DNA from: an uncultured Clostridia bacterium
Lineage (GTDB): Bacteria; Bacillota; Clostridia; Oscillospirales; Ruminococcaceae
Length of the DNA stretch: 64,000 nucleotides
Direction: 5' to 3'
Assembly (NCBI GenBank): GCA_947177735.1
Contig: CAMWVP010000002.1
Location: 1 to 64,000, forward strand
The notes under the pieces are model-generated. The model was given only the letters and a program-made list of their open reading frames with translations. It was not told the origin of the DNA and did no database searches. A program made the translations under genes and the position numbers. Shown here in pieces: positions 1-64,000 of the stretch. Every line of letters starts with the position of its first letter. Positions within the stretch are counted from its first letter, which is position 1.

Positions 1-254
1 TTCGTCCTAGCAGCAGCGTTTCGGCGCAGCCGTAATGCGCGCACTCTGCCGATTTTACAGGGTTGACGCAAAGCGTCAATTCGTTCAAACCGGTTTTTAG
101 AGATGCCCTTACGTAATTATGTTATGGAAACGCCGATATAACGGCATTTCCCGTATAATTCTAATTTAACATAATTTTCGGTTTTTGTCAATATTTTTTA
201 GTTATTTTGCGCTGTTCGGGCTCATATATTTTTACAAAGCAAAGGAGTGGTCAA

Positions 255-947
255 ATGGAAAATGTTGTAAACGCGCCGCACAACAGAGGCGCTCTGCCGA
301 GGGATTACGCAGAGCTTCAGCTCGTCGAGGAGCTGGGCGAGACGAACGAGCCCGACGTTCCGGACGAGCAGCCCATCGGGAACGAATCGGACAAGCAGGA
401 GGCTCCCCTTGTCTACACGCACGTCCGCGTGCCGGAGATACGGCGCGGCGGCACTCGGATACTTATGGGCATAACGGCGCTGTGCGGAGCGGCAGCGGGC
501 GCGGTGACGGCGCTTTCGGGAGCAGCGGAGCCCGAGACGCTCGAGACGGTATCGGAGACCCTCACCGGTACTATCGGTGAGATATTCCTGCATAGGGCGG
601 CAATAAGCGCGGCATTCCTCGGAATAGAGCTGATACTGGGTTTTTTCGCGCTCGGCGACTGGATAGTATGGCTCGCGCCGCTCTGCTATGCCATGGGAAC
701 CGCTCTGCGCGTTGCGGCGTTGGGCTCGGGTATACTGCTCCCATCGGCAGCGGCGGGCGTCGCCGCGGTAACGCTCGCCGCTGCGACCTCGGCGACCATG
801 TCTAAAACGCTTATGCGCCTGTCAAAGGGCGGCACGGTGTACCTGGAGAGCTCGCCGCGTAGGAGCTACGCTCTCGCGTTTTTCGGTTACGCGGTGACAA
901 CGGCGTTGTCAGCTGTGTACGAGGGCATAGCGCTGAATTGGAAGTGA
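255..947 (+). CDS. hypothetical membrane protein (possibly SpoIIM-like)
   Basis: ORF with RBS aaaggagtgg upstream of ATG at 255; several hydrophobic segments; weak family resemblance only. Confidence 0.6.
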   Translation: MENVVNAPHNRGALPRDYAELQLVEELGETNEPDVPDEQPIGNESDKQEAPLVYTHVRVPEIRRGGTRILMGITALCGAAAGAVTALSGAAEPETLETVSETLTGTIGEIFLHRAAISAAFLGIELILGFFALGDWIVWLAPLCYAMGTALRVAALGSGILLPSAAAGVAAVTLAAATSATMSKTLMRLSKGGTVYLESSPRRSYALAFFGYAVTTALSAVYEGIALNWK

Positions 948-951
948 TACC

Positions 952-1083
952 GAGGAATCGCCGATTTAATCCGTTTCTCATTCTGCAAGACACGTTTTTA
1001 TCGGCTTGTAGAAAAGTCTACATTCAGACTGTCGGCTTTTCCCCGCCGGAGGCGGGAAAAAGCCGTTTAAGCAGCGGTTCCTC
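952..1083. repeat. MITE-like palindromic repeat, family A copy 1
   Basis: Imperfect terminal inverted repeats GAGGAATCGCCGATTTAAT / TTTAAGCAGCGGTTCCTC with central CCCCGCCGGAGGCGGG hairpin; related copies at 14121, 45201 and 32231. Confidence 0.6.
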
Positions 1084-1111
1084 AATTCATAAAATTTTGT
1101 CGAAAAACCGC

Positions 1112-1140
1112 TTGACAAGTATACTGCAATGTGATATACT
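1112..1140 (+). promoter_or_regulatory. sigma-A type promoter for SAM riboswitch/metK
   Basis: TTGACA-N17-TATACT. Confidence 0.75.
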
Positions 1141-1180
1141 GTTACAAGGAACACGATATGTGCTCCCTGCAAAATGCCTT

Positions 1181-1340
1181 ATCAAGAGAGGTTTCGAGCC
1201 GAAAGGCTGGGGGACTGGTCCCTATGAAACCCGGCAACCTGTAAGCTGAAATCGAACGGTCGACCGTATGATCTCGGCTGTCAAGGTGCTACATCCTGCG
1301 GGAAGTTTTACTTCGCCGAAAGATAAGGAGTGAACGGATA
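1181..1340 (+). ncRNA. SAM-I (S-box) riboswitch
   Basis: ATCAAGAGAGG...GGGACTGGTCCCTATGAAACCCGGCAACC...AAGGTGCTACATCCTGCGGG...GAAAGATAAGGAG, directly upstream of metK. Confidence 0.95.
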
Positions 1341-1347
1341 ATTTACT

Positions 1348-1380
1348 GCTCGCTCCTTAAAAATGAGCGAGCATTTTGTT
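1348..1380 (+). terminator. riboswitch expression-platform terminator
   Basis: gctcgctc...gagcgagc stem followed by a T-rich tract. Confidence 0.8.
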
Positions 1381-1414
1381 GTTCATTGCCATTATTTGTA
1401 AAGGAAGGGTTGTT

Positions 1415-2656
1415 ATGAGCACAAAAAAATTATTCACATCCGAAAGCGTTACCGAGGGTCACCCCGACAAGATCTGCGACAATATCTCCGACGCCGTCCT
1501 CGACGCTATCCTCGCGCAGGATCCCATGGGAAGAGTAGCCTGCGAGACCACCACAACGACGGGTATGGTGACGGTTATGGGAGAGATCACCACTACCGCG
1601 AACATAGACATTCCCGGGATAGTCCGCGAGACCGTCCGCGAGATCGGCTACACGAGCAGCGAGTACGGCTTTGACGCTGATACCTGCGCCGTATACACCA
1701 TTCTCGACAAGCAGTCGCCCGATATCGCGATGGGCGTGAACAATGCGCTCGAGAGCCGCGAAGAGAACGCAAACGGCGACAGGATGTCGCAAGGTCAGCG
1801 CCAAGAGGGCGGCATGGACGCCGCCCAACAGAGCGCTGACGCGGATACAGGTGCGGGAGATCAGGGTATGATGTTCGGCTTCGCCTGCTCCGAGACTCCC
1901 GAGCTTATGCCGATGCCGATAAGCCTTGCGCATAAGCTGGCGCGGAAGCTCACCGAGGTGCGCAAGAACGGCACGATCCCCTATCTGCTCCCGGACGGCA
2001 AAACGCAGGTTACGGTAGAGTACGACGGCAACAAGCCCGTGCGCGTCGATACCGTCGTGGTTTCCTCTCAGCATAAGGCGGAGGCTACGCTCGACCGGAT
2101 ACGCGCGGATATTATCGAAAAGGTCATCAAGACCACCGTTCCCGCTGAGCTGCTCGACGAGAACACCAAGTACTTCGTAAACCCAACCGGACGTTTCGTC
2201 GTTGGCGGTCCCATGGGCGACAGCGGACTTACCGGCAGAAAGATCATCGTCGATACATACGGCGGCTATTCCCGTCACGGCGGCGGAGCGTTCTCGGGCA
2301 AGGATCCGACAAAGGTAGACCGTTCGGCGGCGTATATGGCGCGCTACGTTGCCAAGAACATCGTTGCGGCGGGTCTTGCCGAAAGAGCCGAGATACAGCT
2401 CGCGTATGCTATCGGCGTAGCTAAGCCCGTCTCCGTAATGGTAGACACGTTCGGCACGGGCAAGATCGCCGATGAGAAGATCGCCGAGGCGGTGACCAAG
2501 GAGTTCGATCTGCGCCCGTCCGCTATAATCAAGACGCTTGACCTCCGCAAGCCGCAGTACAAGCAGGTCGCCGCATACGGTCATATGGGCCGCGAGGACT
2601 TGAACGTCGCATGGGAAAAGACCGATAAGGCTGATACGCTGAAAAAATATCTCTGA
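1415..2656 (+). CDS. metK: S-adenosylmethionine synthetase, with an in-frame palindromic insert
   Basis: [68 protein letters not shown]. Confidence 0.97.
1778..1840 (+). mobile_element. in-frame palindromic coding element, copy 1 (palindromic core 1794-1840)
   Basis: GTCAGCGCCAAGAGGGCGGCATGGACGCCGCCCAACAGAGCGCTGAC; same 47-nt architecture and same frame as the copy at 46399-46445. Confidence 0.8.
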
Positions 2657-2674
2657 TTTGTACAAAATCAACAA

Positions 2675-2706
2675 AACGTCCGCCATAATTTTGGCGGGCG
2701 TTTTTA
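2675..2706 (+). terminator. metK terminator
   Basis: aacgtccgcc ataatttt ggcgggcgttttt. Confidence 0.85.
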
Positions 2707-2757
2707 TAGATAATGATTGACAATTGTTCTATATAGTATTATACTATATAGTAGGAG

Positions 2758-3225
2758 GTGAAACGATTGCTGGAGAAAACCAACGGAGGCTTTCTGATAA
2801 GCAAGATAAAGCAGATACAAGGGCGAGTGTTCGAGCGTATGCTGGACGAGAACGGGATAAGCGAATTTAACGGCGCGCAGGGACGTATCCTCTTCGTGCT
2901 GTGGGAGACGGATAATATCCCGATAAGCGCGCTGTCGGAGCGGACTGGGCTGGCTAAGACCACCCTCACGAGCATGCTCGACAGACTTGAAAGGTCGGGG
3001 CACATACGCCGCGAGCCCGACCCCGCCGACCGCAGGGCGGTGCGTATTTGCCTGACGGAAAGCGCCGAGGCTCTCCGCGGAAAGTACGGCGAAGTCTCGG
3101 CGCTGATGAACGAGGTTTTTTACAAGGGGTTTGACGATGATGAGATACTCGCCTTTGAAAAGGCTCTTAGGAAAATTCTTGAAAATCTTATCGAAAAGGA
3201 GAATGAAAATGGACAAAAAAATTAG
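2758..3225 (+). CDS. MarR family transcriptional regulator
   Basis: winged-helix pattern ISALSERTGLAKTTLTSMLDRLERSGHIRREPDPADRRAVRICLTE; GTG start. Confidence 0.85.
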   Translation: MKRLLEKTNGGFLISKIKQIQGRVFERMLDENGISEFNGAQGRILFVLWETDNIPISALSERTGLAKTTLTSMLDRLERSGHIRREPDPADRRAVRICLTESAEALRGKYGEVSALMNEVFYKGFDDDEILAFEKALRKILENLIEKENENGQKN

Positions 3226-3643
3226 ATCGGATATCCGCGGGCTGCGCGACAGGTGCAGCGTTGCGTATGTGGGCTCGGTGAACGGCGAGGGGTTCCCTCA
3301 GGTCAAGGCAATGCTAGTTGCCGAGCACGACGATATGCGCGTGCAGTACTTCTCTACCAACACGAGCTCCAAGCGCGCCGCGCAGTTTCTCGAGAACCCG
3401 AAAGCGTGCGTGTACTATTGCCACGAGCGTGAGTTCAAGGGGGCGCTGTTCACGGGCACGATCGAGGTGTGCACCGATCACGACACCAAGGCGATGATCT
3501 GGCACAACGGCGACGAGATGTACTACCCCAAGGGCGTTGACGACGAGGATTACTGCGTGTACAAGTTCACCGCCGAGACGGTCAACTACTATCACGGGCT
3601 GGGCAATTCGACTTTCTCAATTGACGAGCTTTACGGCGACTGA
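3209..3643 (+). CDS. pyridoxamine 5'-phosphate oxidase-like flavin-binding protein
   Basis: VAYVGSVNGEGFPQVKAMLVAEHDDMRVQYFSTNTSSKRAAQFLENPKACVYY; overlaps end of marR. Confidence 0.8.
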   Translation: MDKKIRSDIRGLRDRCSVAYVGSVNGEGFPQVKAMLVAEHDDMRVQYFSTNTSSKRAAQFLENPKACVYYCHEREFKGALFTGTIEVCTDHDTKAMIWHNGDEMYYPKGVDDEDYCVYKFTAETVNYYHGLGNSTFSIDELYGD

Positions 3644-3657
3644 ACGGTTTCCGCGCA

Positions 3658-3702
3658 AAACATTATGCCCCCGCATTTCTGCGAGGGCATAATGTTGGTT
3701 TG
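3658..3702 (+). terminator. terminator
   Basis: aacattatgccccCGCATTTCTGCGagggcataatgtt hairpin. Confidence 0.65.
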
Positions 3703-4001
3703 GTTGGTAATTATATGAAAAGGGTGGTTAGCAAATCAAATATGCAACTACTCAATTGCATACATATTTTAACAGTTCTGTATGTAATTTGAAAGTTGCT
3801 TTTGTGAAATCTGCGTGAAACTCTATTCAAGTGTGGTCTTTCCGTTAGTTAAGCGAAATGTTTGCGATTCTGAATAACCCATCAACCTCTTCAAAGTCGG
3901 CGCGCAGCGCGCGCCCGTTCCGCTCGGCGGTGACAAGTGCGCCGCCGTCATATGAGGCGGATGCTCTTCTCGGCAGCACAAACCGCGACTATTTTGCACC
4001 T

Positions 4002-4343
4002 CTAAATATTTTGTCCGAACTTGCGCAGTATATCACGCATCAAGTCCTTGTCGATCTGCCAGAGCTTTGTTTTGCCGCGCGGAAGATCGTCGACACGGTA
4101 CTCGAAACGGACGAAGATCTCACTGTAATCCTCGTTATAGTGGAAAATGCACAGCAGATACTTTTCTTTGGTGGCGTAATAATTCACGGGCGTATAGTGG
4201 AGGACAAGGCGCGGGTCGTCGTCCATCTCGATCTCGACCTGACTTAACGGTACCGTCTCGAACTGCACCTTTTTGGTCAGCGGCAGACTCTCGGCGTGCT
4301 TATCGTCCTCGGACATTTTATTTTTCTTAAACAATCCGAACAT
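4002..4343 (-). CDS. hypothetical protein
   Basis: 113-aa ORF with an RBS-like ggaggc upstream; no family recognised. Confidence 0.6.
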   Translation of the reverse strand: MFGLFKKNKMSEDDKHAESLPLTKKVQFETVPLSQVEIEMDDDPRLVLHYTPVNYYATKEKYLLCIFHYNEDYSEIFVRFEYRVDDLPRGKTKLWQIDKDLMRDILRKFGQNI

Positions 4344-4574
4344 AGCGGCCTCCTTTCGGAAATCAGAATATAAGTACTATATATAATTATAACATAAACT
4401 CTTCCGCTTTGCAATATCAATATATAGAAAATACGCATAGAACCGCACAATATTTACTGTATAAAATTGCCAATCAACGGCAATAATATATTAAAATATT
4501 TGTGCTTTTATACAAATTTGCACAAAAATTACCTAATACCCCTTGATTTTTTTTAAATATGGGTTAAAATATAA

Positions 4575-4601
4575 TTAGCACTCGATGACATAGAGTGCTA
4601 A
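4575..4601 (+). promoter_or_regulatory. CIRCE element (HrcA operator)
   Basis: TTAGCACTC-N9-GAGTGCTAA upstream of groES. Confidence 0.97.
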
Positions 4602-4630
4602 AAATCAGGTTTTGCACATTATTTCATTAG

Positions 4631-5137
<507 letters not shown>

Positions 5138-5158
5138 TCTATTTCACATAAACATTAG

Positions 5159-6799
<1,641 letters not shown>

Positions 6800-6817
6800 T
6801 AAGCAAACATTACAGCG

Positions 6818-6850
6818 ACAGGCTGCGTGAAAAGCGCAGCCTGTTTTTTT
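6818..6850 (+). terminator. groEL terminator
   Basis: ACAGGCTGCG tgaaaag CGCAGCCTGTTTTTTT. Confidence 0.9.
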
Positions 6851-6923
6851 AAAGAAGGACATACAAAGAGATAGCGTTTTGCCGGTCTTGAGCGCGGAGA
6901 ATTACTCGCTTTACTATACGGCA

Positions 6924-7754
6924 CTATCTTATTAAGCAAAAGGTCATTATTGCCTGCTGTACATTAAGCAAACATTTTTTAAACTCATACCCGACAAAAT
7001 ACTTTGAACGTATAACGTCATCGGACACTTCTTCGCCGCGGTAAAAGGGAGGACAGGGATTTAATATTGCTCCCTCGTTTGCCGTATCCATAACAGATTT
7101 TGTGACCCGACATTCTTTAAAATCGGCGAGGATATCCGACGGCAGAGAGTCGGTGCATATAATGTCTCTGCCCTTTACAGCCTCATTTATATTATCGTAC
7201 GTTTCTATTCCCTCTATCTCATAACCCTTTCCGCAGCATTGCGCAAGCTCAAAGCCCATAACATCGGCAGCCGCTTTCCATGTCAGACCGATATTCCCGT
7301 TTTTCCCGCAAAACAGATATTTATCGCGGATAAAATCTTTCCTTATTTTCGACAGCGCATACATATCCGAAATTATTTCACACGGGTGATTTGTGCTTGT
7401 CATAGCGTTTATAACGGGAACATCCGAGTATTTTGCCAGAGCTTCCGTTACCTCGATATTGCTGTGTCTGACAACAATGATGTCAGACCAATTGTTCAGA
7501 TAACCGCATACGTCTTTCAGTTCTTCTTTTTTATCAAGCGTTTCGGACGGAAACAGTATGGATTGCCCACCAAGAAGATACACGCCCTTTTCAAACGTAA
7601 CTCTTGTTCTTATACTTGAATTCGGAAAGAAAAGAACGGCGCTCTTCCCCTTCAGAAGCTCCGAATATTTTCCCGCATTGATCTCATCGGCGATTTGAAA
7701 TATGTCGTATATGTCGTTTGCGGAGAGATCCGTTAATCTTATAAGGCTTTTCAT
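6924..7754 (-). CDS. divergent ornithine carbamoyltransferase-like protein
   Basis: SIRTRVTFEKG (STRT-like), NHPCEIISDMYAL, NPCPPFYRGEEVS; amino-acid-binding loop atypical. Confidence 0.75.
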   Translation of the reverse strand: MKSLIRLTDLSANDIYDIFQIADEINAGKYSELLKGKSAVLFFPNSSIRTRVTFEKGVYLLGGQSILFPSETLDKKEELKDVCGYLNNWSDIIVVRHSNIEVTEALAKYSDVPVINAMTSTNHPCEIISDMYALSKIRKDFIRDKYLFCGKNGNIGLTWKAAADVMGFELAQCCGKGYEIEGIETYDNINEAVKGRDIICTDSLPSDILADFKECRVTKSVMDTANEGAILNPCPPFYRGEEVSDDVIRSKYFVGYEFKKCLLNVQQAIMTFCLIR

Positions 7755-7857
7755 TTGTTTCTCCTTTTGCGGCGCGCGGCTGAAATGCTGCTTTAATTAT
7801 ACCATATAATATCGGATAAATCAAGCGTAAAGAATAGAAGTTTTTTTGAAAAAACGC

Positions 7858-7888
7858 TTGACATTAACGCCGCGTAATAGTGTACAAT
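7858..7888 (+). promoter_or_regulatory. promoter with long (19 bp) spacer upstream of MerR-type gene
   Basis: TTGACA-N19-TACAAT; 19-bp spacers are characteristic of MerR-regulated promoters. Confidence 0.6.
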
Positions 7889-7909
7889 AAAGGAAAGGAG
7901 GTCGATCAC

Positions 7910-9565
7910 ATGAAAATGCAGATAGGTGAGATCGCGAAAAAAAGCGGCGTTACCGTGCGAACGCTGCAATATTACGACAGCATAGGGCTGCTCAAGCCCG
8001 CCGAGGTGAGCGAAAGCGGCTACCGCTACTACGACGAGGAGTCGCTGGAACAGCTTCGGAAAATACTGTACTACAAGGAGCTTGGCTTTCCGCTCCGTGA
8101 GATCGCTTCACAGGCGGATATCGGGAGCGGAAAGCTGCTTACGAAACGCCGCGCGCTCGAGCGGGAAAGAGCGCGTATCGAACAGCTCATCGGTCGCGTG
8201 GACGGGGAGCTTTCGCAAACCGCCAAAGTATCTCCGTGGTTCGACAAGATCTGCCGCGACTACAATTACAGCGGCTTTGCCTACTGCCGCGACAAGGACG
8301 GCGAGCTATTTGCCGCGTGGGGACGCGCTGACTTTGAAAACGACGTCGGCTTCACGCCGCGCTGCCGTTTTCCTTTAGGGTGGATAACAACGCAGCTTAC
8401 CGCATACTGCGCGTTGATCTTCGCGGAAAAGGGTTTGCTTTCGCTTGATAACGCGGTATCGAAGTATTTTCCCGAGATCGGCGGCTCAGACGGTGTAACG
8501 GTGCGCGATCTGCTGAACATGACCTCCAATGTCAAAACCGATAAGCTTTGCGAAGAGTGGAACGAGCAATACGCCGAGTATTCGGAACTGCCGTGGGAAG
8601 CCGCGGAGCACAGAACGCACCAGCGAACCTATACCCCAAGCAATATAACGGAAAAAATCACTTTCGGCAATGAAAGAGAGTTTTTCGTCAACGCTGCAAA
8701 CTACGACATACTTCGGCTGATTTTGGGTAAGACCGCAGCTCTGCCGTTTGCGGAAATTCTCGCGGAGTACGTCTGCAAGCCGCTCGGAATGTGTGATACC
8801 GCGTTCTCGGGAACCTCCGAGGCGATAGCTTACGCCGACGGGAAGCGCGTCGAGGGCGAATTTCCGAACGAGATCATTTCCACCGCCGAGGACTTGTCAA
8901 AATTCTACGCGGCGGTTATTGACGGGAGCCTTCTGCCGTTGGAGAAGTATCTGCGTGAAATTCCCGAAGGAGGTTTCGGCTGCGGCTGGTACCGTAACGA
9001 GGGCGTGCTTACCCATAACAGCAATCTCGGCGGCTTTGAGCTTGAGACCGAGCTGCGCCCCGAGGACGGCAAAGCGTGGATAAATCTCCGCAACAGACTG
9101 CCCGTTCCCGACAACGGCGACCGCGTTATGTACTACGATGTGAAAAAATGCGACGACGGTTATGTCAAGCTGGAAACGTGGGAGACCGACAGCGGCGCTG
9201 AATTCGGCGTGTACTCGATAACGGTGTATGACAGCTCCGCAAACGTGCTTTATACCGCCGAGAACAACGGCGAGTACTTTATCGAGGTGAAAAATACAGG
9301 CGAAAAGCGCCAAGCCTCGGAGTTCGCCGAGAAGTATTTTTATGAGCTGAACCTGAGGGATATCCTCGGGGAGAAATTCAGTGCAGACGAGACTTATATC
9401 ATCGAGGTCAAGGCGCACTGCGATACGTGGCAAGCCGCGCAGCTGGGATATGTTTATCAAAGCGGCGGCGAGTGGATAAGCGGCTGTTATTGGGTTTTCC
9501 GCGCGCCGTGGCGGGCGTATGATCTGTTTCTGGAACAGCTGAATTGGAGCCTTGAAGTCGAGTAA
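7910..9565 (+). CDS. MerR HTH regulator fused to degenerate serine beta-lactamase-like domain
   Basis: N-terminus MKMQIGEIAKKSGVTVRTLQYYDSIGLLKPAEVSESGYRYYDEE; middle LGWITTQLTAYCALIFAEKGLLSLDNAVSKYFPE...VTVRDLLNMTS. Confidence 0.85.
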   Translation: MKMQIGEIAKKSGVTVRTLQYYDSIGLLKPAEVSESGYRYYDEESLEQLRKILYYKELGFPLREIASQADIGSGKLLTKRRALERERARIEQLIGRVDGELSQTAKVSPWFDKICRDYNYSGFAYCRDKDGELFAAWGRADFENDVGFTPRCRFPLGWITTQLTAYCALIFAEKGLLSLDNAVSKYFPEIGGSDGVTVRDLLNMTSNVKTDKLCEEWNEQYAEYSELPWEAAEHRTHQRTYTPSNITEKITFGNEREFFVNAANYDILRLILGKTAALPFAEILAEYVCKPLGMCDTAFSGTSEAIAYADGKRVEGEFPNEIISTAEDLSKFYAAVIDGSLLPLEKYLREIPEGGFGCGWYRNEGVLTHNSNLGGFELETELRPEDGKAWINLRNRLPVPDNGDRVMYYDVKKCDDGYVKLETWETDSGAEFGVYSITVYDSSANVLYTAENNGEYFIEVKNTGEKRQASEFAEKYFYELNLRDILGEKFSADETYIIEVKAHCDTWQAAQLGYVYQSGGEWISGCYWVFRAPWRAYDLFLEQLNWSLEVE

Positions 9566-9612
9566 TATTCCCAGCTCCTTTTGAATAAAATGGTCAAAAA
9601 GGAGTGAAAATC

Positions 9613-10839
9613 ATGGGAAAGCTAAAATCCGTTCTGATAGGCGCAGCGGCGGTCTGCTGCCCGTTTCTGATAGGGACAAGCACGGATATCGGCGCGGTAT
9701 TGCGTGCTGCCGCCTACTGCTCGGCGGGAGTATATGAACCGTTAAGCGGCATATTGCCCGGCGGCGAACCTTCAAGCAACAATCTGCCAAACAGCGAACC
9801 GCCAAGCAGCTATCTGCAAGGCAGCAATCTGCCGGATGACGAACCGCCGAAAAGCACGTCCGACACGCAGGTCAGCGCGCTGCCGCAAAGCTCGACCGTA
9901 ACGGGCAACGCGGAGGTGCAGCCGCCCGACGCTCCGACCGTCGACGAGCCGCCCGTAAAGCTCGGCAGAGTGATAACGCTTAACCGTCCCGAGAGCACTG
10001 ACGACACCGACTACACTCAATTTACCGCCGACAGCGGCGACATATGGCGGTACAATTTCGGAAAATCGAAGTCGACCGAGTACATAACCCTCCGCAGCGG
10101 CGCACAGGTGCGCAACTGCACGGACGTAACGGCAAGCGAGCTGTTAGAAGCCTCAAAGACGCCGCCCGATCTGGGAGAGATCGACAGCGAACAGCCCACC
10201 GTGCTCATCTATCACACCCACACCAGCGAAAGCTTCCTGCCCTACGGCGAGCATTTTGACGCGGATTATCCGCTGCGTTCGGGCGACCCCGAGCGGAATA
10301 TGACCGCGGTCGGCGACGCTATCTGCGAGAGCCTGTCGAGGCGCGGGATAGCCTCCGTCCACGACTGCACGGTCTACGACGACCCGATGTTCACGGGGGC
10401 GTACTACCGCTCCGCGGACGGTATGCTGAAGATACTCGAGAAATACCCGAGCATAAAGATCATACTCGATATCCACCGCGACGGCATCATCAACGACGAC
10501 GGCTCCCTCACCGCGCCCGTCGCCGAGATCGACGGCAAAAACGCCGCGCAGTTTATGATAATCTCGGGCTGCGACGACGGGGATATGGACATGCCCGACT
10601 ATATGGAGAACTTCAAGCTCGCCTGCCTGCTCCAGAATTGCTCCGAAGAGGCTTATCCCGACCTTGCGCGGGCGGTGCTTTTCGACTACCGCAACTACAA
10701 TCAGGGGCTTTCAACGGGCGCTCTGCTCATCGAGGTGGGCAGCCACGGGAACTCCCTTGACGAAGCCGTCTACACGGGCGAGCTGCTCGGTAATATCATT
10801 GCCAATGCGATAGAAAAAAGCGACGCGGCGTCCGAATAA
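9613..10839 (+). CDS. spoIIP: stage II sporulation protein P
   Basis: VLIYHTHTSESFLPY...IKIILDIHRDGI...LLIEVGSHGNSLDEA. Confidence 0.9.
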   Translation: MGKLKSVLIGAAAVCCPFLIGTSTDIGAVLRAAAYCSAGVYEPLSGILPGGEPSSNNLPNSEPPSSYLQGSNLPDDEPPKSTSDTQVSALPQSSTVTGNAEVQPPDAPTVDEPPVKLGRVITLNRPESTDDTDYTQFTADSGDIWRYNFGKSKSTEYITLRSGAQVRNCTDVTASELLEASKTPPDLGEIDSEQPTVLIYHTHTSESFLPYGEHFDADYPLRSGDPERNMTAVGDAICESLSRRGIASVHDCTVYDDPMFTGAYYRSADGMLKILEKYPSIKIILDIHRDGIINDDGSLTAPVAEIDGKNAAQFMIISGCDDGDMDMPDYMENFKLACLLQNCSEEAYPDLARAVLFDYRNYNQGLSTGALLIEVGSHGNSLDEAVYTGELLGNIIANAIEKSDAASE

Positions 10840-11000
10840 AAGGCAATGCCTTTTTTAACCGTTTCATAGAAAATTGCGGTGCCAAGCGTTTTCGCTCGAC
10901 ATCGCAATACTTCTATACCGCCCGTCCCCTAAAAGCAATGCCTTTTTAGCCGTTTCATAGATAATTGCGGTGTCAAGCGTTTTCGCTCGACACCGCGGCT
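10838..11000. repeat. two tandem copies of a ~93-bp-period hairpin repeat
   Basis: AAAAGCAATGCCTTTTTAGCCGTTTCATAGAWAATTGCGGTGYCAAGCGTTTTCGCTCGACAYCGC at ~10838 and ~10931. Confidence 0.75.
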
Positions 11001-11012
11001 TATTTTATGCAA

Positions 11013-12467
11013 TTATTTGTTTTTCAATCTCTCCGCGTTCTTGCGTATCAGCTCGAATGGCAGATCCTCCGTTTTTATCGCGTGGCGGAATTTCGGATAT
11101 ACATACTTGTACCTGATAACGCCGTAGTTTGTGGTAATTTCAACGTTGTAGCCGTTCTCAAACCACAGGAATTTCAGCTCGGAATATGTCACGCCCGTGA
11201 CCTCATTATAGCAGATATGCTGCTCGGGCTCATTTTTCGCGGTGACTACAAACTCTCTGCCGTCGGCTCTGTAGCTGTATTCCCTGCCCTGACGTATGCA
11301 TTTGATTATGACTATCGCGATTGACAGCAAAATTATCACCGGAACCACCAGTACGAGAGCTATCAATCCTGCGACAATCATTGTGCTGATCAACATGACC
11401 GTAAAAAACACAGCCCCCACCAACAGCGCCAACACAATAACCCACAGCAGCGCCGCCGTCTTTTTCGGCAGCGGAACATTAAACGTTCCGCGCCCCTGTA
11501 TGTCGTCAAGGGAGCGCGACATGCCGAAGTCGTCGGTGTAGGTCTCCGCCGCGGCTGTGATCTTACCATCCTTGCTGACAGCGGGCATATCGGACGCGTA
11601 GCCTCTCACCGTAGGCGAGACCTTTTCCATCACCTTTGAAACGTCATAGCCGCCCTCTATGCCCTCCCGGATAACGGGGGCGTTTTCCGCACCCGCTTCC
11701 TGCCCGGCATTGTATGCCCGAACAGCGCTCGCGCTGTTCTTGTCGTCCTTGCCAAGGCTCACACCGGACATATCTGCATCATTACCGCACAACTCCGCCA
11801 TACGGTCGAACACGCTCTTTTTGCTCTCCCGTGCCTTGACAATATCCTCGGCGAAGATAGGCTTTCTGCTGTCGCCGACAGCGTTCCTGCCCTCGTTCAT
11901 GGCGCGCTCGTTATATTTCGCGTCGTGCGCCATCTCGGCACGCTCGCGGATGATATTGAACGGAGTACTTTTCTCCGAAACATACAATTCGGAAACTATT
12001 GAGAAATTCTCCTCCGCACCGTTAATTTTGATCGTAACATCATAGCCGATGACCTTGCCGAGCGACGTGCGCGGAATAAAGTGAACAGCCTGAACGTCAT
12101 CGTAATAAAACGTGTGAACGTCGCCGCCATATGTCAGAATAAACTTTTCTTCGTCGGCGGTGTACTTGCAGCTGAAGCCGCTCGATAAGGTGCGAATTCC
12201 GAGTAAGACGACGAATATCGTCAGCACCACCGTAAACACCATGATAAAGCCTTGGACGAGCGCCGTAAACATATCACCTCTGGGCAGTCCGATAGCTTCC
12301 CCCAATCCTACCAACGCCACAAACACGACAACGTCAATGAGTATTCCCGCGGCGATAAGCAGCGCCACAAAGATATGAGCGCCCTTATACGGAGCCTTGA
12401 ACTCGCCGCTCTCGCTGAACCCGAAACGTCTGCGGTCGTTGGGGTTCGTATAATTCTTGACGGCCAT
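11013..12467 (-). CDS. membrane protein with two TM-pair/PH-like modules (paralog 1)
   Basis: high similarity to product of 12556..14022; internal YTADEEKFIL...FNIIRERAE / YRADGREFVV...FELIRKNAE repeat. Confidence 0.8.
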   Translation of the reverse strand: MAVKNYTNPNDRRRFGFSESGEFKAPYKGAHIFVALLIAAGILIDVVVFVALVGLGEAIGLPRGDMFTALVQGFIMVFTVVLTIFVVLLGIRTLSSGFSCKYTADEEKFILTYGGDVHTFYYDDVQAVHFIPRTSLGKVIGYDVTIKINGAEENFSIVSELYVSEKSTPFNIIRERAEMAHDAKYNERAMNEGRNAVGDSRKPIFAEDIVKARESKKSVFDRMAELCGNDADMSGVSLGKDDKNSASAVRAYNAGQEAGAENAPVIREGIEGGYDVSKVMEKVSPTVRGYASDMPAVSKDGKITAAAETYTDDFGMSRSLDDIQGRGTFNVPLPKKTAALLWVIVLALLVGAVFFTVMLISTMIVAGLIALVLVVPVIILLSIAIVIIKCIRQGREYSYRADGREFVVTAKNEPEQHICYNEVTGVTYSELKFLWFENGYNVEITTNYGVIRYKYVYPKFRHAIKTEDLPFELIRKNAERLKNK

Positions 12468-12555
12468 TGTAACTCTCCTTTTGGATATGCGAACAGTTAA
12501 ACGACGTTTTCCCCGCATCCGACGGGGAAAACGCGATTTATTCAATATTTTGCGG

Positions 12556-14022
12556 CTATTTGTTTTTCAGCCTTTCAACGTTCTTGCGTATCAGCTCAAA
12601 CGGCAAGTCCTCGGTTTTCATATCACGCCGGAATTTCGGGTATACAAAATTATATTTGATAACGCCGTATTTTGTGGTTATCTCGACCTTGTAACCGTTG
12701 TCGATCCACAAGAATTTCAATTTGGAATAGGTCACGCCCGCGACATCATTATAATAGATATGCTCATCGGGCTTCTTCTTTTCCGAAACGACAAACTCTC
12801 TGCCGTTGGCTTTGTAGCTAATCTTCTTGCCATGTCGGATGTACCTTATTATTATGAGCGCTGCCGTCAGAGTGAGCAATGCCGCCGCACCGCCGATAAT
12901 TGCGGTAACAACGTCGGCACTCGGATTGATAAGCAAGGTTTGTACGATAAAAACAGCCGTAAGACACGTCCATGCAAGGAATATCCCCGCAAAGATCCCA
13001 AGAACAACGGCAGTTTTTTTCGGCGCCGCAACATGAAATGTACCGTAACCCTGCACGTCGTCAAGCGAAAACCGTTTGCCGTCTTCGGCAATGTAAGTAT
13101 CGTTGACCGAAACCACCCTGCCGTCCTTTCCGATTGTAGGCATATCCGCGGCATATCCGCCCGCTGTAGGCGAAACCTTTTCCATTACCTTTGAAACGTC
13201 GTAGCCGCCCTCGATGCCCTCCGGGATAACGGGAGCGTTTTTCGCGCGCGCCTCCTGCTCGGCTTTGTAGGCGCGAACGGCGCGTGCGCTGTTCTTGTCG
13301 TCATTGCCGAGGCTCACACCGGGCATTTCCGCGTCCTTGCCGAGCAGCTCCGCCATACGGTCGAACACGTCCTTTTTGCCCGCCTGCGCCTTAGCAATAT
13401 CCTCGGCGAAGATAGGCTTGTTGCTGTCGCCGACGGAGTTCCTGCCCTCTAGCATAATGCGTTCGTTGTTTTGCGCGTTCCGTACTATTTCGGCGCGCTC
13501 GCGAATGATATTGAACGGAGTGCTTTTCTCCGAAATGTACGAGTCGGAAACTATCGAGAAATATCGATCTTCGCCCTTTATCCTGATCGTAACGTCATAG
13601 CCGCTGACCTTGCCGAGCGACGAACGCGGGATAAAATGAACGGTCTGAACGTCCTTGTAATAAAACGTGTGAACGTCGCCGCCGTATGTCAGAATAAATT
13701 TTTCATCGTTTGCAGTGTACCTGCATTTAAAACCGCTTGTTACGGCACGCACTGCGATGGATATGAAAATTATTGTCAGTATGACCACGATCAGCATAAC
13801 CACGCCTTGAGCGAGCGTCACAAACATTTCCCCCTCGGTCACCTGTAAACTGTCGCCCAATTTTATTAACGCCACAAGCGCGAGCACATCAATCAGTATT
13901 CCCGCGCAAATAATCAGTACCGCAAAGATAGGAGCGCCCTTGTAGGGAGCCTTGAACTCTCCGCTCTCGCTGAATCCGAAGCGGCCACGGTCGTTGGGGT
14001 TTATATAATTCCTGCCGGTCAT
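12556..14022 (-). CDS. membrane protein with two TM-pair/PH-like modules (paralog 2)
   Basis: tandem paralog of the 11013..12467 product. Confidence 0.8.
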   Translation of the reverse strand: MTGRNYINPNDRGRFGFSESGEFKAPYKGAPIFAVLIICAGILIDVLALVALIKLGDSLQVTEGEMFVTLAQGVVMLIVVILTIIFISIAVRAVTSGFKCRYTANDEKFILTYGGDVHTFYYKDVQTVHFIPRSSLGKVSGYDVTIRIKGEDRYFSIVSDSYISEKSTPFNIIRERAEIVRNAQNNERIMLEGRNSVGDSNKPIFAEDIAKAQAGKKDVFDRMAELLGKDAEMPGVSLGNDDKNSARAVRAYKAEQEARAKNAPVIPEGIEGGYDVSKVMEKVSPTAGGYAADMPTIGKDGRVVSVNDTYIAEDGKRFSLDDVQGYGTFHVAAPKKTAVVLGIFAGIFLAWTCLTAVFIVQTLLINPSADVVTAIIGGAAALLTLTAALIIIRYIRHGKKISYKANGREFVVSEKKKPDEHIYYNDVAGVTYSKLKFLWIDNGYKVEITTKYGVIKYNFVYPKFRRDMKTEDLPFELIRKNVERLKNK

Positions 14023-14120
14023 TCCGACATCTCCTTTCGGATATATGTGATAAATTTTGGGAACGGCGTGCCGCCGTTACAGCTCCCGATTTACAGTAAA
14101 GCCGTGTACACGTTTACCTA

Positions 14121-14218
14121 TGGAAGCGCTGATCTAATCCGTTTTTCATTTTTCGAGACACGGTTTTATTGGCTTTTCCACGCCGGAGGCGGGGAAAAGC
14201 CATTTAATCAGTGATTCC
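14121..14218. repeat. MITE-like palindromic repeat, family A copy 2
   Basis: GGAAGCGCTGATCTAATCCG...CCATTTAATCAGTGATTCC with central GC hairpin; 98 bp. Confidence 0.65.
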
Positions 14219-14371
14219 CTATATTAAGTATACCACACGTCAATTAAACTGTCAATATAAAATAACCAAAAAAATCCCACGAATCGTACAAAAATTGTGA
14301 AAAAAAGGCATTGCATAAATTTCACAAAAATAATATAATAAGTTTGGTAAATAAGACAAGAGGTGTTTTAA

Positions 14372-15613
14372 TTGGAAGCGTATGAATGCTTTAAAGACTT
14401 GGCAATAATCATTATATCCGCTAAGCTTCTCGGGTTGGCAGCTAAGAAGCTGAGGGCTCCGCAGGTCGTCGGACAGATCGCTGCGGGGCTGCTTATAGGT
14501 CCGAGCGTGCTCGGACTGGTCGGACAATCCGACTTTATCGCGGTGCTCGCCGAGATAGGAGTGGTGCTGCTGATGTTCTCGGCGGGCTTGGAGACTAACC
14601 TGCGCGAGCTGGTCAAGACGGGGCCCGTCGCTCTCTCAATTGCCTGCGCGGGCGTGTTCGTACCGCTGGTGCTGGGCTGGGCACTGTACGGATGCTTCTT
14701 CGGATTTGCGCCCGTAGGCTCGGACGAGTTCTTCCGCGGAGTGTTCATAGGCACGATAATGACCGCGACATCGGTCAGCATAACCGTTCAGACCCTCCGC
14801 GAGCTGGGTCATCTCAAAGGCAGGGTCGGCACGATAATCGTCTCCTCGGCGATAATCGACGACGTTATCGGAATCATTGTTCTGACGTTCGTCATCGGCT
14901 TCCGTTCCGCGGACGCAAAGCCCCTTGACGTTGTGATAAAGACGGTGCTGTTCATCGCGTTCAGCTTCGTTATCGGATTTCTCATCTATCTGCTGTTTAA
15001 GTTCCTCGACAAGCGCTCGTTCCACCACCGCCGCATACCGATCTTCGGTCTGGCGCTCTGCTTCGTTATGGCGTACTGCGCCGAGCGGTTCTTCGGCATC
15101 GCTGACATCACGGGCGCTTACGTCGCGGGCATAATCCTGTGCAACCTGCGCGACGCGGAATACATTGCGGGCAAAATGGACATCTCGAGCTATATGCTGT
15201 TCGGTCCCGTATTCTTCGCGTCGATTGGGCTCAAGACCAACTTCGACGGCTTCACTCTCGGGCTGCTGTGGTTCTCGCTGGCGTTCGTGGCGGTAGCCAT
15301 GGCATCTAAGGTAATAGGCTGCGGACTGGCGGCAAAGGCGTGGAGGTTCAACGCCAAGGATTCCCTCAAGTGCGGGGTGGGAATGATGACGCGCGGCGAG
15401 GTCGCGCTGATAGTGGCTCAGAAAGGGCTTGCCGTGGGAATGGTATCGCCCGAGTATTTCACGTCGGTCATACTGCTGATACTGTGCTCGTCGGTAGCTT
15501 CTCCGATAATCCTCAAGCTGCTGTACAAGGGCGAGGATAAGCCCGACCACGTACTTACGACCGGCGAGATGATGGATATCGACGAGACGGACGAAGTGTA
15601 CGCGGAATATTGA
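14372..15613 (+). CDS. cation:proton antiporter (CPA2/Kef-type)
   Basis: APQVVGQIAAGLLIGPSVLGLVGQ...LAEIGVVLLMFSAGLETN. Confidence 0.85.
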   Translation: MEAYECFKDLAIIIISAKLLGLAAKKLRAPQVVGQIAAGLLIGPSVLGLVGQSDFIAVLAEIGVVLLMFSAGLETNLRELVKTGPVALSIACAGVFVPLVLGWALYGCFFGFAPVGSDEFFRGVFIGTIMTATSVSITVQTLRELGHLKGRVGTIIVSSAIIDDVIGIIVLTFVIGFRSADAKPLDVVIKTVLFIAFSFVIGFLIYLLFKFLDKRSFHHRRIPIFGLALCFVMAYCAERFFGIADITGAYVAGIILCNLRDAEYIAGKMDISSYMLFGPVFFASIGLKTNFDGFTLGLLWFSLAFVAVAMASKVIGCGLAAKAWRFNAKDSLKCGVGMMTRGEVALIVAQKGLAVGMVSPEYFTSVILLILCSSVASPIILKLLYKGEDKPDHVLTTGEMMDIDETDEVYAEY

Positions 15614-15648
15614 GCGCAAAGCGGGAATATATTTTCATTACATAGTTA

Positions 15649-15808
15649 GAACCTATACCAATAGCCCGAAATGCTTGGATTGCAAGCAGATTTTGTCGAT
15701 GTCAAGGAAAAGCTCCTAGGCGTACTGTATGTACGCCTAGGAGCTTTGACGCAGGCAGCGGCGAAATATGCTGCAAGACAAGCGTTGAGCGGTTATTGGT
15801 ACAGGTTC
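15649..15808. mobile_element. MITE-like 160-bp imperfect palindrome flanked by TTA duplications
   Basis: TTA|GAACCTATACCAATAGCC...GGTTATTGGTACAGGTTC|TTA; central 17-bp perfect inverted repeat AAAGCTCCTAGGCGTAC/GTACGCCTAGGAGCTTT. Confidence 0.8.
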
Positions 15809-15905
15809 TTATGACAAAAATTGGCAGAAAACGATTACTTGCCGTTACTAAGCGGAAAGTATTGCCGGTTAGAAATATTAAAAACGGTGATTTTCGGAAA
15901 TTCCC

Positions 15906-15934
15906 TTGACAATATCAGAGAAATTTGTTATAAT
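15906..15934 (+). promoter_or_regulatory. sigma-A type promoter
   Basis: TTGACA-N17-TATAAT. Confidence 0.8.
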
Positions 15935-15980
15935 ATAAAAGGCTCGTTCCGTTCGGTTGAGTGGGGACGGGCTTTTCTTA

Positions 15981-16154
15981 GAGCTTGTTTAGTATCTGTA
16001 GAAGTGCCGGATTTTCGTGTCGGACGACGGCAATTTTTCGCAGATGTACTTTATGTGCGCATTATGCCTTCGGCAAAACGCTCAAGAAAAATTGCCAAAG
16101 TACGGCGCGAAAAGACGGGTGAAGACAGTGCTTCGGAAGATACTAAACAGGCTC
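15981..16154. mobile_element. MITE-like 174-bp element flanked by TTA, in the 5' leader of the following CDS
   Basis: TTA|GAGCTTGTTTAGTATCT...AGATACTAAACAGGCTC|TTA. Confidence 0.75.
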
Positions 16155-16177
16155 TTAACCCGAAAGGAGAACGTTTG

Positions 16178-17722
16178 ATGAACAGGAGATTATGGGGCTG
16201 CGTTATCGCCGCGGCTTTAGTACTCGGAACCGCTACGGGATGTTCCGAAAACAGCGGCAGTCTGCCTGCCGTAAATACCGAAAATCCTGCTTTCGCGTCT
16301 ATTACAAATTCCTCCAAAGATCCAACCTCAAGTTCCTCCAAACCGTCCTCTGACGCTCCCGAAAGCACACTTGACACAAAGGTCGACCCCGCGCTTCAGG
16401 AGACCTTAGACGGATACGAGGACTTTTTCAAGGAATATACCAAATATATTGAGAACTATAAGGCTTCCGACAGTGCTATGCTTCAGGCTTACGCCGCGCA
16501 GAGCGAGGAGATTTCCAAGAAACTGGAGAATTTTGACACCAACGGACTGAACGCCAAAGAGGAAATATATCTTTCCGACGTGAAGTACCGCATAAATAAA
16601 ATGCTCGACAGCGTAAAGGATAAGCTACCGGAATGGAACGATGAGAAGGGCGAATACGAGCTGCCGTTTATGAAGAAGATGCCGGAGAGCTCGAGAACTC
16701 CCGCGTTTTCATCGATGCCGCCGCTGCCGGAGCTTCCCGAACTCCCCGAGCTTCCGGAGCTGCCGTCGTTAGATCAATTGCCTGACGGCTCGTCAAGCAG
16801 CTCGAGCTCGTCTAAAAAACCAAGCTCGTCGAGCAAGCCGAGCTCGTCCAAAAAGCCCGCCGAATCGAGCTCGGGAGGAACTCTTCTCGATAAGCCCGTA
16901 AGCTCGGACGAACCGACCGAGTCTACGACCACGGAGAACTACAGTCTGCCCGAGATCATCGATGTTTCCTCACCCGATACGAGTTCGCTTATCACCGATT
17001 ATACACGCAAATGGGCATACAATCAGCTCAACTCCTCACAAAAAGAAGCCTACGCGCGGCTTTACGAAAGCGCGTCAAACTATCTGGGCAATATAAACAT
17101 CAGCGATCTGAAGCTTAATCAGTCCGATATCGACACCGCATACTGGGCGTTCGACTACGACAACGCTCAGTTCCTGACCCTCGGCAGCGGCTACACCTAC
17201 AGCTACACCAACTCGGGTGAGGTCGTTCAGATGGGCATAGATTACGGCAGAAGTCCCGAAAACGTTCCGTCGTCGGAATTTGAATCGGTAACGCGGTCTG
17301 TTATTAACGAGGCACAGCGAATGGGCAGCGACTATGAATGTCTGAAATACGTTCATGACTGGATAGTCAACAACACCTCGTACATATCGAGCGGTCCCGT
17401 ATCCAAAAGCGAAGCGGACGGTCCCGTCATCTACGGGCAGGCGCTCTGCGAGGGGTACTCAAAGGCGTTTATGTACTTCGCGCAGTCTATGGGCTACGAG
17501 TGCGTTTGCATTTCGGGATACAGCAACGGCGATCATATGTGGAATATGGTCAAGGTCGGCGGGAGCTGGTATCACGTTGACGTGACGTGGGATGACCCGA
17601 TCTCGAGCAGCGGACCGGTGCTCAGACACAATTATTTCCTCGTCAGCGACAGCACCATAAGCAGCGACCACACGATCGACAACTACTTCTCCGTGCCGTC
17701 CGCTCCTTATGACTATCAGTAA
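16178..17722 (+). CDS. lipoprotein with C-terminal transglutaminase-like domain
   Basis: lipobox-like LVLGTATGCSE; QALCEGYSKAFMYFAQSMGYECVCISGYSNGDHMWNMVKVGGSWYHVDVTWDDP; LPELPELPEL/Ser-Lys linker. Confidence 0.9.
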   Translation: MNRRLWGCVIAAALVLGTATGCSENSGSLPAVNTENPAFASITNSSKDPTSSSSKPSSDAPESTLDTKVDPALQETLDGYEDFFKEYTKYIENYKASDSAMLQAYAAQSEEISKKLENFDTNGLNAKEEIYLSDVKYRINKMLDSVKDKLPEWNDEKGEYELPFMKKMPESSRTPAFSSMPPLPELPELPELPELPSLDQLPDGSSSSSSSSKKPSSSSKPSSSKKPAESSSGGTLLDKPVSSDEPTESTTTENYSLPEIIDVSSPDTSSLITDYTRKWAYNQLNSSQKEAYARLYESASNYLGNINISDLKLNQSDIDTAYWAFDYDNAQFLTLGSGYTYSYTNSGEVVQMGIDYGRSPENVPSSEFESVTRSVINEAQRMGSDYECLKYVHDWIVNNTSYISSGPVSKSEADGPVIYGQALCEGYSKAFMYFAQSMGYECVCISGYSNGDHMWNMVKVGGSWYHVDVTWDDPISSSGPVLRHNYFLVSDSTISSDHTIDNYFSVPSAPYDYQ

Positions 17723-17757
17723 ACCGCGTAATATCGGCATATTCGGGAGGGCAAAAT

Positions 17758-17892
17758 ATGGCTAAACGTTTTGACAAAAATAAAAAAGACAACCGCCTTG
17801 AGCGCACTATCACCAGAAACTGGATCATAGCAGGCGTATCGCTCGCTGCCATTATCGTGCTGTTTTTTATTTCGTCAGGCGGCGCAGGCTGA
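17758..17892 (+). CDS. 44-aa single-TM small protein
   Basis: RBS gggagggc; MAKRFDKNKKDNRLERTITRNWIIAGVSLAAIIVLFFISSGGAG; not in ORF track. Confidence 0.6.
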   Translation: MAKRFDKNKKDNRLERTITRNWIIAGVSLAAIIVLFFISSGGAG

Positions 17893-17898
17893 TACTAA

Positions 17899-18011
17899 AT
17901 GCCGACTGAAAGTAGACATTTTTTGCGGTATATTTTGCGCCCTACTTTGTCCTCTTCCTTGCAGGACACAAAATATCCTCGCAAATCATTTGCCTACTTT
18001 CAATCGGCAAT
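17899..18011. repeat. MITE-like palindromic element
   Basis: ATGCCGACTGAAAGTAGACA...TTTGCCTACTTTCAATCGGCAATTA terminal inverted repeats. Confidence 0.6.
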
Positions 18012-18034
18012 TAATATGAGAATTCACAGACAAT

Positions 18035-18065
18035 AAAAAACCGACGTATCAACGTCGGTTTTTCT
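18035..18065. terminator. bidirectional terminator
   Basis: AAAAACCGACGT-atca-ACGTCGGTTTTT. Confidence 0.8.
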
Positions 18066-18077
18066 GTTTGCCGCCGT

Positions 18078-18299
18078 TTATTCGGCAGTCAGCAGCTTTT
18101 GTATCTCGGATATGTCGATCTGCAGCACCGAGCATATCCTCAGCCATGTTATCCAAGTGGCGCGGTGTTCGCCGTGCTCGATCTGGCGGCAGTAAACGCA
18201 GCTTATGTTGACAATCTCCGCAAGCGTCTCCTGTGTGATTCCGCTCGCTTTGCGGGATCTGCGCATTATCCTGCCGAATTCTTTTTCCAACGTTGCCAT
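18078..18299 (-). CDS. XRE-family HTH protein
   Basis: MATLEKEFGRIMRRSRKASGITQETLAEIVNISCVYCRQIEHG. Confidence 0.8.
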   Translation of the reverse strand: MATLEKEFGRIMRRSRKASGITQETLAEIVNISCVYCRQIEHGEHRATWITWLRICSVLQIDISEIQKLLTAE

Positions 18300-18431
18300 A
18301 AATACCTCCTGTCACTTTTGTATTATAACTCAACTGTGAATAAAAGTACAGAAAGCATTTTTTCCAAAAAGTTATTTTTAGACAAAAAATAACTTTTTTA
18401 TCAATTTTTACAATAAAGATATTATTGCCAC

Positions 18432-19172
18432 TCAGGTCTTACAATACTCCGAATACGCCTTGCAGACCTTTTCGGACGTCCCCGCCATAACGATCTTGCC
18501 GTGATCGAGCCAGATAGCGTTTTTGCAGACCTTCTGCACCGCACCCGCCGAGTGCGATACGAACAGTATCGTAGTGCCGCCCTCGCGCATTTTCGCCATA
18601 CGCGCCTCGCTCTTCTTGTGGAACTTCGCGTCACCGACGGAAAGCACCTCGTCAGCTATCAGGATGTCGGTATGCACAAGCGTTGCGATCGCGAATGCGA
18701 GCCTTGACGACATACCTGACGAATAGTTTTTCAGCGGAACGTCGACGAAATCCTCCAGTTCCGCGAACTCGATTATCTCGTCAAAGCGTCTCCTCATATA
18801 CTCCTTTGTATAGCCGCGCAAAGCGCCTACAAGGAAGATGTTCTCGCGCGCGGACAGCGAACTGTCAAAGCCCGAGCCCATAGCGAACAGCGGCGCTATC
18901 GAGCCGTCGGTGTATATCTTGCCCTTAGTGGGCTTCATAATGCCCGCCACCAGCTTCAGTAGAGTCGTCTTGCCGGAACCGTTCACTCCGATAAGACCAA
19001 GGCTGTCGCCCTTCTTGACTTCGAACGAGATGTCCTGAAGCGCCCAGAACTCGTCAAAAAACAGCTTTCCCCTTACAAGGTTTATAACGTACTCCTTAAA
19101 ACGTTCCTCGCGCTCGCGGCTGAGGTTGAACATCATCGAAACGTCTTCTGCTTTTATTGCGATATCGCCCAT
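18432..19172 (-). CDS. ABC-type polysaccharide/teichoic acid export ATP-binding protein
   Basis: GVNGSGKTTLLKLVAGIMKPTKG, YSSGMSSRLAFAIA, DEVLSVGDAKF. Confidence 0.92.
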   Translation of the reverse strand: MGDIAIKAEDVSMMFNLSREREERFKEYVINLVRGKLFFDEFWALQDISFEVKKGDSLGLIGVNGSGKTTLLKLVAGIMKPTKGKIYTDGSIAPLFAMGSGFDSSLSARENIFLVGALRGYTKEYMRRRFDEIIEFAELEDFVDVPLKNYSSGMSSRLAFAIATLVHTDILIADEVLSVGDAKFHKKSEARMAKMREGGTTILFVSHSAGAVQKVCKNAIWLDHGKIVMAGTSEKVCKAYSEYCKT

Positions 19173-19184
19173 ATTTCCGCCTCC

Positions 19185-19958
19185 TCACACGTACAGGAAG
19201 AATTTGTTCTCATTTGCCTTGAACACCGAAATGCCCATAAGCAGCATAAGCACCGCATAGCAACTCGCTATTATCAGCGATTTCTCCGTCGGCATCACAC
19301 CCTGGTGACAGATCGCGCGCATTATCTCGATAAAGTGAATAGCCGGGTTAAGATCAAGGAGAAATCTGTACGATGTCGGCACGATCGTCTTGGGATAAAA
19401 GATAGCGGACATCCACATCCAGAGCATTGAAAAGATACCGTAAAGGTGCTGAAAATCACGGAAAAAAGTACCGTAAGTCGCAAGGATAAGCGAAAAACCA
19501 AACGTAAATATAAACACCAGAGCAAGCACGGTAGGCAGCATCAGCAGATTAAGCGTGAACTTCGCGTGAGTGATGAGCATTACCAGAACAAGCGCCGTCA
19601 GCGAAAACAGCAGATCGACAAATCCCTCGACGACCCTTGACAGAACAAAGATATACTTAGGGATATATATCGAGCGGATATACCCCGCGTTGGCGAGGAT
19701 CGCGTTCATTGACTGACGCGAACTGCCGTTCATAAAGTTAAAGATGATCTGACCGCAGAGAAGATATATCGGGAAATTATCGATATTCCGCTTGAACAGC
19801 GTCGAAAAGATCAACGTCATTACCAGCATAGAGAGCAAAGGGTTCAGCACCGTCCACAGCACTCCCAGCACCGATTTGTAGTACTTTCGCTTGATATCGC
19901 GCTTTACTACCTCCTTTAAGAAAGTCAGATACTTCATCTGTTCTTCAAGTTTTGTCAC
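19185..19958 (-). CDS. ABC-type polysaccharide export permease
   Basis: REVVKRDIKRKYYKSVLGVLWTVLNPLLSMLVMTLIFS-like signature; adjacent ATPase. Confidence 0.9.
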   Translation of the reverse strand: MTKLEEQMKYLTFLKEVVKRDIKRKYYKSVLGVLWTVLNPLLSMLVMTLIFSTLFKRNIDNFPIYLLCGQIIFNFMNGSSRQSMNAILANAGYIRSIYIPKYIFVLSRVVEGFVDLLFSLTALVLVMLITHAKFTLNLLMLPTVLALVFIFTFGFSLILATYGTFFRDFQHLYGIFSMLWMWMSAIFYPKTIVPTSYRFLLDLNPAIHFIEIMRAICHQGVMPTEKSLIIASCYAVLMLLMGISVFKANENKFFLYV

Positions 19959-19973
19959 TTTTATCGTTCCTTT

Positions 19974-21971
19974 CTATCTCTGTTTGTTGATCTTGCTTTC
20001 TTCCGTTCCGACGCCGACGCCGAAGCTGCACTCTCCGAGCACCGCGCGGAAGTACTTTCCGCCCGCCTTCACCGCCGCTCCGAACGGCGCATACGCGTCG
20101 CTGCCGCTTATGTCGAGCATATACGGATAGTCAGCAAAGTGCTTGGTGTAGTCGCTCACGAAGTCCAGAGCACCCGCGTGTATCTGCCGCACGGTCTCGC
20201 AATTGCCCTGTTCGGGAGTGCCGAATACCGGGGAGCCGTCCGCGTTAAAGCCTTTCAGCGATGGGCTTTCCGAACCGAGCAGCATTTCGAAGAAAATATT
20301 GTGCCCCTGAGCGGCGTCGTGCGCGAGGAAAATGTCGCGGTTATGGCTCTGCGAATAGCAGTACGCATACATCCGTCCGCTTTGCAGCGAGCCCTCGGAG
20401 CAGTCGGGCTGCTCTGTCGAGCTATCGTTCGCGCAGCCGATAACGCCGATAACATCGCAGTTCAGCGCCCATTTTTCCGCCAGCTGTGCGATCGCGGCGC
20501 CGCCGCTCCCCGCCCAGCCTATATCGACCGCCAACGCCCTTTTACAGCCGTTCAGCTTATCGGCGAGGTATTTCCTTGCCCCCTTGTTCAGCGGCTCATA
20601 CAGAGCGCTTATACGCTCTCTGTTGGCGTATATGAACCGCGCGAGCTGCTTATAATTTTTATCGGTTACTATTGTCTCCCTCATAGGGCAGCTCTCCGCC
20701 AGCTCGGACAGATCCATCTGCCGCAGCAGCGTCTCGCCCGTCAAGCCGTCACCGCACTTGTGGTAAATGAAACGCCGAATAAAGTCCGCGGTGTTCTCCT
20801 CGAAACAGAGCTTTGTCGCGGCGAGCCTTGACCAGAGGAAATATTCGGTCGTGCTGTCGGGATAAAGGATGTCGTAGACACGTTTCAGCAGGTCTCCGTC
20901 ACGCGCCAGAAACAGCACCTTACCCGCGCCGGTTCGCTCGGCGATACCGTGAATATAACGGCAGAAGCCCAGCGTAAAGATGCCGCTGTACGCGTAACCG
21001 TACTCATAGAGCATGGAATAATTCTCCGATCCCGAGTGCAGCCGCGCGTTGACCAGTCCGCAATACGCGCTGCCGACAAGGCGGCTCATATTCGTGGGAC
21101 GGTAAACGCTGCCGACCGTATTCGGGTTCGAACAGTGAAACGGCGTTAAGCCGTGATTTTTCGCAATCCCGATATCGCTTGTCGGGTTATCGCCGACGTG
21201 CGCGATCTTTTCCGTTTTCAGGAATTTTTTAACGATCTCGTACAGCTCACCGTGATACTTCGACGCGTTATGCTCATTGGAAACAAACAGCGTCTCAAAG
21301 CCGTCATAACCGTTCTTCCTCAGCAGCTCTTCCAGAAATTCCCTGCCGAGATACATATCCGAAGTAACGACGCGGCGCACTCCACGCTCTCCCAGAATAT
21401 CCCAGACGCGCTTCATATACGGGTTTGCAAAGCATAGGCTCAACTCGGCGGAAAGCTCCTTTTCGCGAGCCGCCGCGAATGAGCTGCCCGCATATTCCTC
21501 CATATATTGGTAGATATCGTCGAACGTCACCTCATAGCTGCCGCACTCGGCGAAACGCTTTTCGCGCGCGCTGTGCTCGCAGAAGCGGCGCAGCTCCGCG
21601 AAATTCAGCAGCCCCGTCTCCGCGCCGACAACGTGAAACAGATCGACGGGACGAGCAAACGGACGGTAGATCAGCGTGTCAAAAATATCGAACGACACCA
21701 CGCCAAAGTGCGAAAGCTGTTCGGCAAGCCGATCCGGCGGCTCACGATAGCTCAACGCACTCTCGGCACCCTTGCAGTAAGGCTTCGAGTGTGACTGCCC
21801 GAAACGGGAAAGCTCCCTGTCGCGGAGAATGTAGTAGCTGAAATTGAGCCGAAAAAGGTACACCGCGCGCGCCGCGGGAGACTTGCCCTGCTCCTTGTAG
21901 CGCACGTATCGGCGGCGTATCGGCGGCTGTCTGCCCACCAGAATATCGTAAACCCTTTTCTTAAAGCTCAT
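19974..21971 (-). CDS. HAD-like N-domain plus LARDG-module protein (COG5610-like), cell-envelope polysaccharide locus
   Basis: VVSFDIFDTLIYRPFARPVDLF ... VVTSDMYLG ... GDNPTSDIGIAKNHG ... KVLFLARDGDLLKRVYDILYP. Confidence 0.7.
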   Translation of the reverse strand: MSFKKRVYDILVGRQPPIRRRYVRYKEQGKSPAARAVYLFRLNFSYYILRDRELSRFGQSHSKPYCKGAESALSYREPPDRLAEQLSHFGVVSFDIFDTLIYRPFARPVDLFHVVGAETGLLNFAELRRFCEHSAREKRFAECGSYEVTFDDIYQYMEEYAGSSFAAAREKELSAELSLCFANPYMKRVWDILGERGVRRVVTSDMYLGREFLEELLRKNGYDGFETLFVSNEHNASKYHGELYEIVKKFLKTEKIAHVGDNPTSDIGIAKNHGLTPFHCSNPNTVGSVYRPTNMSRLVGSAYCGLVNARLHSGSENYSMLYEYGYAYSGIFTLGFCRYIHGIAERTGAGKVLFLARDGDLLKRVYDILYPDSTTEYFLWSRLAATKLCFEENTADFIRRFIYHKCGDGLTGETLLRQMDLSELAESCPMRETIVTDKNYKQLARFIYANRERISALYEPLNKGARKYLADKLNGCKRALAVDIGWAGSGGAAIAQLAEKWALNCDVIGVIGCANDSSTEQPDCSEGSLQSGRMYAYCYSQSHNRDIFLAHDAAQGHNIFFEMLLGSESPSLKGFNADGSPVFGTPEQGNCETVRQIHAGALDFVSDYTKHFADYPYMLDISGSDAYAPFGAAVKAGGKYFRAVLGECSFGVGVGTEESKINKQR

Positions 21972-22765
21972 TTTCGTCTCCCAAAAACTCTGTCTTTGAT
22001 CTTCGCCAGCAGCCGCGGAGGTATCAGCCCGACCGCAAGCGGCTTGGCAAGGTAGATTATTCCCTGCGGATACAGTCTCAATTTACGGAAGCCCGCCGCT
22101 TTGACTTTCACTTCGCGTATCTTATCGGAATATTTCCTCCTGCTGACTGCCGCCTGGTTTTCGTTGAACGCATACAGACGCCTTTGTAGGTTAAACCCCC
22201 GCGCGCCCGCCGCGTACATCGTCATAAACAGCGCGTATTCCTCACACCGCGCCGTATCACGGCTCACGGGGTATCCGCCCGCCGCCGTCACCGACGACCT
22301 CCTCAGCGCGCACGCCCCGTGCATAAACGGCACCGCAAACAGAAAATCGCGCTTTTGCGGCTGTTCGGGATAGTCACGGTGTCCCCACTCGCCGCTCTCG
22401 TCAAACAGCAAAATATTGGATGCAACTATGTCCGCGCCCGTCTGCTTGTATGCGGATATCAGCTCCGCAAAACGCCCCGGCAATGAGTAATCGTCCGCGT
22501 CCTGCCGTATCAGCAGCTCTCCCCGTGCCGCTTCAATGCATCGGTTGAGGGAATAGGCGCAGCCGCCGTTCCGATCGTTACGCAGATAAACTATCCGTTC
22601 ATCATTGCAGCTTTCAATGATCTCCCGTACATACGGATCGGAGCAGTCGTCGCAGATAACAAACTCGAAATCACCCGGAGACTGGCTCAACACCGACTCT
22701 ATCGCACGTCTCAGCTCGGCCGGCTCGGGGTTGTAAACGGGCATTATCACCGAAACACCAATCAC
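21968..22765 (-). CDS. family 2 glycosyltransferase
   Basis: VSVIMPVYNPEPAELRRAIESVLSQSPGDFEFVICDDCS; RQDADDYSLPGRF. Confidence 0.93.
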   Translation of the reverse strand: MIGVSVIMPVYNPEPAELRRAIESVLSQSPGDFEFVICDDCSDPYVREIIESCNDERIVYLRNDRNGGCAYSLNRCIEAARGELLIRQDADDYSLPGRFAELISAYKQTGADIVASNILLFDESGEWGHRDYPEQPQKRDFLFAVPFMHGACALRRSSVTAAGGYPVSRDTARCEEYALFMTMYAAGARGFNLQRRLYAFNENQAAVSRRKYSDKIREVKVKAAGFRKLRLYPQGIIYLAKPLAVGLIPPRLLAKIKDRVFGRRK

Positions 22766-22777
22766 CGTCAGTCCTCC

Positions 22778-24013
22778 TCATCGACGCTTAATAAGCCAAA
22801 CTATCTCCCACAGCCTTAAATTCACTCTTGCCCAGCTGCCCTTTCCGCTCAGCACTGCCGCTCCGTAGCCCCAGTAGAGAGGTGCGGCGAGCTTGCCCTT
22901 TCGGAAAAACTTCTCGTACAGCCTCGGCAGGAAATACAGGCGGCGCGGCTCCTCAAGCGGCGCGGCGAGCGGAAACGCGTACAGCTCCGCGGGGTCGTCC
23001 GAGAACCTCAGCGCGCCATACTCCTCCGCGACCTCGGCAGTCGGCTTGTACATCAGCGTCGCCAGCAGCGGGAACGCAAACGCCTGCCGCCGCTTCATAT
23101 TGCCGTATTCCTCGGGAAGTATGTACTCTCGCGCTCGTTCATACAGCATGCGTTCCTGAATCTCAGGTAATCGGCTGCCGCTGTTCAGATTATCTTTTTC
23201 CTTGAGCAGCGGGAAATATTCATCACCGCGCCGCTCATAGCCCGTTGTCATACCGTGCGGCGCGGAGCAGAGCGTCTCGAACAGATTATTGTTGAATTTG
23301 GAAACAAGTCTCGGCGGCGTATTCCGATCGAACAGGTAGGCATTAAACTCACCGTCCTCCGTGTTCGGCTTCGCGTACAGACCAAAGTAGTACCCTGTCT
23401 GCCGCCGTCCCGTCAGCACACGAAACATCCGCTGCATCGAACCCGTCCAGCCGCTGTCTACCAACGCGTATTTCACGTCGTCCAACAATCCCTCCTGACG
23501 AAGATACCCGAGCGCCAACGCCTTATTGGCACGTGAAACCTTTCGTATGTAATCGTTGTAAACGGCACTGTTGCGCAGTTTATTGCATATCTCGGCTGCC
23601 GCCGTCTTACCGAGCTCGATATTTTCATCCTCGGCAAAACCGATATCCGAGTAGACCCCGGCGCGTTCATCCCCGTCAAGTCCAAGCCTGCCGAGTATCG
23701 TCCGCGGCGTCAGCGCGAAACCTCCCTCCAGCAGGTAACGGTACGCCTCCGCTCCCAAGTCCTCCAATGCCGCATTACGAAGCGACATTCGCGAACAGTA
23801 CAGATACCGAAGCTCAATATCCAACTTGTTTCGTTCGGCAACGATCCTCGCGATGTTGTACATTATCCACCCGTCGCGAGCTAAGAAGTAAAGCCGTGTA
23901 ATACCCGACGAGACAGCGCTCCTCAGCACCCAGCCGACGAAGTCGCACATCACCGGCGCGAATATCCCGCTCGTTACCGTTTCGGCAACGTGTTCTTTTA
24001 CAATAGTACGCAT
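22778..24013 (-). CDS. stand-alone LARDG-module protein (related to C-terminal half of 19974..21971 product)
   Basis: TRLYFLARDGWIMYNIARIVAERN...LRYLYCSRMSLRNAAL. Confidence 0.6.
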   Translation of the reverse strand: MRTIVKEHVAETVTSGIFAPVMCDFVGWVLRSAVSSGITRLYFLARDGWIMYNIARIVAERNKLDIELRYLYCSRMSLRNAALEDLGAEAYRYLLEGGFALTPRTILGRLGLDGDERAGVYSDIGFAEDENIELGKTAAAEICNKLRNSAVYNDYIRKVSRANKALALGYLRQEGLLDDVKYALVDSGWTGSMQRMFRVLTGRRQTGYYFGLYAKPNTEDGEFNAYLFDRNTPPRLVSKFNNNLFETLCSAPHGMTTGYERRGDEYFPLLKEKDNLNSGSRLPEIQERMLYERAREYILPEEYGNMKRRQAFAFPLLATLMYKPTAEVAEEYGALRFSDDPAELYAFPLAAPLEEPRRLYFLPRLYEKFFRKGKLAAPLYWGYGAAVLSGKGSWARVNLRLWEIVWLIKRR

Positions 24014-24027
24014 TTTTCTTCCCTTAA

Positions 24028-24062
24028 AAAAACAGTGCAATGCTTTATGCACTGCACTGTTG
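24028..24062 (-). terminator. terminator of 24105..24803 gene
   Basis: minus strand AACAGTGCAGTGC ataaag CATTGCACTGTTTTTTT. Confidence 0.8.
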
Positions 24063-24104
24063 TAAGCAAACTATTTGCTTTTGGAACCGTTCTCCGTTCG
24101 GAGA

Positions 24105-24803
24105 TTAGCCTCTCTTCTTCTTAGAGATAACTGCGGTTACGCCTACGAATGCAACAGCCAGACCGGCAGGAGCTACTGCAAGAGCGATACCTGTGCTGGG
24201 GTTGCTGCCATTGCCGCTGTTGTCAACGGTAGTGGACTTGCCAACGATCTTCTCAATAACTGCCTCGTTAACATTTACCATGTAGTAATCGGAGAAGTGG
24301 CTGGTCTCGAAAGAGCATACGCTGCCGGTAACAGTGAGCTTAAAGAACTCAACGGTAGTGCCGTTTACGTAAGCAACAGCGTTGGACTTGCCATCGTAAG
24401 GAACGGTAACCTTAACGTTGCCGTTGGGCTGAATGGTAGCGCCGTCAGAGGTCAGAGTAACAGAGATGTAAGTGTTCAGAGTTACGTCAGCCTCAGCACC
24501 GCTTACCTCAGCGATCTGTGCGATAGCGTCAGCAACAGTCTTGGTAGTGTTGGGAGCAGACTCAACAAACTTTACGTCAGCCTCAAGCTTAACCTCTGTA
24601 CCCTCAGCAAATGTGCCTGCGGGAGCGTCGAGCTCAAGTCCGATATCTGTCTTAATTTCAGTAGCCTCGTTAGCTACAACAGTGGTCTGTGCCTCTACCT
24701 TACCATTGGTAGCGCCGGGTGCAGCTGCAAAAGCGCTTGTTGCAAGAGACATTGTTGCTACAAAAGCCACAGCAGCGGCGAAAATCTTCTTCTTCATAAT
24801 CAT
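24105..24803 (-). CDS. secreted protein with C-terminal NPSTG-TM-KKKRG sorting-like tail
   Basis: signal peptide MKKKIFAAAVAFVATMSLATSAFA; C-term NPSTGIALAVAPAGLAVAFVGVTAVISKKKRG. Confidence 0.8.
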   Translation of the reverse strand: MIMKKKIFAAAVAFVATMSLATSAFAAAPGATNGKVEAQTTVVANEATEIKTDIGLELDAPAGTFAEGTEVKLEADVKFVESAPNTTKTVADAIAQIAEVSGAEADVTLNTYISVTLTSDGATIQPNGNVKVTVPYDGKSNAVAYVNGTTVEFFKLTVTGSVCSFETSHFSDYYMVNVNEAVIEKIVGKSTTVDNSGNGSNPSTGIALAVAPAGLAVAFVGVTAVISKKKRG

Positions 24804-24849
24804 TTTCCTCCATGTGTTTTTTATAAATAAGCCACAAATGTGACATTAT

Positions 24850-26043
24850 TTACCTTTTAAAAAACCAATCTATATTGGGTATGTTCATGCGGTTCTGAGT
24901 CTGATACGGCAAGACGCCGTGAACACCCGCATCGGGAACGATCAGACCGACCAAATTGTAAGCAAGCGCCAGTACAAAAACCGCGATATAAACGACTGCC
25001 ATAACCTTAAAGACTGTCGAATCAACACGTCTTGTAAGCGTGCGCGTGCCATCCGCTTCGCCGCCCATTTGCTCCAGGTACTTTTCCCTGAGGTTCGAAG
25101 CAAGCTGCGATCTGAACTCCTTTATCGCCTCGGGAACAGCCAGAATAACGAACAGCATTGTGTAATACGAAAATCTCTCAAAGAGAGAATGTTTTGTCAT
25201 AACGATCTGCCAGAAACCCATCATCAGCGTCATATGCATAAGCACACTCAGCGAGCGCGGTATTTCTTTCAGATAGAATGACAGCGCCACCATTGCCGCG
25301 CAAAGCAGCAGCGGGAAGAGCGCGTAGTAGAAGTAAACTCCGCTTTCTATGAACACCGACCCCGCATATTCCGTATGGAATTTCGAGAGCAAGATATTCA
25401 GCGCACCGTCGGACACGATATAATAGAAGAGCAGTCCGAACAGATACAGCAGCATCGACTGCGGCGTTATCTTGAGCAGCGCCACTATAAATACGGGTAC
25501 CATATAGACAACCGTTAAGTGGAACGAAGCCGCTATCGCCACGATCAGCAGAAATCTCCAGAACTTTTTATCCCGAAGAAATCCGAAAGCAAAGCACATG
25601 ATCGACATCGCTATCGCCTGTCTGATGTAGTTCATGTCGAGATAGAACAGATACAGGTTCAAGTACAGGAACACCGAGAGAAACGGTCCGGACGAATACC
25701 GCCATATAAGGTAAAAGGGACCAATAAGTGACAATATCGAACTTACCATTATAAAAGCCGACGGCCACGCAGTGAACTTGCCGATCAATTTGTTGAGCAG
25801 GATAAATCCCAACTCCCAATCCTCGTAAGAAAGCTCCTCAAATCCCGTTCTCGCCATACTGAAGAAGCCCGCAGTGTACATGGAGTAATCCGAGCCTATT
25901 CCGTAACGGTTTCCCGCGATTATCACGCACTGAACAAAGCACAGCACAAGAAAAATCGTTCTTTTGAGAATTGTTTTTTTGCCGGTGCAGAAAAACATTG
26001 CCCATACACAAACAGCAAAAATGTTTACTAAGTATACAAGCAT
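24850..26043 (-). CDS. EpsG/Wzy-like polysaccharide polymerase
   Basis: polytopic; NRYGIGSDYSMYTAGF...WELGFILLNKLIG. Confidence 0.8.
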   Translation of the reverse strand: MLVYLVNIFAVCVWAMFFCTGKKTILKRTIFLVLCFVQCVIIAGNRYGIGSDYSMYTAGFFSMARTGFEELSYEDWELGFILLNKLIGKFTAWPSAFIMVSSILSLIGPFYLIWRYSSGPFLSVFLYLNLYLFYLDMNYIRQAIAMSIMCFAFGFLRDKKFWRFLLIVAIAASFHLTVVYMVPVFIVALLKITPQSMLLYLFGLLFYYIVSDGALNILLSKFHTEYAGSVFIESGVYFYYALFPLLLCAAMVALSFYLKEIPRSLSVLMHMTLMMGFWQIVMTKHSLFERFSYYTMLFVILAVPEAIKEFRSQLASNLREKYLEQMGGEADGTRTLTRRVDSTVFKVMAVVYIAVFVLALAYNLVGLIVPDAGVHGVLPYQTQNRMNIPNIDWFFKR

Positions 26044-26322
26044 TCGCTTAACCACCCGACGCAAAATGATTTTTGCATTGAAAAGAGCATAACCCACTTT
26101 TCAACACTTACATTATATCACACACTTTTCTATTTATCAAGTGTTTTTTTATAATTGACCGTAATTTTGTAGAATTATATTACATTTTTACAACTTCAAC
26201 AGATGCATTTTGTATAAATTAACGTGAAACTTTTATCAAAAATGCATAAAAGGAAATTTTTTATTGCATTTTTTGTTAAAATGGCATTAATTCACAGCGT
26301 ATCACTTTAATTGAAAAAGCAC

Positions 26323-26352
26323 TTGACATACACCGCCGCGATGTGGTAAAAT
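26323..26352 (+). promoter_or_regulatory. promoter-like sequence pointing antisense into glycosyltransferase gene
   Basis: TTGACA-N18-TAAAAT. Confidence 0.5.
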
Positions 26353-26380
26353 GAGTGTGGAACGTTTTCGGGCGTATACA

Positions 26381-27445
26381 TTATATATAGCGAAGCAGCT
26401 CGGCGTTCTTATCAAGGCAGCGGCTCAGCAGATACCGCTCGGGAAGTCTGTTCACGCGCGGCGCGGATCTGGCGGTCTCCATAAGCGCGGCAAGTCTCTC
26501 GTCGTCGTTGTACGGATACAGCTCCGAGCTGTCCGCAAGGTCGCGGTTGCCCTTGACATTGCTCAGCAGCACGCTCTCGCCGCAGTACAGCGCTTCCATT
26601 ACGTTGAACGGCAGACCCTCGTAGCGGCTCGCCGATATCAGGCAGTCGCACGCGCGATAGAGTATGTTCATTTCCGTGCAGTGACCGAGAAAGACCGTTC
26701 TGTCGGCTATTCCGAGCGAACCCGCTAGCGCCCTGCAATCCTCAAGCAGCGCTCCGCTGCCCGCGAAGACGAGACGGCAGTCCGTCCGCCCCAGCCGCGC
26801 GAACGCTTTCAGTATCACAGACTGGTTCTTTCGCGGACTGAACTCGCCGACGCACAGAAACAGATATCCGCCGTTCTCCGCACCGAGCTCCGCCCTGCGA
26901 CGTGTTATCTCATCTTCGGGCAGCTCCGGAAACTTTGACGCGTCCAGCCCCATTCCGTCGAGGAACACGATCTCCCTGCCGAGCTTGTACTTCTCGGCGA
27001 TCCGCAGATCATCCTCATTCATCACGGCGAGCAGCTCCGTGCGCCTGCGGACGAGCTTCTCAAATGCGAGGTAGATTCGCGAGCGCAGGCTTCCGTCGTC
27101 GTCGAAGAGATAACCGTGGCAGATGTGACGGCACTGCGTTTTCCTGCTGCCCGAGAGCAGCACTGCCATCCTCCCTGCAAATCCCGCGAGAGTGGAATTG
27201 GTGTATACGGCGTCAAACCGCTCCCGCCCGATAAGCCTTGCGAGCCTGAATATAACCGCGATATTCGCGGGAGACGTGATCTTTTTGCGGAATTTGAGTT
27301 GGGTATGCACGGCTCCCTCAAGCGAAAAATCGCCGTTTGCCGCGGTGTGAACGACCGTTCCGCCGCCGATCAGTTTGCTTATATAAGGAATATGGAAGTT
27401 CTTGAAATGCGAGCTTTCCGAAGCTGTCATTAAAACTTTTTTCAT
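26381..27445 (-). CDS. family 4 (group 1) glycosyltransferase
   Basis: FLCVGEFSPRKNQSVILKAFARL; ISASRYEGLPFNVMEALYCGESVLLSNVKGNRDL. Confidence 0.9.
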   Translation of the reverse strand: MKKVLMTASESSHFKNFHIPYISKLIGGGTVVHTAANGDFSLEGAVHTQLKFRKKITSPANIAVIFRLARLIGRERFDAVYTNSTLAGFAGRMAVLLSGSRKTQCRHICHGYLFDDDGSLRSRIYLAFEKLVRRRTELLAVMNEDDLRIAEKYKLGREIVFLDGMGLDASKFPELPEDEITRRRAELGAENGGYLFLCVGEFSPRKNQSVILKAFARLGRTDCRLVFAGSGALLEDCRALAGSLGIADRTVFLGHCTEMNILYRACDCLISASRYEGLPFNVMEALYCGESVLLSNVKGNRDLADSSELYPYNDDERLAALMETARSAPRVNRLPERYLLSRCLDKNAELLRYI

Positions 27446-27476
27446 AAAAATAACCACCTGTAAAGGAAAATTTATT

Positions 27477-29135
27477 ATGTTCAAAAAGAAGTTATTTTTT
27501 GCGGTCATTTCCGCGATAACCTGCTGTTCGCTTGCGCTGACCGCGTTCGCGTACCCCTTGGATGATCCGGATTATCCGAGCTATCCCGAAACGAGCGAGC
27601 CTCCCGAGTCGTCGGATCATCCGTGGTGGTGGCCGCCCGACCCGGTCACGACCGAGGAGCCCGCCACTTCCGAGCCCGTTGACCCCGATCCCAAGATGCT
27701 GCTTGATTTCTATAGTACTACTCTCACTGTCGGCACAGGCATTCAGCTCTATTGGACAATCATAAACAACATCTGGGGTGATGACCCGTATGTGATCTAT
27801 CGGAGCTCCAATACCGACGTGGCGACCATCGACGAAGACGGCTACATTACCGCTGTCGGAGTGGGTACGGTCGAGATCACGGCGTATTGCGAAACCATTT
27901 CCGCAACGGCAGTCGTCACCGTTGTGCCGCCCCCTCCGGAAATGCAGCTCGGGTTTTATCAGACGACTATCGAGATAGGAAAGGGCGTTCAGCTGACCGC
28001 GCAGATAGCCAACAATATCTGGGAAAATCCCGTGATCGGATTTGAAAGCTCGGACGTTAACGTCGTCCGCGTGGACAGTAGCGGCTACATTATGGGTATC
28101 GGCGAGGGCACGGCATACGTTACCGCGTCTTACGGCGACGTCTCCGCCTACGCAACGATCTATGTCGAGAGTCCCGCCATTGTGCCCGAATTCATCGTGC
28201 TCAAGCAGAAAAATTTCGAACTTAAGATCGGCGCGACCGCGCAGATAGAGGCACAGATACTCCCCGAAGAGACCGCCGAGGGTCGGGAAATAACCTACTC
28301 GATCGACAACGAGGATATAGCTTACGTCAATGAGAACGGACTTATCACCGCGCTTAAGACCGGTACTGCCGTGATCACGGTCAGCGGCGCGGGGCTTACC
28401 GAAACGGTAAACGTTACGGTAACGAGCGATATCGCCTATGACACCGCCAAGCTCGACGGCTACCTGTACGACAACGAGGGCAACCCCGTAGTCGGCGCGC
28501 AGCTTGTCATAGACTCGCTCAAAGCCGTTTCCGACACGCGCGGCTACTTTTTGTTCGAGAGCGTTGAGCAGCGCGAGCTCAACATAGCGATAGAGGGCGA
28601 CGCCAGAGCCGTATGCAGAATCACTCCGCAGGGCGACCTCACTGTTTATCTGCTGTACAAAAAGGGCAGCCCGCTGACGAGACTGTCCTCTTACGAGGAG
28701 CTTGTCGGCCGTCTGCCGATAAACAGCGTGACATTCGTTTCGGGCGCAAACGTGATACTTACGGCGGGAGAAACGTTCGAGCTGGAGTATCAATACAAGC
28801 CCAAGGACGTTCAGGTCACCGAGATAAACTACACCGTTGCGAATGAGATAGTCGCGGAGGTCGGTCAGATCGACGGTATCGTCACCGCGAAAGCTCCCGG
28901 CGAAACGGATATCACCATCTCGCTCAACGGAGGGCAGGCGGAGGCGGTCTGCCATATTGTGGTAAATCCCAAGGAAAGCTCGGAGCACAGCGCGCTGATA
29001 ATCGCCATTGAGACTGTGCTGATAGCCATCGCGGCGCTTATCCTCGTTATGGTATACCGCAGCTACAAGAAAGACCTGAACCGTACTCTTGATCAGTACG
29101 ATGACGACTATGACGACGACTATGACGACGAATAA
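27477..29135 (+). CDS. secreted/membrane-anchored protein with Big_2-type Ig-like repeats
   Basis: signal peptide; NTDVATIDEDGYITAVGVGTVEITA and similar repeats; C-terminal TM and YDDDYDDDYDDE tail. Confidence 0.88.
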   Translation: MFKKKLFFAVISAITCCSLALTAFAYPLDDPDYPSYPETSEPPESSDHPWWWPPDPVTTEEPATSEPVDPDPKMLLDFYSTTLTVGTGIQLYWTIINNIWGDDPYVIYRSSNTDVATIDEDGYITAVGVGTVEITAYCETISATAVVTVVPPPPEMQLGFYQTTIEIGKGVQLTAQIANNIWENPVIGFESSDVNVVRVDSSGYIMGIGEGTAYVTASYGDVSAYATIYVESPAIVPEFIVLKQKNFELKIGATAQIEAQILPEETAEGREITYSIDNEDIAYVNENGLITALKTGTAVITVSGAGLTETVNVTVTSDIAYDTAKLDGYLYDNEGNPVVGAQLVIDSLKAVSDTRGYFLFESVEQRELNIAIEGDARAVCRITPQGDLTVYLLYKKGSPLTRLSSYEELVGRLPINSVTFVSGANVILTAGETFELEYQYKPKDVQVTEINYTVANEIVAEVGQIDGIVTAKAPGETDITISLNGGQAEAVCHIVVNPKESSEHSALIIAIETVLIAIAALILVMVYRSYKKDLNRTLDQYDDDYDDDYDDE

Positions 29136-29143
29136 AAATCGCT

Positions 29144-29210
29144 AAGCCGCAGTCTTTGCAGCGTTTCGGAAAGCAGCCTGCTCTCCGAAACGCTGCAAAG
29201 ACTGCGGCTT
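29144..29210. terminator. bidirectional terminator with 27-bp perfect stem
   Basis: AAGCCGCAGTCTTTGCAGCGTTTCGGA...TCCGAAACGCTGCAAAGACTGCGGCTT between convergent genes. Confidence 0.88.
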
Positions 29211-29222
29211 TTATCGTGCTGT

Positions 29223-29996
29223 TTATTGCCCGCGCTTGACCTTTCTGACGATCGCGCCGAATGTCGCGAGACAAATTTTCAGATCCCACAGCAGATTTCT
29301 GTGCAGGACGTAGTGTATCTCCATACGCTGTCTTTTGCGATTGGTGTATGTAGTGTCGCCCGAGCAGTATGCCTGCCAGTAGCCGGTAAGCCCCGGACGT
29401 ATCGAAAGCAGTAGGTCTTTGTCCTTGCCGTACAGCACGGTCTCGCTCTCCTGTATCGGGCGCGGACCGACTATGCTGAGCTCGCCCTTCAATATGTTCA
29501 ACAGCTGCGGAAGCTCGTCCAGTCCCGTGCGGCGGAGGAACTTACCCACCTTTGTCACGCGCGGGTCGTCCTCGACCTTGTACTCGCTGTAATACTGCTT
29601 CAACTGCTCCTCGTTCAGCCAGCGCGTCACGTCCTCGGCGTTGTCGATCATCGTGCGGAACTTGTATATGTAGATAGGCTTCCCGCCCATTCCCAGTCTG
29701 CACTGTTTAAAGAACACATGCTTGCCCGAGCGCTCCGCCATTATCAGCAGCGATATCAGCAGGAACACCGGAAGCAGCACAAGCATTCCGACCGCCGACC
29801 CGACGATATCAACCGTGCGCTTTATGTTATCATACGTCTTTTTTCCGCGCGCGATCTTGACCGCCTTTTTCTTGGCGGCAATAGCGGCCTTGTGACGCTC
29901 GATCTCGGCTGTGCGTTCCTTTAAAGCCGTAGCGGAGGTCTTTGAACCGGACACTTTATTATTCGACTGCAAGGTCATGCTCCTTACCATACTCAT
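29223..29996 (-). CDS. undecaprenyl-phosphate sugar phosphotransferase (bacterial sugar transferase)
   Basis: KRTVDIVGSAVGMLVLLPVFLLISLLI...YKFRTMIDNAEDVTR...RRTGLDELPQLLNILKGELSIVGPRPI...RPGLTGYWQ. Confidence 0.95.
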   Translation of the reverse strand: MSMVRSMTLQSNNKVSGSKTSATALKERTAEIERHKAAIAAKKKAVKIARGKKTYDNIKRTVDIVGSAVGMLVLLPVFLLISLLIMAERSGKHVFFKQCRLGMGGKPIYIYKFRTMIDNAEDVTRWLNEEQLKQYYSEYKVEDDPRVTKVGKFLRRTGLDELPQLLNILKGELSIVGPRPIQESETVLYGKDKDLLLSIRPGLTGYWQAYCSGDTTYTNRKRQRMEIHYVLHRNLLWDLKICLATFGAIVRKVKRGQ

Positions 29997-30132
29997 AGAA
30001 TATCATTTCCCTCTATATACCATATATAATATCTCTAGTTTATATTATAATACATAAATCGTTTTTTGTAAAGGGGATTTTGGATATTTTTGACGATTTT
30101 TAAAAGAAATTTTTGGATATTCTGCGGGAAAA

Positions 30133-30555
30133 TCAAGGAGCCTGAAATATTTCTCCGCCAATACGGTAAATATCGGCGATCGGTATGCGTCTGCCGTCGG
30201 TGAACACCAGCGTCATTTCCGCCATATCGATCCGCTTTACCGTGCCGTTTGCCGTGACATATTCTCCGCCCTCCTTGCGCTTGTCGGGCAGGAAGAACGT
30301 GACGGAGACCTCGGGACGTTTGCCCACGTTCTCCGAGAGCAACGCCAGCCGCTCGTTCAGCAGCGCCGCGTCCTCGTCGGACAGCTCGGCGCGCTCATCG
30401 GTGAGCCGCGCGGTCTCGGCGAGAACCTCGTCATACCCAGTCAGCGCCGCGAACGGCGAAAACTGCGCAGCCCTGTCGAGCCGCGGCATACGCCTGCGCG
30501 GCTCGGGCGGCTCGAGCCTTATTATATCGCTGTATTGTCCGATATCGTTATGCAT
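30133..30555 (-). CDS. YolD-like protein
   Basis: RRMPRLDRAAQFSPFAALTGYDEVLAETARLT...; adjacent to Y-family polymerase. Confidence 0.8.
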   Translation of the reverse strand: MHNDIGQYSDIIRLEPPEPRRRMPRLDRAAQFSPFAALTGYDEVLAETARLTDERAELSDEDAALLNERLALLSENVGKRPEVSVTFFLPDKRKEGGEYVTANGTVKRIDMAEMTLVFTDGRRIPIADIYRIGGEIFQAP

Positions 30556-30570
30556 AGCGTCTCCTCCGGT

Positions 30571-30645
30571 TATTGCTCCCCCAATTAAATATTGCCATAT
30601 TTTAAACTTATTTCCGGTGTTTTGGAAAAGTTTAATTGGAGCATC
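30571..30645. repeat. MITE-like repeat, family D copy 1
   Basis: TATTGCTCCCCCAATTAAATATTGCCATATTTTAAACTTATTTCCGGTGTTTT...GTTTAATTGGAGCAT; second copy at 51721. Confidence 0.65.
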
Positions 30646-30660
30646 ATATAGTACAGGCTC

Positions 30661-32157
30661 TCATGCGCGGTGACCGCCGACCTGACCGTTGCGGCTGATC
30701 GTCGTCGCGCCCTCCTCCAGGTTCATTCCCTTCAGTATCGCGTTTTTCCCGTACCGCTGCTTTATCTTCAGCAGCGCGAGCTGCATATCGTGTTCGCGGC
30801 GCAGACTGAGCTCCTCACGCTCGAGCCTCTCCGCGTCCGCAAACAGGCTGAGCTGTACGCCGTCGGGCTCTTTGATCTCGCGCTCGGGGATAACGTTCGC
30901 GGCTACTACATACATACGCCGCACCGTAAAGCCGCGCAGCACTATTCTGTCATACAGCTCGGCAGCCGCGCTCACGATCATGCTCGCGGACGAGGTGTAC
31001 CGCCCGAGATTTATCGAGCCGTGCGCCGATCTCGGAACGCTTCTGCCGTAATAATCGATCTTGATCTCTCCGCCGTAGCTTTTCAGACGCTCGGGATCGG
31101 CGAGATTCTCGACGTCATAGCCGACCGTGAGCACTATTTGATCCGTCGCCAGCCCCTTTCGCGTCAGATCGAGCGAGAGCACATCCGCCATCTCGCGCAC
31201 TATCAGTCTGCCCTTGTCGAAGCTGTACGGCTCCTGCAATACCTGACCCGTGCTCAGGCTGCTGCTTTCGGGGCGGTATGCCTTGATATCGGCGAGCGTG
31301 CAGGGCTCTTTTCCCCACGCGTGGTCTATCAGCAGCTCCGCGTTCACGCCGAACAGCTTGTACAGCAGCTCGGGATTCTCGATCGAGCAGCGCGCGATAT
31401 CGCCCATAGTGTAGATGTTATTTTTTGCCAGCCGCTTTACCGTTCCGCCGCCGACGCGCCAAAAATCGTTCAGCGGGCGGTGTCCCCACAGCATATAACG
31501 ATAACCGCGCTCGTCGAGATTTGCGATACGGACGCCGTTTCTGTCGGCGGGGATATGCTTGGCGACTATATCCATGGCTATCTTGCTCAGATACAGGTTC
31601 GTGCCGATACCCGCCGTCGCGGTTATCCCTGTGGTATTCAGCACGTCCGTCACCAGCATTGACGCGAACTCCCGCGCCGTCAGCCCGTACGCGCGCAGAT
31701 AACTCGTCGCGTCAATGAACACCTCGTCGATGGAATAAGGGTGAATGTCCTCGGGCGCGACATATTTCAGATAGATTCCGTATATCCGCGAGCTCGTCTC
31801 CATATACTTCGACATATGCGGCGGCGCGGTGATATAATCCAGCGCGTAGGACGGATGCTCGCTAAGCTCCTCGGCATTGCAGGAGCGCCGCCCGAGCATA
31901 TTCCCCGGCGAGCGGCGCCGCCTTTCGCGGTTTATCTCGCGAACGCGCTGAACCACCTCAAACAGACGCGCTCTTCCCGGTATGCCGTATGCCTTGAGCG
32001 ACGGCGTGACCGCAAGGCATATCGTTTTTTCGGTACGGCTCCCGTCCGCGACCACGAGATTGGTCGTGAGCGGGTCAAGCCCTCTTTCCACGCACTCCAC
32101 CGACGCGAAAAACGACTTCAGGTCGATAGCGATATAGGTACGCTCCTCCGTTTCCAT
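30661..32157 (-). CDS. Y-family DNA polymerase (UmuC/DinB-like)
   Basis: TYIAIDLKSFFASVECVERGLDPLTTNLVVAD; YSIDEVFIDAT; GIGTNLYLSKIAMD. Confidence 0.93.
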   Translation of the reverse strand: METEERTYIAIDLKSFFASVECVERGLDPLTTNLVVADGSRTEKTICLAVTPSLKAYGIPGRARLFEVVQRVREINRERRRRSPGNMLGRRSCNAEELSEHPSYALDYITAPPHMSKYMETSSRIYGIYLKYVAPEDIHPYSIDEVFIDATSYLRAYGLTAREFASMLVTDVLNTTGITATAGIGTNLYLSKIAMDIVAKHIPADRNGVRIANLDERGYRYMLWGHRPLNDFWRVGGGTVKRLAKNNIYTMGDIARCSIENPELLYKLFGVNAELLIDHAWGKEPCTLADIKAYRPESSSLSTGQVLQEPYSFDKGRLIVREMADVLSLDLTRKGLATDQIVLTVGYDVENLADPERLKSYGGEIKIDYYGRSVPRSAHGSINLGRYTSSASMIVSAAAELYDRIVLRGFTVRRMYVVAANVIPEREIKEPDGVQLSLFADAERLEREELSLRREHDMQLALLKIKQRYGKNAILKGMNLEEGATTISRNGQVGGHRA

Positions 32158-32174
32158 GACATCACCCCCGCGCG

Positions 32175-32220
32175 TTTGTTCATCTGTACATACATTATAG
32201 CACATATGAACAAATTTGTC
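32175..32220 (-). promoter_or_regulatory. consensus promoter with flanking dyad for Y-family polymerase gene
   Basis: minus strand TTGACA-N17-TATAAT; TTTGTTCAT (32175-32183) / ATGAACAAA (32206-32214) inverted arms. Confidence 0.75.
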
Positions 32221-32230
32221 AAGCATAAAC

Positions 32231-32494
32231 TTAAGGAAATACTTATTTAATCGCGGTTTTCCCCGCCGGAGGTCGGGAAAAACCGCACAGCTTGTATAAA
32301 AACCTCCTTAAGAGTGGGAGAGGGTGCGGGGGCTCCGCCCCCAACACCCTGCCAAAGGGGCTTTGCCCCTTTGGAAACCCCATTTTTTAAGACTTTTTCT
32401 ACAGCCTGCGCGGTTTTCCCCGCCCTCCGACCGGAAAAACCGCATAAAATAAGACTTAAAATTTAATTAAAGCGATTTAATCAGCGTTTCCTTA
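32231..32494. repeat. composite MITE-like repeat, family A copy 4 with nested GC hairpins
   Basis: TTAAGGAAATACTTATTTAAT...ATTTAATCAGCGTTTCCTTAA; internal GGGGGCTCCGCCCCC and AAAGGGGCTTTGCCCCTTT hairpins. Confidence 0.6.
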
Positions 32495-32536
32495 ATTCAT
32501 TCTTTCCCTATTTTCGGAGATATTTGTAAAAAGCTA

Positions 32537-32565
32537 TTGAAAAAAAAGGCGGAAAGTGTTATAAT
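32537..32565 (+). promoter_or_regulatory. pyrG promoter
   Basis: TTGAAA-N17-TATAAT. Confidence 0.7.
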
Positions 32566-32578
32566 AAATCAAGTGTTG

Positions 32579-34400
<1,822 letters not shown>

Positions 34401-34433
34401 GTCGTATTCCGCCAATGACCGGAGGTTTATTTT

Positions 34434-34691
34434 ATGAAAGCAAAAATTTCCGCAAAAGTCAAAATAATATTATGCGTTATAATTTGTGCCGTTTTGCTTA
34501 TTCCTATCCCCGCTTGGTATAAGGACGGAGGAACGTTTGAGCTCAACGCCGTGCTTTGGTCGGTGCGAAAGGAACACTCCATATCTTGGGAGGATCGCAT
34601 TGATGGTTATAATATCGGCACGATCGTTCGGGTTCTGCTCTGGAAGGTTTATGATGATGTAAAATTCGTTCCCGAAAGTGAACTGCAATAA
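34434..34691 (+). CDS. small membrane/secreted hypothetical protein
   Basis: RBS ggaggttt; N-terminal hydrophobic segment. Confidence 0.55.
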   Translation: MKAKISAKVKIILCVIICAVLLIPIPAWYKDGGTFELNAVLWSVRKEHSISWEDRIDGYNIGTIVRVLLWKVYDDVKFVPESELQ

Positions 34692-34730
34692 ACTCCCGTT
34701 TAACACAATTTATTGAAAGAAGGTAAAACA

Positions 34731-36881
34731 ATGAGCAGCGGATTTTACGATAACCGCGAGCTTTCGTGGCTGAAATTCAACGCGCGCGTGCTGGAGGAGG
34801 CACGCGACGAGAATACTCCCTTGTTTGAGCGGTTGAGGTTCGTGCAGATTTTCTGCTCCAATCTCGACGAGTTCTTTATGATACGCGTCGGCAGTCTGCA
34901 CGACAAGCTGCTGTACGAGCCTAAAGACCGCGAGAACAAGACCAATATGAACGCCAAGGAGCAGCTTTCCGCTATCGCCAAACGCGTTAAGGCGCTGCTC
35001 CCCGTCAAGGACGAGGCGTACTCCGAGATTATGCAGGGGCTGTCCGCATACGGCGTCGAGCACCTCAACGAGGACGCGCTCACCCCCGAGGAGGACGCGT
35101 TCCTGAAAGCGTATTTCACGCGTGAAGTACGCCCTCTGCTGTTCACGGGCATCGTCGACAAAAAGCACCCCGTGCCGTTCCTGAAAAGCGGCGAGATCTA
35201 CATTGGCTGCAAGATACGCAAAAAGACCGACACCGCCGGCAAGGTCACATTCGGCATACTGCCCGCCTCGGAGAACCTGCCGAGGGTCGTGTTCCTGCCC
35301 GGAACGGGCAAGTTCCTGCTCATCGAGGAGCTTATCCGCCGCTATGCCAAGCAGGTTTTCAGCAACTTTGACATACTCTCGCGCTGCATTTTCCGCGTGA
35401 CGCGCAATGCCGATATAGAAATAGACGAGGGCTTGTTCGACCACGACGTGGATTTCCGCGACATTATGAGCAAGCTGGTCAAGAAGCGCAAAAAGCTCCA
35501 GCCCGTCCGTCTCGAGTTCCAGGGCTCCCCCGACGGCGACACTGTGTCGGCTATCGCCAAGATACTCGACATCTCCGAGAACTACACCTTCAAGCAGACC
35601 GCGCCGCTCTCCATGAGCTTTATCTCGGTGCTCGAGAAGCGCCTTGAAAAGCGATCCGAGCTGTTCTTCGAGCCGCTCGCGCCGCAGAAATCGGGCGCGA
35701 TACTGCCCGATATCCCTCTGATAGAGCAGATAAAGCAGCACGATATACTGCTGAACTACCCTTACGAGAACATCAACCACTTCATCAACCTGCTTGAGGA
35801 GGCAGCGGTCAACCCGAACGTTTCCTCTATCAAGATAACGCTTTACCGCGTAGCGCGCGACAGCAAGATAATCAACGCGCTCAACAAGGCAGCCGAAAAC
35901 GGCAAGGACGTACTCGCGCTTGTCGAGCTTCGCGCGCGCTTCGATGAGGAAAACAACATCGGCTGGTCAAAACAGCTTGAGGAAGCGGGTGTTACCGTTA
36001 TCTACGGGCTCGAGGAGCTTAAAGTTCACTCCAAGCTCCTGCTCATCACTCTTCGTGACGGCAACAACGTCCGCTACATCACGCAGGTCGGCACGGGCAA
36101 CTACAACGAGCGCACCTCGCGCCTGTACACCGATCTCACGCTTATGACCGCCGACGAGGACTTCGGCTCGGACGCTTCCGTCGTATTCAACGCGTTAATG
36201 GTGGGGAGCACCGTCGAAAGCACTAACCGTCTGCTTGTCGCTCCCAAGGGCTTGAAGAGCCGAATCGTTTCGTTTATCGACAACGAGATAACCTATGGTC
36301 GCGACGGCTATATCGGCATCAAGATGAACTCGCTGACAGACCGCGACCTTATCGAGAAGCTCGCCGAGGCGAGCCGCGCGGGAGTTACCGTGGAGCTTAT
36401 CGTGCGCGGCATCTGCTGCCTTATCCCGGGCATTGAGGGCTCGACGGAGAATATCCGCGTAATCTCGATAGTAGGGCGTTTCCTCGAGCACTCGCGTATC
36501 TACATCTTCGGGCGCGGAGATCGCCGCCGCGTGTATATCTCAAGCGCGGACTTTATGACGCGCAACACGGAGCGCCGAGTTGAGGTAGCCGCTCCGATCC
36601 TTGACAAGTCGCTTGCTGACAGGGTCGTCGGGATATTCGAGACCACGCTCGCCGACAACGTAAAGGCGCGCGAGCTCGGCGCGGACGGGAAATATACGCG
36701 CGTTTCCTCGGTCGGCAAGCTGCCGTTGAACTCGCAGATATATTTCTACGACGAGGCATATAAGGCTGCCTCGGGCGGCGTGACCGTTCCCGAGAAGCCC
36801 GTTGTCAGACCCGTCGCAAAACCTGCGGAGCCGTCCGCATCGGATGCGCCTATCAGAGTGAAGATCAGGAGGATACGATAA
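34731..36881 (+). CDS. ppk: polyphosphate kinase 1
   Basis: NRELSWLKFNARVLEEARDENTPLFERLRFVQIFCSNLDEFFMIRVG; HSKLLLI; RVYISSADFMTRN. Confidence 0.97.
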   Translation: MSSGFYDNRELSWLKFNARVLEEARDENTPLFERLRFVQIFCSNLDEFFMIRVGSLHDKLLYEPKDRENKTNMNAKEQLSAIAKRVKALLPVKDEAYSEIMQGLSAYGVEHLNEDALTPEEDAFLKAYFTREVRPLLFTGIVDKKHPVPFLKSGEIYIGCKIRKKTDTAGKVTFGILPASENLPRVVFLPGTGKFLLIEELIRRYAKQVFSNFDILSRCIFRVTRNADIEIDEGLFDHDVDFRDIMSKLVKKRKKLQPVRLEFQGSPDGDTVSAIAKILDISENYTFKQTAPLSMSFISVLEKRLEKRSELFFEPLAPQKSGAILPDIPLIEQIKQHDILLNYPYENINHFINLLEEAAVNPNVSSIKITLYRVARDSKIINALNKAAENGKDVLALVELRARFDEENNIGWSKQLEEAGVTVIYGLEELKVHSKLLLITLRDGNNVRYITQVGTGNYNERTSRLYTDLTLMTADEDFGSDASVVFNALMVGSTVESTNRLLVAPKGLKSRIVSFIDNEITYGRDGYIGIKMNSLTDRDLIEKLAEASRAGVTVELIVRGICCLIPGIEGSTENIRVISIVGRFLEHSRIYIFGRGDRRRVYISSADFMTRNTERRVEVAAPILDKSLADRVVGIFETTLADNVKARELGADGKYTRVSSVGKLPLNSQIYFYDEAYKAASGGVTVPEKPVVRPVAKPAEPSASDAPIRVKIRRIR

Positions 36882-36889
36882 CATATCAA

Positions 36890-36922
36890 CAGCCCCTAAG
36901 TGTATATTGGGGGCTGTGTTTT
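36890..36922 (+). terminator. ppk terminator
   Basis: CAGCCCCtaagtgtatattGGGGGCTGTGTTTTT. Confidence 0.75.
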
Positions 36923-37043
36923 TGCGCGAGATATGGCACGATCATTACCCGAGTAACTTGCAGTATATAAAACGAGCGCCGAGCTACTGCCCGACGCCCG
37001 TTTTTATGAAAGGGTATAAGGTGTGATCTTTAAGGTGTAATCT

Positions 37044-38393
37044 TTAATTGCCGACATATTCGGAAAGCTCTACCTCGATATTTACCTTTTTCTCTCTGCC
37101 GAGAGAGTCCGTCCTTACGACCGTGACGGTTATCACGTCGCCGGGCTTCTTGCCTACGAGGATCTTTCCTATCTTGTACGCGGTATCGGTGGTATCGTCT
37201 CCGAGAACGGATTCGCCCTCTATCTCAATGATCGTATCGCCGACCGCGAGACCGCTGTGCGCTACCGCCATATCCTGATTGATGCTCGCAACGAGCAGAC
37301 CGGGCGTCCAGCCGCGGAGAGCGGCGGCGTATTCGCTTATCGCGTTGTAAGATATTCCCAGAACCGCACGACCCGAAACGTAACCCTTAGTGATAAGGTC
37401 GTCAACAACGCCCTTTGCCTCATTGATGGTTATCGCAAAGCCGAGACTTTCCGCATAGTCTGCCACGAACTTGCAGTTTACAACGCCGACGACCTCGCCG
37501 TAGCCGTTGAACATAGCGCCGCCCGAGTTGCCGCTGTTGATGCCGGTATCGGTCTGTATAGAGGACAGACCGCGCGCGCTGTCGGATATCTGGCGGTTAA
37601 GACCCGATACTATTCCCTTTGTAACGGAGTTCTCCAATCCGAGCGGATTGCCGATAACGACAACGTCGTCGCCGAGGTGAAGCTGATCGGAATCGCCGAG
37701 CACCGCCGCGGGAAGATCGTTAGCCTTGATCTTGAGCACCGCGAGGTCGGTATCCGCGTCTGTGCCGATAAGCTCGGCGTCATAGGTCTCAGATTCGGAG
37801 AGCCCGGTCACAGGATCGGTATCGTTCACCTTGACGGTGAAGGAGTCCGCGTCCTCGACAACGTGGTTATTGGTCACGATGTAGCCGTCCTTGGAAATGA
37901 TGATGCCGCTTGCGGAGCCGTAGAGCGTGCTCTTGCCGCGCGACTCGACAAACACCTCAATGTAGACGATGCTGTCCTGAACTTCCTTTACAAGGTCTCT
38001 GGTATACTTATATGTCCCGTCGGAATTATACTCTATGGTATCGCTTATGTTGTGCTTTATCGCCGCGTTCTGCTGAAGTTCGTTCAGCGTGGGAACCGAA
38101 CTGCTCTCGACGGGAGCGGCAATATTATCGGACGTGTTGTAGTGAGAATTGCCGCTGCCCGAAACCACGGCGTCCTTTTGCATCGACCTGCCGGCGATAT
38201 ACGCGCCGCCGAAGCCCGCGCCGCCGCCTACTACCGCAACTGCCGCGATAAGCGCCATTACCTTTACGGTCAAGCCTTTGGACTTCTTGACGTGCTTCTG
38301 CTCGGGAGCCGCCTGCTGAACGGGCTGTGCCTGAACCTCCGCATTCTCGGTGGAAAACTTCTGCACATTATCGAATTCATTAAATTCGCTCAT
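37044..38393 (-). CDS. HtrA/DegP-like trypsin-type serine protease with PDZ domain
   Basis: GYIVTNNHVVEDADSFTVKV; DTDLAVLKI; TDTGINSGNSGGAMFNGYGEVVGV. Confidence 0.95.
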   Translation of the reverse strand: MSEFNEFDNVQKFSTENAEVQAQPVQQAAPEQKHVKKSKGLTVKVMALIAAVAVVGGGAGFGGAYIAGRSMQKDAVVSGSGNSHYNTSDNIAAPVESSSVPTLNELQQNAAIKHNISDTIEYNSDGTYKYTRDLVKEVQDSIVYIEVFVESRGKSTLYGSASGIIISKDGYIVTNNHVVEDADSFTVKVNDTDPVTGLSESETYDAELIGTDADTDLAVLKIKANDLPAAVLGDSDQLHLGDDVVVIGNPLGLENSVTKGIVSGLNRQISDSARGLSSIQTDTGINSGNSGGAMFNGYGEVVGVVNCKFVADYAESLGFAITINEAKGVVDDLITKGYVSGRAVLGISYNAISEYAAALRGWTPGLLVASINQDMAVAHSGLAVGDTIIEIEGESVLGDDTTDTAYKIGKILVGKKPGDVITVTVVRTDSLGREKKVNIEVELSEYVGN

Positions 38394-38520
38394 AATATTA
38401 CCTCCTGAAAACAGCTTTCGCTGATGCTTGTCATGATCTGCTTGGTATGTATAAATTATAATTCCCGATTGTGTACACTGCGTGAAGTTATGTTGAACAA
38501 AAAATTAAAAAGGAATGATT

Positions 38521-39891
38521 TTAATTTTCTTGATCGTTTTGCTTGACCGCCTTGTCGACAGCCAGCGCGAGGGCGCATTCCAAACGCTTTCTCTGGAGCT
38601 CGCAGGAAAGCTTGTGCGGCTTGCGGCAGTCGCCCTCGTAGATGAACGAGTTCGCGTTGCAGCCGCCCGAGCAGTAGAATTTCGCCCAGCAATCCGCGCA
38701 GCCGCCCTTGGAGTACAGGTGCGTTTTCGCGAAATAGGTCTTGATCTCATCATTGAACGTGCCATCCGTTAGGTTGCCCATTTTCCACTTGTCTATGCCG
38801 ACGAACTGATGACAGGGATAGATGTCTCCGTGCGGGTCAACGGCAACGTAATCGTTTCCGCAGCCGCAGCCGCGCAGCCTCTTTATCGCACAGGGACCCT
38901 GATCGAGGTCAACCATAAAATGGAAGAAGTTGAACTTTTTCTCGGTACGGTTCGCCATGACCTCACACAGACGGTCGTATTCCTCGAAGATGCGCGGGAG
39001 GTCTGCTTCCGTGAGCGCGTAGGGCTCGTTCTCGTCGGTAACGACGGGCTCCGCGGAGAGCTGCTCAAACCCCAGGTCACGCAGATGCAGGACGTCCTCG
39101 GTGAAATCGAGGTTGTATTTCGTGAAAGTCGCACGCACGTAAAAATCTTTGTCGCCGCGCTCGGCTACCAGCTTTTGGAACTTCGGCACTATCACGTCAT
39201 ACGCGCTCTTACCGTTAAGTGTCTTGCGTATGCGGTCGGTGGTCTCGCGCCGTCCGTCTAGCGACAGCACAACGTTCACCATCTCGCGGTTTATGTAGTC
39301 GATCTTCTCATCGTCAAGAAGAACGCCGTTTGTCGTTATCGTGAAGCGGAAGTTCTTGTTGTGCTGCTTTTCTATGGAACGCGCGTAGTTGACGGTCTCG
39401 ACGACGGTATCCCATGCCATAAGCGGCTCTCCGCCGAAGAAATCCAGCTCGATATTCTCGCGGTTAGCCGACTTCTCGATAAGGAAGTCGATAGCCTTTC
39501 TGCCCGTTTCGGGAGACATTATGCAGCGCTCGCCGCCGAAGTCGCCCGTCTGCGCGAAGCAGTACTCGCACCTCAGATTGCAGTCATGCGCTACGTTAAG
39601 GCACATAGACTTTACGGGGCTTTTCACCATTGTCTCGGAGTACCTCTGATAATCGTCTTCCGCGTATAAAGAGCCATCTTTATACAAAGAGTATAATTCG
39701 TTGTAGGTTTCGCGAACGTCCTCCTCGGGGTAGGCAGAGAGCTTTTCGGGCAGCTCCGCGGGCATTTCCTCCGTCATCGGAGCGGTGATGTGATCGAGCA
39801 TATCAAACGCGCAGTCGTCGAACACATGAACGCCGTTGCTGTCCGCGTCAAGTACTATATTATATCCCAACTGTTTAAACTTATGAACCAT
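38521..39891 (-). CDS. SCIFF radical SAM maturase (CteB-like)
   Basis: CLNVAHDCNLRCEYCFAQTGDFGGERCIMS; C-terminal Cys-rich SPASM region; adjacent SCIFF peptide. Confidence 0.93.
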   Translation of the reverse strand: MVHKFKQLGYNIVLDADSNGVHVFDDCAFDMLDHITAPMTEEMPAELPEKLSAYPEEDVRETYNELYSLYKDGSLYAEDDYQRYSETMVKSPVKSMCLNVAHDCNLRCEYCFAQTGDFGGERCIMSPETGRKAIDFLIEKSANRENIELDFFGGEPLMAWDTVVETVNYARSIEKQHNKNFRFTITTNGVLLDDEKIDYINREMVNVVLSLDGRRETTDRIRKTLNGKSAYDVIVPKFQKLVAERGDKDFYVRATFTKYNLDFTEDVLHLRDLGFEQLSAEPVVTDENEPYALTEADLPRIFEEYDRLCEVMANRTEKKFNFFHFMVDLDQGPCAIKRLRGCGCGNDYVAVDPHGDIYPCHQFVGIDKWKMGNLTDGTFNDEIKTYFAKTHLYSKGGCADCWAKFYCSGGCNANSFIYEGDCRKPHKLSCELQRKRLECALALAVDKAVKQNDQEN

Positions 39892-39957
39892 AACAACCTC
39901 AATAAATCAAAATAATAGGGCGAGAGAACCCGCCCAAAATCTTTCTGCAAGGCATAC

Positions 39958-40101
39958 TTACTTAACCGACTCGCACTTCTGATTAGCAACAGTGCAGGAG
40001 GTCTTGCAAGCGGACTGGCAGGAGCTCTGGCACTTGCCGCAGCCGCCCTTTTCCGCGCTCGCCTTCAGGTTAGCCTTATTGATAGTTACAACATGCTTCA
40101 A
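39958..40101 (-). CDS. SCIFF ranthipeptide precursor (six Cys in forty-five residues)
   Basis: manual translation from TTG start with aaagaggtg RBS: MKHVVTINKANLKASAEKGGCGKCQSSCQSACKTSCTVANQKCESVK; not in ORF track. Confidence 0.93.
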   Translation of the reverse strand: MKHVVTINKANLKASAEKGGCGKCQSSCQSACKTSCTVANQKCESVK

Positions 40102-40134
40102 TGAGAACACCTCTTTCAATATGTATTGCGATAA

Positions 40135-40316
40135 CCGCTGTTTTTATTATAACATAAATCCGAGCGCCGCAGGCGCGGCGGCGCGAAGCGCCGTGTTTTC
40201 GCGAAGCGAAAACGATCTATGTTTCAATAAAGACTGCGGGCGGCGAAGCCGCCAATGGCACGAAGTGCCATCACAAAACCGCTTTGCGGTTTTGCCGCTG
40301 TTTTTATTATAGCATA
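40135..40316. repeat. array of mini-hairpins bounded by 22-bp direct repeats
   Basis: CCGCTGTTTTTATTATAACATA (40135-40156) and CCGCTGTTTTTATTATAGCATA (40295-40316); between them GGCGCGAAGCGCC, GTTTTCGCGAAGCGAAAAC, GGCGGCGAAGCCGCC, TGGCACGAAGTGCCA, AAAACCGCTTTGCGGTTTT. Confidence 0.85.
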
Positions 40317-40340
40317 TACCGCCGGATTTTTCAAGAGGTT

Positions 40341-40865
40341 TTACGATTTTTTATCGTTCATGTTGCCTTTTCCGTCAAAAGCATTGCGCTCAACGTACGC
40401 CATCATCACGTTGTAGCCGACTATTCTTGCCGGAATATGTATTAGACAGCCAAGAAATACCCCGACAGGCTGATCTAGCAGCGCCGAAACCAGTATCACG
40501 ATTATCGCTATGAGCGCCGGAATCACAAACGTATACCAATGCTCCCTTTTCCACTTTCTGGTAAAATAACGTTTTCTGTCCTCCAGCGAGAACGAGCTGT
40601 CCGACAGTACGCTCCTGAGGTTTTCCTCGGCGGCGGATTGCGCTTCGATATCGTTAAGCCTCTTACCGCTCAATATTTCATTTATGCTCACCCCGTAGAA
40701 CGTGGAGAGCTCCATAAGCATTTCTACGGGCGGCATATAGTTGCCGTTTTCCCAGCGCGAAACGGTCCTATTAGACGTGCCGAGCCTTTCCGCAAGCTGC
40801 TCCTGCGTAAGCTCTCGTTCACGTCGCAGCTCCGAGAGAAATTTGCCGATTTTGATAGTGTCCAT
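40341..40865 (-). CDS. XRE-family HTH membrane-associated regulator
   Basis: IGKFLSELRRERELTQEQLAERLGTSNRTVSRWENGNYMPPVEML; C-terminal TM segments. Confidence 0.88.
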   Translation of the reverse strand: MDTIKIGKFLSELRRERELTQEQLAERLGTSNRTVSRWENGNYMPPVEMLMELSTFYGVSINEILSGKRLNDIEAQSAAEENLRSVLSDSSFSLEDRKRYFTRKWKREHWYTFVIPALIAIIVILVSALLDQPVGVFLGCLIHIPARIVGYNVMMAYVERNAFDGKGNMNDKKS

Positions 40866-40971
40866 TGTTATCACCTCGGGTATATTATAGCAGATATTCG
40901 CGGAAAAGTACAGGACATAAAACGCGAATGCCCCCGTTGAGCCAAAAAAGCTCGCATAGCATCTCAAAGAA

Positions 40972-41010
40972 AATGCGGTGTTAAGTGTTTTCACTTGACA
41001 CCGCAATACT
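40972..41010. repeat. third copy of the GCGGTGTCAAGCG hairpin repeat
   Basis: ATGCGGTGTTAAGTGTTTTCACTTGACACCGCAATACTTCT, cf. 10875-10915. Confidence 0.65.
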
Positions 41011-41044
41011 TCTCACTCACTCCAATGCCGAATATTTCAGCACA

Positions 41045-41374
41045 TTAAAGCTCCTCGTCGGAATCCTCGTTAGTCTCCTCGGCAAAAATGTCGTTGTTGG
41101 AGAACACGGACTCCTCAACTACAGCCGCAGTCTCGGAAGCGCTGCTCTCGGGAACCGCGTCCGCGACAGCCTGCGCGAGCGAGGGCTCATCCTCTACGTC
41201 CATATCCTCGTCGAAGTCGAAATCCCAATCGTCATCGATATCGTCGCTGTCCCAATCGTCGTAGTAGTTGTCCTCGTTTTCCTTTTCGAGCTTCTTCTTG
41301 GTGATATAAGTCGCCGCCGCGATGCCTCCCGCAACAGCCAGCGCACCTACCATAAAAATACCTAAAGCCTTCAT
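41045..41374 (-). CDS. small membrane protein with acidic tail
   Basis: MKALGIFMVGALAVAGGIAAATYITKKKLEKENEDNYYDDWDSDDIDDDWDFDFDEDMD. Confidence 0.65.
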   Translation of the reverse strand: MKALGIFMVGALAVAGGIAAATYITKKKLEKENEDNYYDDWDSDDIDDDWDFDFDEDMDVEDEPSLAQAVADAVPESSASETAAVVEESVFSNNDIFAEETNEDSDEEL

Positions 41375-41492
41375 AGCTATTCCTCCTTAATTTCGCCGAA
41401 ACCGTGAATTTCCGTTCCGTACATCTATTATATACCTATTTCAAATAATTTGCAAGCGTCAGCAGAAAATTTGGTTAATTTCACCAAACCCG

Positions 41493-42233
41493 CTACATAT
41501 TTCCTGTCATATTCATCAAAATCGAGATCGCGGCGATCGGCGCGGTCTCACAACGCAGTATCCGCTTGCCGAGCGACGCGGTGACAAACCCGAGCTTTTC
41601 CAGCGCCTCGACCTCGGACGGCTCAAATCCGCCCTCGCTTCCGATGACAATATCGACGTTTTTCCGAAACTCGCTCACGGCGCTTGACAACGGCGTATCG
41701 GAGCACTCATAAAACAGTATTCCCGTATTTTCCTCGGAAATGAAATTTTTCAGCTCGGAAATATTTACCGCGTTTCTTACGATCGGTATGATCCCTCGTC
41801 CGCACTGCTTCGCCGCCTCAAGCGCGATCTTTTGATATCGCGGCAGCTTTTTCGCCAGCTGCTTCTCGTCGGGACGGGAAACGCACCTCTTGGTAAATAT
41901 CGGAACTATCTCCGCCGCGCCGCATTCCACCGCCTTCTGCACGATAAACTCCATCTTATCGCCCTTAGGCATCGCCTGAAACAACCGCAGCCGAATACCG
42001 GGCTCCGCTTCGTTGGCACTTTTTTCCAGCACCTTGAACGTACAGCAGCCGCTTTCCGTCTCGGCAAGCTCGGCGAGGAAGTCGTTTTGCCTGCCGTCGC
42101 ACAGCACCGCAGGATCGCCCTTTTTCATTCTCAGCACGGACGTGATATGCTTCACGTCCTCGCCGCTTACGACCGCGCTGTCCTCCGAAATGTTCTCGGT
42201 GAAAAAACGCGGATATCTCCAACGCTCAGTCAT
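41493..42233 (-). CDS. rsmE: 16S rRNA m3U1498 methyltransferase
   Basis: HITSVLRMKKGD; QKAVECGAAEIVPIFTKRCVS; IVIGSEGGFEPSEVEAL; LGKRILRCETAPIAAISILM. Confidence 0.95.
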   Translation of the reverse strand: MTERWRYPRFFTENISEDSAVVSGEDVKHITSVLRMKKGDPAVLCDGRQNDFLAELAETESGCCTFKVLEKSANEAEPGIRLRLFQAMPKGDKMEFIVQKAVECGAAEIVPIFTKRCVSRPDEKQLAKKLPRYQKIALEAAKQCGRGIIPIVRNAVNISELKNFISEENTGILFYECSDTPLSSAVSEFRKNVDIVIGSEGGFEPSEVEALEKLGFVTASLGKRILRCETAPIAAISILMNMTGNM

Positions 42234-42667
42234 TTTTCCTCCCGGCAGTCCCGTTCCGCGTGCTTTTCCATCACCGCGTAAAATTCGGGCATAGCCTTTT
42301 TGAAATTTAACGGGCGAAAGGTCTCAGCGTCAACAAAGCCATGGGAGCTCGTGCCTGTCGCGAGCACCTCCGTTTCGCCCTTGCGCGTGACCTTATACTC
42401 GAACTCTATCCGCGCGGGCGTGAACCTCGAGATACGCGCTTCTATCAGCAGCGTGTCATCGTACCGCGCCGGCAGCCTGTAACGGCAGGAAATACCCGAC
42501 ACGGGAAGCATAACGCCGCCCTTTTCCATATCCGCGTAGCTCAATCCCGCCGCCTTGATGTAGTCCGTCCGCGCGACCTCGAACCACACGGGGTACACCG
42601 CGTGATGAACGACGCCCATACAGTCAGTCTCGGCGTAACGAACAGTCAGTTCGGTGATATTCGGCAT
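42230..42667 (-). CDS. YbgC/4HBT-like acyl-CoA thioesterase
   Basis: RYAETDCMGVVHHAVYPVWFEVARTDYIKAAGLSYADME. Confidence 0.9.
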   Translation of the reverse strand: MPNITELTVRYAETDCMGVVHHAVYPVWFEVARTDYIKAAGLSYADMEKGGVMLPVSGISCRYRLPARYDDTLLIEARISRFTPARIEFEYKVTRKGETEVLATGTSSHGFVDAETFRPLNFKKAMPEFYAVMEKHAERDCREEK

Positions 42668-42669
42668 AG

Positions 42670-43437
42670 TTACGACCTCTCCCTCTTGGACTGGATCAGA
42701 CCCGCTGCAACCGCGAGCACTCTGTCCGGCACAAGCCTTGACAGCAACACGAGCGCCTTTGTGACGCTGTTCTCGGAGATGAGCAGCTTGCCGGCAAACA
42801 TCTCGCGCACCGCGTGCTCGGCGAGCTTTTCACTCGGATATCCCGCCATGAGGAACTTAACACGAGCCGTCTCGCTGAACTCCGTGGAAACGGGTCCCGG
42901 ACAGAGCATCGAAACGTGAACATGGCTGTGATTCTCGCGGAGCTCCTCGGCGACAGCCTGCGTCATACGCACAATGTATCCCTTTGACGCATAATAGGAC
43001 GAGAACCACGGTCCCGGCATAAATCCCGCCACGCTCGCCGTATTCAGGATATAGCCGCAGTCACGCTTTTTAAAGTCACGCAAGAACAGCTTGAACAGGA
43101 TATGGAACGCCTTGACATTGACATCGAGCATATCAAGCTCGCGCTCAAGGTCGGTCTCGGTAAAGCCGCCAAACACACCGTAGCCCGCGTTGTTGATGAG
43201 GATATCGATATCATACTTGCGAACCTTATTATACAACGCTAAGACTTGGTTCTCCTTGGAGAGATCGGCGGCAATGCACATCACCTTGACGCCGTATTCG
43301 CTTACGAGCTCGTTCTTGAGCTCTATGAGCCTGTCGCGGCGGCGGGCTGTGATTATCACGTTTATCCCGTGCTTAGCCAGCGAACGCGCGATGTCGCGCC
43401 CTATTCCCGAGCTTGCGCCCGTTACCAATGCTATCAT
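42670..43437 (-). CDS. short-chain dehydrogenase/reductase
   Basis: MIALVTGASSGIGRDIARSLA; LINNAGYGVFGGF; YYASKGYIVRMTQAV. Confidence 0.93.
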   Translation of the reverse strand: MIALVTGASSGIGRDIARSLAKHGINVIITARRRDRLIELKNELVSEYGVKVMCIAADLSKENQVLALYNKVRKYDIDILINNAGYGVFGGFTETDLERELDMLDVNVKAFHILFKLFLRDFKKRDCGYILNTASVAGFMPGPWFSSYYASKGYIVRMTQAVAEELRENHSHVHVSMLCPGPVSTEFSETARVKFLMAGYPSEKLAEHAVREMFAGKLLISENSVTKALVLLSRLVPDRVLAVAAGLIQSKRERS

Positions 43438-43509
43438 ATTTTGTACCTCTTTCATTATATTGCCCGTCAAAGAGACGAAGAAAAGTAATATTTGTCGATC
43501 AACGGCGTA

Positions 43510-45012
43510 TCAGCGCTTGATCCTGAACGGCGCCAGCGGCAGTCCGAAGCCGCTGAAAATGTGTATCTCGGAGTAGTTCTTCCAGAGATACCGCACACCG
43601 CACGGGTGCTCTATAGCGTCGTCCGACAGGAATATCCGCTCGCCCGAAACGTCCGCGTAGACGGGGATATACACGCCGTCCTCGCCGCACATCTCGAAGC
43701 CCTCGGGATCGCCCTTTACCTTGAAGCCGCCGCGCGCGTTGTCGAACTGAAGCTCGACCATATCGCCGCGCCAGATAACGCCCTTGAGAGTCGGCGCGAA
43801 CGCTCCGTCGCAGCCGCCGTATACCATATCAAGCGCCTGCATCGCAAAGCGGTGACCTACGGGCTGCTTGTCGACGGGGTGGATATTATCGCGCTCGCCG
43901 CAATCAAGCAGCACCGCGATGCCCGTGTGCTTTATCGTCTTATAGGCGCGCATCTGCGCCTCACGGATACGGCTCCAGCTGTCGCCGTCCGGGTCGCCGC
44001 CGGCGTACATCGGGAGCTGACCGATGATGAACGGCATCTCGTCGTCGCCCCAAGCCTCGCGCCAATTGCGGATAAGCTGTGTGAGCAGCGTGTAATATGC
44101 GTCGGGATGGCTCTCGTCGGTCTCGCCCTGATACCACAGAACGCCTCCGAGCGTGTACGGCAGCACGCGCGATACCATACTCTCATAGAGTATGCCCGGA
44201 GAGGTGGGGTTGCAGGGAGCCGCGGGTCCGGGATATCTGTCCTCGCCGCAGTACTCAACGCAGCCCTCCCACGTATGCTCGCCCTCGGACGCATAGTATT
44301 CTCCGCTCTTCTTCCACCATTCCTGCTGATATTTCTCATATTCACGGTATTGAGCGATCATCTCGCTCATATCCTTGCCCTCGACGGCAGCGTCGTAATC
44401 GTCAAAGTAGACCTTTGTGTCGCCCGTTGCGTACTCGCGCTTTATCCAGCAGGAAGCGGACGTGCCGCCCCAATTGCAGCCGATAACGCCGACGGTAACA
44501 TCGAGTATCTGCGACATCTCTTTAGCGAAGTAGTAACCGACAGCGCTCCAGTGAGAGGCGGCTTCCTTGTTGGTAAAATCCGTCCACCCGGCGTTCTGCA
44601 TATTTTCTTCGTAATCGTCGTCGTAAAGTGTTTTCTTGGGCACATAATAATAACGAACGTCCTTTACGTCGTCGTTTTCTAGAGACTCCTTGCCGCCCTT
44701 GCAGTTGCACAGCTCGAACTCCATATTCGACTGACCGCCCGCGAGCCATACCTCGCCTATGGCAACGTTTTCAATACGGATAACGTTGTCATTATCCTCG
44801 TCGTAAAGCTTTAAAATAACAAAGCGGCAGGCTCCCATAGGCGGGAACACGATCTTCCATTTTCCGTCCTTTACCACGCAGGATGAATGGAAGCCGCAAA
44901 GCTCGCCGTGAATTATCGTTCCCTCGTCGCCCGTTCCGAATACGCAGATGTTTCTGCTCCTCTGGAGCACCATTCCGCTGCTGAAAATAGGCGCTGTCTG
45001 AAAATTACCCAT
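43510..45012 (-). CDS. sialate O-acetylesterase-like SGNH hydrolase
   Basis: IFSSGMVLQRSRNICVFGTG; VWLAGGQSNMEFEL; LWYQGETDE. Confidence 0.9.
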   Translation of the reverse strand: MGNFQTAPIFSSGMVLQRSRNICVFGTGDEGTIIHGELCGFHSSCVVKDGKWKIVFPPMGACRFVILKLYDEDNDNVIRIENVAIGEVWLAGGQSNMEFELCNCKGGKESLENDDVKDVRYYYVPKKTLYDDDYEENMQNAGWTDFTNKEAASHWSAVGYYFAKEMSQILDVTVGVIGCNWGGTSASCWIKREYATGDTKVYFDDYDAAVEGKDMSEMIAQYREYEKYQQEWWKKSGEYYASEGEHTWEGCVEYCGEDRYPGPAAPCNPTSPGILYESMVSRVLPYTLGGVLWYQGETDESHPDAYYTLLTQLIRNWREAWGDDEMPFIIGQLPMYAGGDPDGDSWSRIREAQMRAYKTIKHTGIAVLLDCGERDNIHPVDKQPVGHRFAMQALDMVYGGCDGAFAPTLKGVIWRGDMVELQFDNARGGFKVKGDPEGFEMCGEDGVYIPVYADVSGERIFLSDDAIEHPCGVRYLWKNYSEIHIFSGFGLPLAPFRIKR

Positions 45013-45200
45013 AGAAAAAAATACTCCTTTCAAGGTATGATGCCTTTTGCAGTCCGTTCCGGGAGCTTGGCTTTATCAAGCGACCCAAACGATACCGCAA
45101 ACCGCACGCACATATGCTTAATTATATTTTACCGCTTTTTGGACGAAATGTCAAGAAATATCTTTACAAAATTAAAAAAATATATTATAATGAAAAGATA

Positions 45201-45298
45201 GGGAAACGCCGGTTTTATCCGTTTTTCTTTTTGTGAGGCACAGTTTTATCGGCTTTTTCCCGCCTCCGGCGGGAAAAGACCATTTAATCGGTGATTCC
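45201..45298. repeat. MITE-like palindromic repeat, family A copy 3
   Basis: GGGAAACGCCGGTTTTATCCG...CCATTTAATCGGTGATTCC; 98 bp, central hairpin in opposite orientation to copy 2. Confidence 0.65.
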
Positions 45299-45344
45299 AT
45301 AGGGATAATATATATCTAAGTGATACGGGAGGCTGTATAGCTTT

Positions 45345-47174
45345 ATGTTCAGATTAGCTAAATATCTGAAAGAGTTTAAACTTAATGTCACCATAGGGCC
45401 CGCCTGCAAATTCACGGAGGCGGTGTTTGAGCTTATCGTACCGTTGGTGATGGCGGAGATAATCGACGTTGGCATAGCGAACGGCGACACGGGATATATT
45501 TGGCGGCACGGGGCAATGCTTATCGTGCTGGCGGTGTGCGGGCTGACATTCGCGCTTATCTGCCAATATATGGCAAGCGCTGCCTCGCAGGGCGTCGGTA
45601 CGCGGCTGCGCGACGATCTGTACCGTCATATAAACACTTTGTCCTACAAAGAGCTTGACAGGCTCGGCACGGCGGCGCTGGTCACGCGGATCTCGAACGA
45701 CGTCAATCAGGTGCAGACCGCGGTAGCGATGCTGATAAGACTGGTGGTAAGAGCTCCTTTTCTGGTCATCGGCGCGACGGTGATGGCGTTCACGATCTCG
45801 GCGCGGCTGTCGCTGATATTCCTCGGGGCTATGGCGGCGATAATAGCCGTGATGTATCCGATAATGCGCGTTACGGTAAAGCTGTTCAAGCAGCAGCAGA
45901 AATCGCTTGACGGCATTTCGCGGATAACCCGCGAGAACCTGTCGGGCGTGCGCGTGGTAAGAGCGTTCTCGCGGCAGGAATATGAAAAGGAGCGCTTCGA
46001 GGAGACCGCCGAGGAGTACCGCAAATTCGCGGTAAAGGCGGGACGTATAAACGCGCTGCTCAATCCCGCGATATTCGTGGCGGTAAACCTTGCATATCTG
46101 CTTATCGTATGGATAGGCGGCGGCTTTGTGGACGGCGGCATCGACGGTTTGACCCAAGGCAAGGTCATCGCGCTCGTCAACTATATGACGCAGATATCGC
46201 TCGCGCTTGTGGTAGTCGCTAATCTGGTGACGATCTTCACCAAGGCGGCGGCTTCCTCGGCGCGTATCAATGAGATATTCGATATGCAGCCCTCGATTGT
46301 CGGCGCGGAGACCTCCCCGAAGCAGGACGGTAACGCCCCCGCGATAGAGTTTGATAACGTAAGCTTTTCCTATGTCGGAGGTAACACGACGTTGCGGAGC
46401 CAACGCCAAGAGGACGGCACGGAAGCCGTCCAACCAAGCGTTGGCGGTGAAAATTCTCTGGAGAAGATAACGTTCTCGCTCTGCAAGGGAGAGACCCTAG
46501 GAATAATCGGCGGTACGGGCTCGGGCAAGTCTACGCTCGTCAACCTGCTCTGCCGCTTCTATGACTGCGACAGCGGCGCGGTAAAGGTAAACGGCGCGAA
46601 CGTGCGCGATTACCCGACCGAGGAGCTGCGGCGGCTGATCGGCGTAGTTCCTCAGAAAACGGAGCTGCTTTCGGGAACTCTCCGCGAGAATATGACGCTC
46701 GGCAGAACGGATATCTCCGACGAACAGATACAAAAGGCGCTTGAGATAGCGCAGGCTAAGGACTTCACGGATAACCTCGACGGAGGCTTGGACGCGCGAA
46801 TATTGCAAGGCGGCAAGAACCTCTCGGGCGGTCAGAAGCAGCGCCTGACGATCGCGAGAGCGGTCGCGCAGAACCCCGAGATACTGATACTTGACGACAG
46901 CTCGTCCGCGCTGGATTACGCCACGGACGCTAATCTCCGCAAGGCGCTGAAGGCGCTGCCTATGACGTGCGTTATCGTATCGCAAAGAGCCAACTCGATA
47001 CGCCACGCGGACAAGATAATCGTCCTCGACGACGGCGAGGCGGTCGGTATCGGCACCCACGCGCAGCTGCTGAAAAACTGCCCCGTATACCATGAGATAT
47101 GCCTGACGCAGTATACCGAGGAGGAGCTTCTCGAACAGGAAAACGAGGATAACGCGAAAGGGGGCGCCGAATAA
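45345..47174 (+). CDS. heterodimeric ABC exporter subunit 1 with in-frame palindromic insert
   Basis: GGTGSGKSTLVNLLCRFYDC; NLSGGQKQRLTIARAV; insert LRSQRQEDGTEAVQPSVG next to FSYVGG. Confidence 0.95.
   Translation: MFRLAKYLKEFKLNVTIGPACKFTEAVFELIVPLVMAEIIDVGIANGDTGYIWRHGAMLIVLAVCGLTFALICQYMASAASQGVGTRLRDDLYRHINTLSYKELDRLGTAALVTRISNDVNQVQTAVAMLIRLVVRAPFLVIGATVMAFTISARLSLIFLGAMAAIIAVMYPIMRVTVKLFKQQQKSLDGISRITRENLSGVRVVRAFSRQEYEKERFEETAEEYRKFAVKAGRINALLNPAIFVAVNLAYLLIVWIGGGFVDGGIDGLTQGKVIALVNYMTQISLALVVVANLVTIFTKAAASSARINEIFDMQPSIVGAETSPKQDGNAPAIEFDNVSFSYVGGNTTLRSQRQEDGTEAVQPSVGGENSLEKITFSLCKGETLGIIGGTGSGKSTLVNLLCRFYDCDSGAVKVNGANVRDYPTEELRRLIGVVPQKTELLSGTLRENMTLGRTDISDEQIQKALEIAQAKDFTDNLDGGLDARILQGGKNLSGGQKQRLTIARAVAQNPEILILDDSSSALDYATDANLRKALKALPMTCVIVSQRANSIRHADKIIVLDDGEAVGIGTHAQLLKNCPVYHEICLTQYTEEELLEQENEDNAKGGAE
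46383..46445 (+). mobile_element. in-frame palindromic coding element, copy 2 (palindromic core 46399-46445)
   Basis: GCCAACGCCAAGAGGACGGCACGGAAGCCGTCCAACCAAGCGTTGGC; 37/47 identical to metK copy, three compensatory pair changes, same frame. Confidence 0.8.
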
Positions 47175-48925
47175 TGGATAACAAAAAGCTGACGAAAAAA
47201 GGCGCTCTCGGACGTATTTTGCGCTATATGAAAGGTCAGATACCGCTTGTCGTGCTTGCTATCGCGTGCGCGGCTGGGAGCGTTCTGCTGTCGCTGTACA
47301 CCACCGTGCTGATAGGCAGAGCGATAGACTGCATAACCGACAAGGGCGTTGACTTCAAGAGCATGATCCCCATTCTGATAACGATCGCGGTGATAATTCC
47401 GGCGGTCGCGCTGCTGCAATGGCTGATGTACTTCTCCACCAACAAGATAACCCACAAGACCGTAAAGCAGCTGCGCGGCGATATTTTCGCGCATTTGCAG
47501 CACCTGCCGCTCAGCCTTATCGACGCGAACTCCCACGGCGACATAATCAGCCGCGTGGTGAACGATGTGGATGCAGTAAGCGAAGGACTATTGCAAGGCT
47601 TTCAGCAGCTTTTCACGGGTGTTGTCACGATAATCGGCACGCTCGTATTTATGGTCACTCTCAACTGGCAGATCACGCTTGTAGTCGTTTGCATTACGCC
47701 GCTTTCGTTCGCGGTCGCGGCGGTGATCTCCAAGCTCTGCTTCAATAAATTCAAGGAGCAGTCCGCCATCAAGGGCGAGCTTACAGGCTATATTGACGAG
47801 CACATCGGCGGACAGCGCCTCGTCAAAGCGTTCGGCTTTGAGCAGACTGCCGAGCGGCAATTCGGCGAGATAAACGAGCGCCTGAATGTCTGCGGGCGCA
47901 GAGCGCAGTTTTACTCGGCGCTGACAAACCCCTGCACCCGTTTCGTGAACTCCCTCGTATACGCGGGAGTGGGCGTGTTCGGTGCGCTGAACGCTGTCAA
48001 GGCGGTATCGGGCGGCTTCACGATCGGCGACCTGAGCTGCTTTTTGCAGTACTCGAACCAGTACACCAAGCCGTTCAACGAGATATCGGGAGTTGTGACT
48101 GAGCTTCAGAACGCTCTGGCGTCGGCGGCGAGAATATTCGCGCTTATCGACGAGCAGCCCGAAAGCTCCGACGCGGACAAAAAGGTACTCGAAAAGTGCG
48201 ACGGACGCGTTCAAATCAAGGACGTATCATTCTCCTACGTTCCCGAAAAGCCGCTCATTGAGAACCTTAACCTCGACGTAAAGAGCGGTCAGCATATCGC
48301 GATAGTCGGACCCACGGGCTGCGGAAAAACCACGCTGATAAACCTGTTGATGCGGTTCTACGACGTTGTAAGCGGCGAGATAGATGTGAGCGGTATGCCC
48401 GTCAAGGACATCACGCGGGACAGCCTGCGCAGCAATTTCGGTATTGTTTTGCAGGAGACGTGGGTGTTCCGCGGAACGGTGCGCGACAATATCGCCTACG
48501 GAAAGCCCGACGCTACTATTGAGGAGATAACCGCCGCCGCCAAAGCCGCCCACGCGCACAGCTTCATCAAGCGCCTGCCGCAGGGTTACGACACGGTGAT
48601 AACCAACGACGCGGAATTATCGCAGGGTCAGCGTCAGCTGCTGTCGATCGCGAGGATAATGCTTTCACTGCCGCCCATGCTGATACTCGACGAGGCTACG
48701 TCCTCGATCGATACGCGCACCGAGATGAAGATACAGAACGCGTTCGACAAGCTAATGCAGGGGCGCACGAGCTTTGTTGTCGCGCACAGGCTCTCTACGA
48801 TAAGAGAGGCGGACTGCATACTTGTTATGAAGTCGGGGCATATCGTCGAGCAGGGCACGCACACGGAGCTTATGGAGAAAAACGGTTTTTACGCGGAGCT
48901 GATACGCTCCAGACAAGAGGGATAA
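47174..48925 (+). CDS. heterodimeric ABC exporter subunit 2
   Basis: GPTGCGKTTLINLLMRFYDVVSGEI; ELSQGQRQLLSIARIMLSLPPMLILDEATSSID. Confidence 0.95.
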   Translation: MDNKKLTKKGALGRILRYMKGQIPLVVLAIACAAGSVLLSLYTTVLIGRAIDCITDKGVDFKSMIPILITIAVIIPAVALLQWLMYFSTNKITHKTVKQLRGDIFAHLQHLPLSLIDANSHGDIISRVVNDVDAVSEGLLQGFQQLFTGVVTIIGTLVFMVTLNWQITLVVVCITPLSFAVAAVISKLCFNKFKEQSAIKGELTGYIDEHIGGQRLVKAFGFEQTAERQFGEINERLNVCGRRAQFYSALTNPCTRFVNSLVYAGVGVFGALNAVKAVSGGFTIGDLSCFLQYSNQYTKPFNEISGVVTELQNALASAARIFALIDEQPESSDADKKVLEKCDGRVQIKDVSFSYVPEKPLIENLNLDVKSGQHIAIVGPTGCGKTTLINLLMRFYDVVSGEIDVSGMPVKDITRDSLRSNFGIVLQETWVFRGTVRDNIAYGKPDATIEEITAAAKAAHAHSFIKRLPQGYDTVITNDAELSQGQRQLLSIARIMLSLPPMLILDEATSSIDTRTEMKIQNAFDKLMQGRTSFVVAHRLSTIREADCILVMKSGHIVEQGTHTELMEKNGFYAELIRSRQEG

Positions 48926-48946
48926 ATCAGGATTTTGGAGAGCGGT

Positions 48947-49186
48947 ATGAAAATATACTTGTTATGGCATGTTTACGAATTAACCGATGATTTCGGCACA
49001 CGTGATGAAGAAAAGCTGCTTGGCACATTTACATCCGCCGAAAAAGCCAATGATGCAATTGATTTTTACAAGAATTTGGATGGTTTCAGAGATCACCCGT
49101 TGACTTGTTTTAAGATTGATGAATATGAAACGGATAAGCCCTCAAATTGGATAGAAGGCTTTTTTACCACGCGACAGACCGAATAG
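48947..49186 (+). CDS. small hypothetical protein (DUF-like)
   Basis: MKIYLLWHVYELTDDFGTRDEEKLLGTFTSAEKANDAIDFYKNLDGFRDHP. Confidence 0.65.
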   Translation: MKIYLLWHVYELTDDFGTRDEEKLLGTFTSAEKANDAIDFYKNLDGFRDHPLTCFKIDEYETDKPSNWIEGFFTTRQTE

Positions 49187-49232
49187 ATAATACCATAGTT
49201 CATAATTTTTTGTTTTTAGAAAGGTTGGTAAT

Positions 49233-50546
49233 ATGCAAATTCCAAAAAGAATAGCCGCGGGGCTTATCAACGCGCTCAAGGGCGGCGTTGTTCCGCGCAC
49301 GGGGCTTGGTTATATAGCCGTCGGGCGCACTAACGAAATAAACGCCCTGCTGCACGACGTTGCTATCGCCGAGGACGGCGGCGCGTTCTTCCGCTTTATC
49401 GTCGGAAAATTCGGCAGCGGCAAGAGCTTCCTTATCCAGACTATGCGCCAGCACGTTATGGACAGGGGGTTCGCCTCCGCGGACGCGGACTTATCTCCCG
49501 AGCGTCGGTTAATGGGCACTAAGGGGCAGGGGCTCGCTACCTACCGTGAGCTTATGCGTTCGCTGTCCGTTAAAGCCAAGCCCGACGGCGGAGCGCTGTC
49601 GCTGATACTCGAGAAGTGGATAAACGGCGTGCGCTCGGAGGTTATCGCTGACGGAATGTCACCCGACAACGCGTTCTTCGATACCGAGGTAGAAAAGCGC
49701 ATCTACGCGAAAATAAACGGCTTGGAGGATATGGTTCACGGCTTCGATTTCGCGGCGGTCATCGTCACCTACTACAAGGCGTTCCGCGACGGCGACGACG
49801 AGCGCCAGAGCAAAGCCGTCCGCTGGCTGCGCGGCGAGTACTCCACCAAGACCGAGGCTAAGCAGGACATCGGCGTAAACGTCATCATCTCGGACGAAAA
49901 CTGGTACGATTATATCAAGCTGATGACTGCGTTTCTCGTGAACGCGGGCTACAAGGGCTTGGTCATTATGATAGACGAGCTCGTCAACATAATGAAGATA
50001 TCCAACTCTGTAACGCGCCAGAACAACTACGAGAAAATACTTATGATGTACAATGACGTAATGCAGGGCAAAGCCTCGCACCTCGGTATCATTATGGGTG
50101 GCACTCCGCAGTGCGTAGAGGATACTCGCCGCGGCGTGTTCAGCTATGAGGCGCTGCGGTCAAGGCTGGAGCGCGGTCGATACGCGACCGATGAAACGCA
50201 TGATATGTTAGCGCCGATAATCAGGCTTAATCCGCTTTCTTATGAGGAATTGACGGTGCTGACCGAGAAGCTCTCGGAGATACACGCGCTGCTGTATGAC
50301 TACGAGCCGAAGATAACTCTCGAGGACAGGATATTCTTTGTCAAGGCGGAATTCGAGCGCGTAGGCGCGCAGACCAACGTCACGCCGCGCGAGATGATAC
50401 GCGACTTTATCGAGCTGCTGAATATCGCCTACCAGCACCCCGAGAAAACTCTCCCCGAGCTTATGGGCGAGGATGAGTTCAAATTCGCCGATGGCGAGGG
50501 AGACCCCTCCGAAAAAGCGGACGGCTTTGAAGATTTCGATTTGTGA
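49233..50546 (+). CDS. BREX-type (BrxD/DUF2791-like) P-loop ATP-binding protein
   Basis: RTNEINALLHDV...FIVGKFGSGKSFLIQTMRQHVMDRGFASADADLSPERRL; Walker B GLVIMIDELVNI. Confidence 0.75.
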   Translation: MQIPKRIAAGLINALKGGVVPRTGLGYIAVGRTNEINALLHDVAIAEDGGAFFRFIVGKFGSGKSFLIQTMRQHVMDRGFASADADLSPERRLMGTKGQGLATYRELMRSLSVKAKPDGGALSLILEKWINGVRSEVIADGMSPDNAFFDTEVEKRIYAKINGLEDMVHGFDFAAVIVTYYKAFRDGDDERQSKAVRWLRGEYSTKTEAKQDIGVNVIISDENWYDYIKLMTAFLVNAGYKGLVIMIDELVNIMKISNSVTRQNNYEKILMMYNDVMQGKASHLGIIMGGTPQCVEDTRRGVFSYEALRSRLERGRYATDETHDMLAPIIRLNPLSYEELTVLTEKLSEIHALLYDYEPKITLEDRIFFVKAEFERVGAQTNVTPREMIRDFIELLNIAYQHPEKTLPELMGEDEFKFADGEGDPSEKADGFEDFDL

Positions 50547-50552
50547 GGTTTT

Positions 50553-51014
50553 ATGAAGATAATAAATTATTTTGAAAGCGATCACCGCGAGCATTGGCTC
50601 AATGAAATAAAGCGCAGCGATTGGGGCGCTGCTCCGACGCTGGCGGGATTTCTGGAAAACGGAACGTTCTTTGAAAATCTGGGCGACGGTATTTTGCTGC
50701 TGCTTACAGACGGAGATAAGCTCGTTTCATTTGTAACGTTTGCGCGTAACGACTGTATCGACGACAGAACATTGTACCCGTGGATAGGCTTTGTGTACAC
50801 GTTTCCCGAGTATCGCGGACACCGTTATGTCGGACGGCTGATAGAGCGCTGCGAGGAGATCGCCCGCGAGCATAACGTGGAGAACGTCTACATATGCACC
50901 GACCATATCGGGCTGTACGAGAAATACGGATATTCCTATCTCGAAAACCGCGTTGATATCTACGGCGGCGACAGCAGAATCTACGTAAAGAACTTAGGAC
51001 GACCTGCATCTTAG
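50553..51014 (+). CDS. GNAT family N-acetyltransferase
   Basis: YPWIGFVYTFPEYRGHRYVGRLIERCEEIAREHNVENVYICTDHIGLYEKYGY. Confidence 0.85.
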   Translation: MKIINYFESDHREHWLNEIKRSDWGAAPTLAGFLENGTFFENLGDGILLLLTDGDKLVSFVTFARNDCIDDRTLYPWIGFVYTFPEYRGHRYVGRLIERCEEIAREHNVENVYICTDHIGLYEKYGYSYLENRVDIYGGDSRIYVKNLGRPAS

Positions 51015-51025
51015 GGAGGACTTGC

Positions 51026-51703
51026 GTGAATAAAAAGAGCGTTTACATTATAGCGTCGGTGTTCGTGTTTTCGGTGCTGGTCGATCTGATAGACGCCGTT
51101 GTGCAGCCGAATTACTTTGTTAAAATCCCGATCAAGATATTTTTCTTCTTAGCCTTGCCCGTTATCTTTTTTATTGTAAACAAAAAAGAATTCAAGGAAT
51201 TCAAAAAATTATTCGTATTCAAGAAAAGCGGGATATTAAAGTCACTGCTCCTCGGAGCGGCGGTTTACGCGGTAATAATGTCGGCGTTTTTTTTACTGAG
51301 GGATATAATAGACTTTTCAAGGGTAACGTCAAGTCTTACGAACGGCATGGGGATCACCGCGGACAATTTTATTTACGTGTCGCTGTATATTTCCCTGATG
51401 AATTCGTTTCTGGAGGAATTCTTTTTCAGAGGCTACGGCTTTATCACCCTGAAAAAATACACGAACAGAAAGTTCGCGTATATATTCAGCTCGGGAATAT
51501 TCGCGGTATATCATATCGGAATGCTTATAGGAATGTTCGGCATAGGGGCTTTATTGCTGCTGCTTTTCGGACTTATCGCCGGGGGCTGTATATTTAACTA
51601 TCTGAACGAAACAAACGAAAATATCTATTCGTCGTGGTTTGTACATATGTTCGCGAATTTTGCTATCAATACCGTCGGGCTCATCCTGTTCAACGGTGTT
51701 TGA
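51026..51703 (+). CDS. CPBP-family intramembrane metalloprotease
   Basis: NSFLEEFFFRGYGF (EExxxR motif); IFAVYHIGM; polytopic. Confidence 0.85.
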   Translation: MNKKSVYIIASVFVFSVLVDLIDAVVQPNYFVKIPIKIFFFLALPVIFFIVNKKEFKEFKKLFVFKKSGILKSLLLGAAVYAVIMSAFFLLRDIIDFSRVTSSLTNGMGITADNFIYVSLYISLMNSFLEEFFFRGYGFITLKKYTNRKFAYIFSSGIFAVYHIGMLIGMFGIGALLLLLFGLIAGGCIFNYLNETNENIYSSWFVHMFANFAINTVGLILFNGV

Positions 51704-51720
51704 TCCGGTTATGTACACTC

Positions 51721-51829
51721 TATTGCTCCCCAAAATAAATATTGCCATATTTTACACTTATTTCCGGCGTTTTAACCGCCCCCGGCGGGGCAAACGCCGG
51801 AAAACTTGGTAAATTTTTATTGGAACATA
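51721..51829. repeat. MITE-like repeat, family D copy 2
   Basis: TATTGCTCCCCAAAATAAATATTGCCATATTTTACACTTATTTCCGGCGTTTT...AAATTTTTATTGGAACAT. Confidence 0.65.
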
Positions 51830-51855
51830 AATATCGATAGAAAATCGAGGGTTTT

Positions 51856-54093
51856 ATTAGCAACAACAGTTTTTACAGGTACGCGCCGTTTATCCAAGAC
51901 TACATCTACCGTAACAAGTGGGAGGAGCTGCGCGATATTCAGGTCGCCGCCGCCGAGATAATCTTCGACACCGAGGACAATCTGCTGCTCACCTCGGGCA
52001 CGGCGAGCGGCAAGACCGAAGCCGCGTTCCTCCCAGTGATAACGCAGCTCTGGGAGAACCCCTCGGGCAGCGTGGGCGCGTTGTATGTCTCGCCGCTCAA
52101 GGCGCTGATTAACGACCAGTTCGAGCGGCTTGAAGAGCTGCTCGAGGAGGGGGATATCCCCGTCACTAAATGGCACGGCGACGCTTCTCCCTCCGCGAAA
52201 AAGAAGCTCGTGAAAAATCCGCGCGGCATTATGCAGACCACCCCCGAGAGCCTGGAGAGCCTGCTTATGCGCAACAGCTCCAACTCCTACCGTCTGTTCT
52301 CCGACCTGCGGTTCGTGATAATCGACGAGGTTCATTACTTTATGGATAACGACCGCGGCTTGCAGCTCCTGTCGATACTGGAGCGGCTTCAGCGGCTCAT
52401 CGGATTCATTCCGCGCAGGATAGGACTTTCCGCGACGCTGGGCGACTGCACCAACGCCGAAAAATGGCTTTGTATGGGAACGAATGCGCCCTGCAACACT
52501 CCCAAAGTTCACGATAAGAACCGCAAGGTGCGGCTGTCGGTACGGTTCTTCCCGCTCGCCGAAAAAATACCCAACTCGGACAGTAAGACCCTGCTCGAGC
52601 ATTATTACGAGCACCTGTACGAAAGCACGCACGCCAAGCGCTGCATACTCTTCTCAAACAGCAAAGGCGAGGTCGAGGAGAACATCGCGCATATGAAGCG
52701 TCTTTCCGAGAAAAACCACGGCAACGACTGCTACCTCGTTCACCACGCGAATATCTCACCCGCGCTGCGCGAATTCGCTGAAAAGCGTATGAAATCGGGC
52801 GAGCTGCCCGTATGCACGGGTGCGACGGTAACGCTCGAGCTCGGTATCGACCTCGGACATCTCGAGCGCATAGTGCAGACGGGCTGTCCGCTCACGGTCT
52901 CGGGGCTCGTTCAGCGTCTCGGACGCACGGGGCGGCGCGGCGACGCTGTCGGCGAGATGAGGTTCGCGTTCCGATGGGATATGAGCCTGCCGCCGAACAC
53001 GTTCTACAAGGAGATCAACTGGGATATCGTGATGTGCGCGGCGATGATACTTCTGTACACGCGCGAAAAATGGGTCGAGCCTATGTACCTCCCGAAGCTG
53101 CCGTACAGTCTGTTATACCACCAAACTATGTCGATACTTGCGGCAAGCGGCTCGGTTCAGCCAAAGGAGCTTGCACGGCAGGTGCTCACGCTGGCGGTTT
53201 TCCGATACGTTTCCAAAGAGGACTACCTGCTCTTACTGCGCCATATGCTGGAAAACGGTCATCTTGAACGCGGCGAGGACGGCTTGATGATCGGCGAAAA
53301 AGGCGAGGCTGCCGTGAATAATTACGAATTTCTGGCGGTGTTTTCCGTGCCCGTCGAGTACACGGTGCGGACAAGCTCGGGCAATGGCGCGTCGGCGGAG
53401 ATAATCGGCACGGTGCAGAACCCGTTCCCGCCCAAATCGCAGTTTGCGCTCGCGGGGCAGGCATGGGAGGTCACGGAGCTCGACAAGAAGCAGACCACCA
53501 TCTACGTAAAAAAAATCGAAGGCATCTCCGCGAATATGTGGACGGACACGGGTAACGAGTACGTTCACACTAAAGTGATGAAGAAGATACTGGAGGTTCT
53601 GCGCAGCGACGAGCAGTACGCGTTCCTCGACGAAAGCGCTCGCAAGCGCCTTGACGATATCCGCAGACTGTGCCGAAACGCGACCATGAGCAGTGAGATT
53701 GAAAATGGCAAGGAACTGCTCGGCGGCACCGTGGCGGTCGGAGAAAGGATCGTGATACCGCTCTCCGAGACGGTATTCGCAGTGTTTCCGTTCCTTGGGA
53801 CGCGCGGCACAATGGCGCTGCTGTACGCCCTCCGAGAGCGCGAATTTCAGGCGAATGTGTGGCTTCAACGGTACATTCCCGTGTGCATTGAGGTTCAGAC
53901 CGATATGGGCAGGGAGGCGTTGATAGCCGCGCTGAACGAGATAAAGGAAAACGGCGCTGATAAGTATTCGTTCCGTATTCCCGAAAACTGCGAGATAGCG
54001 GGAAAATTCAACGACTATATACCGCGGACGCTGCTCACAAAGCAGTATATCGAGGACTATCTCGACACCGACGAGCTGCGGTATATGGAATAA
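51856..54093 (+). CDS. DEAD/DEAH box helicase (BrxHI/Lhr-like), probable ATT start
   Basis: in-frame upstream extension (ATT)SNNSFYRYAPFIQDYIYRNKWEELRDIQVAAAEIIFDTEDNLLLTSGTASGKTEAAFLP carries Walker A; FVIIDEVHYF; QRLGRTGRRGD. Confidence 0.85.
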   Translation: MSNNSFYRYAPFIQDYIYRNKWEELRDIQVAAAEIIFDTEDNLLLTSGTASGKTEAAFLPVITQLWENPSGSVGALYVSPLKALINDQFERLEELLEEGDIPVTKWHGDASPSAKKKLVKNPRGIMQTTPESLESLLMRNSSNSYRLFSDLRFVIIDEVHYFMDNDRGLQLLSILERLQRLIGFIPRRIGLSATLGDCTNAEKWLCMGTNAPCNTPKVHDKNRKVRLSVRFFPLAEKIPNSDSKTLLEHYYEHLYESTHAKRCILFSNSKGEVEENIAHMKRLSEKNHGNDCYLVHHANISPALREFAEKRMKSGELPVCTGATVTLELGIDLGHLERIVQTGCPLTVSGLVQRLGRTGRRGDAVGEMRFAFRWDMSLPPNTFYKEINWDIVMCAAMILLYTREKWVEPMYLPKLPYSLLYHQTMSILAASGSVQPKELARQVLTLAVFRYVSKEDYLLLLRHMLENGHLERGEDGLMIGEKGEAAVNNYEFLAVFSVPVEYTVRTSSGNGASAEIIGTVQNPFPPKSQFALAGQAWEVTELDKKQTTIYVKKIEGISANMWTDTGNEYVHTKVMKKILEVLRSDEQYAFLDESARKRLDDIRRLCRNATMSSEIENGKELLGGTVAVGERIVIPLSETVFAVFPFLGTRGTMALLYALREREFQANVWLQRYIPVCIEVQTDMGREALIAALNEIKENGADKYSFRIPENCEIAGKFNDYIPRTLLTKQYIEDYLDTDELRYME

Positions 54094-54149
54094 AGATATC
54101 ACCCGATTGACCAACGATTAAACGGCGTTTTCCGCACGGCGGATAATGC

Positions 54150-54212
54150 GCAGGCTCTTAATAGCGGTTTTCCGTGCCGACGGCGCGAAAACCGCTATTA
54201 ACTTTTTTTGCA
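54150..54212 (+). terminator. terminator downstream of helicase
   Basis: TTAATAGCGGTTTTCcgtgccgacggcgcGAAAACCGCTATTAACTTTTTTT. Confidence 0.75.
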
Positions 54213-54255
54213 CGATGTTAATTAAAGTAAATTTTTTCGGGGGTCTTCACAAAAA

Positions 54256-54295
54256 CGGTCAACGGGTTTATAATATAATTGACCGATACGGACAA
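54256..54295 (+). promoter_or_regulatory. putative TetR operator overlapping tetR promoter
   Basis: TTGACCG-ATA-CGGACAA palindrome (54279-54295) plus inverted half-site CGGTCAA (54256-54262) flanking -10 TATAAT. Confidence 0.7.
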
Positions 54296-54319
54296 CAGCA
54301 TTTTGAAAATAGGTGAAGT

Positions 54320-54937
54320 ATGAACGAGAAATTCTATTCGCTGCCAGTGGAAAAGCAGCAGAAAATAATCAACGCGGGCTTTCGTGTGTTTTCGCAGAAC
54401 TCCTACAAGAAAAGCCCTATGAACGAGATCGCCGACTGCGCGGGAATAAGCAAGTCGCTGCTGTTCCACTATTTTCACAACAAGCGCGAGCTGTATCTTT
54501 TCCTATGGGATAAAGCCTGCAAAATAACTATGGAGTATCTTACCGAATACGGCTGTTATGAGCCGACCGACCTTTTCGAGATGATGGAGCGCGGTATGCG
54601 GGCGAAGATACGCATGATGACTAAATACCGAAGCATGACCGCGTTTGTGATCAAGGCGTTTTACGAGAAGGATCCCGAGGTCAATTCGGCAATACACGAC
54701 AGCTATCAGAAATATTTTGAAATTAAAGCACAGGACGCGTTAGCGCGTGTCGATCCGAGCGATTTTGTCGAGGGATTTGATCTCAACATGATGTACCGCG
54801 AAATGTATCTTGCTTCCGAGGGTTATCTCTGGGAGATAATCCAATTTGACGGAGAGCTTGATGTACAGAAACTTGAAAAGGATTTCGAGGATATGCTGAA
54901 ATTCTGGAAGAAAATTTATTTGAAAAAGGGGGAGTGA
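54320..54937 (+). CDS. TetR family transcriptional regulator
   Basis: KIINAGFRVFSQNSYKKSPMNEIADCAGISKSLLFHYFHNKRELYLFLW. Confidence 0.92.
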   Translation: MNEKFYSLPVEKQQKIINAGFRVFSQNSYKKSPMNEIADCAGISKSLLFHYFHNKRELYLFLWDKACKITMEYLTEYGCYEPTDLFEMMERGMRAKIRMMTKYRSMTAFVIKAFYEKDPEVNSAIHDSYQKYFEIKAQDALARVDPSDFVEGFDLNMMYREMYLASEGYLWEIIQFDGELDVQKLEKDFEDMLKFWKKIYLKKGE

Positions 54938-54939
54938 AA

Positions 54940-55818
54940 ATGAACGCTGTTGAAACGGTATCGCTGACGAAATTTTACGGACAGTCAAGAGGAATAAACG
55001 AGATTCATCTGACGGTAGACGAGGGTGACTTTTTCGGGTTTATCGGTCCGAACGGCGCGGGAAAAAGCACCACTATCCGAATACTTACGGGTCTTATTTT
55101 CCAAACAAGCGGAACGGCGAAAATCTTCGGCAAGGATGTCGGCAAACCGGACGTTCTCGCCGATATAGGCTATATGCCCTCCGAAGCAAACTTCTATCAT
55201 GGAATGAAAGTGCGCGAAGTCATAAAATATTCCGCGGAATTGAGGAAACAGGATTGTGCGAAAGAAGCCGCGTCGCTCTGCGAAAGACTGGAGCTGGACG
55301 TGAATAAAAAAATATCCGAGCTTTCGCTCGGAAACCGCAAAAAGGTTTCGATCGTTTGCGCTCTCCAGCATAAACCGCGGCTGTGTATTCTTGACGAGCC
55401 GACAAGCGGTCTCGATCCGCTTATGCAGCGCGAATTTTACGCGATCTTAGAGGAACGCAATTCCGAGGGCGCAACGATATTTTTGTCCTCGCATATTCTT
55501 TCCGAGATACAGAAATACTGCAAACGCGCCGCCGTTATCCGTGAGGGACGGCTGTTGGTTTGTGACCGTGTGGAAAATCTCGTACATACCAACGCGAAAA
55601 AGGTCACGCTGTCAGGAATTTCCGAGCCGCCAAGGCTAATCGGAACAGGCAATGTTGAACACGACGGCAATACCGTTAAATTCCTGTACAGCGGTGAGCC
55701 TCGCGAACTGCTAAACGTTCTAGCACCGTTGCCGATAACCGATGTAAGCATTACCGAACCTGATCTGGAGGAAATTTTTATGCACTATTATAAGGAGGAT
55801 AACCGTGACAATTTTTAA
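54940..55818 (+). CDS. ABC transporter ATP-binding protein
   Basis: GFIGPNGAGKSTTIRILTGLIFQTSG; LSLGNRKKVSIVCALQHKPRLCILDEPTSGLDPL. Confidence 0.95.
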   Translation: MNAVETVSLTKFYGQSRGINEIHLTVDEGDFFGFIGPNGAGKSTTIRILTGLIFQTSGTAKIFGKDVGKPDVLADIGYMPSEANFYHGMKVREVIKYSAELRKQDCAKEAASLCERLELDVNKKISELSLGNRKKVSIVCALQHKPRLCILDEPTSGLDPLMQREFYAILEERNSEGATIFLSSHILSEIQKYCKRAAVIREGRLLVCDRVENLVHTNAKKVTLSGISEPPRLIGTGNVEHDGNTVKFLYSGEPRELLNVLAPLPITDVSITEPDLEEIFMHYYKEDNRDNF

Positions 55819-56590
55819 GCATGAAATACGGCAAGGGCGCAATTCGCTCATTATATGGACGGCGGTAATCGCGTTTATGCTGGGAGTTTGTATTCTGATT
55901 TACCCCGAAATGTCCAAGCAGATGGACGGCATAAGCGAGGCGTTCGCGAATATGGGTGGATTTTCCGCGGCATTCGGAATGGACAAGATAAACTTCGGAG
56001 AGTTTATCGGTTTTTTTGGAGTGGAGTGCGGGAACGTTCTAGGATTGGGCGGAGCATTCTTTGCGGCGCTTACAGGAATTTCGGCACTCTCCAAAGAGGA
56101 ACGCGAGCACACCGCCGAATTTTTGCTGACCCACCCCGTAAGCAGACAAGCTGTTGTTGCGCAAAAGCTCATTTCCGTGGTCGTGCAGATAATTATTTTG
56201 AACGCGGCGGCTATCGGCATTACCGTATTATCGACAATAATGATCGGCGAGTCACCCGATACCAAGCCGCTTGCGCTGACATTCGCGGCGTACCTCATAA
56301 TGCAGATCGAGATAGCCGCGATCTGCTTCGGAATATCCGCGTTTATTGGCAGAGGCGGTCTTGGTTTAGGGCTCGGACTTGCGGCGGCGTTTTATTTTCT
56401 GAATATCATCGCGAACCTTACCGAAAGCGCGGAATTTCTGAAATACATAACTCCGTTCGGCTACACCGATAGCGCGGGTATTATTGCTGATGAACGTATT
56501 GAAGTTAAGTACCTCGCGGTTGGCACGGTCATTACCGCTGTAGGGATATGCACGGCGTTCTGGAAGTATCGGCGGAAGGATATTTCGTAA
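55805..56590 (+). CDS. ABC transporter permease (ABC-2 type)
   Basis: polytopic; ISALSKEEREHTAEFLLTHPVSRQAVVAQKLISV. Confidence 0.9.
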   Translation: MTIFKHEIRQGRNSLIIWTAVIAFMLGVCILIYPEMSKQMDGISEAFANMGGFSAAFGMDKINFGEFIGFFGVECGNVLGLGGAFFAALTGISALSKEEREHTAEFLLTHPVSRQAVVAQKLISVVVQIIILNAAAIGITVLSTIMIGESPDTKPLALTFAAYLIMQIEIAAICFGISAFIGRGGLGLGLGLAAAFYFLNIIANLTESAEFLKYITPFGYTDSAGIIADERIEVKYLAVGTVITAVGICTAFWKYRRKDIS

Positions 56591-56681
56591 CGCAAAGCAC
56601 ACGACGACTCCGGCGCGACAACAAACAAATATAATCTCTGTAACCGCCGTTTTATCGGCTTTTCTCCGCACGGATATCGCC

Positions 56682-56720
56682 AAAAAAAAATTGCCGCTGT
56701 ACTTGCGTACAGCGGCAAAG
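56682..56720 (-). terminator. tuf terminator
   Basis: minus strand TTTGCCGCTGTACGCAAGTACAGCGGCAATTTTTTTTT. Confidence 0.88.
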
Positions 56721-56736
56721 CTTTATAAGCGGTAAA

Positions 56737-57972
56737 TTACTCAGCGATCTTGGTAACAACGCCGGAGCCAACGGTACGACCGCCCTCGCGGATAGCGAAG
56801 CGGAGACCCTCCTCGATTGCGATAGGAGTGATAAGCTCAACGTCCATTACAACGTTATCGCCGGGCATGCACATTTCCTTATCAGCAGGAAGAGTGATTA
56901 CGCCGGTAACGTCGGTAGTTCTAAAGAAGAACTGCGGACGATAGTTGGAAACGAACGGAGTATGACGACCGCCCTCTTCCTTCTTAAGAACGTAAACCTG
57001 ACCGCTGAACTTGGTGTGCGGGTGGATAGAACCGGGCTTGCAGAGAACCTGACCACGCTCGATCTGATCACGGGTGATACCACGGAGCAGTGCGCCGATG
57101 TTGTAGCCTGCAACAGCCTCGTCAAGGGTCTTTCTGAACATCTCAAGACCTGTAACAACAGTGCTCTTGGGCTCGTCAACCAGACCGGTGATCTCAACGG
57201 TATCATTAACCTTAACTACGCCACGCTCTACACGACCGGTAGCAACGGTACCACGACCGGTGATGGTCATAGTATCCTCTACGGGCATCAGGAAGGGCTT
57301 AGCCTCGTCTCTCTCAGGAGCGGGGATGTAGGAGTCGATTGCCTCCATCAGCTTCTTGATGCAAGCGTACTCGGGAGCCTCGGGATCCTTGGAATCGGAA
57401 TCCAGAGCAACCTTTGCGGAGCCGCGGATGATCGGGATATCGTCTCCGGGGAAGCCGTTCTTGGACAGCTCGCCGCGGATATCCATATCAACGAGCTCGA
57501 GCATCTCGTCGGGATCGTTGTACTCGCCGGTAGCGGGATCGTACTCGCCTGCGTCGTCGCACTTGTTGATAAATACAACCATTGCGGGAACGCCAACCTG
57601 ACGAGCGAGCAGAATGTGCTCCTTGGTCTGAGCCATAGGACCGTCGGTACCCGCAACAACGAGTACAGCGCCGTCCATCTGAGCCGCACCGGTGATCATG
57701 TTCTTGATATAGTCGGCGTGGCCGGGGCAGTCAACGTGAGCGTAGTGACGATTGTCGGTCTCATACTCAACGTGAGCGGTATTGATCGTGATACCGCGCT
57801 CTCTCTCCTCGGGAGCCTTATCGATCATATCATAAGCCTCAAACTTAGCCTGACCCTTGAGCGCGAGCCACTTGGTGATAGCAGCGGTCAGAGTGGTCTT
57901 ACCGTGGTCAACGTGACCGATAGTACCGATGTTTACATGCGGTTTGCTGGAGTTATATTTTTCCTTAGCCAT
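56737..57972 (-). CDS. tuf: elongation factor Tu
   Basis: [36 protein letters not shown]. Confidence 0.98.
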
Positions 57973-58157
57973 TGGTATTTCCTCCTTGTAATAGGCATTC
58001 GGGCTTTACACCCGTAATAGGTTTACAGTAATATTTTACCATTATTTACGGAAAAAATCAAGTAGTTTTCTTAATATTCCACAAATAATTTAAACAGTTG
58101 ATGAAAATCAATCGTTCTGCTTTCGCAGCGTAAGCCGCGTCAACTTATCAGAGAAGA

Positions 58158-60245
58158 TCAATCATTCTGCTTACGCTTAGACATAATGCCCTCTGCGATG
58201 TTCTTGGGAACCTCGATATAGCTGTGCGGCTCCATAACGTACTGACCGCGTCCCTGAGTCTTGGAGCGGAGGTCGTTGGAGTAGCCGAACATCTCGGACA
58301 GCGGAACGAGAGCGGTGATCTGCTCCGTACCGAAGCGGGATTCCTGACCCTGAATCTGTCCGCGGCGCGATGTGAGGTCGCCGATGACCGTACCGGTGTA
58401 ATCCGACGGGCAAACGACTACGACCTTCATTATCGGCTCGAGGATTATCGAGCTTGCCTTCTTGAGCGCTTCCTTGATAGCCATAGAGCCCGCGATCTTA
58501 AACGCCATTTCGGACGAGTCTACCTCGTGGTAAGAACCGTCGTACAGCGAGACCTTAAGGTCGACAACGGGGTAGCCCGCGAGAACGCCGGCATTCAGCG
58601 CGCCCTGGATACCCGCGTCAACAGCGGGGATAAACTCCTTCGGAATAGCGCCGCCGACTACGTCATTGCTGAACTCGTAGCCCTTGCCGCTCTCGTTCGG
58701 CTCTACGCGGATCTTTACGTGACCGTACTGACCCGAACCGCCCGACTGACGCTTATACTTCATATCAACGTCGGCGTTGCCCGTGATAGTCTCCTTATAG
58801 GCAACCTGAGGTGCGCCGACATTAGCCTCAACCTTGAACTCACGCAGCAGTCTGTCTACGATGATCTCGAGGTGAAGCTCGCCCATACCCGCGATGATCG
58901 TCTGACCTGTCTCCTGGTTTGTCCAGGTCTTGAAGGTCGGATCCTCTTCCGCAAGCTTTGCGAGACCGATAGCCATTTTCTCCTGACCCGCCTTGGTCTT
59001 GGGCTCGATAGCCAGATCGATAACGGGCTCGGGGAAGTCCATGGACTCGAGGATTATCGGGTGAGCGGGATCGCAGAACGTATCACCGGTAGTAGTGTAC
59101 TTGGTACCTACAACCGCCGCGATATCTCCGCACGGACAAGCTTCGATGTCCTGTCTGTGGTTGGAGTGCATCTGCAAGATACGACCCATACGCTCGTTCT
59201 TGTCCTTGGTGGAGTTGAGAACGCTTGTACCCGCCTCAACATAGCCGGAGTAAACTCTGAAGAAGCAGAGCTTACCAACGAACGGATCGGTAGCGATCTT
59301 GAACGCAAGCGCGGAGAACGGCTCCTTATCGCCGGGATGACGCTCCTCCTCGTCGCCCGTTTCGGGGTTGGTACCCTTGATAGCGGGGATATCGAAAGGC
59401 GACGGCATAAAGTCAACGATAGCGTCGAGCAGCTTCTGTACGCCCTTGTTTCTGTAAGAAGTACCGCAGGTAACGGGAACGAACTTATTGTCGATCGTGC
59501 CCTTGCGGATAGCCTTCTTTATCTCCTCGGCGGTGAAATCCGCGCCCTCGTTCTCGAGGTAACGCTCCATGAGGTCGTCGTCGAGCTCGGCTACTTTCTC
59601 AAGCAGGTTTGCTCTGTACTCTTCGGCCTTATCCTTCATATCCGCGGGAATCTCCTCGACACGCATATCCTTGCCGAGGTCGTCATAGTAGATATCGGCA
59701 TTCATCTCGATAAGGTCGATGATGCCCTTGAAGTCCTGCTCAGCGCCTATGGGGAGCTGGATCGGAACAGCGTTGCACTTCAGTCTGTCGTGCATCATAT
59801 CCACTACGTTATAAAAGTTCGCGCCCATAATGTCCATCTTATTTACATAAGCCATTCTGGGAACGTGATAATTGTCCGCCTGACGCCAAACTGTTTCGGA
59901 CTGCGGCTCAACGCCGCCCTTTGCACAAAATACAGTGACAGAGCCGTCAAGCACTCTCAGAGAACGCTGAACCTCGACTGTGAAGTCAACGTGTCCGGGA
60001 GTATCGATAATATTGATACGGTGTTCTTTCCAGAACGCGGTGGTAGCGGCGGAGGTGATTGTGATGCCTCTCTCCTTTTCCTGATCCATCCAGTCCATCG
60101 TGGAAGCGCCCTCGTGCGTCTCACCCATCTTGTAGTTGACGCCCGTATAGAACAGGATACGCTCGGTGGTGGTGGTCTTACCCGCGTCGATATGAGCCAT
60201 GATACCAATATTACGTGTCATTTCAAGAGAAACGTCTCTTTTCAT
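58158..60245 (-). CDS. fusA: elongation factor G
   Basis: [59 protein letters not shown]. Confidence 0.98.
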
Positions 60246-60367
60246 AAATTCCTCCGTAATACTACTTGATAGCCCAAAGAATTAAACGCCGCAAAGTTTT
60301 TGGCAATAAAAGCATTCGCGTTGCACAAAAGTCTGCATTATTCAATTGGGCTAAACGGCGTTTAATT

Positions 60368-60838
60368 TTACCACTTAAAGTGAGCAAAAGCCTTATTAGC
60401 TTCAGCCATCTTATGTGTATCGTCACGCTTCTTGCAAGCTCCGCCCTGATTGTTCAGCGCGTCGCAAATCTCGTTTGCAAGTCTTTCTTTCATCGTCTTT
60501 TCGCTTCTCTGACGGCTGTAGTTGGTTATCCAACGCAGACCGAGAGTGCGGCGTCTTTCGGGGCGAACCTCCATAGGAACCTGGTAGGTCGCACCGCCGA
60601 CACGTCTTGCCTTGACCTCGAGCTGGGGCATAATGTTCTCCATTGCCTCCTCGAAAGCCTCAAGCGGCTCCTTGCCGGTCTTTTCGGCAACGATCTCAAA
60701 CGCGCCGTAAACGATCTTCTGGGCTACGCCCTTCTTTCCGTCAAGCATGATATTGTTGATAAGTCTTGTTACCAACTCCGAACCGTAAAGCGGATCCGGC
60801 AGAACCTCACGCTTGGGGACATTACCTCTTCTTGGCAC
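60368..60838 (-). CDS. rpsG: 30S ribosomal protein S7 (GTG start)
   Basis: [47 protein letters not shown]. Confidence 0.97.
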
Positions 60839-60994
60839 TTTAACTTCCCTCCTTACATTATTGCGGGGCATCCGCTGCGGATGATCCCCAATGAAATCAT
60901 AGGTACTCGAAAGCGTTTCACTCCCGCTATCCAAACAAAAGGCAATGCTTTATTGCTAAATAATGCCCGTTTGACAGCTTTACAGGAACTGAAA

Positions 60995-61420
60995 TTAAGC
61001 CTTCTTTCCTGCCTTCGGACGCTTCGCACCGTACTTGGAGCGTCCCTGCATTCTCTTGTCAACGCCCTGAGCGTCGAGGGTTCCTCTTACGATGTGGTAA
61101 CGCACACCGGGGAGGTCCTTAACACGTCCGCCTCTGATGAGTACAACGGAGTGCTCCTGCAGTTTATGTCCGATACCGGGGATATACGCCGTTACCTCGT
61201 AGCCGTTGGAAATCTTAACTCTGGCAACCTTTCTCATAGCGGAGTTAGGCTTCTTGGGAGTCTGAGTTCTAACAGCGGTGCAAACTCCGCGCTTCTGGGG
61301 AGAGTGCTGGTCGATCTGCTCCTTGTGGAGAGTATTCATACCCTTCTGGAGCGCCGGCGCCTTGGATTTCTTGGTGGAAACCTGACGACCCTTACGAACA
61401 AGCTGGTTAAACGTAGGCAC
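60995..61420 (-). CDS. rpsL: 30S ribosomal protein S12
   Basis: [13 protein letters not shown]...[11 protein letters not shown]...[48 protein letters not shown]. Confidence 0.98.
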
Positions 61421-61505
61421 TATTTTTCACCTCTTCCTTAAATATAAAATATTCCGTGTATTATTATTTCCTCCAATAGAAAAATATACTAACACACATT
61501 CATAA

Positions 61506-61534
61506 ATTATATACTAAAAAGCGGCGTTTGTCAA
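61506..61534 (-). promoter_or_regulatory. rpsL operon promoter overlapping terminator arm
   Basis: minus strand TTGACA-N17-TATAAT. Confidence 0.8.
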
Positions 61535-61567
61535 GGTCTTTTTCAAAACTTTGTGACAACCGCCGCT
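61520..61567 (-). terminator. rpoC terminator
   Basis: AGCGGCGGTTGTCA...TGACAAACGCCGCTTTTTA on minus strand. Confidence 0.7.
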
Positions 61568-61617
61568 AAATAGTTACTGTTAAATTGTCTTTTTGTGCAC
61601 TTTAACGAACGTTTTCG

Positions 61618-64000
61618 TTAAGCGTTTTCACTGTCCACAGTGCCGTCGGTCACGTCGCCGCCGAGCCCGGCATCGGGAACGATCTCGGCACCCTCGACGG
61701 TCTCCGCAGCCTCTGCGCCATGAGCTTCCGCCTCGGCAGCCGCAGCCGCTTCCTCCTGCGCTCTGAGACCCGTACCCGCGGGTATGAGCTTGCCTATGAT
61801 AATGTTCTCCTTAAGACCGGTCAGCGGGTCTACCTTACCGCGGATAGCGGCTTCGGTGAGCACTCTGGTGGTCTCCTGGAACGACGCCGCCGACATAAAG
61901 CTGTCGGTCGCGAGCGACGCCTTAGTGATACCGAGGAGCACGGGCTCGCTTGTCGGCATCACGATCTCCTCGCCCTGCTCAGCGCGCTCTCTGAGCCTGT
62001 CGCACATCTCAACGAACTCGTTCTTGCCGATTACCGCTCCCGCGAGCAGCGAGCTGCTTCCCGGATCAGCGACCTTGACCTTACGCATCATCTGGCGCAC
62101 TATGACCTCAATGTGCTTATCGTTGATATCAACGCCCTGCAAGCGGTAAACCTTCTGAACCTCGCTGATGATGTAGTTCTGGACTTCCTTTTCGCCCTTT
62201 ACCGCGAGAACGTCCGGCGGGTTGATAGAGCCCTCTGTCAGCGGATCGCCCGCCTCTACCCTGTCGCCGTTCTGCACCTTCGGACGGTAGCCGAACGGTA
62301 CGGCGTATGCTTCCTCGAGACCGTCGTCGGAGGTGATGACCGCGTGACGTGTCTTTTTGATCTCCTCGAACCTCACGATACCCGAAACGCGCGTGATGAT
62401 CGCGGCGTTCTTGGGGTGACGGCTCTCAAAGAGCTCCTCTACACGCGGCAGACCCTGCGTGATATCCTCCGCGCCCGCGATACCGCCGGTGTGGAAGTTA
62501 CGCATGGTGAGCTGCGTACCGGGCTCGCCGATGGACTGAGCCGCGATAACGCCTACCGCCTCGCCCTTGCTGATGAGCTGACCGTTGGCAAGAGAAGCGC
62601 CGTAGCACTTCGCGCAAACGCCATTGCGGAGCTCACAGGTGAGCACCGAGCGCACCTTTACACGCTCTGCGCCCGATTTTACTATTTTAGCCGCGTCACT
62701 GTCGGTGAGAAGCTTATCCGAGGAAATAGTGAACGAGCCGTCGGGCGCGGTGAAGTCCTCTGTCAGGAAACGTCCGACAAGTCTCTCCGCGAGCTTTTCA
62801 ACAAGCTCGTCGCCCTCGCGTATCTCGTATACCTCAATGCCGTTTGTCGTGCCGCAGTCGTCGCCGCGTATGATGACCTCCTGGGAAACGTCGACAAGTC
62901 GTCTTGTCAGGTAGCCCGAGTCGGCGGTACGGAGCGCCGTATCGGCAAGTCCCTTACGCGCGCCTCGCGAGGAGATGAAGTACTCAAGGACGTTCAATCC
63001 CTCACGGTAGTTAGCCCTGATCGGCATCTCGATGGTCGCGCCCGATGTATTTGCGATAAGTCCGCGCATACCGGCGAGCTGTCTTATCTGAGCGTCCGAG
63101 CCACGGGCTCCCGAGTCCGCCATCATATAGATGTTATTGTAATGGTCGAGGTTCGCGGTCAGCGCCGACGCTACCTTCTTTGTAGCAGCTTCCCATGTGT
63201 CGATAAAGTTTCTCTTGCGCTCGCTGTCGGAAATGAAGCCGCGCGAGAACTTCTTGTTCATGATCGCGATATCCTCATCCGCCTGCTTGATTATCTCGGC
63301 TTTCTGCGGGGGAATCTCCGCGTCGCATACCGCGACCGTAATGCCCGAACGCGTGGAGTACTTATAGCCCATAGCCTTGATCTTATCGAGCACCTGAGCC
63401 GTCGTTGCCGTACCGTGTATCTTAAGGCAACGGTCGATTATCTGACCGAGCTCCTTCTTTCTTACCTTGAAGCCGATCTCATAATCGAGCTGATGATCGG
63501 GATCTGTTCTGTCAACGAAACCGAGATCCTGCGGGATATGCTCGTTGAAAATGATCCTGCCCGCCGTGGTGGGAACTATTCTTGTAATAACGGTATCTCC
63601 GAGATCCTTTGTCACGCGCACCTTTATTGCCGCGTGAATAGTGATGATACCGTCCTGATAAGCCATTATAGCCTCGTTCGCGTCACGGAACACCTTGCCC
63701 TCGCCGCGCTCGCCCGCCTTGTCTATTGTCAGATAGTAGGAGCCGAGAACCATATCCTGCGTAGGAACGGTAACGGGCTTTCCGTCGGAGGGCTTGAGCA
63801 GGTTCTTGGCGGCGAGCATAAGCGTTCTCGCCTCCTCCTGCGCCTCATTGGAGAGCGGAAGATGTACAGCCATCTGGTCGCCGTCGAAGTCCGCGTTGAA
63901 CGCGGTACAGCACAGCGGGTGGAGCTTTATCGCGCGTCCCTCTACCAGTATCGGAGAGAACGCCTGGATTCCCAGTCTGTGCAGCGTAGGCGCACGGTTG
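61618..64000 (-). CDS. rpoC: RNA polymerase beta' subunit, partial (N-terminus beyond window end)
   Basis: [41 protein letters not shown]; open frame to 64000. Confidence 0.97.

Follow-up and report, generated by a model that had tools for sequence, protein, structure and literature searches.

A candidate ATT start codon in the Shango-type helicase gene of an uncultured Clostridia bacterium

A sngC-type helicase gene of an uncultured Clostridia bacterium carries ATT at the position where its orthologues start with ATG, GTG or TTG. We consider it probable that this is a genuine lineage-specific ATG-to-ATT change, which has been tolerated and leaves lowered but real translation from the ATT. 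The gene lies in positions 1 to 64,000 of contig CAMWVP010000002.1 (forward strand; GCA_947177735.1), and this whole stretch is referred to here as the window. The source assembly is a single draft of the metagenome type, comprising 247 contigs.

The ATT codon and its upstream region

The helicase frame has no usual start codon at its conserved N-terminus. Downstream of the in-frame TAG come five codons (AAA ATC GAG GGT TTT), then the proposed ATT start, followed by AGC AAC AAC AGT TTT TAC in a frame that is open and uninterrupted to 54093. A sequence-only reading of this DNA had claimed that no ATG, GTG or TTG stands between the stop and GTG 52036, past Walker A, and that GAGGG precedes the ATT at a suitable spacing. 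Both claims hold when the frame is read through again. Thus far, sngC resembles AUU-initiated genes, which have no usual start at the conserved N-terminus and a suitably spaced Shine-Dalgarno (SD) element before the AUU.

Table 1. Features of the sngC region, with the rpe-like gene of the same genome. Positions are those of the window unless a contig is named.
Feature	Position	Strand	Remarks
sngB-type BrxC/BrxD-family ATPase	49233..50546	+	PADLOC SngB 1.2e-176; Pfam BrxC_BrxD 9.4e-163
GNAT acetyltransferase	50553..51014	+	between sngB and sngC; Pfam Acetyltransf_1 2e-10
CPBP (Rce1-like) membrane protein	51026..51703	+	between sngB and sngC; Pfam Rce1-like 4e-14
Dispersed MITE-like element, 113 bp	51721..51833	+	between CPBP gene and sngC; TATTG...CAATA-type inverted ends, central palindrome
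In-frame TAG stop	51838..51840	+	ends the frame upstream of the helicase; from reading the sequence
Shine-Dalgarno-like GAGGG	51847..51851	+	four bases before ATT; predicted 16S pairing -8.3 kcal/mol
ATT, proposed sngC start codon	51856..51858	+	orthologue ATG aligned here (ATTAGCAACAAC versus ATGAGCGACAAC)
sngC-type DEAD/DEAH helicase gene	51856..54093	+	745 codons from ATT; PADLOC SngC 7.4e-217; Pfam DEAD 1.3e-30, Helicase_C 9.2e-15
GTG, earliest in-frame usual start	52036..52038	+	downstream of Walker A, without SD; judged not the true start
rpe-like gene without usual start	G000 contig C10:37503-38159	minus	L224; likewise at L225, L226, L231, L232, L234, L263, L271 and L272 (9 genus genomes in all)

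The SD at the ATT is of ordinary strength for this genome, while GTG 52036 has none. Among random 18-mers, 94% pair more weakly than the site at the ATT does, as do 35% of conserved ATG genes; the value for GTG 52036, -1.4 kcal/mol, beats only 27% of random 18-mers. A product started at this GTG would be without the Q-motif-like WEELRDIQ and Walker A (TASGKT, residues 49-54 numbered from the ATT). The other in-frame candidate, TTG 51820, precedes the TAG and lies inside the 113-bp repeat element. These two codons are the nearest in-frame usual starts, but translation from the GTG, or from the TTG with readthrough of the stop, is extremely unlikely: the GTG would forfeit Walker A and leave a constrained stretch untranslated, and the TTG has no obvious SD by eye.

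Other signals near the start are unremarkable. A promoter and terminator scan returned nothing at sngC above chance, predicted mRNA folding over the start is ordinary (z -0.4 and 0.4), and an Rfam search of 50900-52100 matched no family.

The region upstream of sngC has been remodelled in this lineage. The CPBP gene is missing at the corresponding place in the nearest relatives, and the parts of relatives that were fetched contain no match to the 113-bp element. Within this genome the element has 12 further matches (70-92% identity, seven of approximately full length); a partial copy lies in the window at 30571-30623. Its central hairpin is strong (-28.6 kcal/mol, z -3.7) and was not called as a terminator by the scan. 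We also considered whether insertion of the element destroyed an ATG, and rejected this idea: the element stops 22 bases short of the ATT at its right end, and the CGAGG preceding the start is like that of sister species G020, where the same core precedes an ATG.

Orthologous starts and constraint on the frame

The ATT is confined to this genome among the loci compared. We compared start codons across loci L031-L078, a check that the sequence-only reading had named, drawing on collections with one genome per species; each locus was counted once, and several genomes are listed under two locus ids. All 46 loci outside this genome with a readable start have ATG, GTG or TTG, with GTG in L050 and TTG in L052 as the non-ATG cases. 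These starts lie at most two codons from the ATT-aligned position, and most are at the same position or one codon off. Sister species with 89-95% protein identity have ATG, from which the ATT of the window differs by one base (ATTAGCAACAAC versus ATGAGCGACAAC).

We favor the following history. In this lineage, a single G-to-T change would have turned the ancestral sngC ATG into ATT; fMet-tRNA would then initiate at AUU 51856, positioned by the retained GAGG SD element, and would yield a full-length 745-residue protein at lower output. The proposal that the ATT serves as the start is consistent with its ancestral position, the retained SD and the intact, constrained product; that the AUU is used, and that its yield is low (AUU/AUA sites in S. 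aureus give approximately a tenth of the AUG level), we infer.

The same comparison does not bear out the earlier suggestion that a weak start throttles the enzyme. AUU starts do reduce output and can regulate (PMC13009471), but a selected translational throttle, as for infC or pcnB, is very unlikely here. The weak codon is not conserved across species, with every other orthologue carrying ATG, GTG or TTG, and no feedback is known between SngC and initiation. Neither is the SD extended to compensate for a weak codon: its rank of 35% among conserved ATG genes compares with 97% for the SD of infC. Drift that was tolerated, and not an evolved switch, is the most likely account of the change.

We find that sngC is under strong purifying selection, including the part before GTG 52036. 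On this genome's own branch dN/dS is 0.05-0.06, against 0.03-0.04 on the sister branch, and sngB gives 0.03. Codons 1-75, which span everything upstream of GTG 52036, give 0.07-0.11 against three sister species; a frame constrained from the AUU on is a further feature of AUU-initiated genes. Therefore sngC has been translated from near 51856 during most of its recent history, although a very recent loss is still compatible with these values.

Such a loss, in which a real ATT would be a recent mutation that effectively silences sngC as a first step of decay, seems unlikely. The ATT is unique to this genome, its immediate upstream region now includes a repeat element and an additional gene, and ATG-to-ATT in Listeria rsbW reduced expression strongly (PMC13068326). 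The slightly raised dN/dS on the own branch, a comparison of bare estimates, could be the start of relaxation. The frame is nevertheless wholly intact and still strongly constrained, the gene is near-universal in the genus, and an AUU usually leaves some initiation. The sequence-only reading had offered a mutated ATG as the alternative to a functional ATT; as history this agrees with the ATG-to-ATT change that we favor, but a mutated start need not mean a dead gene.

Reliability of the base and other unusual starts

Start codons elsewhere in the sampled genome are intact. A comparison of approximately 845 kb from this genome against 1.3 Mb from sister genomes gave 277 orthologous frames, and sngC is the only credible one without a usual start that the sister species keeps. 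This genome shares the aligned codon with its relatives at 203 of their 232 SD-backed starts. In the few listed cases where it has AUH or CTG instead, a usual start is close by. For most remaining matches, both genomes carry a usual start at the same site, one (C7 39445) resembles an antisense frame and was discounted, and rpe has no usual start in either genome. Thus, in the part sampled, the assembly is not generally poor at start codons.

These results bear on whether the draft carries one wrong base where the organism itself has ATG. A usual start at this place in all orthologues, a change of one base and a draft of 247 contigs would each fit such an error. We nevertheless judge it improbable, given the single credible loss in 277 frames. 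Typical consensus error rates are 1e-5 to 1e-4 per base, at which well below one of the approximately 55 genes of the window would be expected to carry an error of this kind. We infer that the base is genuinely present in the DNA of the cell.

AUH starts in the genus appear to be real. The infC gene has a conserved ATC start after AAAGGCGG. In this genome infC (G000 contig C196:1445-1948, minus strand, L104) also has an in-frame GTG that overlaps the SD. A second gene, putatively rpe (ribulose-phosphate epimerase-like, judged by the N-terminus of the family), lacks ATG, GTG and TTG at its N-terminus in 9 of the 36 genomes of the genus, and in three further genomes its usual starts are all badly placed. 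Approximately nine bases past a GGA stands ATT, ATA or ATC; in several species a CTG right after the GGA, aligned with the ATG of G029, is a second candidate start. One of these codons would have to start the gene. AUH codons alone remain in G007, G010 and G034, where the frame has a stop shortly upstream. The usual start is missing in independent assemblies, so this is not a single-genome error.

Tentatively, this genus of uncultured gut Oscillospiraceae might tolerate AUH starts more readily than most bacteria, with ATG repeatedly giving way to AUU, AUA or AUC in ordinary genes, as for rpe across many species and for sngC in this one, perhaps via relaxed start-codon proofreading. We regard this broader idea as doubtful.

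A Shango-type gene set and the significance of its ATT

The helicase is of the SngC type, with BrxHI/HII as the second-best model, and a putative defence role is assigned by likeness to Shango. The Shango anti-phage system comprises three genes: TerB-like SngA, ATPase SngB and helicase SngC (PMC10250203). This genome encodes sngB and sngC together (matches of 1e-176 and 7e-217), with sngB three genes upstream of sngC and the GNAT and CPBP genes intervening; the corresponding genes of G029 and G019 run sngB, GNAT, sngC. A TerB-like SngA is not encoded in the same operon; its match lies on a separate contig of the genome (C36:12317-13945, E 3.7e-56). The arrangement thus differs from the compact single locus of three genes in Pseudomonas.

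The Shango-type set behaves like a core component of the genus, not a mobile island. We found sngC in 34 of 37 genus genomes and sngA in all 23 searched, and most loci with enough flank have both sngB and sngC, often adjacent. This near-universal presence is unlike the compact system described in Pseudomonas (PMC10250203).

The sngC ATT probably extends, in a modest way, a phenomenon already known. In E. coli, infC is AUU-initiated. So is pcnB, as PMC13009471 cites from Binns and Masters (2002). As in both of these, the AUU of sngC would start a full-length cellular gene; their starts are conserved or experimentally shown, whereas that of sngC is known from the sequence of one genome. Among Gram-positive Firmicutes, Staphylococcus aureus has cvfC1, in which AUU initiation is experimentally known, and ccpN (AUA), each with an AUH start and a suitably spaced SD (PMC13009471). 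The AUU and AUA genes characterised in S. aureus have extended SDs, and in poor medium their output was approximately 10% of that from AUG (PMC13009471). Their weak starts are conserved, in contrast to the ordinary SD of sngC and the ATG of its orthologues.

The closest parallel in history is provided by Listeria rsbW mutants, in which a single base changed an ancestral ATG to ATT and the protein was lowest yet still detectable (PMC13068326). That change arose under laboratory selection and its lowered expression was shown, whereas the change proposed for sngC would be natural. In Listeria infC, initiation at AUU is likewise experimentally known; the gene is fixed at ATT, and rare or flexible starts occur in <0.3% of conserved Listeria genes (PMC13068326).

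Gene finders limited to ATG, GTG and TTG would place the helicase start at GTG 52036 and lose Walker A, and an intact gene would seem broken. In several relatives the same misannotation would affect rpe. Provided that the ATT is real and in use, it would represent a natural replacement of an ancestral ATG by AUU in an otherwise conserved gene of a defence-type system; the cases documented so far are mainly infC, pcnB and a small number of regulators.
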